NCBI GenBank assembly: GCA_902765485.1 | Contig: CACWZZ010000017.1 | Coordinates: 1 to 43,089, forward strand | Direction of reading: 5' to 3' | From: an uncultured Bacteroidales bacterium | GTDB lineage: Bacteria > Bacteroidota > Bacteroidia > Bacteroidales > Paludibacteraceae | DNA length: 43,089 bases | In this document: piece after piece, positions 1 through 43,089 of the stretch | How the letters are laid out: each line of letters starts with the position of its first letter | Numbering within the stretch: position 1 is the stretch's first letter | Notes under the pieces: model-generated | The model's database searches: none | The model's input: the letters and a program-made list of their open reading frames with translations, nothing else | What the model was told of the DNA's origin: nothing | Made by a program: the position numbers and the translations under genes

Positions 1-1
1 G

Positions 2-550
2 TTCAAGGCGCACAGCTGCGGACGACTCGTCGATCGGATGGAGATACGCATAGACTCGTCCGACCCGGCTACTGTTCCCGGAGAGATTTTGCTCCGCGGC
101 GACCATGTCATGTTGGGCTATTATAAGAATCCTGAAGCAACGCAAGAGGCTTTTACCGCCGATGGCTGGATGCGAACGGGAGACCTCGGAACTATCGACA
201 AAGAAGGGAATATCTTCCTGCGCGGACGGTGCAAAACGATGATTCTCGGACCTTCCGGTCAGAATATCTATCCCGAGGAGATTGAGTCACTGCTGAATGC
301 CCAGCCGGCGATAGACGAAGCGCTGGTGGTGAGCCGCGACAACAAACTCCACGCACTCATCTATCTGACCGACGAACATGTGGAACAAATGCAAGAGGAT
401 GGTATGAATCTGCAAGAAGCGATCTTGCAGGCAGTGGAGGATGTCAATCGGCAATTACCCTCTTATAGCCGCATTGCTAACTTTGAATTTATGCTCAAGG
501 AGTTCGAGAAAACGCCAAAGCGCTCTATCAAGCGCTATCTCTATCAATAA
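2..550 (+). CDS. Acyl-CoA synthetase (AMP-forming), C-terminal part; 5' end outside window
   Basis: This is the C-terminal third of an ANL-superfamily ligase, which activates a carboxylic acid, probably a long-chain fatty acid, to an acyl-adenylate and then acyl-CoA. The frame is already open at base 2 with FKAHSCGR, which aligns with YKFHSCGK in the complete paralogue at 29568. Seen here are the adenylate-binding hinge region (GWMRTGDLG), the flexible C-terminal lid (ILGPSGQNIYPEEIE) and the closing FEKTPKRSIKRYLYQ, nearly identical to the ends of the two ligases at 29568 and 31461. It stops 40 bases before a thioesterase with no promoter or terminator between them, so the two are probably cotranscribed and concern acyl-chain metabolism. 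Chain-length specificity cannot be read from this fragment. Confidence 0.93.
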   Translation, partial: FKAHSCGRLVDRMEIRIDSSDPATVPGEILLRGDHVMLGYYKNPEATQEAFTADGWMRTGDLGTIDKEGNIFLRGRCKTMILGPSGQNIYPEEIESLLNAQPAIDEALVVSRDNKLHALIYLTDEHVEQMQEDGMNLQEAILQAVEDVNRQLPSYSRIANFEFMLKEFEKTPKRSIKRYLYQ

Positions 551-589
551 AATAGCAACTCCTCTCATGGGGCGATTCCGAACACTGAT

Positions 590-1414
590 ATGATTACTCC
601 TAACAACCAATACGTACATCATTATTCGATCACGGCGGCAGATATGGACACGCGCTACCGCATGACGCCGAGTGCCGTGCTGCTTTATTTTCAGGATTGT
701 TCAACGCGGTTCATGGCTTGTTTGCACCTCGCGCCGTTTGATGTGGCTCCTATCAACCGCATCTGGATCATTACCGAGTTTAACGCGTGGTTCGAACAGC
801 AGACCGCACTATGGTCCGACGACATCGAAGTGACCATCTGGAATAGCGAACTGACCGCACTAAGGCTGTACACCGAGTTCCGTATCCGCAGGTCGGATGG
901 CGTTGAAGTGGCACACGGCTACGGCTGCTGGTCACATCTGGATATAGACACACACCGGCTTGTGCCGTTTACTCCTTTCGTTGACAGGATTCCTATCGTG
1001 CCCGAAAGAACTTCCGAGAGCCATAAGAAACGCCGGTTTGACACCGAAGGCATGCTTCTTCAGCAGGTTGAGCACCGTGTCAACCCGATTAATCTTGATT
1101 TCAATGGGCATGTCAACAACCGCACGTATGTCGCTATCGCCATGCAATCCGCAGAACAGGCATTCATGGACGCTTACGCCATCCGTTGTTTGAGCGTTTA
1201 CTGGCTCAACGAGTCTTTTCTGGGCGATACTCTTACCTGCCGTCTGAACTTGCTGCCAAACGACACCACCGAAACGATTTACCATTACCTGCATTCCATT
1301 ACCTGCAATGATTCCGTTACCTGCAATGATTCCAAAACCGCCGCACAAATCTATTCCGAATGGATTCCCCGAACAACCTATCCGGACATCTCCATCCATG
1401 CCCCACGCTGCTAA
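590..1414 (+). CDS. Acyl-ACP thioesterase (FatA/FatB-like, double hot-dog fold)
   Basis: The 274-residue protein is predicted to hydrolyse acyl-ACP to free fatty acid in the cytoplasm. Evidence is the N-terminal hot-dog repeat beginning HHYSITAADMDTRYRMT and the second repeat with NLDFNGHVNNRTYV, the Asn/His-containing catalytic motif of bacterial acyl-ACP thioesterases (Pfam Acyl-ACP_TE). Length is slightly above the usual 240-250 residues. Part of the excess is a tandem duplication near the C-terminus (TCNDSVTCNDS, bases 1284-1333). The gene follows the ligase by 40 bases; a free acid released here could be re-activated by that enzyme. The end of the gene is followed by about 100 AT-rich bases before the next promoter. 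Family assignment is confident; substrate chain length is unknown. Confidence 0.88.
   Translation: MITPNNQYVHHYSITAADMDTRYRMTPSAVLLYFQDCSTRFMACLHLAPFDVAPINRIWIITEFNAWFEQQTALWSDDIEVTIWNSELTALRLYTEFRIRRSDGVEVAHGYGCWSHLDIDTHRLVPFTPFVDRIPIVPERTSESHKKRRFDTEGMLLQQVEHRVNPINLDFNGHVNNRTYVAIAMQSAEQAFMDAYAIRCLSVYWLNESFLGDTLTCRLNLLPNDTTETIYHYLHSITCNDSVTCNDSKTAAQIYSEWIPRTTYPDISIHAPRC
1284..1333 (+). repeat. 18-base tandem repeat inside the thioesterase gene
   Basis: Two adjacent 18-base units (1298-1315 and 1316-1333) differ only at the first base and share TTACCTGCAATGATTCC. A third, shortened unit (ATTACCTGCATTCC, 1284-1297) precedes them. The period is a multiple of three, so copy-number change would add or remove six residues without a frameshift. 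Confidence 0.9.
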
Positions 1415-1519
1415 CCGTTGCAGAAAATCTTTGCATAAAATGGACTATTTGCAAACAATATTATAAAAAACTTGTATAATTCTTAGCCGCAGGGGCACGA
1501 TTATTTCAAAAAAATGTAG

Positions 1520-1527
1520 TAACTTTG
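1520..1527 (+). promoter_or_regulatory. Promoter -7 box (TAACTTTG) for the 163-residue protein gene
   Basis: TAACTTTG matches the Bacteroidota TAnnTTTG box, followed by the usual GCAC. No TTG lies 20 bases upstream; the corresponding region reads GCACGATTATTTC. It implies an mRNA leader of about 105 bases before the ATG at 1640. That leader is AT-rich and repeats the word TTATTAGG. Confidence 0.7.
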
Positions 1528-1639
1528 CACTCAGTTTTAGCATAGTATATTAGGCTTTTATTAGGTTATTATTAGGATATTATTTGGTTTTTAATATGCT
1601 ACTAAGCCGAGACGAGCCTGACGATAGCGAGAAAAAGAC

Positions 1640-2131
1640 ATGGCAGAAGTTATTTATCAAGACCCCGTCCAAGAGATCCGCGGCACACTGACCAAGGACG
1701 GAACCATCCACCGCCGCAAGTATTACCGTGACGCAAACGGCAAAATCATCGGAGCCTCCAAGCCTGAAGCGTACCAGATTCTCTATCCCCGCAATTGGAA
1801 GAAGAATCCCGCGAAAGGCAAGGAACTGGAGCATCAGCTTCGGTTCAAAGCCGCGTGTGCCGAGACCAAGCGTATTCTCATGGCTGCCAAATACCTCAAA
1901 GCGCAAGCCTCCCAATCGACCAACCCTGCGCTTCCTTCGGACTACATGCCCACACCCGAAGACCTTGCCACGCTCCAGTACTGGCAGGACCGCTTCAAAG
2001 CCCAACTTCAAAAGCCCGAACCCGAAGCGCCCATCGACCCCGACACCGGCCGTCACAAGACCTATTTCCGCTTCGATGCCTTCATCCGCACATGCCTTCT
2101 CCGACAACTAGAAGAAAATTCATCCAATTAA
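1640..2131 (+). CDS. Protein of unknown function, 163 residues
   Basis: I do not recognise a functional family. The protein is soluble and basic, with no signal peptide or membrane segment. The N-terminal half (residues 1-65) looks like a small beta-rich region with RRKYYRDANGKIIG and a conserved-looking YPRNWKKNPAKGKE. A helical middle (about 65-125) follows, then a Pro/Glu-rich linker (QKPEPEAP) and a short C-terminal helix containing FRFDAFIR. Its own -7 box (1520-1527), long leader and downstream promoter (2163-2170) show it is a single-gene transcription unit. The ORF is supported by the promoter and by reading frame quality; two overlapping alternative frames are shadows. It might be DNA- or RNA-associated given its basic character, but this is only a guess. 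Confidence 0.7.
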   Translation: MAEVIYQDPVQEIRGTLTKDGTIHRRKYYRDANGKIIGASKPEAYQILYPRNWKKNPAKGKELEHQLRFKAACAETKRILMAAKYLKAQASQSTNPALPSDYMPTPEDLATLQYWQDRFKAQLQKPEPEAPIDPDTGRHKTYFRFDAFIRTCLLRQLEENSSN

Positions 2132-2138
2132 CGAATAA

Positions 2139-2170
2139 ATTTGCGTAATTCAAAAAAAAGTAGTACCTTT
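2139..2170 (+). promoter_or_regulatory. Promoter (TTTG-N20-TACCTTTG) ahead of structured leader
   Basis: The -33 TTTG is at 2139-2142 (TTTGCGTAATTC) and the -7 TACCTTTG at 2163-2170 with a 20-base spacer. Transcription should begin near 2177, leaving about 190 bases of structured leader before the NERD gene. Confidence 0.85.
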
Positions 2171-2185
2171 GCAACCGATTTTAAA

Positions 2186-2330
2186 AGCGCAAAGCGTTGC
2201 GCAGACATGTTGATATTCACGCAGTAGAGAAATCGCCAAATTCAAAGCAGTTTGAATATAAGAAACACAGAGAAACCAGTTTAGTGGTTTGCTTGTGTGT
2301 TTCTTGGGCGTTTGGCGATGCCCTCTACTG
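2186..2330 (+). ncRNA. Structured 5' leader or small RNA, multi-helix
   Basis: Strong complementarity defines several helices. GCGCAA/TTGCGC forms a hairpin at 2186-2201. A closing helix pairs 2220-2228 (GCAGTAGAG) with 2322-2330 (CTCTACTGC) and continues with 2231-2239 (ATCGCCAAA) against 2310-2318 (TTTGGCGAT). Inside it sit a small hairpin (TTCAAA/TTTGAA, 2240-2255) and a long imperfect hairpin (about 2259-2277 against 2284-2304; AAGAAACAC with GTGTTTCTT). There is no intrinsic terminator after it. It could be a cis-acting leader of the NERD gene or an independent RNA. I recognise no riboswitch or known RNA family. Confidence 0.7.
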
Positions 2331-2368
2331 CAACAAGTGAGCCACTATTTATATTAAAGCACAGATAA

Positions 2369-3151
2369 GTGAGACGAGGTGGAGGCATATTCTCGCTAAT
2401 AAAGTTGGGCGTTTTGATTGCAAAGCGTGTAACTGGAGAATCCGGAGCAGGACGCAGAGGGGAACGAGCTGTCAGATGGCGGCTTGGTTGGTTACCTGAC
2501 GAATATCTCGTAATAAACGACCTAATGATCGACAGGGGAAATGGCCATACCTCGCAAATTGACCATGTAGTCGTAAGTAAATATGGTGTGTTTGTTATTG
2601 AAACAAAGAATATCTCAGGTCATATATACGGAAGTGAATATGCTCCAAAATGGAAAAGATATTGGAAAGCATGGTATTATGGTGTAGAGCATAGCAATGA
2701 TTTGGAGTTTGATAATCCCATTCTCCAAAATGAAGCTCACATCAAAGCACTTTCCCGAATTATTGGTGACAGAGTAATGTATATACCTATTATTGCCTTT
2801 TCTACTAATGGGGAATTACATGTTGCAGCCGAGCATACCCATGTCATATACTCATCACAAGTACGCAGACTGATACGCTCTTATAAAGAGCCTATAATGA
2901 GTCCAGAACAAGCTCAAAAGATATATGAAAGCCTTGTCGCAAACAATATTACAGATGAGAATGTGCGTGCACAGCATTCAATTCGCGCGCAACAAAACAA
3001 GAACAACTACCAACAAAGACAAGAAGAAGCCATTTCCAACGGAAGATGCCCAAGTTGCGGAGGAAAGTTAGTAAAACGTCAAGGTAAATACGGAGTATTT
3101 TACGGATGTAGCAATTATCCTAAATGCAAATACACAAAACCAATAGTATAA
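2369..3151 (+). CDS. NERD-domain (nuclease-related) protein with C-terminal topoisomerase-type zinc ribbon
   Basis: The 260-residue protein carries a NERD domain (about residues 25-140), a restriction-endonuclease-like fold. Visible core residues are GERAVRWRL, then QIDHVVVSKYGVFVIETKN, which fits the D...ExK active-site pattern. The C-terminus (about 227-255) is a C4 zinc ribbon of the topoisomerase I type: CPSCGGKL...YGCSNYPKCKYT, spaced C-x2-C and C-x5-C. A DNA-binding or DNA-processing role is likely; the specific role is unknown, and such proteins often occur in defence or mobile contexts. The start is a GTG at 2369; no ATG is available near the domain start. The gene is AT-richer than its neighbours, follows a structured leader, and is followed after seven bases by a broken CoiA-like fragment, which suggests an acquired patch. 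Confidence 0.85.
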   Translation: MRRGGGIFSLIKLGVLIAKRVTGESGAGRRGERAVRWRLGWLPDEYLVINDLMIDRGNGHTSQIDHVVVSKYGVFVIETKNISGHIYGSEYAPKWKRYWKAWYYGVEHSNDLEFDNPILQNEAHIKALSRIIGDRVMYIPIIAFSTNGELHVAAEHTHVIYSSQVRRLIRSYKEPIMSPEQAQKIYESLVANNITDENVRAQHSIRAQQNKNNYQQRQEEAISNGRCPSCGGKLVKRQGKYGVFYGCSNYPKCKYTKPIV

Positions 3152-3158
3152 TAGAAAT

Positions 3159-3363
3159 ATGCAGCACTTAATTACATATGCCAAGGATAAAACTACAGGC
3201 GAAACTCGAAATATCAAAGATGTTGAGAGTGGCTTGGCATGTAATTGTGTGTGCGGTAATTGCGGTGGCGCATTAGAAGCCTGCAAAGGAAAGATTAGGC
3301 AACATCACTTCCATCGTCATCCAGTCCAAGACCATCGAGACCTACGACGCGAGCAAGAAGTAG
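3159..3363 (+). pseudogene. CoiA-like N-terminal fragment, truncated and joined to a foreign 3' end
   Basis: The frame from ATG 3159 reads like the N-terminal zinc-binding domain of competence CoiA-like proteins: LITYAKDKTTGE, then CNCVCGNCGGALEACKGKIRQHHF, with paired cysteines and the HHF motif. After about base 3297 this frame becomes non-protein-like (Arg/Pro rich) and runs into the C-rich repeat. In another frame (frame 1) from about 3298 a natural-looking protein end appears: GNITSIVIQSKTIETYDASKK, stop at 3361-3363. The simplest reading is a deletion or recombination junction near 3295 joining the start of a CoiA-like gene to the end of another gene. No promoter of its own is seen; it lies seven bases after the NERD gene. 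Confidence 0.55.
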
Positions 3364-3415
3364 CCCGTCCGCGGTGTCCTGTGTCCGGCATCTTTGTTGC
3401 CGGATCCCCCGCCGA

Positions 3416-3442
3416 GCCCCCCAACCCCCTAAAGGGGGAGAG
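3416..3442 (+). repeat. C-rich/G-rich palindromic element, intergenic copy
   Basis: The core CCCCCTAAAGGGGGAG is preceded by CCCCCCAA. The same core occurs inside mtaB twice (3854, 4181) and, inverted, inside addB (7561). This copy lies between genes, just upstream of an intrinsic terminator. Confidence 0.85.
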
Positions 3443-3454
3443 GATTTGAAAAAT

Positions 3455-3476
3455 CGCCCGAAAGGGCGCTTTTTTC
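3455..3476 (+). terminator. Intrinsic terminator abutting the mtaB promoter
   Basis: Stem CGCCC/GGGCG with a GAAA loop is followed by a T-tract (3470-3475). The T-tract leads immediately into the TTG -33 element of mtaB at 3477. Confidence 0.75.
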
Positions 3477-3507
3477 TTGCGTATGTCAAAAAAAAGCAGT
3501 ACCTTTG
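3477..3507 (+). promoter_or_regulatory. mtaB promoter (TTG-N20-TACCTTTG)
   Basis: TTGCGTATGTC at 3477 and TACCTTTG at 3500-3507 with a 20-base spacer. The transcript would start within a few bases of the ATG at 3518, giving a near-leaderless mRNA and ruling out the longer upstream reading frame. Confidence 0.88.
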
Positions 3508-3517
3508 CAGCGAAATT

Positions 3518-4867
3518 ATGAAGATCTCTTTTACCACATTAGGGTGCAAGTTGAATTTTGCGGAGTCCAGCGCGCTGGGAAAAGCGCTGATCGAACGCGG
3601 ACACACGCGGGCAAAGAAAGATGAGCCTGCGGACATCTGTATCATCAACACCTGCTCCGTGACTGACGCTGCCGACCATAAGGACCGACAGATGATCCAT
3701 CGTATCCGGCGGCAAAACCCCAACGCTATCCTCATTGTGACAGGCTGCTATGCCCAATTAAAACCCGATGAAATCGCACATATCGAGGGTGTGGACTATG
3801 TACTCGGGCAGAACGAGAAATTTCATCTGGCGGAGTTTGTGGAAAGGCTGGAAGCCTCCCAGCCCCCTAAAGGGGGAGAAGGGGAAGTCTTTACTTGCCC
3901 TATTCGGGATGTGGAGGATTTTCACGGGGCTTACAGCCGGGACGACCGCACAAGGTGTTTCCTGAAGGTACAGGACGGTTGCAACTATTTCTGCTCGTAC
4001 TGCACGATCCCTCTGGCGCGCGGCAAGAGCCGTAATCCGTCTATCGCTTCGCTCGTTCAAGAAGCACAACAGGCACTCGATGGCGGTGCGAAAGAGATCA
4101 TCCTCTCCGGCGTTAACATCGGCGATTTCGGACGATCCACCGGCGAACGGTTCATTGATCTGCTGCGGGCGTTGGATGAAGCCCCCCAGCCCCCTAAAGG
4201 GGGAGAAGAAGGCGACTACCGCATACGCATCTCCAGCTGCGAGCCGAACTTATTGACCGATGAAATCATTGATTTTGTAGCACACAGCCGCCATTTCGCA
4301 CCGCATTTCCATATCCCCCTTCAGTCCGGCAGTAACACGGTGCTGAAGATCATGGGACGTCGTTACACGCGCGAACTGTTTGCCGAACGCGTCGCACATA
4401 TCAAATCCGTCATGCCGCACGCTTTCATCGGCGTGGACTGCATGGTCGGTGTGCGTGGAGAGACCGCCGAGTGCTGGGCAGAATATGTCGATTTCATCGA
4501 GTCTTTGCCTGTCTCGCAACTGCATGTATTCACCTATTCGGAGCGCGCCAACACGCGGATGTTGGAGATGGATCTGGAGGTCGTGCCGCAGAAAGAACGC
4601 GAGCGCCGCAGTAAGCAGTTACACGAAATAAGCGCCCGCAAAACGGACGCTTTCTACCGCGAGCACGAAGGCTATGAAGCTGTGGTGCTTTGGGAAGGGA
4701 ATAAAAAAGACGGTCTGATGTACGGTTTCACCGAGAATTATATCAAAGTCTCCTGCCCGTACGACAAGTCTAAAGTGAACACGTTTGAGCGCATAACTGT
4801 GCGGCTGCCGTATTCGGCAGACACTCCAGCCGATACACCGAACAGCGCTCCAGCAGCGCAGCAATAG
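3518..4867 (+). CDS. mtaB: tRNA (N6-threonylcarbamoyladenosine37-C2)-methylthiotransferase MtaB
   Basis: This radical-SAM enzyme converts t6A37 to ms2t6A in ANN-decoding tRNAs. The 449-residue product has the UPF0004 domain (residues 1-110; TLGCKLNFAES, NTCSVTDAADHKDRQ, TGCYAQ), the radical SAM domain with the cluster motif CNYFCSYCTIP (C-x3-C-x2-C), HIPLQSGSN, and a C-terminal TRAM region. The GCK(L/V)N N-terminus and DAADHK favour MtaB over MiaB or RimO. Start 3518 is set by the promoter just upstream. Oddities: two copies of a mobile-looking PPKGGE segment are inserted in linkers at about residues 113-121 and 222-230, and the last 98 bases overlap the convergent HprK-like gene, giving an unusual Pro/Ala-rich tail (DTPADTPNSAPAAQQ). 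Confidence 0.95.
   Translation: MKISFTTLGCKLNFAESSALGKALIERGHTRAKKDEPADICIINTCSVTDAADHKDRQMIHRIRRQNPNAILIVTGCYAQLKPDEIAHIEGVDYVLGQNEKFHLAEFVERLEASQPPKGGEGEVFTCPIRDVEDFHGAYSRDDRTRCFLKVQDGCNYFCSYCTIPLARGKSRNPSIASLVQEAQQALDGGAKEIILSGVNIGDFGRSTGERFIDLLRALDEAPQPPKGGEEGDYRIRISSCEPNLLTDEIIDFVAHSRHFAPHFHIPLQSGSNTVLKIMGRRYTRELFAERVAHIKSVMPHAFIGVDCMVGVRGETAECWAEYVDFIESLPVSQLHVFTYSERANTRMLEMDLEVVPQKERERRSKQLHEISARKTDAFYREHEGYEAVVLWEGNKKDGLMYGFTENYIKVSCPYDKSKVNTFERITVRLPYSADTPADTPNSAPAAQQ
3854..3880 (+). repeat. PPKGGE element, in-frame copy 1 in mtaB
   Basis: GCCTCCCAGCCCCCTAAAGG and the following GGGAGAA encode ASQPPKGGE in the linker between the UPF0004 and radical-SAM domains. The core is shared with the copies at 3416, 4181 and 7561. 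Confidence 0.9.
4181..4210 (+). repeat. PPKGGE element, in-frame copy 2 in mtaB
   Basis: Encodes APQPPKGGEE in a loop just before the RIRISSCEPNLL strand of the radical-SAM barrel. Over 25 bases it differs from copy 1 only at the fourth base of the element. Confidence 0.9.
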
Positions 4868-5651
4868 ACTCATAGATCGCGTCCATCGACTCCGGCAGGA
4901 TCTTCAGTCCGCTGACCGAAGCGAGAATATACGGATACGCTTGCGTCATACGCAGGCGTTCTATTTTGTTCTCCGGCGCTTGGACGAGTTGCACGAGCGC
5001 TTGCACGGGTGCCGAATCGGCTATATAACAAGGCGTCTTACCGCTCCAAGGCGATCCATAGACGACCACTCTGCCGTCCTCCCAAAGCCGCACAACAGGG
5101 TTATCATCATTCAGCAGCCACGCTTCCTCAAACGCTTCCAGCCACTGCCGCGAATGGGTGCTCTTGCCCGTTCCCGAATGCCCGAGGAACATATAGCCCT
5201 TGCCGTCGCGCACCGTGACCGACGAATGGAACAGGAGCGTCCTCCTCGATACAGTACAGAAAGCATAAATGAGCATGGCGGTATTGTCAATCGCAAAGCG
5301 TTCGTAGCCCTCCTGCATCGCTACATGCACGTCCGACCATTCCCGGTCGCAACGGATAGAGCAGACCACCTCCGTCTCTCGGTTCACCGAGATCAGGAAC
5401 AGCCATTCGCCGTTTTTGCGGTACATCTCAATCCGCGGCATGTCTTCGTCCGAACGGTCGGTATAGACACTCTCCCACCCTTCGGCGGCATACAACGGAG
5501 CGTCCTCCGCATGAATTATGAACACGTGAGTTGCGCCGATTTGATCGGTCTCAAAGGGTGTATAATTTGACAGGAGAGGAAAAATATTCTCCTTCGCTTC
5601 GATGGCAAACAGATGGTCTGCCACATTATAATGTTTTGTCGTCATAGGCAT
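4770..5651 (-). CDS. HPr kinase/PEPCK-fold kinase-like protein
   Basis: The 293-residue protein resembles the HprK/PEP-carboxykinase-type serine kinases seen in Bacteroidales as proteins of unknown target. A Walker A motif GHSGTGKST (residues 157-165) is followed by WLLNDDNPVVRL, a likely metal-binding acidic segment, and GSPWSGKTPCY, as in the HprK-like fold. The C-terminal VYRLECLPNTAAAQLC also fits this group. There is no lactobacillus-type HprK N-domain. The ATG at 5651 lies one base after the addB stop, so it is the third gene of the addA-addB operon. Its final 98 bases overlap the 3' end of mtaB on the opposite strand. The substrate is unknown; a role linked to carbohydrate sensing or a ribosomal/peptide substrate is only inference. 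Confidence 0.75.
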   Translation of the reverse strand: MPMTTKHYNVADHLFAIEAKENIFPLLSNYTPFETDQIGATHVFIIHAEDAPLYAAEGWESVYTDRSDEDMPRIEMYRKNGEWLFLISVNRETEVVCSIRCDREWSDVHVAMQEGYERFAIDNTAMLIYAFCTVSRRTLLFHSSVTVRDGKGYMFLGHSGTGKSTHSRQWLEAFEEAWLLNDDNPVVRLWEDGRVVVYGSPWSGKTPCYIADSAPVQALVQLVQAPENKIERLRMTQAYPYILASVSGLKILPESMDAIYESIAALLERCSVYRLECLPNTAAAQLCAQTCSL

Positions 5652-5652
5652 A

Positions 5653-8430
5653 TTAAAATTCTTTGGGTTTACGTCCGCAGAGGGTGAAGAATGGGCAGAA
5701 AGACGGACATTTGTCTTCCTCGCAGGGCGGAAACTCCGTAGCGGTCAGCACCTCCGCCACCTTGCCCCGCAAGGCATCGAGGAAAGGCTCTTGGATAGCG
5801 CGATAATCCCGCACGGTCTCCTCTCCCACATTGATGGTCGTCTCTATCTCCGTCAGCTTGCGGCGGCAGAAGAAGAGGTTCGGTTCGATCGGCAGCCCTG
5901 TCCTGTCTTGCGTCATGACGGCATGGCTGTAGATGAGCGTCTGGCGTACATAGCCTTTGTCCTCGCTCTCCATAATCTCTTCCCACGAAGAAGACATCTT
6001 CTTGGCATGCGTCGTGTCGCCGTAACTACCTGATTTATAATCCACCACGCGCAGGCACTCATGTCCCTCCGCGCCGTATATATCCAGTCGGTCAATGATT
6101 CCGCCCATCTGAATCGTCCCCACTCCTTCGATCGTGAGCGGGAACATACGCCGCTGCTCCAGCAGGTAAATCTGCAGACCCGTTTTGGCGTCCTCGCGGT
6201 CGCGCTCCAAGATATTACGGACATAGCCGAGAATCACCACATTCTCGCCGGTATGATGGTCGGACACATAGTGCTCCGGCTCGTCCGGATGGGTCTCGGC
6301 ATAGAGTTCGTTCATCCGTCGGTACGCCTCCGTCAGCGCCTCTTGCTGCTTGGTCTCATCCGTACGGATTGCTTCGATTTCATCGGGCAAAACGCGCACC
6401 GGCGCTGTGTTATTGCAATGCAGATAGCGGGTATAGAGGTACTCCATGGCATGGTGGACAAACGAACCCATCGTGTTCGGCGCAAAGAGTACGTCCTCTT
6501 CGTCCTCGGGGCGCAGATGTTCGATATATTGCAGGTAATAACTGCGCGGGCAGGAGATGAAGGTATTGAGCGCGCTGGGCGATAAGGAAGAGCGCAACGG
6601 AGCCGGTTCGTCCAGATGGATCTCCTCGAACGGCGACTGCGCCAGAATACTCGGCTCTTGCAGTTGCGCTTTTTGTACGGTGAATTCGGGCGAAACGAGC
6701 ATCTGCATGATAAACCGCGACATGCCTTTGCCCCCTTCCGCCGTCTCTGCCGTGGTGAACAGGATCGTCGAATGACCCGTCCGGCTCAGCAGGCGGAAGA
6801 AATTATAGGCATAGATCGTTGCTTTCTCGTCCGAAGTCTGCATGTGGTATGCCTTGCGCAGGTAGAACGGTATGAAACTGAGGTCATTCTGCCGCTGCGG
6901 GATTACTCCTTCCTCTACGTTAAGCAGCAGCAGCCGGTCAAAATCCAGCAGACGCGTCTCCAGCACACCCATGATCTGTATGTCGGTCACCGGTTCGCCG
7001 TGGAAAGGCATGGTGACGCTCTCCATTTCGCGGCGCATGAGCAGCCGGATCAGTTTGAGCGTCACCGGCACATCGCTCAAGCCCTCCGCAATCACTTGGC
7101 GCATCTTCGAAGCGATCTTGCGAACCTGGTATTCGGACTCCAAGATCAATAGTTCCTGCCAAGTGAGTTCGTCCGTAATGGAAGAAGCCCCCTCCGGCTC
7201 CCCCATGGAGGGGGAGAGAATGGACGCCAACAATTCATCGATGAATTCGGGGGAAAGAACTTGCTCCGCCTTGCCTCGCGATTTATCATACAGCCACGCA
7301 ATCGTGCGGGCATAGACCGCTGTATTACGCAGCGGAAAGCCCTTGGTAATATTGATCGGTTCGGGGCTCTCTTCGCCCGGAAGGGTAATCGCCGGAAGGG
7401 TCTGGATTACCGACTCCAACATGTTCTCGTCGCAAATGACCACGCCCACTTTCTGTCCCTTCGCCGTGTAGTTCTCTTGCAGCCAGCGGTGCACAAACTG
7501 CGCCTGCGCTTCGCGCGAAGCACAAGACATGACGGTCACTTCCTTAGGAAAATCACTTTCCTCCCCCTTTAGGGGGATTGAGGGGGCATTCCCCTCTCCT
7601 AAGATCCGGGCATTGAGCTGCGTGAACGAGAAAGCTTTCTCGTTGGTTCGGAAATCCGGTATGTAGTCCCAATAGAACTGCGCTTGCCCTGCATCGCGCA
7701 GGAGCGTCATCAGCTCGCGCTCGACAGGCAACAGGTAGTTAAAGCCCACAAAGACATAGATCCTGCCTGCGATCTGCTGCTGCACGCTCTCGTCCGCCCA
7801 ATGCTCTATCGCGGCACGGTAACGCATACCGTTATAGCCCTTCTGCTCCTCCGCCATCTCCGCCCGCAGGGCTTGGTAGAGTTCATATAATTGGCGCCAG
7901 AGTTGCTCATACTGCCGCCGGATCGAGTCTTCCGACGCGTCCTCTTTCAGCCCGCCGGACATCAGTCCCCGCAAGCGCGCCAAAACCTCTTCGTCCAGAT
8001 TCCAACGGCTCAACTCATGCGCCGCGATCGTGTTATCGAAGAAATTCGGCACCTGCTCCGCCGGCATGGAGGAGTCGATATTAGTGAAGTCCGAGATCAT
8101 CTGTCTGCCCCAACCGTAGAACATCTCAATCGGCATGAGGTCTTTGTCGCCGGCGTTCAGCCGCCGGTAATGGCGGTAGAGCCGCACGACCGTCTTCAAC
8201 TCGTCCTCGGCATACAAGGGACTCAATGCGTCTTGTAATTGATTGAGTGTCAATACCCTCGGCGACCAGAGCGCTTTCACGTTCTGCTCCGCTTGGATAT
8301 CCAGCAACGCTTCGGTCAGCACCAGTCCGGCGCGATGAGACGGCAGCACGAAGGTGACGCTACTGAGCCGCTCCCAGCCTATTGTTTGCACAATAGACTC
8401 TGCTGTATTTCGTAAAAAACTATTTCTCAT
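5653..8430 (-). CDS. addB: AddB-like helicase-nuclease subunit (PD-(D/E)XK)
   Basis: This is the predicted partner of AddA in the RecBCD-equivalent double-strand-break resection complex. The 925-residue protein has a degenerate superfamily I helicase-like N-terminal half (VLPSHRAGLVL in place of an active Walker A) and a C-terminal RecB-family nuclease domain (PDDEXK_1) with RVVDYKSGSYGD and QTLIYSHAV. Cysteines in SCPRSYYLQYIE and in the terminal CEEDKCPSFCPFFTLC probably form the AddB 4Fe-4S cluster. The ATG overlaps the addA stop by 11 bases (GTGCATGAGAAATAG), implying translational coupling. Two C-rich/G-rich repeat insertions are carried in frame, read as APSIPLKGEE (7561-7587) and a variant SPSMGEPEG (7187-7218). 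The Bacteroidota proteins diverge from Bacillus AddB, so the symbol denotes role by position and domains. Confidence 0.86.
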   Translation of the reverse strand: MRNSFLRNTAESIVQTIGWERLSSVTFVLPSHRAGLVLTEALLDIQAEQNVKALWSPRVLTLNQLQDALSPLYAEDELKTVVRLYRHYRRLNAGDKDLMPIEMFYGWGRQMISDFTNIDSSMPAEQVPNFFDNTIAAHELSRWNLDEEVLARLRGLMSGGLKEDASEDSIRRQYEQLWRQLYELYQALRAEMAEEQKGYNGMRYRAAIEHWADESVQQQIAGRIYVFVGFNYLLPVERELMTLLRDAGQAQFYWDYIPDFRTNEKAFSFTQLNARILGEGNAPSIPLKGEESDFPKEVTVMSCASREAQAQFVHRWLQENYTAKGQKVGVVICDENMLESVIQTLPAITLPGEESPEPINITKGFPLRNTAVYARTIAWLYDKSRGKAEQVLSPEFIDELLASILSPSMGEPEGASSITDELTWQELLILESEYQVRKIASKMRQVIAEGLSDVPVTLKLIRLLMRREMESVTMPFHGEPVTDIQIMGVLETRLLDFDRLLLLNVEEGVIPQRQNDLSFIPFYLRKAYHMQTSDEKATIYAYNFFRLLSRTGHSTILFTTAETAEGGKGMSRFIMQMLVSPEFTVQKAQLQEPSILAQSPFEEIHLDEPAPLRSSLSPSALNTFISCPRSYYLQYIEHLRPEDEEDVLFAPNTMGSFVHHAMEYLYTRYLHCNNTAPVRVLPDEIEAIRTDETKQQEALTEAYRRMNELYAETHPDEPEHYVSDHHTGENVVILGYVRNILERDREDAKTGLQIYLLEQRRMFPLTIEGVGTIQMGGIIDRLDIYGAEGHECLRVVDYKSGSYGDTTHAKKMSSSWEEIMESEDKGYVRQTLIYSHAVMTQDRTGLPIEPNLFFCRRKLTEIETTINVGEETVRDYRAIQEPFLDALRGKVAEVLTATEFPPCEEDKCPSFCPFFTLCGRKPKEF
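7187..7218 (-). repeat. Divergent C-rich/G-rich palindromic element in addB
   Basis: Contains CCCCCATGGAGGGGGAG preceded by GCCCCCTCCGGCT, resembling the PPKGGE element but with ATGGA at its centre. In the addB frame it reads LSPSMGEPEGASS, a low-complexity insertion between helicase-like segments. Confidence 0.7.
7561..7587 (-). repeat. PPKGGE-type element in addB
   Basis: On the minus strand this reads GCCCCCTCAATCCCCCTAAA followed by GGGGGAG, sharing the CCCCCTAAAGGGGGAG core with the mtaB copies. Here it is translated in the same register as PSIPLKGEE. Confidence 0.88.
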
Positions 8431-11400
8431 GCACTTCTACCAATTTATCGCCCTTCTCTTTGCGTGCGTACCATAGGAAGCCGCGGACGGAAGGGTGTCC
8501 GATCTCCCGCAGCGCCGCCATATACCGCTGCACCTGATCCTCGTATTGCGGATCGGGCTTGCCATGCCATGCGCCGAACTTATAGTCCAGCACGATCGCT
8601 TCGTTGGTCTTGGAATTGATCATCACACGGTCGGGACGGATCTTCTTTCTGTCCATCAGCACATCGTGCTCCAACTCCAGCACCCAAGGCGAAGTGAACC
8701 AGTCGCGCATCTGCGCATTGCCGATCCATGCCGATGAAATCAGGTCTTTTAGCACCTCGCGTTGCTGCGGGTCGCGGATCTCGCCGCGGCTCTCAAACTC
8801 ATCCAGCACCGCCTCTAACTCATCCGCTTTGCGTATATTGGCGAAGATCTCATGGCAGAGCGTGCCTTCCTCCATCCTCGCCACACGGCGGTATGCCTCG
8901 TCGCCCATGTCGGTATAGAGCGCCCCCTCCTGCGACTGAACGAAGCGCACTTGGTCGCTGTTCGCCCACACTTCCGCTTGTACCACCGGCGCACCCTCAA
9001 AGGAGAAAGGTTTTAAACTTTCAACTTTCCTCTTTGAACTTTCAACTTTCAACTTTAAACTTTCAACTTTCCTCTCTCCGGCTTCGTAGTCATCGCCTTG
9101 GACGAAATCCTTGATATACAGCCCCACATGGTTGCAGGTTCCCATCGAGCCGTCCTGTTTGACGGGGTAAGACGTTGAAATATAGAGATTATCCTCCGCT
9201 CGGGTCAACGCCACATAGAGCATATTCAGATTGTCGATCCGCATGTTGGTATGCTCTTCGTTGTATTCGTCTATATACGCCGAGTCCGCCATTTCCGCAC
9301 CGTCCTGGATGGGCACAAAATCCGTGTCCCCGATCTCCTCCGCTACGCGGCACCAGATCTTCGAGGGGTGTTTGCCTGCCTCTTTGGTCCACATGCAGAA
9401 AGGTATAAACAGCGTCTGCGCCTGCAGTCCTTTGCTGGCATGAACAGTCAGAATCCGGATGGCGTCGGCGGACGCGGCAGGGATGGATTTGGCATGCAGC
9501 GTGTCGTCCCAATAAGTCAGGAAATCCGGGATGTCGCTCCCATACGCGCTCACGTAGTCGCGCGTGCGATCTAATAAGGAGTTGAGGTATGCCGTTTCGG
9601 AACCGTGGTACTGTCCGTCCTCGTCCGCCAGCAGAATCTTGATCAAGTCGGACACCGCTTCATACAGCGGCGTGCGGGAGGTCAGATTATGCTCCTTGAT
9701 TTGCTCGTTGAAATCGGACTTATGGGTGGTCAGCGCAATATATTTCGCCGCCACTTCGTCGTTCTTGGCAATCACTTTGAGTCCGGCAATCACGGTCTGC
9801 ACCGCTTCGGAGGCTTCCAGCAGGAAACTGTCTGCCGAGACGATAGCTGCTTGGGAGAGCAAAGGATATTCCTCTGCGTCCAGCATGGTATGCAGGTCGG
9901 TAATGAGCGCCGCGTCTTTCTTCTCGCGCACCAAGATCATCATATCTGCCGGCTTGGCTCCCAACTGCAACAAATGCTCCATTTCATCGAACATTTCCGA
10001 CGCCAGATCCTCCTTTTGACCGTTCGGCACGGCGTGGAAACGGACGTAACCGCCTTTTTTCTTTTTGCCTTGGTAGAACTGCTCCAGTTTCTCCGGAGAA
10101 AATCCTTCGCTGTAGATGCGCTCCACCAACTCGTCATTGGCGGAACGGATGATATGGTCGAAGAGGGAGAGGTTGAACCGCACCACCTCCTCGCTGCTGC
10201 GGAAATTGCGAGTCAGAGAGGTCTCGTTGACCTGCTCTCCCGTCAGGCTCTCCATGATATGCCAGTCACCGTTTCGCCAGCGGTAGATGGATTGTTTTAT
10301 ATCCCCCACGATGAGGAGGGTGTTGCCTTCGCTCGCCAGCAGATCCTGCAGCAGCTGGCGTATGACGCTCCACTGCAGGCGGCTGGTGTCCTGGAACTCG
10401 TCCATCAGCACGTGGTGGTAGCGGATGCCTGCTTTCTCCAAGATGAAATCCGCGTCTCCTTCTCGCAGGGCTTTGCTGAGCGTGCCTGCCGTCCGCGCCA
10501 GCAAGGCGCAGTTCGCATCCGCCAGATTGCGCTGGATGAGGGCTTGCAGCGAACTCATCAGCTCCATATCGCGGCTGAAACGGATGGTCAGTTGGAGCGT
10601 GTTATAGCGGTGCGCAAGGTTTTTCGCCAACTCGGTCGCCCGAACGGCGTCTTCCACTACCTGCGCCGGCAGTTTAGTCCATTTGCCGGCTTTTGCGTCC
10701 GACAGTTGCGTCTCCGTCAGTCCGCGGAAACGGTCTTTAGGCGAGATCTTCTCCGGTGCTTTGAGCGTCTGGAGCAGCCGCGCGCAGGCACGGTCTATAT
10801 CTTTCACGTGCGGCAGCGGTTTCGGACTCACAGCACCCATGGAGACCAGCCATTCGGTATGAATGCCGTCCAATATTGCCTGCAATTCGCGCTTCCGTTC
10901 GTCCTGCAGCCACATCTCTTCTACCGCTTTGCGCCGCCGCGCTATCGCCGCAGCGTCAAATAGGATTTGTCCGTTGGAATCGAGCATTTGTACCGATTCA
11001 TCGTACATCTCTTTCGCCATAGTGCAGAGACTCTGGCGCACATCCCACTGGCTCTCCTGATCCAGCTTCAGACGCATGTAATCCTCCAATATTGTCCGGT
11101 CCGCCGCACTCATCTCGGTCGTCAGCAGCTGATCTACCGCCGTGCGGATCACATGATCTATATCCAACTCGGTGTTCAAGCCCGCACTCATGCGCAGCAC
11201 ACCGGCTAATCCGCTCAGGAGGGTCTGCAAGAACGAGTCAATCGTCATGACATGGAGATTGTCAAAGTCCGCCAGCATTGTGCGGAAACACTTCCCTGCC
11301 CGCTCCCTCAACTGCTCGTCCGAGAGGTGTTGGTCGCGGATCATAAACATACGGGCGCGATTCAGGAAATCACTCTCCTCTCCGAGCGAAAGGGCGTATA

Positions 11401-11590
11401 AATACGTCAAAATACGCTCGCTCATCTCCGCCGTGGCCTTGTTGGTGAACGTAATGGCAAGAATCGAGCGATAGTCCTCGCCCGAAAGCAACAGACCGAT
11501 AAAATATGCCGCCAGCGTGTAGGTCTTTCCCGTCCCCGCCGACGCTTTGCATAGCATAATCGGTCGCCGTATATCTATCATTTGCTCCAT
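8420..11590 (-). CDS. addA: AddA-like UvrD/RecB-family helicase-nuclease
   Basis: This is the predicted catalytic helicase and nuclease subunit of the AddAB recombination complex. From ATG 11590 the protein is 1056 residues and opens MEQMIDIRRPIMLCKASAGTGKT. Superfamily I helicase motifs occur in order: Walker A (ASAGTGKT), Ia (AITFTNKATAEM), II (DEFQDTSRLQW), III (GDIKQSIYRWRNGD), IV (TRNFRSS), V (LTVHASKGLQ) and VI (LYVALTRAEDNLY). A C-terminal PD-(D/E)XK nuclease (AIVLDYKFG, QVQRYMAAL) completes it. Start 11590 is chosen because the promoter -7 box at 11599-11606 lies just upstream; the longer frame would begin before transcription. Oddity: an in-frame amphipathic repeat (KVESLKLKVESS, bases 9015-9075) in a loop before the nuclease domain. 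Confidence 0.93.
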   Translation of the reverse strand: MEQMIDIRRPIMLCKASAGTGKTYTLAAYFIGLLLSGEDYRSILAITFTNKATAEMSERILTYLYALSLGEESDFLNRARMFMIRDQHLSDEQLRERAGKCFRTMLADFDNLHVMTIDSFLQTLLSGLAGVLRMSAGLNTELDIDHVIRTAVDQLLTTEMSAADRTILEDYMRLKLDQESQWDVRQSLCTMAKEMYDESVQMLDSNGQILFDAAAIARRRKAVEEMWLQDERKRELQAILDGIHTEWLVSMGAVSPKPLPHVKDIDRACARLLQTLKAPEKISPKDRFRGLTETQLSDAKAGKWTKLPAQVVEDAVRATELAKNLAHRYNTLQLTIRFSRDMELMSSLQALIQRNLADANCALLARTAGTLSKALREGDADFILEKAGIRYHHVLMDEFQDTSRLQWSVIRQLLQDLLASEGNTLLIVGDIKQSIYRWRNGDWHIMESLTGEQVNETSLTRNFRSSEEVVRFNLSLFDHIIRSANDELVERIYSEGFSPEKLEQFYQGKKKKGGYVRFHAVPNGQKEDLASEMFDEMEHLLQLGAKPADMMILVREKKDAALITDLHTMLDAEEYPLLSQAAIVSADSFLLEASEAVQTVIAGLKVIAKNDEVAAKYIALTTHKSDFNEQIKEHNLTSRTPLYEAVSDLIKILLADEDGQYHGSETAYLNSLLDRTRDYVSAYGSDIPDFLTYWDDTLHAKSIPAASADAIRILTVHASKGLQAQTLFIPFCMWTKEAGKHPSKIWCRVAEEIGDTDFVPIQDGAEMADSAYIDEYNEEHTNMRIDNLNMLYVALTRAEDNLYISTSYPVKQDGSMGTCNHVGLYIKDFVQGDDYEAGERKVESLKLKVESSKRKVESLKPFSFEGAPVVQAEVWANSDQVRFVQSQEGALYTDMGDEAYRRVARMEEGTLCHEIFANIRKADELEAVLDEFESRGEIRDPQQREVLKDLISSAWIGNAQMRDWFTSPWVLELEHDVLMDRKKIRPDRVMINSKTNEAIVLDYKFGAWHGKPDPQYEDQVQRYMAALREIGHPSVRGFLWYARKEKGDKLVEVHEK
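9015..9075 (-). repeat. AT-rich short repeat inside addA (KVESLK repeats)
   Basis: The word AACTTTCAACTTT on the + strand repeats about four times, with CCTCTTTG interruptions, and is translated on the minus strand as near-repeats of KVESLK/KVESSKR. It lies between the helicase and nuclease parts of AddA. Confidence 0.88.
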
Positions 11591-11598
11591 TTGGGCTA

Positions 11599-11629
11599 CA
11601 AAAGTACAACAAAAATTGCACATACGCAA
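11599..11629 (-). promoter_or_regulatory. addA operon promoter
   Basis: On the minus strand, TTGCGTATGTG (-33, 11629 leftward) and TACTTTTG (-7, 11606-11599) are separated by 20 bases. Transcription would start a few bases before ATG 11590. Confidence 0.85.
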
Positions 11630-11646
11630 GAAAATAAAGATTTTTT

Positions 11647-11677
11647 TTGTGTATTTCAAAAATTATTACTACCTTTG
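11647..11677 (+). promoter_or_regulatory. Promoter of the AbiE-type toxin-antitoxin operon
   Basis: TTGTGTATTTC at 11647 and TACCTTTG at 11670-11677 with 20-base spacing. The 42 bases 11639-11680 are identical to 13056-13097, the promoter of the structured RNA after the same operon. Confidence 0.88.
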
Positions 11678-11717
11678 CACGCTGAAAGTACAAATAATTT
11701 ATACATACAGCTTGTTT

Positions 11718-12284
11718 ATGGACGTTTTGAGTACAATATTATCAAGCCCGAGAAGTGTTTTTACACCTCAATGGTTGGCAATGGTTTGTAAGGATAGAGA
11801 TATACAATCTCTCCGTCGGTCATTACAATACTATGCACGTACCGGAGCACTGCGCAATCCTCGCAGAGGAATATACACAAAACCCAAATACGACGAGCAG
11901 GAGATGGCTTGCTCCTTGCTTAAACCCTCATATATTTCTTTGGAATACGTGCTAGCTCGCGCAGGTGTGACCTTTCAATATAGTTCGGACATTACCTGCA
12001 TCAGTTACCAATCACGCACGATAGAGGTAGATGGTCATGCCTATGTATTCCGCCAGATGAACAAAATGATATGGACGAATATGTTAGGTATCGAGCAGCG
12101 TGGTAATATTGCTATTGCTACTCCGGAACGTGCTTTTCTGGATATGATGTATTTGAGTGCAGGACAGTGCTATTTTGATAATTTACATCCGCTTGATCAT
12201 GAACTTATCCGTCAGTTATTGCCTGTATATGATTCCCCGATATTAGTTAAGCGTGTGGAGGCGCTACTCAATGGACATCAATAA
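11718..12284 (+). CDS. AbiEi-family antitoxin (type IV toxin-antitoxin)
   Basis: The 188-residue protein resembles AbiEi-type antitoxins, which bind their promoter DNA and counteract the nucleotidyltransferase toxin without being degraded with it. The N-terminal part (residues 1-60) is a winged-helix-like segment (FTPQWLAMV, then LRRSLQYYARTGALRNPRRGIYTKP). The remainder has the family pattern LLKPSYISLEYVLARAGV, ATPERAFLDMMYLS and a C-terminal helix. ATG 11718 is used because the promoter ends at 11677; upstream ATGs in the same frame lie before the transcription start. Its stop overlaps the toxin start by 14 bases, the usual coupled arrangement. Its shared promoter sequence with the downstream RNA may matter for autoregulation. 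Confidence 0.87.
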   Translation: MDVLSTILSSPRSVFTPQWLAMVCKDRDIQSLRRSLQYYARTGALRNPRRGIYTKPKYDEQEMACSLLKPSYISLEYVLARAGVTFQYSSDITCISYQSRTIEVDGHAYVFRQMNKMIWTNMLGIEQRGNIAIATPERAFLDMMYLSAGQCYFDNLHPLDHELIRQLLPVYDSPILVKRVEALLNGHQ

Positions 12285-12996
12285 ACATCGATATTATCTG
12301 GTGCAAGTGTTGCTTGCGATCTTCCGCCATCCTCAGTTAAGCCGGTTTCTGGCGTTCAAAGGGGGCACATCATTGATGCTTTTTCATGGATTAACGCGGT
12401 TCTCAACAGATTTGGATTTCAATCTGTTGGATTCCAGCCAGACGGAATACGTATATCAGGAACTAAGAACATTGTTGCTCCGATTCGGGTCTATTGATGA
12501 CGAAGCGATGAAGTTCTACGGACCTATATTGGTGCTCAACTATGGTAAAGGAGAACGAATGCTGAAGGTGGAAGTAAGTAATCGCGAATATCCCAACCAT
12601 TATGAGATTCGGTCATTGCTGGGCACCGATATACGCATTATGACTATGCCGGATATGTTTGCGCATAAACTTTGTGCATTGGGCGAACGTATCACGCCGC
12701 GCGATATATATGATGTGTGGTTCTTCCTGCAAAATCATACAGAGATCAATGAGGAAATAGTGCGCATTCGAACCAATAAATCAGTCAATGAATATGCGCA
12801 TGATTGTGCAGAAAAAGTGCGTGGTTATAGTTCCAGAACACTTATGCAAGGTCTCGGCGAAGTGTTGATGGATAATACCTCAAAGAATTTTGCCCGAAAA
12901 GACTTAATTGCAGAAACAGCAAGCGGATTAGAACTATTTGCAACCTATCCGTTAATAGCGGAAAAGAATGACAACCGACTCACAACCGAGGGATGA
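12271..12996 (+). CDS. AbiEii-family nucleotidyltransferase toxin
   Basis: The 241-residue protein belongs to the AbiEii/MenT-type nucleotidyltransferases, toxins that in characterised members modify tRNA ends with NTP. Motif I is clear: FKGGTSLMLFHGLTRFSTDLDF, combining GG(T/S) with the DLD metal-binding pair. The later PDMFAHKLCALGERITPRDIYDVWFF contains the conserved lysine and the RDIYD motif of this family. ATG 12271 is preferred over 12253, since it starts exactly at the family N-terminus (MDINKHRYYLVQ) and gives a 14-base overlap with the antitoxin. An intrinsic terminator follows at 13036. Chromosomal copies of such pairs can act in phage defence or as addictive remnants. Confidence 0.9.
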   Translation: MDINKHRYYLVQVLLAIFRHPQLSRFLAFKGGTSLMLFHGLTRFSTDLDFNLLDSSQTEYVYQELRTLLLRFGSIDDEAMKFYGPILVLNYGKGERMLKVEVSNREYPNHYEIRSLLGTDIRIMTMPDMFAHKLCALGERITPRDIYDVWFFLQNHTEINEEIVRIRTNKSVNEYAHDCAEKVRGYSSRTLMQGLGEVLMDNTSKNFARKDLIAETASGLELFATYPLIAEKNDNRLTTEG

Positions 12997-13035
12997 CCGA
13001 GACAAGAAAAAGCGTTAATGTCCCATTTATAAATA

Positions 13036-13065
13036 AAATCTGCACAAAAAATGCAGATTTTTTTT
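13036..13065 (+). terminator. Intrinsic terminator after the toxin gene, merging into the next promoter
   Basis: The nine-base stem AAATCTGCA/TGCAGATTT (13036-13044, 13052-13060) runs into eight T residues. Those T residues end in the TTG -33 element of the downstream RNA promoter (13064-13066). Confidence 0.88.
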
Positions 13066-13094
13066 GTGTATTTCAAAAATTATTACTACCTTTG
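13064..13094 (+). promoter_or_regulatory. Promoter of the structured RNA upstream of the polysaccharide cluster
   Basis: TTGTGTATTTC at 13064, 20-base spacer, TACCTTTG at 13087-13094. Transcription should begin around 13101. The whole 42-base segment duplicates the AbiE operon promoter. Confidence 0.88.
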
Positions 13095-13100
13095 CACCCG

Positions 13101-13403
13101 CAAACTCACGCTGGGATGTCTGCATGATATTTCGGAGTGAGGGAACAGACATATTTAATGGCGTTTACTAACGCTTGTTTTTGACCAATTGAAACCTAGG
13201 AAATTTCAAAAAGTCGATAATTTCAAAACAAGTAGTGGTAGATGCCCATGGGTGTATATCGTTACGCCCGTGCGTACCTTAATCTATCGGTACGCACGTG
13301 TGCTTATATACACGGCGTGGGTTTCTGCATTGCTTATTCGAATTATCGGGTTTTCCTAGGACCTCAATTGGCGGATAAGCAAAAGAAGAGATCCGCGTTT
13401 TTT
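13101..13403 (+). ncRNA. Structured RNA with a long extended hairpin and its own terminator
   Basis: The RNA starts from the promoter at 13064-13094. Small hairpins come first (GTCTG/CAGAC about 13128-13150; GCGTT/AACGC about 13161-13174). A roughly 190-base rod follows: CCAATTGA...CCTAGGAAA (13181-13203) pairs with TTTCCTAGG...TCAATTGG (13343-13371). Further in, CGATAATT (13215) pairs with AATTATCG, AAGTAGTG (about 13230) with the TTGCTT side by G-U-tolerant pairing, GTGTATAT with ATATACAC, and GTGCGTACC with GGTACGCAC at the tip. GCGGAT/ATCCGC plus TTTTTT (13371-13403) terminates it. Size and rod shape recall 6S RNA, but I cannot confirm that; a cis leader of the polysaccharide cluster is the alternative. 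tmRNA, RNase P and SRP signatures were not found. Confidence 0.72.
13371..13403 (+). terminator. Intrinsic terminator 1 of the RNA leader region
   Basis: Stem GCGGAT/ATCCGC with a 14-base A/G-rich loop, then G and six T residues. It closes the extended-hairpin RNA. Its first base (13371) is also the last pairing base of the long rod, so the two helices abut and could exclude one another. Confidence 0.75.
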
Positions 13404-13456
13404 GATGTTTGGAATCACCTGCCTCTATTGACTATACGTTTAAGCAGTTATATATT

Positions 13457-13511
13457 CCCATCTTAACAATGATCTGGCAAACGCCGGAGAGCTGTTAAGA
13501 TGGGATTTTTT
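13457..13511 (+). terminator. Intrinsic terminator 2, strong, upstream of the polysaccharide cluster
   Basis: The thirteen-base stem TCCCATCTTAACA/TGTTAAGATGGGA (13457-13469, 13493-13505) contains an inner CTGGC/GCCGG helix and is followed by TTTTTT. It lies about 290 bases before the first polysaccharide gene. Confidence 0.88.
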
Positions 13512-13536
13512 GTATAATTGTCTTTATTTGTTGGTA

Positions 13537-13645
13537 ATATACGGATAAGTAATAATCGTTCCGTATGGATATACGGATAAGTAATAATCGTTCCGTATGG
13601 ATATACGGATAAGTAATAATCGTTCCGTATGGATATACGGATAAG
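13537..13645 (+). repeat. 32-base tandem repeat, three exact copies plus a partial fourth
   Basis: Exact units at 13537-13568, 13569-13600 and 13601-13632, then 13 bases of a fourth copy to 13645. Each unit contains ATACGGA and TCCGTAT separated by 14 bases, so every copy can form a hairpin. CCGTAT at one unit's end can also pair with ATACGG at the next unit's start. There are no variable spacers, so it is not a CRISPR array. Confidence 0.95.
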
Positions 13646-13800
13646 AACAGGACCATCACGGGATCATGTCCCGAGAACGACTTAAGAAAGAACGAATCAG
13701 AACAATACCATAGTCCGCTGGAACTTATTCAGCAAAACATCAAACACCCATCAGAGACGTGCACGATGATCGTGAGATGGTCACGAGACAAGAAGGGTAA
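13646..13800 (+). other. Remaining leader before the polysaccharide cluster, with several hairpins
   Basis: No TAnnTTTG promoter is recognisable between 13512 and 13800. Hairpin-forming segments are present: CGGGA/TCCCG (about 13659-13674), GCTG/CAGC (about 13710-13726), and a possible long-range pairing of GACCATCACG (13651) with CGTGAGATGGTC (about 13769). The polysaccharide genes may thus rely on read-through from 13064 or on a promoter of another type. Confidence 0.5.
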
Positions 13801-14970
13801 ATGAAAGAAAAAAATAAAATACAACTTGCGCCCACCGATACCTGTACCGGTTGTGCAGCGTGTGTGTCGGTTTGTCCGACTGGGAGTATCTCTATGAAAG
13901 AAGATAGAGAGGGATTCTTGCAACCGCATATAGATACAAAAACTTGTATTGGTTGCCATAAATGCGAGAAAACATGTCCGATACTAAATCCCATTAAGAT
14001 TCCAACCGATTTTGAAACGCAAGCCTATGCCGCTATTAACAAGGATGAGGACGTGCGAATGCGGAGCAGTTCTGGGGGAATGTTCCATGCTTTAGCAAAA
14101 TGGACGATTGAACAAGGCGGAGTTGTGTTTGGAGCACGATTTAATGATCAATGGGAAGTAGTGCATGACTATACGGAAACGATAGAAGGTATTGAACCTT
14201 TCATGCGCAGCAAGTATGTACAGAGCCGGATTGGAGATACTTTCAAACAAGCCAAGCAATTCCTTGATCAAGGTCGCCAAGTGCTTTTTGTCGGTACGCC
14301 ATGTCAGATAGGCGGATTGAAAGCGTATTTGAAGAAAGACTATGATAATCTTTTGGCTGTTGATTTTATATGTCATGGGGTGCCAAGTCCTGGAGTGTGG
14401 AGAAAATATCTGAAAGAGACTACAAAAGGAGAAAGTTTGTTAAGCTTCAGCTTTAGGGACAAAAGTGATGGTTGGAAAGAATACCAATTCGTCACTACTA
14501 CTACTACTACTACTACTACTACGCGGCGCGAGCGATATAATACAAATCCTATGATACAAGGATTACTAAAGAATATATTATTGCGTAAGAGTTGTTACGC
14601 TTGTTCAACTCGAACATATCATCGTATATCCGATATAACCTTGGGAGATTTTTGGGGCATAGATAATTTATATCCGGAATTGGACGATGATAAGGGGATA
14701 TCGCTAATTTTAATACATAGTGCGAAAGGCACAGAAAGGCTCTTACAAATTCCGTTAAAAGTAATGTACCCCATAGCAAGAGAAGAACTTTTACGAGCAT
14801 CAACGCAAAACCTATTTGAGGAAAAATCAATACCAGCGAGGCGTAGCATTTTCTTTAAAAGATTACGGTATATGCCATGGTTATCTGTAACTTACATGAT
14901 ACACAAAGATAGTATCTATACAAGAGTTATGAGAAAACTAAAAAAAATAATAAACTTAAGTAGAAAATGA
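13801..14970 (+). CDS. Ferredoxin-domain / coenzyme F420 hydrogenase beta-subunit-like protein
   Basis: The 389-residue protein combines two 4Fe-4S ferredoxin motifs (C15-x2-C-x2-C-x3-C and C49-x2-C-x2-C-x3-C, in CTGCAACVSVCP and CIGCHKCEKTCP) with FrhB/FdhB-like N and C domains (SSSGGMFHALAKW, FVGTPCQIGGL, ICHGVPSPGVW, DITLGDFWGI). Such proteins commonly sit beside pyruvyl transferases in Bacteroidales exopolysaccharide loci; the reaction is not known, but a flavin/Fe-S redox step on a sugar is plausible. A run of ten threonines (nine ACT codons plus ACG, 14494-14523) interrupts the domain after KEYQFV, an unusual microsatellite. The gene overlaps the next one by four bases (ATGA). It is the first gene of the cluster and follows the repeat-rich leader by about 155 bases. 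Confidence 0.88.
   Translation: MKEKNKIQLAPTDTCTGCAACVSVCPTGSISMKEDREGFLQPHIDTKTCIGCHKCEKTCPILNPIKIPTDFETQAYAAINKDEDVRMRSSSGGMFHALAKWTIEQGGVVFGARFNDQWEVVHDYTETIEGIEPFMRSKYVQSRIGDTFKQAKQFLDQGRQVLFVGTPCQIGGLKAYLKKDYDNLLAVDFICHGVPSPGVWRKYLKETTKGESLLSFSFRDKSDGWKEYQFVTTTTTTTTTTRRERYNTNPMIQGLLKNILLRKSCYACSTRTYHRISDITLGDFWGIDNLYPELDDDKGISLILIHSAKGTERLLQIPLKVMYPIAREELLRASTQNLFEEKSIPARRSIFFKRLRYMPWLSVTYMIHKDSIYTRVMRKLKKIINLSRK
14494..14523 (+). repeat. ACT trinucleotide microsatellite in a coding region
   Basis: Nine consecutive ACT codons followed by ACG encode ten threonines. Slippage would change the length of the poly-Thr tract without altering the frame. Confidence 0.95.
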
Positions 14971-16019
14971 AAAAAATTGGGCTTTTAAGTTGTAATATCC
15001 ATTGTAATTTCACAAACTATGGTTCTGCATTACAATCATGGGCTTTAACGCACGTAATAGACCTCTTAGGAGATGGAAGATATAAATCCGTCCTTATAGA
15101 TTACTGTCCTCCTTCTCATGAAAAATATGATCCATTGAATCCTATGAAAAATATGTGGGATAAAGATATTGAGTCTCTTAAAGAATGCGAGTTTAGCTTA
15201 CCTGCCATCAGAGAGAACTATCATAAGTTTGAAAATTTTTATAAAGAGAATTTTCAACTTACTAAACAATCTTATACTGCAACTAACTATGCTACGATAA
15301 AAGATCAAGAAATGATTGATGCTTTCGTTTGTGGAAGTGATACTATTTTCTGTATAGATGAGTTTAAAGGATTTGATGATGCATATTTTGCCAATTTTGA
15401 CTGTATGCGAAGTCATTCAATATCTTATGGTGCAAGTTTTGGAGATTCGAGATTTGATGAAAATACATATCCTATTTTGCTCGCGAAATTGAAAAACTTT
15501 AAAGCTGTTGGGCTGCGTGAAAATAATGAAATTGCATATCTCCGATCTAAATTAGAAATCCCCTGCGTACACAATATAGATCCCACTCTTCTTTTAAAAG
15601 GTGAGGACTATTCTCAAATAATAGCAGAGAGGCTAATAGACGAGGAATACATATTGCTATATTCGAGACGATTCAATCCTCAAATGTTCCAGTACGCAGA
15701 CGAATTATCAAAAGAATTAAATTGTAAGGTGGTAAATATAAGTTTGCGTCCATCATATAATCCGAACCATATCATGCAATATAGTGCCGGAGTGGAGGAG
15801 TTTTTGTCGTTAGTAAAAAATGCAAAACATGTGGTAACAAATTCGTATCATGGACTTATTTTTTCGTATCAATTTAAGCGACCTTATACTGTATTTACCC
15901 GAGAACAAGCAGGCAATAAAATAAAGGCATTACAAACTCTGTTACAGACAAACAGAATCAATCCATTAAGAGATAGTTCACTGCATTATTTAGAGAATTC
16001 GTTGAAACTTATTGTATGA
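14967..16019 (+). CDS. Polysaccharide pyruvyl transferase family protein
   Basis: The 350-residue protein has the PS_pyruv_trans (CsaB/WcaK-like) pattern: N-terminal NYGSALQSWALTHVI, a central Rossmann-like segment (AFVCGSDTIF, SISYGASFGD, AVGLRENNEIAYL) and the C-terminal VVTNSYHGLIFSYQFKRPYTVF with its conserved SxHG. Family members transfer pyruvate from PEP to form a ketal on a sugar, although many Bacteroidales members paired with FrhB-like proteins have unproven activity. It overlaps both neighbours by four bases (ATGA), so it is translationally coupled. Codon use is strongly AT-rich (many ATA, AGA and TTA codons), in contrast to flanking housekeeping genes. Confidence 0.88.
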   Translation: MKKIGLLSCNIHCNFTNYGSALQSWALTHVIDLLGDGRYKSVLIDYCPPSHEKYDPLNPMKNMWDKDIESLKECEFSLPAIRENYHKFENFYKENFQLTKQSYTATNYATIKDQEMIDAFVCGSDTIFCIDEFKGFDDAYFANFDCMRSHSISYGASFGDSRFDENTYPILLAKLKNFKAVGLRENNEIAYLRSKLEIPCVHNIDPTLLLKGEDYSQIIAERLIDEEYILLYSRRFNPQMFQYADELSKELNCKVVNISLRPSYNPNHIMQYSAGVEEFLSLVKNAKHVVTNSYHGLIFSYQFKRPYTVFTREQAGNKIKALQTLLQTNRINPLRDSSLHYLENSLKLIV

Positions 16020-17314
16020 GAGTAGATAAATCAAAAATAGTACATGCAATAGAGGCTTGTTTACCTAATATAGTAGTGCGGATATACAGGGATAAGAAAT
16101 TCAAAATCTGCACTTTCATCCGCAAGAAAAGACACACAGAAATTGTAAATAGGCTACGCAAAAAGAAGACTCCTATTAATGTGATCTTTATGGCGATAAG
16201 TGGATCCACATGGAAATATGAGTACCTATATAAATTAATGCTTGCCGACTCAGCATTCAAGCCTATAGTATTGGTCTGTCCTCAAGTGAACTTTGATGAT
16301 GCATTTATGAGAGATCAAATGGATAAAACACTAGATTTTTTTAAGTGCAGAGGTTATAACGTAATCTCTTCATTTGATAAAAAAAGAAATATCTTTATAA
16401 ATTTAGAAGAGTTGCATCCTGATATATTAATGTATACAAACCCATACAAAGGTATCTTCCTTCCTCAATATTTCATAGATAGGCAAAAGTACACATTGCC
16501 ATGTTACATAAGTTATTATTACCCTACTGGCATAAGCGGTTATCATGATAAATTGAAGGCTTTCGAGAGCGCATTATGGATAAACTTCATGGCATCCACT
16601 GCTGAATATCAACGTGCTATTTATAAAACAAATTGTGTGGTTGTTGGTTATCCTATGTTTGAAGCTTTCAAGAATGGGTCTTGCTATGGAAAAGATTGGA
16701 AAAACCAAGAAAAAAAATTCAAGAGGATAATATGGGCTCCTTATCATCATATCTTTCCAGATGATGACCAGATAATACAATGTTCTACATTTTTAAGATA
16801 CGCCAATCTGATGTGGAACATAACTGAAATATATCAAGATGAGGTACAGTTTGTATTAAAACCGCATCCCTTACTGAGAGCTAAGTTAGAAAAGCATCAT
16901 GAATGGGGGAAAGAACGCACAGATGCATATTTTGAATTATGGAGGAAAGGAAAAAACACTAATCTTGTTGAGGGAGAATATATTGATCTATTTAATTCTT
17001 CCGATGCGTTGATACATGATTGTGGCTCATTTATAGTGGAATATTTATATACTAATAAGCCCGTGATGTATCTCGCAAATAGCAGCAATTACAACGTCAA
17101 TATCGGCACTACTGGTATTGAAGCTCTAGAGTGTCACGAAATTGGTTTTAGTGAGAAAGATATAGTCAATTTTATCCATAATATAATTAATGAGACCAAT
17201 GATGTTAAAAAAGATAGAAGAACAACTTTCTATAATGAAAATCTTTTGCCTCCTAATGGATTAACTTCATCTGAAAATATGTTATATGTTATTAAAAACA
17301 AGCTGAATATATGA
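16016..17314 (+). CDS. CDP-glycerol glycerophosphotransferase-like (TagB/TagF family) transferase
   Basis: The 432-residue protein matches the Glyphos_transf family, GT-B-fold enzymes that transfer a phospho-alcohol from a CDP-activated donor to a glycan. Visible signatures are RIIWAPYHHIFPDD (the His-containing donor-phosphate motif), FVLKPHPLLRAKL and SDALIHDCGSFIVEYLYTNKPVMYL, the conserved SD...D...SS-type donor motif. The N-terminal 90 residues are basic, fitting a membrane-associated protein. It overlaps the pyruvyl transferase and the aminotransferase genes by four bases each. Since the next two genes encode a HisC-like PLP enzyme and a LicC-like cytidylyltransferase, its donor may be a CDP-amino-alcohol rather than CDP-glycerol; this is inference from order. 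Composition is AT-rich. Confidence 0.82.
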   Translation: MRVDKSKIVHAIEACLPNIVVRIYRDKKFKICTFIRKKRHTEIVNRLRKKKTPINVIFMAISGSTWKYEYLYKLMLADSAFKPIVLVCPQVNFDDAFMRDQMDKTLDFFKCRGYNVISSFDKKRNIFINLEELHPDILMYTNPYKGIFLPQYFIDRQKYTLPCYISYYYPTGISGYHDKLKAFESALWINFMASTAEYQRAIYKTNCVVVGYPMFEAFKNGSCYGKDWKNQEKKFKRIIWAPYHHIFPDDDQIIQCSTFLRYANLMWNITEIYQDEVQFVLKPHPLLRAKLEKHHEWGKERTDAYFELWRKGKNTNLVEGEYIDLFNSSDALIHDCGSFIVEYLYTNKPVMYLANSSNYNVNIGTTGIEALECHEIGFSEKDIVNFIHNIINETNDVKKDRRTTFYNENLLPPNGLTSSENMLYVIKNKLNI

Positions 17315-18414
17315 AATTCCCAAACAAATATCTGCGGAATCTGAAGCCTTATAAGTTGGCTTCGCATAAGATTTGGGCGGTAGAACCGGAAGAACGAGCT
17401 AACATTCTCAAATTGGATTGGAATGAGGCAACCATTCCACCTTCACCGAAAGTGGTTGAACGTGTCATGGAGGTATTGCAACAACCTTCGTTCTTTAATT
17501 TGTACCCGGCGACTTATAACGAAGAACTGATGCAGTTGCTCGCCCAATATGTGGGACTCCCCAAAGAGAACGTGCAGTACTTTGGCAGTTCGGATGTGTT
17601 GCATGAGTATATCTGCAAAGCATTCATTAGTGTGGGTGATCCGGTGATGATTTTAGCTCCATCGTATGATAATTTCCGCTTGACCTGCCAAGCTAACGGA
17701 GCCGATGTCCATTTTTCTTATTTCAAGGAAGACTTCACGTTTGACGCTGAGCAATTTGAGAATGATATTATCTCACGTGAACCGGCTGTGGTGTATATCT
17801 GCAATCCGAATAACCCCACGGGTAATGTACATTCCAAAGAGTACATAGAGCATTTGTTAGAGGAGTATCCGGATACCTTGTTTCTCGTGGATGAGGCATA
17901 TTATGAGTTCTCCGGAATAACGGTGAAAGACTTAGTGCTTCATTATGACAACCTGCTAATTTCGCGCACAATGTCCAAAGCCTTTGCTCTTGCCAACTTC
18001 CGTTTGGGGTATTTGATTGCATCAAAAGATAACATCCAGTTTATCAATAAAATCCGCAATCCCAAGAACCTGAGTACATTGGCACAGGAAGCGGCTTGCG
18101 CAGCTTTGTCCGATGTGGATTATATGTGGCGGTATGTAGAGGACGTGCAACGCGGCAAAGAGTATTTTACGGCGGCATCCCAACAATATGCAGATTATTA
18201 TACCGTTCATCCGAGTTATGGAAATTTTGTGCTGCTTGAGTTTAAATCTCACGATGACAAAATTGAGTTGCTGAATTACTTGGCAGACCATAATATCTTT
18301 GCTCGTGATACGACACAAGCCCCGATGGTGTATAATTGTTTCCGTATAACGGTAGGCACGACGGAGCAAATGAGGCAAGTATTATCCGTAATAAATTCAT
18401 TATATTCAAAATAA
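17311..18414 (+). CDS. HisC-like PLP-dependent aminotransferase or decarboxylase
   Basis: The 367-residue fold-type I PLP enzyme is close to histidinol-phosphate aminotransferase. It shows LDWNEATIPPSP, YFGSSDVLHEYICKAF, CNPNNPTGNVHS, the Asp/Tyr pair in LVDEAYYEF, and the PLP lysine in SRTMSKAFALANFRLGYL. A true HisC role is unlikely inside a surface-polysaccharide cluster with no other his gene. In Campylobacter capsule loci, HisC-like enzymes make ethanolamine phosphate (from phosphoserine) or serinol phosphate (from dihydroxyacetone phosphate), which a cytidylyltransferase then activates. The same pairing here, with a cytidylyltransferase four bases downstream and a TagB/F-like transferase upstream, suggests a similar job. 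Whether it transaminates or decarboxylates cannot be decided from sequence. Confidence 0.85.
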   Translation: MKFPNKYLRNLKPYKLASHKIWAVEPEERANILKLDWNEATIPPSPKVVERVMEVLQQPSFFNLYPATYNEELMQLLAQYVGLPKENVQYFGSSDVLHEYICKAFISVGDPVMILAPSYDNFRLTCQANGADVHFSYFKEDFTFDAEQFENDIISREPAVVYICNPNNPTGNVHSKEYIEHLLEEYPDTLFLVDEAYYEFSGITVKDLVLHYDNLLISRTMSKAFALANFRLGYLIASKDNIQFINKIRNPKNLSTLAQEAACAALSDVDYMWRYVEDVQRGKEYFTAASQQYADYYTVHPSYGNFVLLEFKSHDDKIELLNYLADHNIFARDTTQAPMVYNCFRITVGTTEQMRQVLSVINSLYSK

Positions 18415-18418
18415 GAAA

Positions 18419-19138
18419 ATGATACGTACAGCAGTAATTATGGCAGCCGGAATGGGCACGCGGTTCGGCAAATACACAGAATTTATTCCTAAAGGCTTCG
18501 TGGAGGTCAAAGGCAAACCGATGGTTATTCAATCCATCGAAACGCTTATTTCTTGTGGTATAGAACGCATCATCATCGGCACAGGCTATCACAAAGAAGC
18601 CTATGAAGCATTGTGTGAAGAATATCCGGAAGTGATTTGTTGTCATAGTCCGCGATATGCCGAAACCAATTGTCTTTATACACTTTGGAACTGCCGACAC
18701 CTGATTGGAGAAGAAGATTTTTTGATGCTTGATTCAGATTTGATCTATGAGCCGAAAGCCATTACCGAACTTATTGAATGTAAATATCCCTCTGCGATAT
18801 TGACAACACCAGTGAAGAAATTCCAAGATTCATACTTCGTTGAGGAAGACAAGAATCACCGTTTTGTTAAATGGTCGAAGGACTATCAAGAACTGAATGC
18901 TTGCGGTGAACTTATCGGGATTCATAAACTGAGCAATAAATTTTTCCGAGAAGTATGTCGTGAGTTTGAAGATAATCTCGCGCAGAATGAAAAGAGCAGT
19001 TATGAGCCATTCTTCCAAAAGATTTCAAATACCACATGCCCAATATATATTCTCAAAGTGGATGATTTAGTATGGTATGAGATTGACGATGAAGCAGATT
19101 TGAAGGTTGCCGAAGAAAGCGTTCATATATATCAATAA
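18419..19138 (+). CDS. LicC-like nucleotidyltransferase (probable CTP:phospho-alcohol cytidylyltransferase)
   Basis: The 239-residue protein is an NTP_transferase-family enzyme of the LicC type. It has the nucleotide-binding loop AAGMGTRFGKYTEFIPKGFVEVKGKPM, the metal aspartates in MLDSDLIYEP, and a C-terminal DDLVWYEIDDEADLKVAEE that is characteristic of LicC-like enzymes, which couple CTP to phosphocholine or related phospho-alcohols. No choline kinase (LicA) or choline permease (LicB) is nearby, so choline is less likely than a product of the preceding HisC-like enzyme. It begins four bases after that gene, indicating a two-gene activation module. The GC content is higher than that of the flanking transferase genes, suggesting the cluster is a mosaic. 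Confidence 0.85.
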   Translation: MIRTAVIMAAGMGTRFGKYTEFIPKGFVEVKGKPMVIQSIETLISCGIERIIIGTGYHKEAYEALCEEYPEVICCHSPRYAETNCLYTLWNCRHLIGEEDFLMLDSDLIYEPKAITELIECKYPSAILTTPVKKFQDSYFVEEDKNHRFVKWSKDYQELNACGELIGIHKLSNKFFREVCREFEDNLAQNEKSSYEPFFQKISNTTCPIYILKVDDLVWYEIDDEADLKVAEESVHIYQ

Positions 19139-19163
19139 AATTGATAAACTATAGTTTGTTTTT

Positions 19164-20354
19164 ATGTCAGATATTATAAGTAAAGGACAAAGATTTCTAC
19201 AAAGGAATAAGCGTCGAATTATCCATGCTTGGCAAACTATGCTTGCGAAGAGGCATTATTATACCTCATTGCAATCATACGTGTTTGAATGTCCTGATAA
19301 AGCCGAAATACTATCAATACGTACAGAGTCCACCAAGTATGCTATAAATAACAATGGTGTTATTTTAGTAGATGGCGGACAAGTAATAGTCAAATTAGCA
19401 CGTATATATCAAGCAACTTGTTTTGTGTATTCTGATATAGTCTTACTTGATGATGGTAGATGTATTTATGATCTCAAGGAATTAGACTTCATGCATTCGA
19501 AAGTTGATTTTTCGGATGAAATACTATTAAAAGATACAAAGCATTGGTGCAAACTTAGGAAATGTTATCAAATAAAACAACTCAGATCGGCAATTAAAAT
19601 TGGTGGTATGTTTGGATTCAACTATTATCATTTTGTATTTCAAATTCTACCTAAACTATTTGAAACGTCCAAGATTGATAAATCAGTTCCAATTCTTCTT
19701 GACCGAGCAGCAGCAGATATAGAGAGTATGCGTCAATTAGTTACATGGTGTAATGCTGAAGGGCGAGAATTAATATATATGGACTACGACATCGCATATT
19801 GTGTAAATGAACTTTATACAATATCTTCACCAAATGTATGTATTCCTAACTGGAAAAAGAGAAATTTGTCCTCTTCCATAGTTCAATGTGCTTATTCGCC
19901 AAATAGCATACACGACATGGCAGAAAGATTTATAGTTCATGCTTCAAATAAGGTAACTCCGGAGAAAATATTTATATGTAGAGGTAGAGCAAGTAAGCGT
20001 CGCAAATATAACGAGCAAGAACTATTAACTCTCGCTCAAAATTTTGGTTTTGTGTCAATTTACCCGGAAGAATTACCTATAGATGAACAAATAAACATCT
20101 ACCATAGAGCCAAAGTAATAATTGCTGCCGGCGGAGCAGCACTTTGTAATTTGATTTATTGTCAACCAAGATGCAAGTTAATTATATTATGCGGAAGCCA
20201 ATTGGCTACAAGTCTTTTCTCTTCTTTGATATTAATGAAGGATGGAGAAGTTATTGAGCTATATAATGACACAAAATCAAAAGGTTATCAAGGAGATTTT
20301 CATATCAATTTGATAGAATTTGAGAAAGCTATAAATATGTATAATAATCAGTAA
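19164..20354 (+). CDS. Glycosyltransferase family 61 (DUF563-like) protein
   Basis: The 396-residue protein resembles GT61/DUF563 transferases. A long N-terminal region carries SAIKIGGMFGFNYYHFVFQILPKLF, equivalent to the usual NYYHWL motif. The C-terminal part has EKIFICRGRASKRRKYNEQEL, then FVSIYPEELPIDEQINIYHRAKVIIAAGGAALCNLIYC, matching the conserved fE/YP.eLs..eQi..f..A..iig.hGA.L.N pattern. It probably adds one sugar of the repeat unit at the cytoplasmic face. It is separated by 25 bases from the cytidylyltransferase, with a perfect AAACTATAGTTT palindrome in between (19146-19157), and is strongly AT-rich. The acceptor and sugar are unknown. Confidence 0.78.
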   Translation: MSDIISKGQRFLQRNKRRIIHAWQTMLAKRHYYTSLQSYVFECPDKAEILSIRTESTKYAINNNGVILVDGGQVIVKLARIYQATCFVYSDIVLLDDGRCIYDLKELDFMHSKVDFSDEILLKDTKHWCKLRKCYQIKQLRSAIKIGGMFGFNYYHFVFQILPKLFETSKIDKSVPILLDRAAADIESMRQLVTWCNAEGRELIYMDYDIAYCVNELYTISSPNVCIPNWKKRNLSSSIVQCAYSPNSIHDMAERFIVHASNKVTPEKIFICRGRASKRRKYNEQELLTLAQNFGFVSIYPEELPIDEQINIYHRAKVIIAAGGAALCNLIYCQPRCKLIILCGSQLATSLFSSLILMKDGEVIELYNDTKSKGYQGDFHINLIEFEKAINMYNNQ

Positions 20355-20365
20355 AATTATCAGTT

Positions 20366-20428
20366 ATGATGAATACCCCTATTGGACTGAGATTGGCTAT
20401 TCGCGTTTATAAACAATACAGAGTTTGA
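20366..20428 (+). other. Short orphan reading frame in the gap before the ketoisomerase gene
   Basis: Bases 20366-20428 encode a 20-residue peptide beginning MMNTPIGLRLAIRVYKQYRV and stop. It has the look of a gene N-terminus cut short, possibly a remnant from gene replacement within the cluster. It could equally be chance. Confidence 0.25.
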
Positions 20429-20449
20429 TTGTAGAAAACAAATAGGAAT

Positions 20450-20866
20450 ATGAAGCAAACAACAGTTGAAAATTGTAAGATTATTGACATCCGCAAGTAC
20501 ACGGATAATCGAGGCTACTTGTCAGTAATTGAAGGAGGTCTGGATATCCCTTTTGAAATAAGGCGTATCTATTATCTTTATATGGTTCCGGAAGTCGCCC
20601 GTGGAGCGCATGCGCATAAACAACTACAGCAATTACTGATAGCAACAAGCGGTTCTGTAGATGTGATTATGGATGATGGTAAATCAAAGAAGTCGTTTCA
20701 CTTAGACAAACCTTGGAAAGGATTGCTGATTCCTTCCGGTCTCTGGCGTGACTTGGAGAATTTCTCCGGTGGAGCTGTGCTAATGTGCTTGGCAAGTGAG
20801 AAATATGAAGCTTCAGACTATATCCGTGATTACGGAGAGTTCCTCGCATATAAAAATGGTAAATGA
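20450..20866 (+). CDS. dTDP-4-keto-6-deoxyglucose 3,4-ketoisomerase (FdtA/QdtA family)
   Basis: The 138-residue cupin matches the sugar 3,4-ketoisomerases (WxcM-like family). It has the conserved GYLSVIEGGLDIPFEIRRIYYLY, the catalytic-site histidines in GAHAHKQLQQLLIATSGSVDV, and the C-terminal WRDLENFSGGAVLMCLASEKYEASDYIRDY. These enzymes convert dTDP-4-keto-6-deoxyglucose to a 3-keto-6-deoxyhexose for transamination at C3. The acetyltransferase at 20886 and aminotransferase at 22297 supply the remaining steps, so the product is predicted to be dTDP-Fuc3NAc or dTDP-Qui3NAc. FdtA (galacto) and QdtA (gluco) cannot be separated by eye. RmlA and RmlB, needed for the precursor, are not in the window. 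Confidence 0.9.
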   Translation: MKQTTVENCKIIDIRKYTDNRGYLSVIEGGLDIPFEIRRIYYLYMVPEVARGAHAHKQLQQLLIATSGSVDVIMDDGKSKKSFHLDKPWKGLLIPSGLWRDLENFSGGAVLMCLASEKYEASDYIRDYGEFLAYKNGK

Positions 20867-20885
20867 TTAAATTGTAAATGGATTT

Positions 20886-21338
20886 ATGATACATAAATTA
20901 GCAGATTGTCAAGCCCCTATACCAGACTCCACGAGAGTATGGCAGTTTTGTGTCATAATGCCGGATGCAAAGATCGGCGAAAACTGCAATATCTGTAGTC
21001 ATTGCTTGATAGAAAATAACGTAGTTATAGGAAACAATGTTACGTTAAAGTGTGGTGTTTACCTTTGGGATGGAATGCGTATAGAAGATAATGTCTGTAT
21101 AGGCGCAAATGTGACATTTACGAATGACAAGTATCCACGTTCTAAACAGCCATTTAATTTGCTCCCTATTACCATCAGGAAAGGTGCAAGTATAGGAGCA
21201 GGGGCAGTTGTTTTAGGCGGCGTTACTATTGGCGAAAAGGCTATGATTGGAGTTGGTAGTGTTGTGACACATGATGTGCCTGCGGGAGAGTTGTGGTATG
21301 GAAATCCAGCACGTTTTATTCGAAAAATTGAGATATGA
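20886..21338 (+). CDS. Left-handed beta-helix sugar N-acetyltransferase (FdtC/WbbJ-like)
   Basis: The 150-residue protein is built from hexapeptide repeats (IGENCNICSHCLIENNVVIGNNVTLKCGVYLWDG, then RIEDNVCIGANVTF and IGAGAVVLGGVTIGEKAMIGVGSVV), the left-handed beta-helix of acetyl-CoA-dependent sugar acetyltransferases. TFTNDKYPRSK and the closing YGNPARFI fit the short FdtC-type enzymes that N-acetylate dTDP-3-amino-3,6-dideoxyhexoses. It sits directly after the ketoisomerase and is coupled by a four-base overlap to the GT2 gene. The start at 20886 gives the family N-terminus (MIHKLADCQA). The acyl donor is assumed to be acetyl-CoA. Confidence 0.85.
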   Translation: MIHKLADCQAPIPDSTRVWQFCVIMPDAKIGENCNICSHCLIENNVVIGNNVTLKCGVYLWDGMRIEDNVCIGANVTFTNDKYPRSKQPFNLLPITIRKGASIGAGAVVLGGVTIGEKAMIGVGSVVTHDVPAGELWYGNPARFIRKIEI

Positions 21339-22300
21339 GCAATATAAATAACATAATGGTAACGGTTTGCATCGTTACTTATAATCAAGAGAAATGGATC
21401 AGGCAGACGCTTGATTCCGTGCTTGCACAGCAGACAGAATATCCGTTTGAGGTGATTATTGGAGAGGATCATGGAACTGATACAACCCGTTTAATCTGTC
21501 AAGAGTACGCCGATCGATATGATAATGTGCGTTTGTTGCCTTTAAAAGAGAATCTTGGTGTAACTGCCAATTGGATACGATGTGTTCAAGCCGGTACCGG
21601 TAAATATATCATGACTTGTGCGGGGGATGATTGGTGGCATAATCCCAATAAGATTCAGTTGCAGGTAGATTTTATGGAAGCACATCCAGAGTGCGTTTGT
21701 TGTCACACAGACGAGGATGAATACTACGAAAATAGGGGTGTTCTTAAAAAATCAGTAAAGCAAACAAATGGAGTAATCCCTCCTGAAGGAAAAATACAAA
21801 AGGCTATTCTTTCCGGAGGTGAACATATTTCGGCAGTCACCATGTGCATTTGTCGTTCAACATTTGAAGAACATATTCCTGCTGAAGAATTCGCACGCAG
21901 ACGTTTCCCTCGCGAAGATTGGCCAATCTTGCTTGTTCTTGCTGCGTATGGCGACATTTTGTATATACCTATATCGACTGCCACGTATAGGATCGGTCAA
22001 GAATCCATCACACGAACATCCGATTATGAAAAGATAATCAAGAGGGCGCAACAAGATAAAGAAATGACGGAGTATTTATATACATTATTTCCGGAATGGG
22101 GACCATTTCAAGATGGACCTTACTTCGATTATATAGGTTACCATAATGCTTTGCATGCAGCTTATCGCAACAATGACTACAAATCCGCGCATGAGTTCGC
22201 AAAGAAAGACAAAACAAATTGTTGGGCAAAGCGTATGGCATCAAATTATATAACATTCAAATTATTTCGTTGGATTCAATCAAAACGTAGAAGACTATGA
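21335..22300 (+). CDS. Glycosyltransferase family 2
   Basis: The 321-residue GT-A transferase opens with [25 protein letters not shown], followed by [13 protein letters not shown] and a metal-binding segment [20 protein letters not shown], typical of inverting GT2 enzymes. A later [22 protein letters not shown] region corresponds to the catalytic-base segment (ED). The C-terminus (SKRRRL) is basic. It overlaps the acetyltransferase and aminotransferase genes by four bases each, so it lies inside the deoxy-amino-sugar module and may be the enzyme that transfers that sugar. The donor and acceptor are not determined by sequence. Confidence 0.9.
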
Positions 22301-23418
22301 ACGTTCCTTTTTTGTCACTTAAAGACATTACTGCCAAATACGCAGATGAGATTCATGAAGCTGCACTTCGTGTGATTGATAGCGGCTGGTATCTGCAAGG
22401 CAAAGAGAATGAATTCTTTGAACAACACTATGCCGATTATATTGGCACGAAGTACTGCATTGGCTGCGCGAATGGCTTAGACGCACTCATTTGGATTTAC
22501 AGAGCATACATAGAATTAGGAATCATGCAGTTGGGAGACGAAGTAATCGTCCCTGCCAACACCTATATAGCTTCTATTCTTGCTATTACTGAAAATGGAT
22601 TAAAGCCTGTGCTTGTAGAACCTAATCCGGACACATTAGAGATAGATGATACCAAAATCGAAGCAGCCGTTACTTCTCGCACAAAATCTATCCTTATTGT
22701 GCATTTGTATGGTCGGTGTGCCATGACGGAGAAAATAGCAGAACTTTGCGAAAAATATAACTTGCGCTTAGTTGAGGATAATGCACAAGCTCATGGATGC
22801 ATCTGGAATGGAAAACGTACAGGTTCTATCGGTGACGCAGCAGGGCACTCGTTCTATCCCGGGAAAAACCTCGGTGCGTTGGGGGACGCAGGAGCTGTGA
22901 CGACAAATAACAAAGAACTCGCAGACGCAATACGTGCATTGGCGAACTATGGTAGCCAGCGAAAATATGTATTCAAATACACTGGCAGAAATAGCCGCTT
23001 GGATGAGATACAAGCAGCTATACTGGACGTCAAACTGCGTCATTTAGATGAAGATATTGCTTTGCGTCAACAAGCGGCAGATTATTACTACAATCACATT
23101 TCTAATCCGCTAATTACTCTACCCAAACTATTGCCACATGAGCAGAATGTGTACCATCTGTTTCCGATTTTGGTTACAGATGGGAAACGAGACGCGTTGC
23201 ATGATTATTTAGAACAAAATGGCATAGGAACAGTAATCCATTACCCGATTGCTCCGCATAAGCAAGAATGTTATGCTTCGGAGTCATGGAATTTACCTCA
23301 ATTGTCATTACCTGTTACGGAGCGCTTGGCGGACGAAGAACTTTCTATTCCTATGAGTCCTTGTCTAAAACATGAACAATTAGAATATGTAGTACAAATC
23401 ATCAATCAATTCAAATAA
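22297..23418 (+). CDS. DegT/DnrJ/EryC1/StrS sugar aminotransferase (FdtB/QdtB-like)
   Basis: The 373-residue PLP-dependent sugar aminotransferase has [18 protein letters not shown], the cofactor-phosphate region [20 protein letters not shown], and the PLP-binding lysine in [47 protein letters not shown] is the usual family segment. In this position it most likely transaminates the 3-keto-6-deoxyhexose made by the ketoisomerase at 20450, giving the 3-amino sugar that the acetyltransferase acts on. The start overlaps the GT2 stop by four bases (ATGA). Length matches FdtB-type enzymes. Confidence 0.92.
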
Positions 23419-23422
23419 TCCT

Positions 23423-23650
23423 ATGTTCAAATACACTAAACGACTAATCTCTGACATTCGTTTCTGGTGTCGGGAAATAAAACTCCGCAGGGAGGAAGAG
23501 GCGGAACTGGACCGCATTTCTGATATTACCTTCCAAGAAGGATTCGGAGGGCATGAGACGATGAGAGGCTTTGTCTATTACCAACAGATGAAGCGCAACC
23601 GCGCGGAACGCAAACGCCTTCACAAAGAGCAACGAGATACAATAAGGTAA
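23423..23650 (+). CDS. Small basic protein of unknown function, last gene of the polysaccharide cluster
   Basis: The 75-residue ORF starts four bases after the aminotransferase stop, so it would be translated in the same mRNA. It is charged and helical (IRFWCREIKLRREEEAELDRI; MKRNRAERKRLHKEQR) with no signal peptide or membrane span. I recognise no family. Spacing and codon use support it as real; a possible role as a small accessory or regulatory protein of the cluster is untested. Confidence 0.55.
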   Translation: MFKYTKRLISDIRFWCREIKLRREEEAELDRISDITFQEGFGGHETMRGFVYYQQMKRNRAERKRLHKEQRDTIR

Positions 23651-23700
23651 GAATAGTTTACACTCATCCTAAATCCCTTGAAGCCGGTATATAATTTTTT

Positions 23701-23940
23701 GTTCTGACCGTTTTGACCTTTTTGACCGTTTGGGGCGAAACGGTCAATCCGGTCAATTCGGTCATGTCATTTTTTTGCCACTTCTGCCATTTCTGCCATG
23801 TCAATTTTTTTCTTAATCTTAAAAATAGGAAACTTTTGAGGGACGAAAAAGAGCTATTTCGGGTGGTCTATCGTCTCGTAGGTGTCTCGTATGTCTCTCG
23901 TACGCCGGTAGTAAGCCTGTCGTGTCTGCCCGAATCTTAA
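23701..23940. other. Low-complexity intergenic stretch with GACCG/CGGTC words
   Basis: This gene-free stretch between the polysaccharide cluster and the dehydrogenase has many copies of TTGACC/GGTCAA, including a perfect inverted repeat of TTGACCGTTT with AAACGGTCAA around GGGGCG (23722-23747). CACTTCTGCCATTTCTGCCA words follow at about 23780-23800, and then GTCTCGTA words at about 23873-23905. An open frame across it is not protein-like. Confidence 0.6.
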
Positions 23941-23982
23941 TAATTGGTGGGCTTAATTTTGTTGCGAAGTTGCACTAAACTG

Positions 23983-24010
23983 AAAAAAACGCCCGTGTGG
24001 ACGTTTTTTA
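23983..24010 (+). terminator. Weak intrinsic terminator before the dehydrogenase promoter
   Basis: AAAAAACG and CGTTTTTT can pair around CCCGTGTGGA, and the T-tract flows into the TTTG -33 element at 24011. The pairing is mostly A-T, so strength is uncertain. Confidence 0.4.
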
Positions 24011-24042
24011 TTTGCACATATCGAAAAAAAGCAGTAAATTTG
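24011..24042 (+). promoter_or_regulatory. Promoter of the hydroxyacid dehydrogenase operon
   Basis: TTTGCACATATC at 24011 and TAAATTTG at 24035-24042 with a 20-base spacer; ATG follows at 24069. Confidence 0.85.
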
Positions 24043-24068
24043 CAGCGGATTTGAACAAATGTCCAAAA

Positions 24069-25022
24069 ATGAAGATCGCTTTTACCACCGAATTACCGAA
24101 AGAAGGGTTCCGACGCCTCGCAGAGCGAGGCTTTGGTGAGTGGGTGTTGGTGGAAGATATGAGGGAGGAATGGAAAGAAGCGGAGATTCTGGTGAGCACG
24201 TTTGACTACCATGTGCCGCGGGAGATGATTGAAGCGATGCCTCATCTGCGACTGATTGCCAATTTCGGAGCGGGATACAATAATATTGATTTGGACGCTT
24301 GCCGCGAACGCGGAATCCGCGTGACGAACACACCGCAGCCGGTGATCGAACCTACAGCAGAACTGGCTTTTGCGCTGATGATAGACGTGGCGCGGCGGGT
24401 GAGTGAGTTTGACAGAGCCGTCAGAAGTCAGCCGTCAGAAGTCAGCCATTTTGAGGGATTCGGGGTTATGCGGAATCTGAGTCATTCGCTGTACGGCAAG
24501 ACGCTGGGAATCATCGGTATGGGTCGGATCGGACAAGCCTTGGCGAGACGCGCGCTAGCGTCCGGAATGCGGATTCTATATTTCAACCGACATAAATTGC
24601 CCGTTGAAATCGAACAAAAATACGAGGCGACGTATGTTGATTTTCAAACCTTGCTGCAGGATAGTGACTTCGTTTCGCTGAACCTGCCATACACGCCGGA
24701 GGTACACCATCTGATCGGTAAGCCGGAGTTGGGAATGATGAAACGGAGCGCATACCTTATAAATACTGCGCGCGGCGCGCACGTACACGAGGGAGCGCTG
24801 GTAGAAGCACTCAAAAGCGGAATTATCGCCGGAGCAGCGATGGATGTGTATGAGCATGAACCTGCGATTTCATCGGAACTTTTGACGCTGCCGAACGTCG
24901 TACTCTCGCCGCACACAGGAACCGGGACATGGGAAGGAAGGATCGCCATGTGCGAAAACGTCACCGACAACATACTGGCGTTCATACAAAACGACCTTCA
25001 AGGGATGAATATCGTTTTGTAA
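24069..25022 (+). CDS. D-isomer-specific 2-hydroxyacid dehydrogenase
   Basis: This NAD(P)-dependent enzyme reduces 2-keto acids (glyoxylate, hydroxypyruvate or similar) to D-2-hydroxyacids. The 317-residue protein has an N-terminal catalytic domain (FGAGYNNIDLDACRERGIRVTNTP), the dinucleotide fold GIIGMGRIGQAL (about 147-158), the catalytic Arg in INTARGAHV, Glu in YEHEP and His in LSPHTGTGTWEGR. Start 24069 is set by the promoter; the longer frame would begin before it. A short in-frame repeat (SQPSEVS, about residues 120-126, from a duplicated 14-base unit) sits in the linker before the nucleotide-binding domain. The stop codon is followed directly by an AT-rich GAGAATTGAGAATT repeat. Substrate cannot be assigned. 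Confidence 0.92.
   Translation: MKIAFTTELPKEGFRRLAERGFGEWVLVEDMREEWKEAEILVSTFDYHVPREMIEAMPHLRLIANFGAGYNNIDLDACRERGIRVTNTPQPVIEPTAELAFALMIDVARRVSEFDRAVRSQPSEVSHFEGFGVMRNLSHSLYGKTLGIIGMGRIGQALARRALASGMRILYFNRHKLPVEIEQKYEATYVDFQTLLQDSDFVSLNLPYTPEVHHLIGKPELGMMKRSAYLINTARGAHVHEGALVEALKSGIIAGAAMDVYEHEPAISSELLTLPNVVLSPHTGTGTWEGRIAMCENVTDNILAFIQNDLQGMNIVL
24417..24449 (+). repeat. SEVS-type 14-base repeat in the dehydrogenase gene
   Basis: The unit CAGAAGTCAGCCGT occurs at 24422-24435 and is followed by a second copy ending in CAT instead of CGT. The same unit appears in pepT at 25816-25842. Confidence 0.88.
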
Positions 25023-25041
25023 ATTGAGAATTGAGAATTAA
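25023..25041. repeat. AT-rich direct repeat GAGAATT after the dehydrogenase stop
   Basis: ATTGAGAATTGAGAATTAA begins immediately after the stop codon and is of the same kind as the repeats at 26798 and 27928. Confidence 0.7.
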
Positions 25042-25059
25042 ACTTAAAAATTATATAAT

Positions 25060-25596
25060 ATGAAGAAAGTAATTATTATGGTAGCCGCAGTAATGCTGAT
25101 GAGCAGCTGCGGATTTATGAAGAACAGCACTTCGAGTAACAACACGACCGCTACCCCTGCAGCCACTACAACCACAACCGCTCAAAGCAGCAATGCCGCT
25201 GTGAGCGCAGGTCAAGGAGCAGGAAATGCACTTCTGGCATTGTACAACCAGTACAAAGCCGACGGCAACAAGTACGACTACAAGAACATGCAGAACGTGC
25301 TTAATACCGTAACTCTTATTGCCCAATGCGAGGGTCTGAAGGACAACTACAAGGACAAGACGTACCTCAAAGAGTTCGGCAAAGGCATGATCGCTTCGTC
25401 GCTGGGTCTGGTGACGCAGAACAATGTTGAGACCGTTACCAACAGCCTTGTCGATATGGTAAAGAACAACGAGACCGTACAGAGCGCTACTACACAAGCA
25501 CAAAGCACCGCCAGCCAAGCTGCATCCTATGCCAACACCGCCGCTCAATACGCAGGCGCTCTGAGCACCCTGCTTGGCGCTTTCAGCGGTAAGTAA
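25060..25596 (+). CDS. Small lipoprotein of unknown function
   Basis: The 178-residue protein has a lipoprotein signal: MKKVIIMVAAVMLMSSCGF, with the lipobox cysteine at about residue 17. A Ser/Thr/Ala/Asn-rich low-complexity linker (residues 20-45) follows, then a helical domain (about 48-135: GQGAGNALLALYNQYK, then LKEFGKGMIASSLGLV) and a second Ala/Thr/Ser/Gln-rich helix. It is presumably anchored in the outer membrane or periplasmic face. No family is recognised. It lies 37 bases after the dehydrogenase and 27 bases before pepT with no promoter between, so it is probably in the same operon. Confidence 0.8.
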   Translation: MKKVIIMVAAVMLMSSCGFMKNSTSSNNTTATPAATTTTTAQSSNAAVSAGQGAGNALLALYNQYKADGNKYDYKNMQNVLNTVTLIAQCEGLKDNYKDKTYLKEFGKGMIASSLGLVTQNNVETVTNSLVDMVKNNETVQSATTQAQSTASQAASYANTAAQYAGALSTLLGAFSGK

Positions 25597-25623
25597 ATAA
25601 CCCCACCCAACCTCCCCTCAAAA

Positions 25624-26802
25624 ATGAATATCGTAGATCGTTTTCTGAAATACGTATCGTTCTGCACGACGAGCGATGAGAACACCGGCATGACTCCTTC
25701 TACCCCCGGGCAGATGGAGTTTGCCCGGTATTTGGCAGAGGAGTTGAAAAGTATCGGTCTGACCGAGGTTTCTCTCGATTCCAACGGATATATTATGGCT
25801 ACGCTGGAGAGCAATCAGCCTTCAGAAGTCAGCCGTCAGATCCCTGTGATCGGTTTCATCGCGCACATGGACACGTCTCCCGACGCAAGCGGACGGAATA
25901 TCAAACCGAGTATCGTCAAAGCCGAAGAGCGCGATTTCATCGACCCTCGCTATGCAGGGCAGGACGTGATTGTGACGGACAATAAGACCCTTTTGGGCGC
26001 AGACGACAAAGCCGGTATAGCAGAGATTGTGACCGCCATGGAGTACCTGATCCAACATCCGGAGATTCAGCACGGCAAGATCCGAATCGGTTTTACGCCG
26101 GACGAAGAGATCGGCTGCGGAGCGGATCATTTTGACGTGAAGAAATTCGGAGCGGAGTTCGCTTATACGATGGACGGCGGCGCAATAGGTGAGTTGGAAT
26201 ACGAGAACTTCAATGCCGCGGCATGCAAGATCCGTGTGCACGGTCTGAACGTCCATCCGGGAACGGCTTATCACAAGATGCGCAACTCAATGCGTATTGC
26301 TTACCAGATTGCGGTGATGTTACCGCGTTTCCAGACGCCGGAGCACACCCAAGGGTACGAAGGATTCTATCACCTGATCGGCATGAGCGGAACCGTGGAA
26401 GAAACGACGCTGAATTATATCATCCGCGACCACGACCGCACGCAGTTCGAATACCGCAAGCGTGAGTTGGAGCACCTGGTACGCAAGATCAATACCGAGT
26501 ACGGCGAGGGAACAGCGGAGATCGAGATACGCGATCAATATTATAACATGCGCGAGAAGATCGAACCTGTCATGCATATTATTGATCTGGCAAAAGAAGC
26601 GATGGAAGCAGTGGGTGTAACTCCCGTGGTCAAACCCATCCGCGGCGGCACAGACGGAGCGAGACTTTCGTTCGAAGGACTGCCCTGCCCGAACATCTTC
26701 GCCGGAGGAGAGAATTTCCACAGCCGATACGAATATCTGCCGATTCCATCGATGGAAAAAGCGTGTGCAGTCATTCTGCAAATCGTGCAGAAAGCAATTT
26801 GA
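25624..26802 (+). CDS. pepT: Peptidase T (tripeptide aminopeptidase)
   Basis: This M20-family, zinc-dependent cytoplasmic aminopeptidase releases N-terminal residues from tripeptides. The 392-residue protein carries the metal ligands and catalytic residues in [39 protein letters not shown] and [15 protein letters not shown] and the C-terminal [33 protein letters not shown] complete the PepT pattern. Length is close to the usual 405-410. A short insertion (NQPSEVSRQ, bases 25816-25842) carries the same repeat as the upstream dehydrogenase. The stop codon TGA lies inside an AT-rich intergenic repeat. Confidence 0.96.
25816..25842 (+). repeat. SEVS-type repeat in pepT
   Basis: CAGCCTTCAGAAGTCAGCCG followed by TCAGATC shares the CAGAAGTCAGCCGT unit with the dehydrogenase gene 1.4 kb upstream; it is translated as QPSEVSRQ. 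Confidence 0.85.
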
Positions 26803-26832
26803 GAATTTGAAGATTTGAGAATTTGAAGATTT
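26798..26832. repeat. AT-rich direct repeat between pepT and gcvT
   Basis: The 16-base unit TTTGAGAATTTGAAGA occurs twice in tandem. The first TGA is the pepT stop codon. Confidence 0.85.
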
Positions 26833-26847
26833 AAAATCAACAATACT

Positions 26848-27933
26848 ATGTTAAAAACAACACCGTTTACAGACATTCACATTGCGCTGGGCGCAAAGAT
26901 GGCTGAGTTTGCAGGCTTCAACATGCCGATCCAGTACCCGACAGGTATCAACCAAGAGCACATGATCGTTCGTGAGGGCGTGGGTGTGTTCGACGTGAGC
27001 CACATGGGTGAGTTCTGGGTGAAAGGCGAGAAAGCACTGGATTTTCTGCAGTATATCACGACCAACGACCTTTCTGTTATTGCAGCTGGCAAAGCGCAGT
27101 ACACCTGCATGCCGAACGGCAAAGGCGGAATCGTGGACGACCTGATCATTTACAAATACTCCACCACCAAATATCTGATGGTAGTCAATGCCGGTAATAT
27201 CGACAAAGACTGGGAGTGGGTGAATAAGGTGAGAGATGAGAAATTCGCCGACGCGGATCTGAAACTGGAGAACGCGAGTGAGCGTTACGGTCAGTTGGCA
27301 GTACAAGGACCGAAAGCGACCGAGTTGCTGCAACTGCTGACCGACGCAGACCTGAAGTCCATTGATTATTATGCTTTCCGCGAGTGGAGTTTTGCAGGCG
27401 TGCCGGGTGTGATTCTGTCCAATACAGGCTACACGGGAGCAGGTGGATTCGAGCTCTATTTCCCTGCCGAAAAAGGCAAACAGATCTGGGACGCACTCTT
27501 CGAAGTGGGCAAACCGTTCGGTCTGGCTCCGATCGGATTAGGAGCACGCGACAGTCTGCGTCTGGAGAAATGGTATTGTCTCTACGGTCACGATATCGAC
27601 GACACCACTTCGCCACTGGAGGCAGGACTCGGATGGATTACCAAACTGGACGCCAAGGATTTCATCGACCGCGATTTTCTGAAAGCCCAGAAAGCAGAAG
27701 GCGTGAAACGCAAACTCGTTCATTTCGAATGTCAGGAGCGTGCAATCCCACGCAACGGCTACGAAATATGCGATGAAACCGGCAAAAACATCGGTCATGT
27801 GACCTCCGGAATCATGCTGCCGAACACCAAAACGGGTATCGGAATGGGTTATGTTCAGACGCCGTTCGCCAAGAAAGAGAATATCATTTATATCAAGATT
27901 CGCGAGAAACTGATTCCGGCGAAGATTGTTTAG
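26848..27933 (+). CDS. gcvT: Aminomethyltransferase, glycine cleavage system T protein
   Basis: This enzyme transfers the methylene carbon of the aminomethyl-lipoyl H protein to tetrahydrofolate and releases ammonia. The 361-residue product shows [41 protein letters not shown], the folate-site region around [20 protein letters not shown], and [13 protein letters not shown], where the Glu often seen in GYTGE is Ala. The C-terminal [14 protein letters not shown] is also typical. gcvH and gcvP are not in the window. The stop codon TAG lies inside a TTTAGAGTTTAGTG repeat, which continues into the next gene's start. Confidence 0.96.
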
Positions 27934-27957
27934 AGTTTAGTGTTTAGAGTTTAGTGA
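27928..27957. repeat. AT-rich direct repeat linking gcvT and the patatin gene
   Basis: Two 14-base units of GTTTAGAGTTTAGT are in tandem. They contain the gcvT stop (27931-27933), and the repeat runs into the GTG start of the next gene (27954-27956). Confidence 0.85.
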
Positions 27958-28913
27958 GTAAGAACGTAGCACTGGTATTGGGTTCCGGAGGTGCGCGAGG
28001 ATTAGCACATATCGGAGCTATCGAAGCTTTGGAGGAGCGCGGATACACGATCTCCTCCATAGCCGGTTGCTCGATGGGCTCTATCATCGCCGGCATGTAT
28101 GCTGCAGGGCAACTGAAGGAAGCCAAAGAGTGGTTCTTACGGGTCGATAAGCAGCTGATTCTGAGGATGATGGATATTAACCTATTGAGCAGTAACTCGC
28201 TGGTCAAAGGTGAACGGATCATCAAAGAACTGGAGAAAGTAGTGCCCGACCGACCGATAGAAGAGTTGAACATCCCCTGCTCTATCGTTGCGTCCGATAT
28301 GATGAACACGGAGGAAGTGGTGTTCCGCAGCGGCAGTCTGTTTGAGGCGGTGCGTGCGTCGATCAGTATTCCGCTTTTCTTCAAACCCATCCAGATAGAG
28401 AACCGCTTGCTGATTGACGGAGGAATACTCAATCCGCTGCCTTTGCATATCGTGGAGCGCACGGAAGGAGATATTCTCGTTGCGATGGATATCAGCGGCA
28501 AAGATGCGATGCAGATGGAACAAGAGATGCCGGAACCGATTGATGTGGACGGACGCATTGCTGCCATAGAAGCCGCCGGATTCGATGTGCCGGCTGGACT
28601 GGAGAAACAGCTTCGTCAATGGGGCAAAAAGGTCGATTCCATCCGACAAAATCGCGCAAGGGACTTAGGCAGAAACATCAGTTTCGTTTCGATCTTAGAC
28701 CGAATGAGCGACATGCAGATCCAGCAGAACACCCTTCTGGCGTTGCAACTCACCCCACCCGATGTACACGCTGTGATGCGGCAGTACGCCTATAACACTT
28801 TTGATTTCGACAAAGCAGAAGAGATCATTGCCGAGGGCAAACAGATTATGAACGAAGCACTGGAACAATACGAATTAACATCAGCGCAAGAGGTGCGCGA
28901 CGTCTCCCGATGA
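27954..28913 (+). CDS. Patatin-like phospholipase (RssA/NTE family)
   Basis: The 319-residue serine hydrolase is predicted to act on phospholipid or other acyl esters. It has the oxyanion hole GSGGARGLAHIGAIEAL, the nucleophile elbow AGCSMGSIIAGMYAAG (GxSxG variant GCSMG) and the dyad aspartate in LLIDGGILNPLPLHIVE. Start is GTG 27954, formed by the flanking repeat; the frame begins two residues before the family's conserved N-terminal strand, so no later start is suitable. It overlaps the TetR gene by four bases (ATGA) and is probably cotranscribed with gcvT. Together with the downstream regulator and acyl-CoA synthetases it suggests lipid turnover. Confidence 0.9.
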   Translation: MSKNVALVLGSGGARGLAHIGAIEALEERGYTISSIAGCSMGSIIAGMYAAGQLKEAKEWFLRVDKQLILRMMDINLLSSNSLVKGERIIKELEKVVPDRPIEELNIPCSIVASDMMNTEEVVFRSGSLFEAVRASISIPLFFKPIQIENRLLIDGGILNPLPLHIVERTEGDILVAMDISGKDAMQMEQEMPEPIDVDGRIAAIEAAGFDVPAGLEKQLRQWGKKVDSIRQNRARDLGRNISFVSILDRMSDMQIQQNTLLALQLTPPDVHAVMRQYAYNTFDFDKAEEIIAEGKQIMNEALEQYELTSAQEVRDVSR

Positions 28914-29503
28914 AAGACCGCAGACAATATATCATCCACAAAGCAATGGAGCTCTATGCGCTGGAGGGATACCAAAATGTGAGTATCACGGACCTGCAGA
29001 ACGCGCTGGATATGGGACGTGGGACGCTCTATTACTATTTTAAGGATCAAGACGAACTATTCCGCACATGCATGGAGACGTTCTTTCTGGAACCCAAGCA
29101 GCGCGCGCTGAATAGCGTTGGCGAAGACGTTACATTCGAGCAAATGATCAAAACAATGATGACGTATCTCCACGGGTTGGAAGAAACGCTCCTCACTTTT
29201 GATGACAGACGAGTCAATACCAGCAATGTCAATAACCTGATGTTCACCGCGTACAGTCTTTTCCCCGCCCTGCATCGCAAGGCGCAAAGGCTGGCATTGA
29301 AGGAAGTGGAGTTGTGGCGCAAAGCGATTTATAACAGCCAGCGGCTGGGTATTATCCGCAGAGGTATTGATGTAGAGATGATTGCGCTCATGTGCGCACA
29401 CATTAAAAATAGTTATGATTCCGGCTTGGGACAGACCCAAATGGACTTCTCATTATTGGAAAAATCCTACAATTCGTTCTATAAATTACTGAAAAACGAA
29501 TAA
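28910..29503 (+). CDS. TetR/AcrR-family transcriptional regulator
   Basis: The 197-residue repressor-type protein has a TetR N-terminal helix-turn-helix (about residues 8-50: IIHKAMELYALEGYQNVSITDLQNALDMGRGTLYYYFKDQDELF). A divergent all-helical ligand domain follows. It is translationally coupled to the patatin gene. A near-perfect 18-base palindrome lies 10 bases after its stop, at the promoter of the acyl-CoA synthetase gene (29514-29531), so it may control that gene in response to an acyl ligand, as FadR-like TetR proteins do. The ligand is inference. Confidence 0.92.
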   Translation: MKDRRQYIIHKAMELYALEGYQNVSITDLQNALDMGRGTLYYYFKDQDELFRTCMETFFLEPKQRALNSVGEDVTFEQMIKTMMTYLHGLEETLLTFDDRRVNTSNVNNLMFTAYSLFPALHRKAQRLALKEVELWRKAIYNSQRLGIIRRGIDVEMIALMCAHIKNSYDSGLGQTQMDFSLLEKSYNSFYKLLKNE

Positions 29504-29513
29504 TTTTGCAGTT

Positions 29514-29531
29514 TTTGAACGTCCGTTCGAA
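29514..29531. promoter_or_regulatory. Candidate TetR operator at the acyl-CoA synthetase promoter
   Basis: TTTGAACG-TC-CGTTCGAA is an inverted repeat with 7 of 8 arm positions matching. It overlaps the -33 region of the promoter whose -7 box is 29542-29549, replacing the usual TTGCATAT element. It lies directly between the regulator and the ligase gene. Confidence 0.6.
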
Positions 29532-29541
29532 TAAAAAGCAG

Positions 29542-29549
29542 TAACTTTG
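29542..29549 (+). promoter_or_regulatory. -7 box of the acyl-CoA synthetase promoter
   Basis: TAACTTTG followed by GCACC, 18 bases before ATG 29568. The -33 region is occupied by the palindrome at 29514-29531 rather than by the usual TTG element 20 bases upstream. Confidence 0.8.
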
Positions 29550-29567
29550 CACCGAAAATAAAAAGAT

Positions 29568-31217
29568 ATGGCAACAAAACACTATTTTTCGTATTTGCAC
29601 GACACTATGACACGCCGCTGGGGCTGCCTGGCACTCCAGGATTTGGACGGCGTGAATAAATATACTTATGCAGAGTTGGCAGCCGCGATGGCTAAACTGC
29701 ATATCACATGGCGGGAGTTGGGCATCAAAGAGGGCGATAAGATCGCGCTCTGTGGTCGTAACTGCGCAAACTGGGGACTGCTCTTCCTTGCAGCAGAGAG
29801 CTACAAGGCTGTCGTAGTAAGTATCCTGCCGGATTTCACGGCTGAAGGTATTTATGCGCTCGTTGATCACTCGGAGGCAAGTCTGCTCTATGTGGGTCCG
29901 AACGTGAAGAAAAAGATTGACACCAAGCAGATGAAGGGTCTGAAGGCGACGATCTTCATGGACGATTTCACTATTGTGGACGCAGACGAAAAGACCGCTA
30001 AAGCATATTCAGGCGTAGATGCTGCGTTTGCAAAAGCATATCCGAATGGCGTTAAATTAGAGGATTTGAGTCTGCCGACCGACAATCTGGACGAATTGGC
30101 AGTAATCAACTATACTTCCGGTTCGACCGGAAACCCGAAAGGTGTAATGTTGAGCCATCTGAACCTCTCCGGAAACGTGGACTTTGCTTCGCATCGTATC
30201 CCGCATAAACCGGGTGACCGCGTGCTTTCTATGCTTCCGATCGCTCACATGTTCGGACTGATGTTCGAGTTCCTCTATCAGGTATGCGAGGGCGCAGAGA
30301 CGTATTTCCTGACCCAAGCACCGACGCCGACCGTGCTGATGAAAGCGTTCGCACAAGTGCAGCCGTTCATGATTCTTACGGTGCCTTTGGTAATCGAGAA
30401 GATCGTGAAGAAAGGTGTACTGCCGAAGATCAGCAGCCCAATGATGAAAGTGCTCTGGAAGACTCCGGGTATCAACCGTCTCATCCGCGGCAAGGTCAAA
30501 GAGGGACTCGACAAGACTTTCGGTGGCAAGTTGCGTTACCTGATTATCGGTGGCGCAGCCCTCAACGGCGAAGTGGAGCAAGTGCTGCATGATATCAAAT
30601 ATCAATACTGCGTGGGTTATGGTATGACCGAGTGTGCTCCGTTGATCAGTTACGAAGACTGGTGGGCATATAAGTTCCACAGCTGCGGAAAAGACCTGCC
30701 GCAATGCCGCGTGCGCATTGATAGCGAGGACCCGATTCACAAGGACGGAGAGATTCAAGTGAAGGGCGTGAACGTCATGATGGGTTACTACAAGAATGAA
30801 GAGGCAACCAAGGCAGTCTTCACGAAAGACGGCTGGATGCGTACCGGAGACCTCGGTGTGCTCGACAAAGAGGGAAATATCTTCATCCACGGTCGTTCGA
30901 AAAACATGATCCTTGGTCCTTCCGGTCAGAATATCTATCCGGAGGAGCTGGAGGACAAGCTGAACTCGATGCCTTGCGTAGTAGAATCCATTGTTGTAGA
31001 TCGCGACCATAAGCTGGTAGCTCTCGTCTTCCCGGATACCTCCGCAGAAGGCAAGAAACTGCTGGGCACAAAGTCTCTGACGCAACTGATGGAGGAGAAT
31101 CGCGTAGCAGTGAACCGCGATCTGCCGCAATACAGCCAGATCAGCGCAATAGAATTAGTCGCTTCGGAGTTTGAGAAGACGCCGAAACGGTCTATCAAAC
31201 GCTACCTCTACAAGTAA
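29568..31217 (+). CDS. Long-chain acyl-CoA synthetase (AMP-forming)
   Basis: The 549-residue complete ANL ligase activates fatty acids to acyl-CoA. It shows the P-loop-like YTSGSTGNPKGVMLSH, the A5 region YGMTECAPL, the hinge GWMRTGDLG and the C-terminal lid ILGPSGQNIYPEELE ending FEKTPKRSIKRYLYK. Residues 1-60 form the usual N-terminal domain (EGDKIALCGRNCANWGLLFLA). It is closely related to the ligase at 31461 and to the partial one at the window start. It has its own promoter with a candidate TetR operator and is followed by an intrinsic terminator (31237-31266), so it is monocistronic. Confidence 0.94.
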   Translation: MATKHYFSYLHDTMTRRWGCLALQDLDGVNKYTYAELAAAMAKLHITWRELGIKEGDKIALCGRNCANWGLLFLAAESYKAVVVSILPDFTAEGIYALVDHSEASLLYVGPNVKKKIDTKQMKGLKATIFMDDFTIVDADEKTAKAYSGVDAAFAKAYPNGVKLEDLSLPTDNLDELAVINYTSGSTGNPKGVMLSHLNLSGNVDFASHRIPHKPGDRVLSMLPIAHMFGLMFEFLYQVCEGAETYFLTQAPTPTVLMKAFAQVQPFMILTVPLVIEKIVKKGVLPKISSPMMKVLWKTPGINRLIRGKVKEGLDKTFGGKLRYLIIGGAALNGEVEQVLHDIKYQYCVGYGMTECAPLISYEDWWAYKFHSCGKDLPQCRVRIDSEDPIHKDGEIQVKGVNVMMGYYKNEEATKAVFTKDGWMRTGDLGVLDKEGNIFIHGRSKNMILGPSGQNIYPEELEDKLNSMPCVVESIVVDRDHKLVALVFPDTSAEGKKLLGTKSLTQLMEENRVAVNRDLPQYSQISAIELVASEFEKTPKRSIKRYLYK

Positions 31218-31236
31218 TTGTACAGGCAGCACCCCG

Positions 31237-31266
31237 CATTGCGGAGTGGTTACCGCAATGTTTTTT
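31237..31266 (+). terminator. Intrinsic terminator after the first complete ligase gene
   Basis: Stem CATTGCGG/CCGCAATG with an eight-base loop and six T residues. Confidence 0.88.
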
Positions 31267-31290
31267 CTAATAAAAGTGAGTAAGTAGATG

Positions 31291-31346
31291 GATCCCTTCG
31301 GGGATCGAAGCAAGTGCCCGACTGTGAAGCCGGCGCTTGTTTTTTT
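31291..31346 (+). terminator. Second hairpin pair and terminator between the ligase genes
   Basis: GATCCC-TTCG-GGGATC (31291-31306) is a stable UUCG-type hairpin. It is followed by CAAGTGCC/GGCGCTTG (31311-31318, 31332-31339) and a seven-T tract. It may be a back-up terminator or the end of a small RNA; no promoter is seen between 31267 and 31290. Confidence 0.75.
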
Positions 31347-31407
31347 ATATGGCGAATAGTTCTTCTATGGATTTTGTAGTCGATTTATTCACAAAAACGC
31401 TATTAAA

Positions 31408-31439
31408 TTTGCATATATGCAATATTTTTTGTAATTTTG
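31408..31439 (+). promoter_or_regulatory. Promoter of the second complete ligase gene
   Basis: TTTGCATATATG (31408) and TAATTTTG (31432-31439) with a 20-base spacer. The -33 element is part of a perfect TTGCATATATGCAA palindrome, which could also bind a regulator. Confidence 0.85.
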
Positions 31440-31460
31440 CACCGCAAAATTGTTTGGCGT

Positions 31461-33101
31461 ATGAATAAGCACTATTTGAATTATCTGACAGATGTGATGT
31501 CGCTACAGTGGAATGACCCTGCTTTGACGGACTACAACGAGGAGCACGAATACACCTTTGGTGAGTTGGCAATCGAGATGCTTCGTCTGCATGTGCTCTT
31601 TGAGCAACTGGGGATTAAGAAAGGCGACAAGATCGCTTTGGCGGGACGTAACTGCGCTAACTGGGCAGTGGCGTATCTGGCTATCGCTGCGTATGAAGGT
31701 GTGTGCGTCAGTATTCTGCAGGATTTCACGGCAGAGGATATAGCGCACCTGCTGGAACATTCAGATAGCGAACTCCTTTTCGTCGGTCCGTATGTATGGA
31801 AAGAGTTGCAAAACCAGAAGATGCCGGCGAAACTGAAGGCGGCGCTTTCGCTGGAAGACTGGCGTCCGCTGTTTGCAGCGGAAGGTGTTTCCGTGCCGGA
31901 TAGCAAGGCTTGGGATGCAGCCTATAAAGCCAAGTATCCGCATGGCATTGAGCCGGAGGATGTATCTTTTACCGCGGATCCCGATATTCTCTCGCTGATC
32001 AATTATACTTCCGGCTCTACCGGAAGTCCGAAAGGTGTGATGCTGAACGGTCGTTCGCTGAGCAATAATGTGGAAGTGGGCATGAAGATGCTGCCTGTTG
32101 ACCCGGGTCAGAGGCTGGTGTCCATGTTGCCGCTGGCACACATGTTCGGACAGATTTGCGAACTACTCTACCCGCTTTGCTCGGGTACGCATATTTATTT
32201 CCTGACCAAAAGCCCCACTCCTTCTATCCTGCTCAAAGCGATGAAGGATGTTCAGCCTTATCTGGTAGTGACGGTTCCTTTGGTAATCGAGAAGATCTAT
32301 AAGCAGAAGCTTGATCCGACGCTGAGCAAATGGGCTATTCGTTCGTTCTGGAATGTGCCGATTATCGGCGATTTGCTCAAAAGCCGCGTCAAGAGCGGTC
32401 TTCGCAACGCCTTCGGCGGCAAGTTGCGCTATTTCATCTGCGGCGGAGCTGCGATGAATCCGGTGGTGGAGAAATGTCTGATGGACATCCATTTCCCGCT
32501 TTCCATCGGTTACGGTATGACGGAGTGCGGACCGCTGATCGGCGGCAATCCGCCTAAGTATTTCAAGGCGCGTACGGGTGGTGTGCCGGTAATGAATATG
32601 GAGGTTAAGATCGATGAACCGAATCAAGCAGGTATCGGAGAGATCCTCGTGAAAGGCGAGAATGTGATGATGGGTTATTACAAGAACCCCGAAGCGACGG
32701 CCGCTGCGTTTACGGAAGACGGTTGGCTGCGTACCGGTGACCTCGGACGACTCGACAAGAAAAAGAATATCTATATCAAGGGTCGCTGCAAGACCATGTT
32801 CCTCGGTGCATCGGGTCAGAATATCTATCCGGAGGAGATAGAGGACAAGTTGAATAATCAAGAGGCAGTGGGTGAGTCGCTGATCGTAGAGCGCGACGGC
32901 AAGTTGGTAGCTCTGGTATTCCCGGATGAGACTCTGACCAAACGAATGACCCTCGCTGAGATTCAGGCACTTATGCGTGCTAATCTGGAGAAACTGAACA
33001 GTCTGATTCCTTCCTATAGCCGCGTGGCGAATATCGAGGTGCAAGACAAGCCTTTCGAGAAGACGCCGAAGCGGTCCATCAAACGGTTCCTGTATAAGTA
33101 A
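31461..33101 (+). CDS. Long-chain acyl-CoA synthetase (AMP-forming), second complete paralogue
   Basis: The 546-residue ANL ligase has the motifs YTSGSTGSPKGVMLNG, GYGMTECGPLIGG, GWLRTGDLG, MFLGASGQNIYPEEIE and the final FEKTPKRSIKRFLYK. It differs from its neighbour mainly in the central acyl-binding region (PPKYFKARTGGVPVMNMEVKIDEPNQAGIGEIL). That suggests different substrate preference. ATG 31461 is chosen because the ATG at 31437 lies within the -7 box. Its stop shares a base with the start of the EamA transporter gene (TAATG), so the two are cotranscribed. Confidence 0.94.
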   Translation: MNKHYLNYLTDVMSLQWNDPALTDYNEEHEYTFGELAIEMLRLHVLFEQLGIKKGDKIALAGRNCANWAVAYLAIAAYEGVCVSILQDFTAEDIAHLLEHSDSELLFVGPYVWKELQNQKMPAKLKAALSLEDWRPLFAAEGVSVPDSKAWDAAYKAKYPHGIEPEDVSFTADPDILSLINYTSGSTGSPKGVMLNGRSLSNNVEVGMKMLPVDPGQRLVSMLPLAHMFGQICELLYPLCSGTHIYFLTKSPTPSILLKAMKDVQPYLVVTVPLVIEKIYKQKLDPTLSKWAIRSFWNVPIIGDLLKSRVKSGLRNAFGGKLRYFICGGAAMNPVVEKCLMDIHFPLSIGYGMTECGPLIGGNPPKYFKARTGGVPVMNMEVKIDEPNQAGIGEILVKGENVMMGYYKNPEATAAAFTEDGWLRTGDLGRLDKKKNIYIKGRCKTMFLGASGQNIYPEEIEDKLNNQEAVGESLIVERDGKLVALVFPDETLTKRMTLAEIQALMRANLEKLNSLIPSYSRVANIEVQDKPFEKTPKRSIKRFLYK

Positions 33102-34054
33102 TGTGGGTTATTCTGGCGTTTGTCTCGGCGCTCTGCCTGGGATTTTACGACATCAGTAAGAAGATTGCGCTGCGGGATAATTCCGTGGTGGATGTGTTGA
33201 CGGCGAGTGTGTTGATCTCGTCGGGTATATTGGTTGTGCCGCTGTTGCTTTCGCGCCTTGCGCCGGAGGCGATGAGCGGAACACTTTTCTATGTGCCGCA
33301 AATGGGTTGGCAGGGCCATCTGCTGACCACCATCAAATCCATAATTGTGCTCAGCAGCTGGGTGTTTGCTTATATCGCGTTGAAACATCTGCCGATCTCT
33401 ATTGTGAGTCCTTGGCAAGCGACTCGCCCTATGTGGACGCTTATCGGCGCGCTACTGATCTTCGGCGAGCGGCTCAATTCCTGGCAATGGGCGGGAGTCA
33501 TTTTGGCGATCGCTACTATCTTCATTCTTTCGTTCTTCAACGGCGGTAATCGGAAGAAGGAGCTGTTGGGCAAAGCCAGAATCAGCCGTTTGAGCCATGA
33601 GCCGAATGCCAAATACTATCTGTGTCTTGCTTTGGCAATCCTGATCGGAGCGGCTTCGGGTCTGTATGACAAATATATGATGCGGCATTTTGATCATAAT
33701 GCCGTGCAGGTGTATTACACGCTTTATCAGGGTATTTTGATGACTTTGCTGTGCTATATTCACCACGCGCGTCATGGCACGCGCCCCACTCTACACGGCG
33801 GAAAAAACGGTCTTGCGCTAGTTGCTATTCCGTTGATTTCGGTTTTTCTAGTGATGAGCGATAATGTCTATATGCTGGCACTTCAGGATCCGGATTCTAT
33901 GATTGCTGTGGTTTCCACTATCCGCCGCGGCGGAACAGTCATCGGCTTTGCGTACGGACTGATATTCCTAAAAGAACAGGATCCTTGGAAAAAGATCCTG
34001 TCCATGATCGGCATTCTCGCCGGTTTAATTTGTCTGGCGATCGGGTCGCTATAG
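33101..34054 (+). CDS. EamA/DMT-superfamily membrane transporter
   Basis: The 317-residue integral membrane protein has about ten hydrophobic segments in two EamA-like halves. The first starts WVILAFVSALCLGFYDISKKIALRDN and includes ISIVSPWQATRPMWTLIGALLIFGERL; the second includes YLCLALAILIGAASGLYDKYMM and AVVSTIRRGGTVIGFAYGLIFLKEQ. Drug/metabolite transporters of this type export or exchange small metabolites; the substrate is unknown. It is translationally coupled to the acyl-CoA synthetase gene and ends 15 bases from the convergent hppA stop, with no clear terminator in the gap. Confidence 0.9.
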   Translation: MWVILAFVSALCLGFYDISKKIALRDNSVVDVLTASVLISSGILVVPLLLSRLAPEAMSGTLFYVPQMGWQGHLLTTIKSIIVLSSWVFAYIALKHLPISIVSPWQATRPMWTLIGALLIFGERLNSWQWAGVILAIATIFILSFFNGGNRKKELLGKARISRLSHEPNAKYYLCLALAILIGAASGLYDKYMMRHFDHNAVQVYYTLYQGILMTLLCYIHHARHGTRPTLHGGKNGLALVAIPLISVFLVMSDNVYMLALQDPDSMIAVVSTIRRGGTVIGFAYGLIFLKEQDPWKKILSMIGILAGLICLAIGSL

Positions 34055-34068
34055 ATTCTCAAACCGTA

Positions 34069-36282
34069 TTATAGTAAGTGGTAACTTACTGTCAATCCAG
34101 CCATTACGATAGAAACCATTGACATGAGTTTGATCAGGATATTCAAACTCGGTCCCGACGTATCTTTGAACGGATCGCCAACCGTGTCTCCCACAACGGT
34201 TGCTTTATGGCAGTCCGATCCTTTGCCTCCGAAATGACCTTCTTCCACATATTTCTTGGCATTGTCCCAAGCACCTCCGGCATTCGCCATGAAGACCGCC
34301 AATACAAATCCGGTAGCTAATCCTCCAATGAGCAGACCCATTACGCCGGCTACGCCCAGCAGCAGACCTGTGAGGATCGGTACAATAATTGCCAGAATGG
34401 ACGGAAGTAGCATTTCACGCTGTGCACCTTTGGTAGAGATTGCCACGCAGCGTGCGTAGTCCGGATCGGCTTTGCCTTCGAGTATGCCTTTGATCGTCTG
34501 GAACTGGCGGCGCACTTCTTCCACCATCTTCTGTGCGGCACGTCCGACTGCGTTCATCGTGAGACCGCAGAAGAGGAACGCCATCATAGAGCCGATGAAG
34601 ATTCCCACAAGCACAATCGGGTTCATCAGATTGACATTGTATGCGTCCATGAAGTCCACGAGTGTCGCTTTGGCTGCTTCCACTCCGTTCGGGAGCGCTT
34701 CTCCCGTGCGGATGAGAGCAATCTTGATCTCCTCTACATAAGAAGCCAAGAGCGCGAGTGCAGTTAGAGCTGCTGAACCGATGGCGAAGCCTTTTCCGGT
34801 AGCGGCGGTCGTGTTTCCGAGCGCGTCCAGCGCGTCTGTACGCTGACGAACCTCTGCAGGCAGACCAGACATCTCAGCGTTGCCACCGGCGTTGTCCGCA
34901 ATCGGTCCGTACGCGTCTGTAGCCAAGGTGATTCCAAGGGTGGAGAGCATTCCGACAGCGGCAATTCCGATGCCGTAGAGACCCATCGAAAGGTTCTCTG
35001 CGCTAAACTCTATATGGAAGCCGTTCGCGCAGAGGTACGCCAATATGATTGCTACGCCGACGGTTATTACCGGAATCGCCGTGGAGAGCATTCCGAGACC
35101 TAAGCCGCTGATAATCACCGTGGCAGGACCTGTTTGCGAGCTCTCGCTCACTTTTCGTGTCGGTTCATAACTCTGCGAGGTATAATACTCCGTGCTCTGG
35201 CCGATGATGACTCCTGCGAGCAGACCGACTACAACGGAAAGCGATACTTGCCACCATTGGCTGGTCTCCGTTCCGAAGAGCCATGCGAAAATGCCGAATG
35301 TAGCTACGGCGATCAGGCAAGCCGCTGTGTTGGTGCCGATAGAGAGCGCACGGAGAAGTTCCTTCATGCCTGCTCCTTCTTTGGTGCGCACGAGGTATAT
35401 TCCGATGATAGAGAGCAGCACGCCGCAGGCCGCTATGAGCGAAGGAGCGAGGACGGCTTTCATCTGCATTCCTTCGACAGCGGAAGTAGCAAAAGCGGAA
35501 GCGCCCAGAGCCATCGTAGCGAGGATGGATCCAGCGTACGATTCGTATAGATCGGCCCCCATTCCGGCGACGTCTCCCACGTTGTCTCCTACGTTGTCCG
35601 CAATCGTAGCAGGGTTGCGCGGGTCGTCCTCCGGGATGTTATATTCCGTCTTGCCGACGAGATCTGCTCCGACGTCCGCTGCTTTGGTGTAGATACCACC
35701 TCCGACGCGTGCAAAGAGCGCCTGGGTAGAAGCACCCATTCCGAAGGTCAGCATCGTGGTAGTTATCGTGATCAGGTCTCCTTCTGCTCCAACTAAGGCT
35801 AAGAGTCCTGTTTTCTGGAGGATCAGGAACCATCCGGCTATGTCAAGCAGAGCAAGTCCGACTACGGTCAGACCCATTACCGCTCCGCTACGGAAAGCTA
35901 CTTGCAGTCCGGCGTTGAGACTTCCGCGCGCCGCGTTCGCAGTACGTGCCGAAGCGTACGTGGCAGTCTTCATTCCGAAGAATCCAGCCAAACCGGAGAA
36001 GAAACCGCCGGTAAGGAAAGCGAACCAAACGATACCGTTCTGGAGATTGAAATACGCCATCACAGCAAAAATGATAGCGAGGACGACGAACACGATCGTC
36101 ACTACTTTGTACTGCTGTTTCAGATACGCCATAGCACCCTTGCGGACATGCGAAGCGATCTTCTTCATCAGGTCGGTTCCCTCATCCTTGCTCAGCATGG
36201 AGCGATAGAAATAATAGGCAAAACCGAGTGCTAAAATCGATGCCGCCAAAACGACGTACATCATACTTGTAACATCTGTCAT
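34069..36282 (-). CDS. hppA: Membrane-bound ion-pumping pyrophosphatase (Na+ and/or H+)
   Basis: This enzyme couples PPi hydrolysis to Na+ and/or H+ export across the inner membrane. The 737-residue protein has about 16 hydrophobic segments and the PPi-binding signature [45 protein letters not shown]. The C-terminal [13 protein letters not shown] and [18 protein letters not shown] complete the active site. The segment [16 protein letters not shown] has Ala where K+-independent enzymes have Lys, so this is a K+-dependent type; related Bacteroides enzymes pump Na+, some with H+. The leftward promoter is at 36321-36351. It pairs logically with the PPi-linked ppdK gene 5.5 kb away. Confidence 0.96.
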
Positions 36283-36320
36283 AAAATTGTGTTTTTGTAT
36301 TTAAGGTTATTTTGCGGGTG

Positions 36321-36351
36321 CAAAATTACTGCTTTTTTATGATATATGCAA
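36321..36351 (-). promoter_or_regulatory. hppA promoter
   Basis: On the minus strand TTGCATATATC (-33) and TAATTTTG (-7, 36328-36321) are separated by 20 bases. The ATG is at 36282. Confidence 0.87.
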
Positions 36352-36387
36352 GAGAATACGCTTTTTTTGCAAAAAATCTTACGTTGA

Positions 36388-36434
36388 TAGTGATTCGAAA
36401 GTGATTCGAAAGTGATTTTATAGTGATTTTATAG
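36388..36434. repeat. Short tandem repeats of AGTGATT upstream of hppA
   Basis: Ten-base units: AGTGATTCGA twice, then near-copies of AGTGATTTTAT twice. They lie between two minus-strand promoters. Confidence 0.85.
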
Positions 36435-36448
36435 CAAAGTACCACGAT

Positions 36449-36492
36449 TATCACACACTTATCTCACACTTATCTCACACTTATCACGCACT
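36449..36492. repeat. 11-base tandem repeat, four copies, upstream of hppA
   Basis: TATCACACACT, TATCTCACACT, TATCTCACACT and TATCACGCACT stand head to tail. The period is 11 bases, close to one DNA turn, which would suit cooperative protein binding. Confidence 0.9.
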
Positions 36493-36524
36493 AATTTGGG
36501 GGAAGAATTTAAGAAAATCAAGAA

Positions 36525-36552
36525 TCCGCCATGCATAGGCGGACAGTTTTTT
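36525..36552. terminator. Hairpin with T-tract in the hppA/cargo-protein gap
   Basis: TCCGCC/GGCGGA with an ATGCATA loop is followed on the + strand by CAG and TTTTTT. No + strand transcript upstream is known to need it. On the minus strand it falls in the leader of the transcript from 36564. Confidence 0.5.
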
Positions 36553-36563
36553 GAATGTGAGTG

Positions 36564-36595
36564 CAAAGATACAACAAATTTTTGATATATGCAAA
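36564..36595 (-). promoter_or_regulatory. Additional leftward promoter, distal to hppA
   Basis: On the minus strand TTTGCATATATC (-33) and TATCTTTG (-7, 36571-36564) are separated by 20 bases. It would transcribe through a 25-codon ORF (36533-36459, MHGGFLIFLNSSPKLV...) and the tandem repeats towards hppA. Confidence 0.75.
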
Positions 36596-36624
36596 TTTTT
36601 GTGGAAAAAAAATGGGAAAAAATA

Positions 36625-36656
36625 TTTGCATATGTGAAATAATTTTTGTAATTTTG
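36625..36656 (+). promoter_or_regulatory. Promoter of the T9SS cargo gene
   Basis: TTTGCATATGTG (36625) and TAATTTTG (36649-36656), 20-base spacer. ATG follows at 36673. It is back to back with the leftward promoter at 36564-36595. Confidence 0.86.
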
Positions 36657-36672
36657 TGGCGAAATTGAATAG

Positions 36673-39600
36673 ATGAAGAAGATTTGGCACATAGTATTAT
36701 GTTTGCAGTTAGCGATACAGGTTGCTGCGCAAAATGGGAGTGTACAGGCCGTAGCGCAGGATGGGAGTATGCAGACGGCAGCAGGACGGGATTTCTATTT
36801 CACTCTGTTAGACCATTGGGGTTGGAGCGGCAATTCTGCTGCGCAGCCGATCAAGTACGTGGGAATTAGCATTTATGCCGTTGAAGATGCCGACATCACT
36901 TTCTCCACTCCTCTTACCGCAAGCGCCTCCATACCCAGCAACAGATTGCATGTCGATGCCGGCTGGAATACATTAAGCAGTTTCGCATATCCGGACCAAT
37001 TGGTACTACAAGGCGTCAGCATCCATTCGACAGGCGACATCTATGTAGATATTTGGGTTCACGGCGGAACATCGTCCGACCAGAGTGTCCTTCTGCCCAA
37101 ACATTTATTAGGCAAACGCTATATGACGCAAGGCATACCGGGTTCGCTGATCATAGCCGGAGACGGAACTCCCACTCCCACCTATTCCCAGTTTACGGTC
37201 ATCGGAACAGAAGACGGGACGAGCGTGTCTGTTACTCCCCGCGTGAACATGGTATGCCGCAGCAGAAGCGATACCCTGATAAATGCCGGACAGGTGTACA
37301 CGACCTCCATCCAAGAAAACGAAGTGCTGCTATTCCAGCCGGAAAACTACAGCCACGACATAAGCGGAACGATCGTTGAATCGGACAAAGCGACGGCAGT
37401 ATTCCAAGGCAACAACCTCACCCGTTTTCCTGCTGATGTCAACTGGGCGGACTACACATGGGAACAGGCGCGCCCGACCGAGGCATGGGGCAAAGAGTTC
37501 ATCGTCGCCGGGACAGGACGGCTCGTAGAAAAAGCCTTCGCCATAACCGCCTGGGAGGACAACACCCAAGTGGAGTTTTATATCTACAGCATGCGCTACA
37601 AGACCGTCACTCTCAACCGCGGAGAGACTGCTTGGGGAGGAGAAAACATCAGCGGTTACGGAGGTTTAGGAACAGAATATATCAAATCCGACAAACCCGT
37701 CTGCTGCTATATGTACACCACCGGTTGCACCCAAAACAACGACAAAGGCGATCCTGCGATGGCGGAAATACTGCCGGTTGACCACATGGCGACCGAAGCA
37801 CGCTGGGGTTTGATACAGACCAACGACAACACTCCGTACACCAACACCCTGCTCGTCACGACACGCGAGGGCAACGAGGACAAGGTCACATTCAACAACA
37901 AAACACTCAACGAATACAGCAGCCAAAACGGCGTAGAGACCTATTCCATCTACGGCTACACCACGTACGAAATCCCCCATTCCGTAAGCGGACACCTCAC
38001 TACGTCGGGCGAGGGTTTTAGCGCCTATGTCGTTCGCGTAGGCAAGACCGCGGAAGCCGCGACATTCAATGTGACTTTGCCTAATCCTGTGGTGGAGCCG
38101 GAGGAGTTGTGTATGGACGGGAAATTGCTGTTCCGAGAGGATTTCGGAGGAAACGATGTGAATGATCCGGTCGTAAGCCACACGCCTGTAGAAGGCATGA
38201 GTTACACACAGATTTATGCGTTGGAGCCGGGTCCGACCGGCAGTATGGGAGCCGGACGATACCTGGTAAGCAAAGAAGGATACCGCAATTCTACGTATTC
38301 GAATTATTCCGTATGGCATATAATGGACGACCACACATATCCGGACGACAAAACGCGCGGGTATATGATGGAGGTGGACGGGAAAGGCGGTCAGGCAGCG
38401 TTCTACCGAACAACTCTGACCGGATTATGTGCGGGTTCGCGCATGAGTTTTAGTGCCTATATCGCCAACCTGACGACCGCGGGTCAGTATAATGGCTGGC
38501 GAAACGACAGAGGTTATGTGCATCCCAAACTGCTATTTGTCATCCGAGACATTCAGACCGGCGATATTATCGCCCAACAAGGGACCGACACCATCAGCCA
38601 CGACTGGAACAACTATCCGAAGCCATGGCGCGAGTCTGCCGAATGGCAGCTGGTAGGTATGAACTTCACGATCCCGGACGGTACCGATGATATCGAACTG
38701 AGCATATACAATAACGCCAACGGCGAGGCAGCCGGGAATGATTTTGCGCTGGACGACATCGAGATCCGTCTGTGCGCTCCGGCAGTAGAGATTGCAGCTC
38801 CTGACAGCGTTTGTATCAATACGAAGGTGAGTCTGCGTGCCGAGATGGAGAACGACGGTACATTCAAAGAACCGCTGCAATACAAGTGGTATTTTTCCGC
38901 GGACAGTTTGAATTGGGAGCCGGTGAATGACGGGAACGGGCAAGAGTTGAGATTGAAAGCGAAACCGAAACACAGCGGTTGGTACCGCGTGGCAGTAGCC
39001 GGTGCCGGCGGTCTGGACAGCGAGAACTGCCGTTCGCTGAGCGAGCCTTTTAAGCTGCATGTGATCGAAGAATGTCCGCCGATTCTATGTCCGGAAGGCG
39101 TGCTGCTGAAACATGACGAGGTCGGCGGAACGGTGACCAATTGGAACGGCGAGATAACGGATATATGCGCCAATATGGATCTGTCGTTTATCGTGAACAT
39201 GCCTTCTCCGCATGACCCGACCCGACTGATGATCCGTATAACAGACAGCGGGAGCGGCAACGAATTGCGGGCATATGACACGGGCGATATACCGTCCGAT
39301 TCGCTGCAAGTGGGTACTACTTTCACGGTACCGGAAGGCGTGCAAGGAGTTCAAGGGAGTATCAGCCAAAACGGCGGAATGGGTGGTTTTTCGATTGAGA
39401 ATACAGAAGTACGGCTATGCATGGAGCCTATTCGCATCACAAGCAACAGCCCTGCATGTCGCAAGAAACGGCATGTATTCCGAGGCGTTTATGAGAACTA
39501 CGGGACTCTGGCAAGCCCAGAGTTCCGATGGGAGTTTTCGACGGATAGCGCGACTTGGACGATTGTGCAGGAGGGCGCAACGCAGAACTATACTATTCCG

Positions 39601-40497
39601 ATTGTACACAAGAGCCACGAGGGTTGGTATCGAGTGAGCGTGGCTGAAGCAGGCAACTTAGACAAGCCGAACTGCCGCGAGACAAGCGAACCGTTCAAGT
39701 TGGAGACCAAATATTGCGAGACAGCAGTGGAGCAGCATTTCGATACGGTTGTATGCGACACCTTGCTGGCAAGCGGCTATGCGTGGCGAGGGCATATTTG
39801 GAACACAAGCGGAAACGAGGTGGACACGCTGAAGGACATAGACGGCGACGACAGTGTGTATGTGCATAAGACGCTGGAGACGAAAGTTTGTTGTCCGGAT
39901 ATACTGAATTTCCGTGTTGACACGGCTGTTTGCGACACGCTGATGCCTTTTGTATGGCTGTGGCGCGACCGAATGCTGGTGTTTGAAGAGATCGGCGAGC
40001 AGGAAGTGGAGATCGCTCACGCCAAATGGGAGAGCTGCGTCGGAGAGGTCTATACGCTGCATCTGGACACGTTCCATTGCGAGCGGCTCTACCCTATTAT
40101 CGTGAACAAATACAACTGGCTCGTTCTGCTGGATTACCGGGCGCTACGGCGTTTCTTCCCCAAGCAAACGGCGGTTTCGTTCCAATGGTACAAAGATTCG
40201 GTGGCGATCGAAGGCGGGACAGAGGACGATTACTCGGAGACGCAGGAGCTGCACGGGCATTTCCAGTTGCGCGTAAGGATGAACGACGGGCTGTATGTGT
40301 GGTCGAATATACTGGACATTTCGGACACGCCGGAATCACAGCCGATCCATGTGCGGGTCTATAACAGCAACGGAATCCTGCTATACGAAGAGGATATTCA
40401 GGGCGACGGATACACGCCTGTTTTGCCCGCCGGAATATATTTCATTCGGTACGAGCGAGGGGACGAAGTGTGGACCGAAAAGAGAGTGACGCAATGA
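36673..40497 (+). CDS. Large secreted T9SS cargo protein with IgGFc-binding-like N-terminal region and Ig-like domains
   Basis: The 1274-residue protein starts with a Sec signal peptide (MKKIWHIVLCLQLAIQVAAQ). Residues about 40-470 resemble the beta-rich region of IgGFc-binding-type surface proteins (IYVDIWVHGG, FTVIGTEDGTSVSVTP, VLLFQPENYSHDISGTIV, VCCYMYTTGC). A galactose-binding/MAM-like segment follows (LLFREDFGGND ... NDFALDDIEIRLC), then two Ig-like repeats (YKWYFSADSLNW and FRWEFSTDSATW, each ending GWYRV). A Cys-containing region with VVCDTLL/AVCDTLM repeats comes next, and finally a type A T9SS sorting domain (VRVYNSNGILLYEEDIQGD, then LPAGIYFIRYE). It is probably exported and attached to the cell surface, where it may mediate adhesion; the ligand is unknown. 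The stop overlaps the barrel gene by four bases. Confidence 0.88.
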   Translation: MKKIWHIVLCLQLAIQVAAQNGSVQAVAQDGSMQTAAGRDFYFTLLDHWGWSGNSAAQPIKYVGISIYAVEDADITFSTPLTASASIPSNRLHVDAGWNTLSSFAYPDQLVLQGVSIHSTGDIYVDIWVHGGTSSDQSVLLPKHLLGKRYMTQGIPGSLIIAGDGTPTPTYSQFTVIGTEDGTSVSVTPRVNMVCRSRSDTLINAGQVYTTSIQENEVLLFQPENYSHDISGTIVESDKATAVFQGNNLTRFPADVNWADYTWEQARPTEAWGKEFIVAGTGRLVEKAFAITAWEDNTQVEFYIYSMRYKTVTLNRGETAWGGENISGYGGLGTEYIKSDKPVCCYMYTTGCTQNNDKGDPAMAEILPVDHMATEARWGLIQTNDNTPYTNTLLVTTREGNEDKVTFNNKTLNEYSSQNGVETYSIYGYTTYEIPHSVSGHLTTSGEGFSAYVVRVGKTAEAATFNVTLPNPVVEPEELCMDGKLLFREDFGGNDVNDPVVSHTPVEGMSYTQIYALEPGPTGSMGAGRYLVSKEGYRNSTYSNYSVWHIMDDHTYPDDKTRGYMMEVDGKGGQAAFYRTTLTGLCAGSRMSFSAYIANLTTAGQYNGWRNDRGYVHPKLLFVIRDIQTGDIIAQQGTDTISHDWNNYPKPWRESAEWQLVGMNFTIPDGTDDIELSIYNNANGEAAGNDFALDDIEIRLCAPAVEIAAPDSVCINTKVSLRAEMENDGTFKEPLQYKWYFSADSLNWEPVNDGNGQELRLKAKPKHSGWYRVAVAGAGGLDSENCRSLSEPFKLHVIEECPPILCPEGVLLKHDEVGGTVTNWNGEITDICANMDLSFIVNMPSPHDPTRLMIRITDSGSGNELRAYDTGDIPSDSLQVGTTFTVPEGVQGVQGSISQNGGMGGFSIENTEVRLCMEPIRITSNSPACRKKRHVFRGVYENYGTLASPEFRWEFSTDSATWTIVQEGATQNYTIPIVHKSHEGWYRVSVAEAGNLDKPNCRETSEPFKLETKYCETAVEQHFDTVVCDTLLASGYAWRGHIWNTSGNEVDTLKDIDGDDSVYVHKTLETKVCCPDILNFRVDTAVCDTLMPFVWLWRDRMLVFEEIGEQEVEIAHAKWESCVGEVYTLHLDTFHCERLYPIIVNKYNWLVLLDYRALRRFFPKQTAVSFQWYKDSVAIEGGTEDDYSETQELHGHFQLRVRMNDGLYVWSNILDISDTPESQPIHVRVYNSNGILLYEEDIQGDGYTPVLPAGIYFIRYERGDEVWTEKRVTQ

Positions 40498-41402
40498 GCA
40501 CAAGGAAGGTGTTTGTCATATTGCTGTTGCTGATGCCTCTGGCTGGTTTTGCAGAGCATTTGTTCGAAGCAGGCTTGCACGGCGGCTTGAGCGGATGGGA
40601 CGCACAGCCGGTTTATGTCGATCGGCAAATGGGTTTCAACGGCGGTCTGCAAGTCCTTTATACCTATTTATCTCCGCGCGTGATAGGCGTGCGCACGGGC
40701 GCGATGTTTGATTGCCACAACGCTGGATTTGGCAAAACAAATTACGAGGACCACTACTCTACGATTGATGTGGAGGGCGACAAGATGTCCGTGGAATACA
40801 CCATCGGGCGACTGAACGAGCGACAACAGATTTGGTCCGTGGGTGTGCCGCTTCAGTTAGCTTTCAGCAAGAAGCGATTTACTTTTCTCGCCGGTGCAAA
40901 GGCTGTTTTTCCGCTTTCAAACAGTTGGAAACAGACAGTAGAGCACGCTTCGCTGGCGGTTTATTATGAGGCGTACGAAAATCGCGTGGAGGATTCGTAC
41001 CCGTTAGCCGCCGAGCGGGATTTTAGAATGTCGAACAGCGGCAAAGGGAGTCTGCCGAAAGTGCAATGGTGGCTGGCATTGGAGCTGAATTACGCTATTC
41101 CCGTGAACACATGGGCAGACAAGTATCGGTCGTATGTGATGGTGGGCGCGTATTTCGATTACTGTTTCAGCAAAATCACGATGCCGGGCAGCGAGCGGGA
41201 GAGCCTGATCATGCTGACCGACACACGAGATGGATTTCCATTGAACCGGATTCTGACACCCGTAGCGGAAGCGACTCGACAAGGACGCAAATTAGTGAAA
41301 GATGCCGCCCTTTTCGACGTGGGAATCAAGATTTCGTACGCGATTGCGCCGTACGACGCACACAGGAACGCCAAAATGGCATGCAACTGCCTGAGCGAAT
41401 AG
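40494..41402 (+). CDS. Outer-membrane beta-barrel protein
   Basis: The 302-residue protein has a signal peptide (MSTRKVFVILLLLMPLAGFA) and a barrel-like pattern of alternating strands: LFEAGLHGGLSGWDA, FNGGLQVLYTYLSPRVIGVRTGAMF, QIWSVGVPLQLAFSKKRFTFLAGAKAVF, WWLALELNYAIPV and YVMVGAYFDYCF. It resembles the small PorT/OmpA-type barrels of Bacteroidota, but I cannot assign a named family. ATG 40494 is chosen since it overlaps the cargo gene's stop by four bases and starts the signal peptide; the upstream ATG at 40470 would put charged residues before it. Coupling to the cargo gene suggests that the pair acts together at the outer membrane. Confidence 0.82.
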   Translation: MSTRKVFVILLLLMPLAGFAEHLFEAGLHGGLSGWDAQPVYVDRQMGFNGGLQVLYTYLSPRVIGVRTGAMFDCHNAGFGKTNYEDHYSTIDVEGDKMSVEYTIGRLNERQQIWSVGVPLQLAFSKKRFTFLAGAKAVFPLSNSWKQTVEHASLAVYYEAYENRVEDSYPLAAERDFRMSNSGKGSLPKVQWWLALELNYAIPVNTWADKYRSYVMVGAYFDYCFSKITMPGSERESLIMLTDTRDGFPLNRILTPVAEATRQGRKLVKDAALFDVGIKISYAIAPYDAHRNAKMACNCLSE

Positions 41403-41467
41403 ACAGAGAGACAAGACGGTCGTTCAGTAAATTATTATATAAAAATCATAAAAAATAGCATACACTC

Positions 41468-41498
41468 TTGTGTATGTCATTATTTTTTTGTACCTTTG
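41468..41498 (+). promoter_or_regulatory. Promoter of the tRNA-Ala/ppdK transcript
   Basis: TTGTGTATGTC (41468) and TACCTTTG (41491-41498), 20-base spacer. Transcription should begin near 41505, 66 bases before the tRNA. A TCCTTCC/GGAAGGA hairpin lies in that leader (about 41543-41564). Confidence 0.87.
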
Positions 41499-41570
41499 CA
41501 CCGCATTTTGGAGTTGGTATAACCATCCTAGGCGGAAGCCGCTCCTTCCGTTCCGTCGGAAGGACGCTCC

Positions 41571-41647
41571 GGGGTATTAGCTCATCTGGCTAGAGCGCAA
41601 CACTGGCAGTGTTGAGGTGAGCGGTTCGAGTCCGCTATACTCCACCA
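41571..41647 (+). tRNA. tRNA-Ala (GGC anticodon)
   Basis: The cloverleaf is complete. Acceptor GGGGTAT pairs with ATACTCC, including the G3-U70 wobble that identifies alanine tRNA. The D arm holds AGCTCATCTGGCTAGAGC, the anticodon arm CAACA-CTGGCAG-TGTTG with GGC at 34-36, and the T arm AGCGG-TTCGAGT-CCGCT. The 3' CCA is encoded. A promoter lies 73 bases upstream. Confidence 0.96.
41626..41645 (+). repeat. tRNA 3'-end segment, copy 1 of a 20-base direct repeat
   Basis: TCGAGTCCGCTATACTCCAC at the tRNA 3' end is repeated exactly at 41722-41741. Such 3'-end duplications typically mark integration sites or degenerate tRNA copies. Confidence 0.9.
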
Positions 41648-41682
41648 AAGTTACGTATATCGGCTCTCCCGTTACGGGTTCT

Positions 41683-41741
41683 TTGCCCCAAAGGGGCACG
41701 ATTATTGCGAGGGCGCAATTCTCGAGTCCGCTATACTCCAC
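41683..41741 (+). other. Partial tRNA-Ala 3'-end copy with preceding hairpins
   Basis: The exact 20-base copy of the tRNA 3' end (41722-41741) follows hairpins TGCCCC/GGGGCA (41683-41697) and ATTGCG/CGCAAT (41703-41718). It could be a decayed tRNA gene or the far end of a lost insertion, 96 bases from copy 1. Confidence 0.6.
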
Positions 41742-41778
41742 TTGAGAAACACATATAACAATTAATATTTTTACACTC

Positions 41779-43089
41779 ATGGAAAAAAAGAAAAGAGTTT
41801 ACACCTTCGGTAACGGTAAGGCCGAGGGTAATGCGCAAATGCGTGAGCTACTGGGCGGCAAAGGCGCTAACTGCGCAGAGATGAACCTCGTGGGCGTTCC
41901 TGTTCCTCCCGGATTCACAATCACCACCGAGGTATGTAACGAGTACTACCAAGTGGGTCAGGAGAAGATCGTTGAGGAGCTGACCGCCGAGGTAGAGGCA
42001 GCTGTTAAGCACGTTGAGGAGTTGATGAACTGCAAGTTCGGCGATCCGAAGAACCCGCTTCTCGTTTCCGTACGTTCGGGTGCACGCGCATCTATGCCGG
42101 GTATGATGGATACAATCCTCAACCTTGGTCTGAACGACACCGTAGCAGAGGGAATGGTTGCAAAAACCAACAATCCGCACTTCGTTTATGACAGCTACCG
42201 CCGTTTCGTACAGATGTACGGTGACGTTGTGCTGGGTATGAAGCCGGTGAACAAAACCGACATTGATCCGTTCGAGAAGATCATCGACGAGGTGAAAGAG
42301 ATCCGCGGTATCAAGCTGGACAAGGACCTCAACGTAGATGAGTTGAAGCTCCTCGTAGCGCGTTTCAAGACCGCTATCAAAGAGCAGACCGGCAAGGACT
42401 TCCCGGATGATCCTATTGAGCAACTCTGGGGTGCTATCTGCGCTGTGTTCCGCAGCTGGATGAACGAGCGTGCTATCCTCTACCGTAAGATGGAAGGAAT
42501 TCCTGACGAGTGGGGAACTGCTGTTTCCGTTATGGCAATGGTATTCGGTAACATGGGCGAGACCTCCGCTACCGGTGTTTGCTTTAGCCGTGACGCTGCA
42601 ACGGGCGAGAACCTCTTCAACGGTGAGTACCTTGTAAACGCACAGGGTGAGGACGTGGTAGCAGGTATCCGTACTCCGCAGCAGATTACCCTCGAGGGCA
42701 GTCGCCGTTGGGCAGCTCTCCAAGGTATCAGCGAGGAAGAGCGTGCATCCAAATATCCTTCTATGGAAGAGGCTATGCCGGAGCTCTATGCCGAACTGAA
42801 CGAGATCCAGCAGAAACTGGAAGACCACTACCGCGACATGCAGGATATGGAGTTCACCGTACAGGAAGGCAAGCTCTGGTTCCTCCAGACCCGTAACGGT
42901 AAGCGTACCGGAACGGCGATGGTGAAGATTGCTATGGACCTCGTTCGCGAGGGTGTCATCAGTGAGAAAGAGGCTATCCTCCGCTGCGAACCGCAGAAAC
43001 TGGACGAGCTGCTCCACCCTGTCTTCGACAAGGACGCGCTCAAGAAAGCGAAAGTCATCACCCAGGGTCTGCCTGCTTCTCCGGGCGCT
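41779..43089 (+). CDS. ppdK: Pyruvate, phosphate dikinase, N-terminal part; 3' end outside window
   Basis: This enzyme interconverts pyruvate, ATP and phosphate with PEP, AMP and PPi. The first 437 codons are open to the window edge. The N-terminal nucleotide-binding domain is clear: KRVYTFGNGKAEGNAQMRELLGGKGANCAEM, VPPGFTITTEVC, VSVRSGARASMPGMMDTILNLGLND, FRSWMNERAILYRKM, TATGVCFSRDAATGENLFNGEYLVNAQGEDVVAGIRTP and KLWFLQTRNGKRTGTAMVKIA. The phosphohistidine and PEP domains lie beyond. No TAnnTTTG promoter is seen between the tRNA and ATG 41779, so it is probably cotranscribed with tRNA-Ala. PPi use links it functionally with hppA. Confidence 0.95.
   Translation, partial: MEKKKRVYTFGNGKAEGNAQMRELLGGKGANCAEMNLVGVPVPPGFTITTEVCNEYYQVGQEKIVEELTAEVEAAVKHVEELMNCKFGDPKNPLLVSVRSGARASMPGMMDTILNLGLNDTVAEGMVAKTNNPHFVYDSYRRFVQMYGDVVLGMKPVNKTDIDPFEKIIDEVKEIRGIKLDKDLNVDELKLLVARFKTAIKEQTGKDFPDDPIEQLWGAICAVFRSWMNERAILYRKMEGIPDEWGTAVSVMAMVFGNMGETSATGVCFSRDAATGENLFNGEYLVNAQGEDVVAGIRTPQQITLEGSRRWAALQGISEEERASKYPSMEEAMPELYAELNEIQQKLEDHYRDMQDMEFTVQEGKLWFLQTRNGKRTGTAMVKIAMDLVREGVISEKEAILRCEPQKLDELLHPVFDKDALKKAKVITQGLPASPGA

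Follow-up and report, generated by a model that had tools for sequence, protein, structure and literature searches.

The window, a 43,089-nt stretch of a contig from an uncultured, rumen-type Bacteroidales bacterium, carries mtaB, encoding the tRNA t6A37 methylthiotransferase (3518..4867, + strand; TIGR01579 over the NCBIfam cut-off), and an addB-like gene for a repair nuclease subunit (5653..8430, − strand), assigned through weak family matches only (TIGR03623 and TIGR02786, both below cut-off). A heptamer tandem array lies in frame in addA (9012..9075, − strand). Dispersed through the mtaB and addB region is a short palindromic element whose core, CCCCCTAAAGGGGGAG, occurs exactly at 3425-3440, 3863-3878 and 4190-4205 on the + strand and at 7561-7576 on the − strand, with a 3-mismatch copy at 7201-7216. 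Six core matches were found in the window against 0.07 expected and a maximum of one in 100 shuffles; the sixth, at 7563-7578, is the 7561 copy seen on the opposite strand, so the window total is four exact copies plus a divergent one. All the copies named in a sequence-only reading of this DNA (one intergenic, two in mtaB, one inverted in addB and one divergent) were thereby located. The starts given in that reading, 3416, 3854, 4181 and 7187, take in a C-rich head 5' of the hairpin.

The complete repeat extends beyond the core first noticed: it consists of the C-rich head, AAGCCCCC..., and then the hairpin, and spans 27-32 nt. With ends read off the sequence, the units lie at approximately 3414..3440 (form A, + strand, upstream of mtaB), 3852..3878 (form A, + strand, mtaB site 1, in frame as EASQPPKGGEG), 4179..4205 (form A, + strand, mtaB site 2, in frame as EAPQPPKGGEE), 7185..7216 (the divergent copy, form B, + strand, in frame in addB as ILSPSMGEPEGA) and 7561..7590 (form A-like, − strand, in frame in addB as NAPSIPLKGEE). 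Genic copies keep the frame, as had been claimed, reading QPPKGGE twice in MtaB and PSIPLKGEE in AddB, with LSPSMGEPEGA at the divergent 7201 copy. The 3414 copy, described earlier as lying between genes, is intergenic if mtaB starts at the ATG at 3518, but an ORF from the GTG at 3374 crosses it in frame.

Listing the matches in register revealed, by eye, three forms in which both hairpin arms change together: form A, AAGCCCCCCag-CCCCC-TRAA-GGGGG-AG (loop more generally NRAA); form B, AAGCCCCCTCCrrCTCCCCC...GGGGGAG; and form C, AAGCCCCACCCrrCCTCCCC...GGGGAGG. Automatic sorting of 56 genomic sites left 18 unsorted. Folded as a single DNA strand, form A performed no better than shuffled sequence (z −0.24 and −0.05), and the 7561 copy and form B folded modestly better than shuffles (z −1.13, −1.46 and −1.33). 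In the literature searched, strings of the core occur in two papers, a CRISPR study and a prion-nucleic-acid study.

We searched the genome to which the window belongs (2.1 Mb in 41 contigs, 82.8% complete) for additional copies. Exact matches numbered 14, against none for a reversed control, so the refuting outcome of no further genomic copies did not materialise. Allowing up to three mismatches yielded 66 raw matches, which collapse to 56 sites, and since the control returned 20 at this threshold, part of the 56 may be chance. At no more than one mismatch there were 28 sites, ten of them inside ORFs of named families: MtaB and MnmE (two each), AddB, XseA, GldD, CCA-transferase, Exo_endo_phos_3 and a PG_1098/THUMP-like protein. 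Relaxing to three mismatches placed 23 of the 56 sites in 19 named-family genes, adding ThiL, MurD, DusB, PrmC, a KorB-type subunit, an aldo/keto reductase, a GAF protein, an APH/RapZ-C protein, two DUF proteins and an amylase; three further scanned hosts (C8:67470, C22:3589 and C2:36718) gave no family match. Hosts of the element family include tRNA-modification, cell-wall and repair proteins. The genic copies occur on both strands with the frame kept, and the ten sites at no more than one mismatch occupy four of the six reading frames (five, two, two and one sites), none using the form A forward frame that gives TAA or TGA. Use of four frames argues that the unit spread as DNA and not as a peptide motif.

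We then asked where orthologues carry the same segments. The nearest records (the best 80 out of 578 confirmed matches) bear mainly Paludibacteraceae or Bacteroidales titles; most are metagenome-assembled genomes (MAGs) and many come from ruminants. The relatives used overall are likewise mostly MAGs or uncultured records. MtaB site 1 bears a copy in one of 80 relatives (L172) and site 2 in two (L121 and L122), and a second draw of 29 genus relatives gave the same MtaB outcome. The AddB sites parallel this division: the 7201 copy is shared with L172 only (1/48 relatives) and the 7561 copy with L121 and L122 (2/48). Two sharing patterns therefore emerge, the window with L172 (MtaB site 1, AddB 7201) and the window with L121/L122 (MtaB site 2, AddB 7561). 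Each of the two MnmE sites has a copy in 1/29 relatives within the genus, in both cases G075, the genome of L121. Other records show looser resemblances, namely a possible different palindrome with 8-base arms in L197 at MtaB site 2 and a near-palindrome, judged by eye, in L295 at MnmE site 2. G179 (L287), which belongs to a different family within the class, has a related unit in its second MnmE loop, suggesting that this loop was used independently. The prospect that orthologues from many genera carry the segments at the same sites is not borne out among the orthologues compared, where they are missing at matching positions except in one or two of the nearest records per site.

Comparison of close relatives also revealed exchanges with unrelated sequence. 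Three neighbouring genes contain four loops at which near relatives bear an unrelated, often heptamer-like repeat instead of the palindrome, or the reverse. L121 and L122 have a different insert at MtaB site 1 and a different repeat at AddB 7201, and at AddB 7561 L172 carries a heptamer-like insert with its own short CCCC/GGGG hairpin. The AddA loop is reversed, with a heptamer array in the window, L121 and L123 and a form-C-like palindrome in L172. Heptamer short tandem repeats are known from cyanobacteria as STRR; the period-7 arrays seen here, both in relatives and in addA of the window, share loops with the element, but they are unrelated to it in sequence and are not palindromic. In the L121 MtaB insert, 14 consecutive bases are identical to the tandem unit at window positions 24416-24447. 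Among the window, L121 and L172, differences at these sites are confined to ~60-120 nt, with flanks at background identity, consistent either with replacement of a patch or with substitutions clustered beside indels; a comparable dip in identity at MtaB residues 171-190 holds no element. None of the aligned loci supplied a donor for the swapped patches: L122 aside, the L121 and L172 patches match their nearest sampled alleles at only 44-76%. MnmE site 1 shows a net gain of 15 nt against a unit of ~24-27 nt, which points to a loss of host bases. Inspection of the aligned sites by eye revealed no target-site duplication. Such site-by-site differences amount to natural before/after pairs, which bear on how repeats enter proteins, how proteins tolerate them and whether a transposase is needed.

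The six tested sites in MtaB, AddB and MnmE all fall in length-variable blocks, ranked by the share of length variance between anchor columns. Site 2 and site 1 of MtaB account for 48% and 31%, ranking first and second of five blocks (79 sequences, L196 and L200 dropped). The AddB sites account for 36% and 9% (ranks 2 and 4 of 22; 49 sequences) and the MnmE sites for 37% and 28% (ranks 1 and 3 of 6; 30 sequences, L287 dropped). An AlphaFold model of MtaB (mean pLDDT 76.3) places both inserts in coil, that of site 2 between a helix and a strand, with pLDDT <50 at residues 119-121 and 227-229. When aligned with solved relatives, the insert coincides with an alignment gap, which is not equivalent to a proven loop, at MtaB site 2, MnmE site 1, CCA-transferase and ThiL; it lies in a poorly matching stretch at MtaB site 1, MnmE site 2 and MurD, and in DusB at the point where the alignment ends. 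The earlier placement of genic copies in linkers or loops accordingly suits both MtaB copies as modelled, and AddB and MnmE agree through their length-variable blocks; we do not extend it to the other hosts.

Surveying more broadly, we found that the element's architecture recurs patchily in Bacteroidia. A two-block pattern was present in 20/61 genus genomes (0/61 for the reversed control), 25/296 phylum genomes and 16/247 order genomes, the window's own genome included each time; in the wide surveys the control also matches some genomes, and some single matches look like chance. Two plasmid records gave weak matches, to mtaB and a nuclease gene of Parabacteroides, and the exact form-A pattern occurred in nine stretches of viral contigs. 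Among the neighbours listed, arrangement seemed to differ inside and outside the genus: outside it, 11/11 listed neighbours within 150 bases were inverted with heads outward, and inside it 10/10 were direct and none inverted.

A recurring palindrome, in frame inside conserved enzymes, looks like mobile DNA written into proteins. The element is multicopy, patchy between species, and present in conserved genes in both orientations with the frame kept. On balance, we think it probable that it represents a REP-like dispersed palindrome family of REPIN-type origin, whose genic copies are written as templated patches. The REP-like origin is moderately supported, and we infer that genic copies now come from short templated patches. 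A REPIN-type element, mobilised in trans by a single-strand (TnpA_REP-like) transposase, is the family's probable starting point, given that the listed close neighbours outside the genus form inverted pairs. Copies would enter genes as short patches with the loss of some host bases, most likely when other copies serve as templates for repair or conversion-like copying, and only in-frame patches in tolerant places would survive. Among the loci and genomes compared we saw no insertion event, donor copy or enzyme for the element; the initial description of it as mobile or gene-converting agrees with its presence/absence and patch exchange, with transposition or conversion as putative routes. A bolder version, which we put forward tentatively, is that housekeeping-protein loops in this genus serve as landing patches that are repeatedly rewritten over ~60-120 nt, palindrome swapped for heptamer arrays of unrelated sequence, without a dedicated transposase. 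If true, repair-type copying of repeats would continually supply variation in the length and sequence of proteins.

Plain REP/REPIN transposition in trans by a RAYT (TnpA_REP, PF01797), its gene since lost or unassembled here, is possible but doubtful. Short palindromes and the inverted pairs outside the genus are in keeping with it, as is the distribution of PF01797, found in 22/24 element-positive genomes outside the genus (10/11 in the phylum survey and 12/13 in the order survey) versus 17/30 element-negative genomes of the same class (Fisher p 0.006, kinship ignored; the positives were hand-picked, 11 of 24 other phylum positives and 13 of 15 other order positives). Within the genus, however, the association disappears (7/20 positives versus 15/41 negatives, p 1), and PF01797 has no match in the window's genome (82.8% complete) or in G075, both among the most copy-rich of the genus. 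Nor does the element sit next to such genes: with flanks of ~1.5 kb or less, it lay beside 0/12 PF01797 loci in the genus, 0/30 in the phylum survey and 1/30 (in G595) in the order survey. Conserved tags are likewise absent, GTAG occurring in 11/144 contexts pooled over loci and CGTC in 0/144 head flanks, while the final 10 nt contain CGTC or its complement in 2/144. We therefore rejected a RAYT as the evident mover on the neighbourhood and within-genus tests, while regarding the co-occurrence outside the genus as suggestive.

Explanations that dispense with mobility fare worse. Inspection by eye places several intergenic copies after a stop codon and ahead of a second hairpin bearing a T run, as might be expected of a functional RNA or terminator maintained by selection in intergenic regions, the copies in genes being by-products. 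We consider this improbable, as the T-run hairpin is distinct from the element in sequence, copies inside genes are read on either strand, presence is patchy, and an Rfam scan returned three matches at E 0.29-0.49, none at gathering score. That MtaB has QPPKGGE twice and MnmE has QPPEGG twice could point to a selected protein motif arisen by convergence, but most relatives lack the motif and identical DNA yields IPLKGEE, PPSGGRGA and further peptides when it occurs in other frames and proteins, making this very improbable. Finally, an assembly artefact seems scarcely credible: the relatives are mostly MAGs or uncultured records and some copies lie near contig ends, but L172 shares two of the four sites and L121 and L122 agree at all four, although these two have similar roe-deer isolate names and may not be fully independent (L122 is titled Oscillospiraceae).

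Rickettsia is the best-known setting for in-frame palindromic elements. In the available excerpts, Rickettsia palindromic elements (RPEs) are palindromic repeats found in frame in genes and apparently tolerated, either ~150 bp long with a conserved peptide or CGTC-tagged (PMC10969869, PMC3733652). The present element is likewise palindromic, in frame and apparently tolerated, and its genic copies are missing from most orthologues at matching sites, as expected of an RPE-type element. At 27-32 nt, untagged and in Bacteroidia, it stands apart from RPEs as these excerpts describe them; the likeness to Rickettsia proposed at the outset is fair as an analogy, but a CGTC end or ~150 bp length would mark the RPE sequence family and the element has neither. 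Intragenic GTAG/CGTC REPs offer a second parallel. They too are short stem-loops, mostly intergenic with some in ORFs, perhaps in linkers or loops, and many in replication and repair genes; the same paper names Bacteroidetes once, among phyla with CGTC repeats (PMC3733652). The element differs in having no conserved GTAG or CGTC tag. It may resemble REPIN/RAYT systems, to judge by the inverted pairs among listed neighbours outside the genus (those inside are direct), but its own genome has no PF01797 match and it is almost never beside the PF01797 genes examined; an excerpt on RAYTs describes a Bacteroidetes subclass (2.6) flanked by 'atypical secondary structures' (PMC6006769). Our literature searches turned up no description of the element's sequence in Bacteroidia. 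By analogy, the element would work like Rickettsia palindromic elements and intragenic REPs, beside which we place it without counting it a member of either. As far as the excerpted literature extends, in-frame palindromes in Rickettsia and intragenic REPs are the known part of this picture, and a short, untagged Bacteroidia family is the new one.

In the aldo/keto reductase and PrmC genes of G075, a relative in the same genus, the palindromic element seems by eye to sit at the same sites as in G000, the genome of the window's organism, with different bases in its loop (loci L207 and L209). Element matches at L020, L049 and L059 lie in N-terminal segments that, on visual inspection, resemble signal peptides, for example LLLFTPLLGGVGEGFLFAQ. 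Window positions 3310-3363 resemble the 3' end of a gene, perhaps one of the HU type, and this stretch also lies upstream of element copies in L013, L028 and L033.

Inside addA, a tandem array of heptamers spans window positions 9012-9075 and keeps the reading frame. The array is shared with L121, a locus from a relative, and takes a variant form in L123 and L124. At L172, from another relative's locus, the matching addA loop holds a palindrome resembling form C, the variant with CCTCCCC/GGGGAGG hairpin arms. Elsewhere in the window, a 32-base tandem repeat occupies positions 13537-13645 (3.4 copies, 100% matches), and stretches of 41 and 43 bases present in G075 are missing at 41692 and 23652.

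A second dispersed repeat, CGATCGAGC..AGCTCTTCA, adjoins or lies close to palindromes at L038, L047, L054 and L056; it apparently keeps the frame within DusB and an Exo_endo_phos protein. In one relative (L197, 2200-3618), both loops of the tRNA methylthiotransferase MtaB are filled by a different repeat of ~50 nt, SETKVISPSSCVLHPSS.
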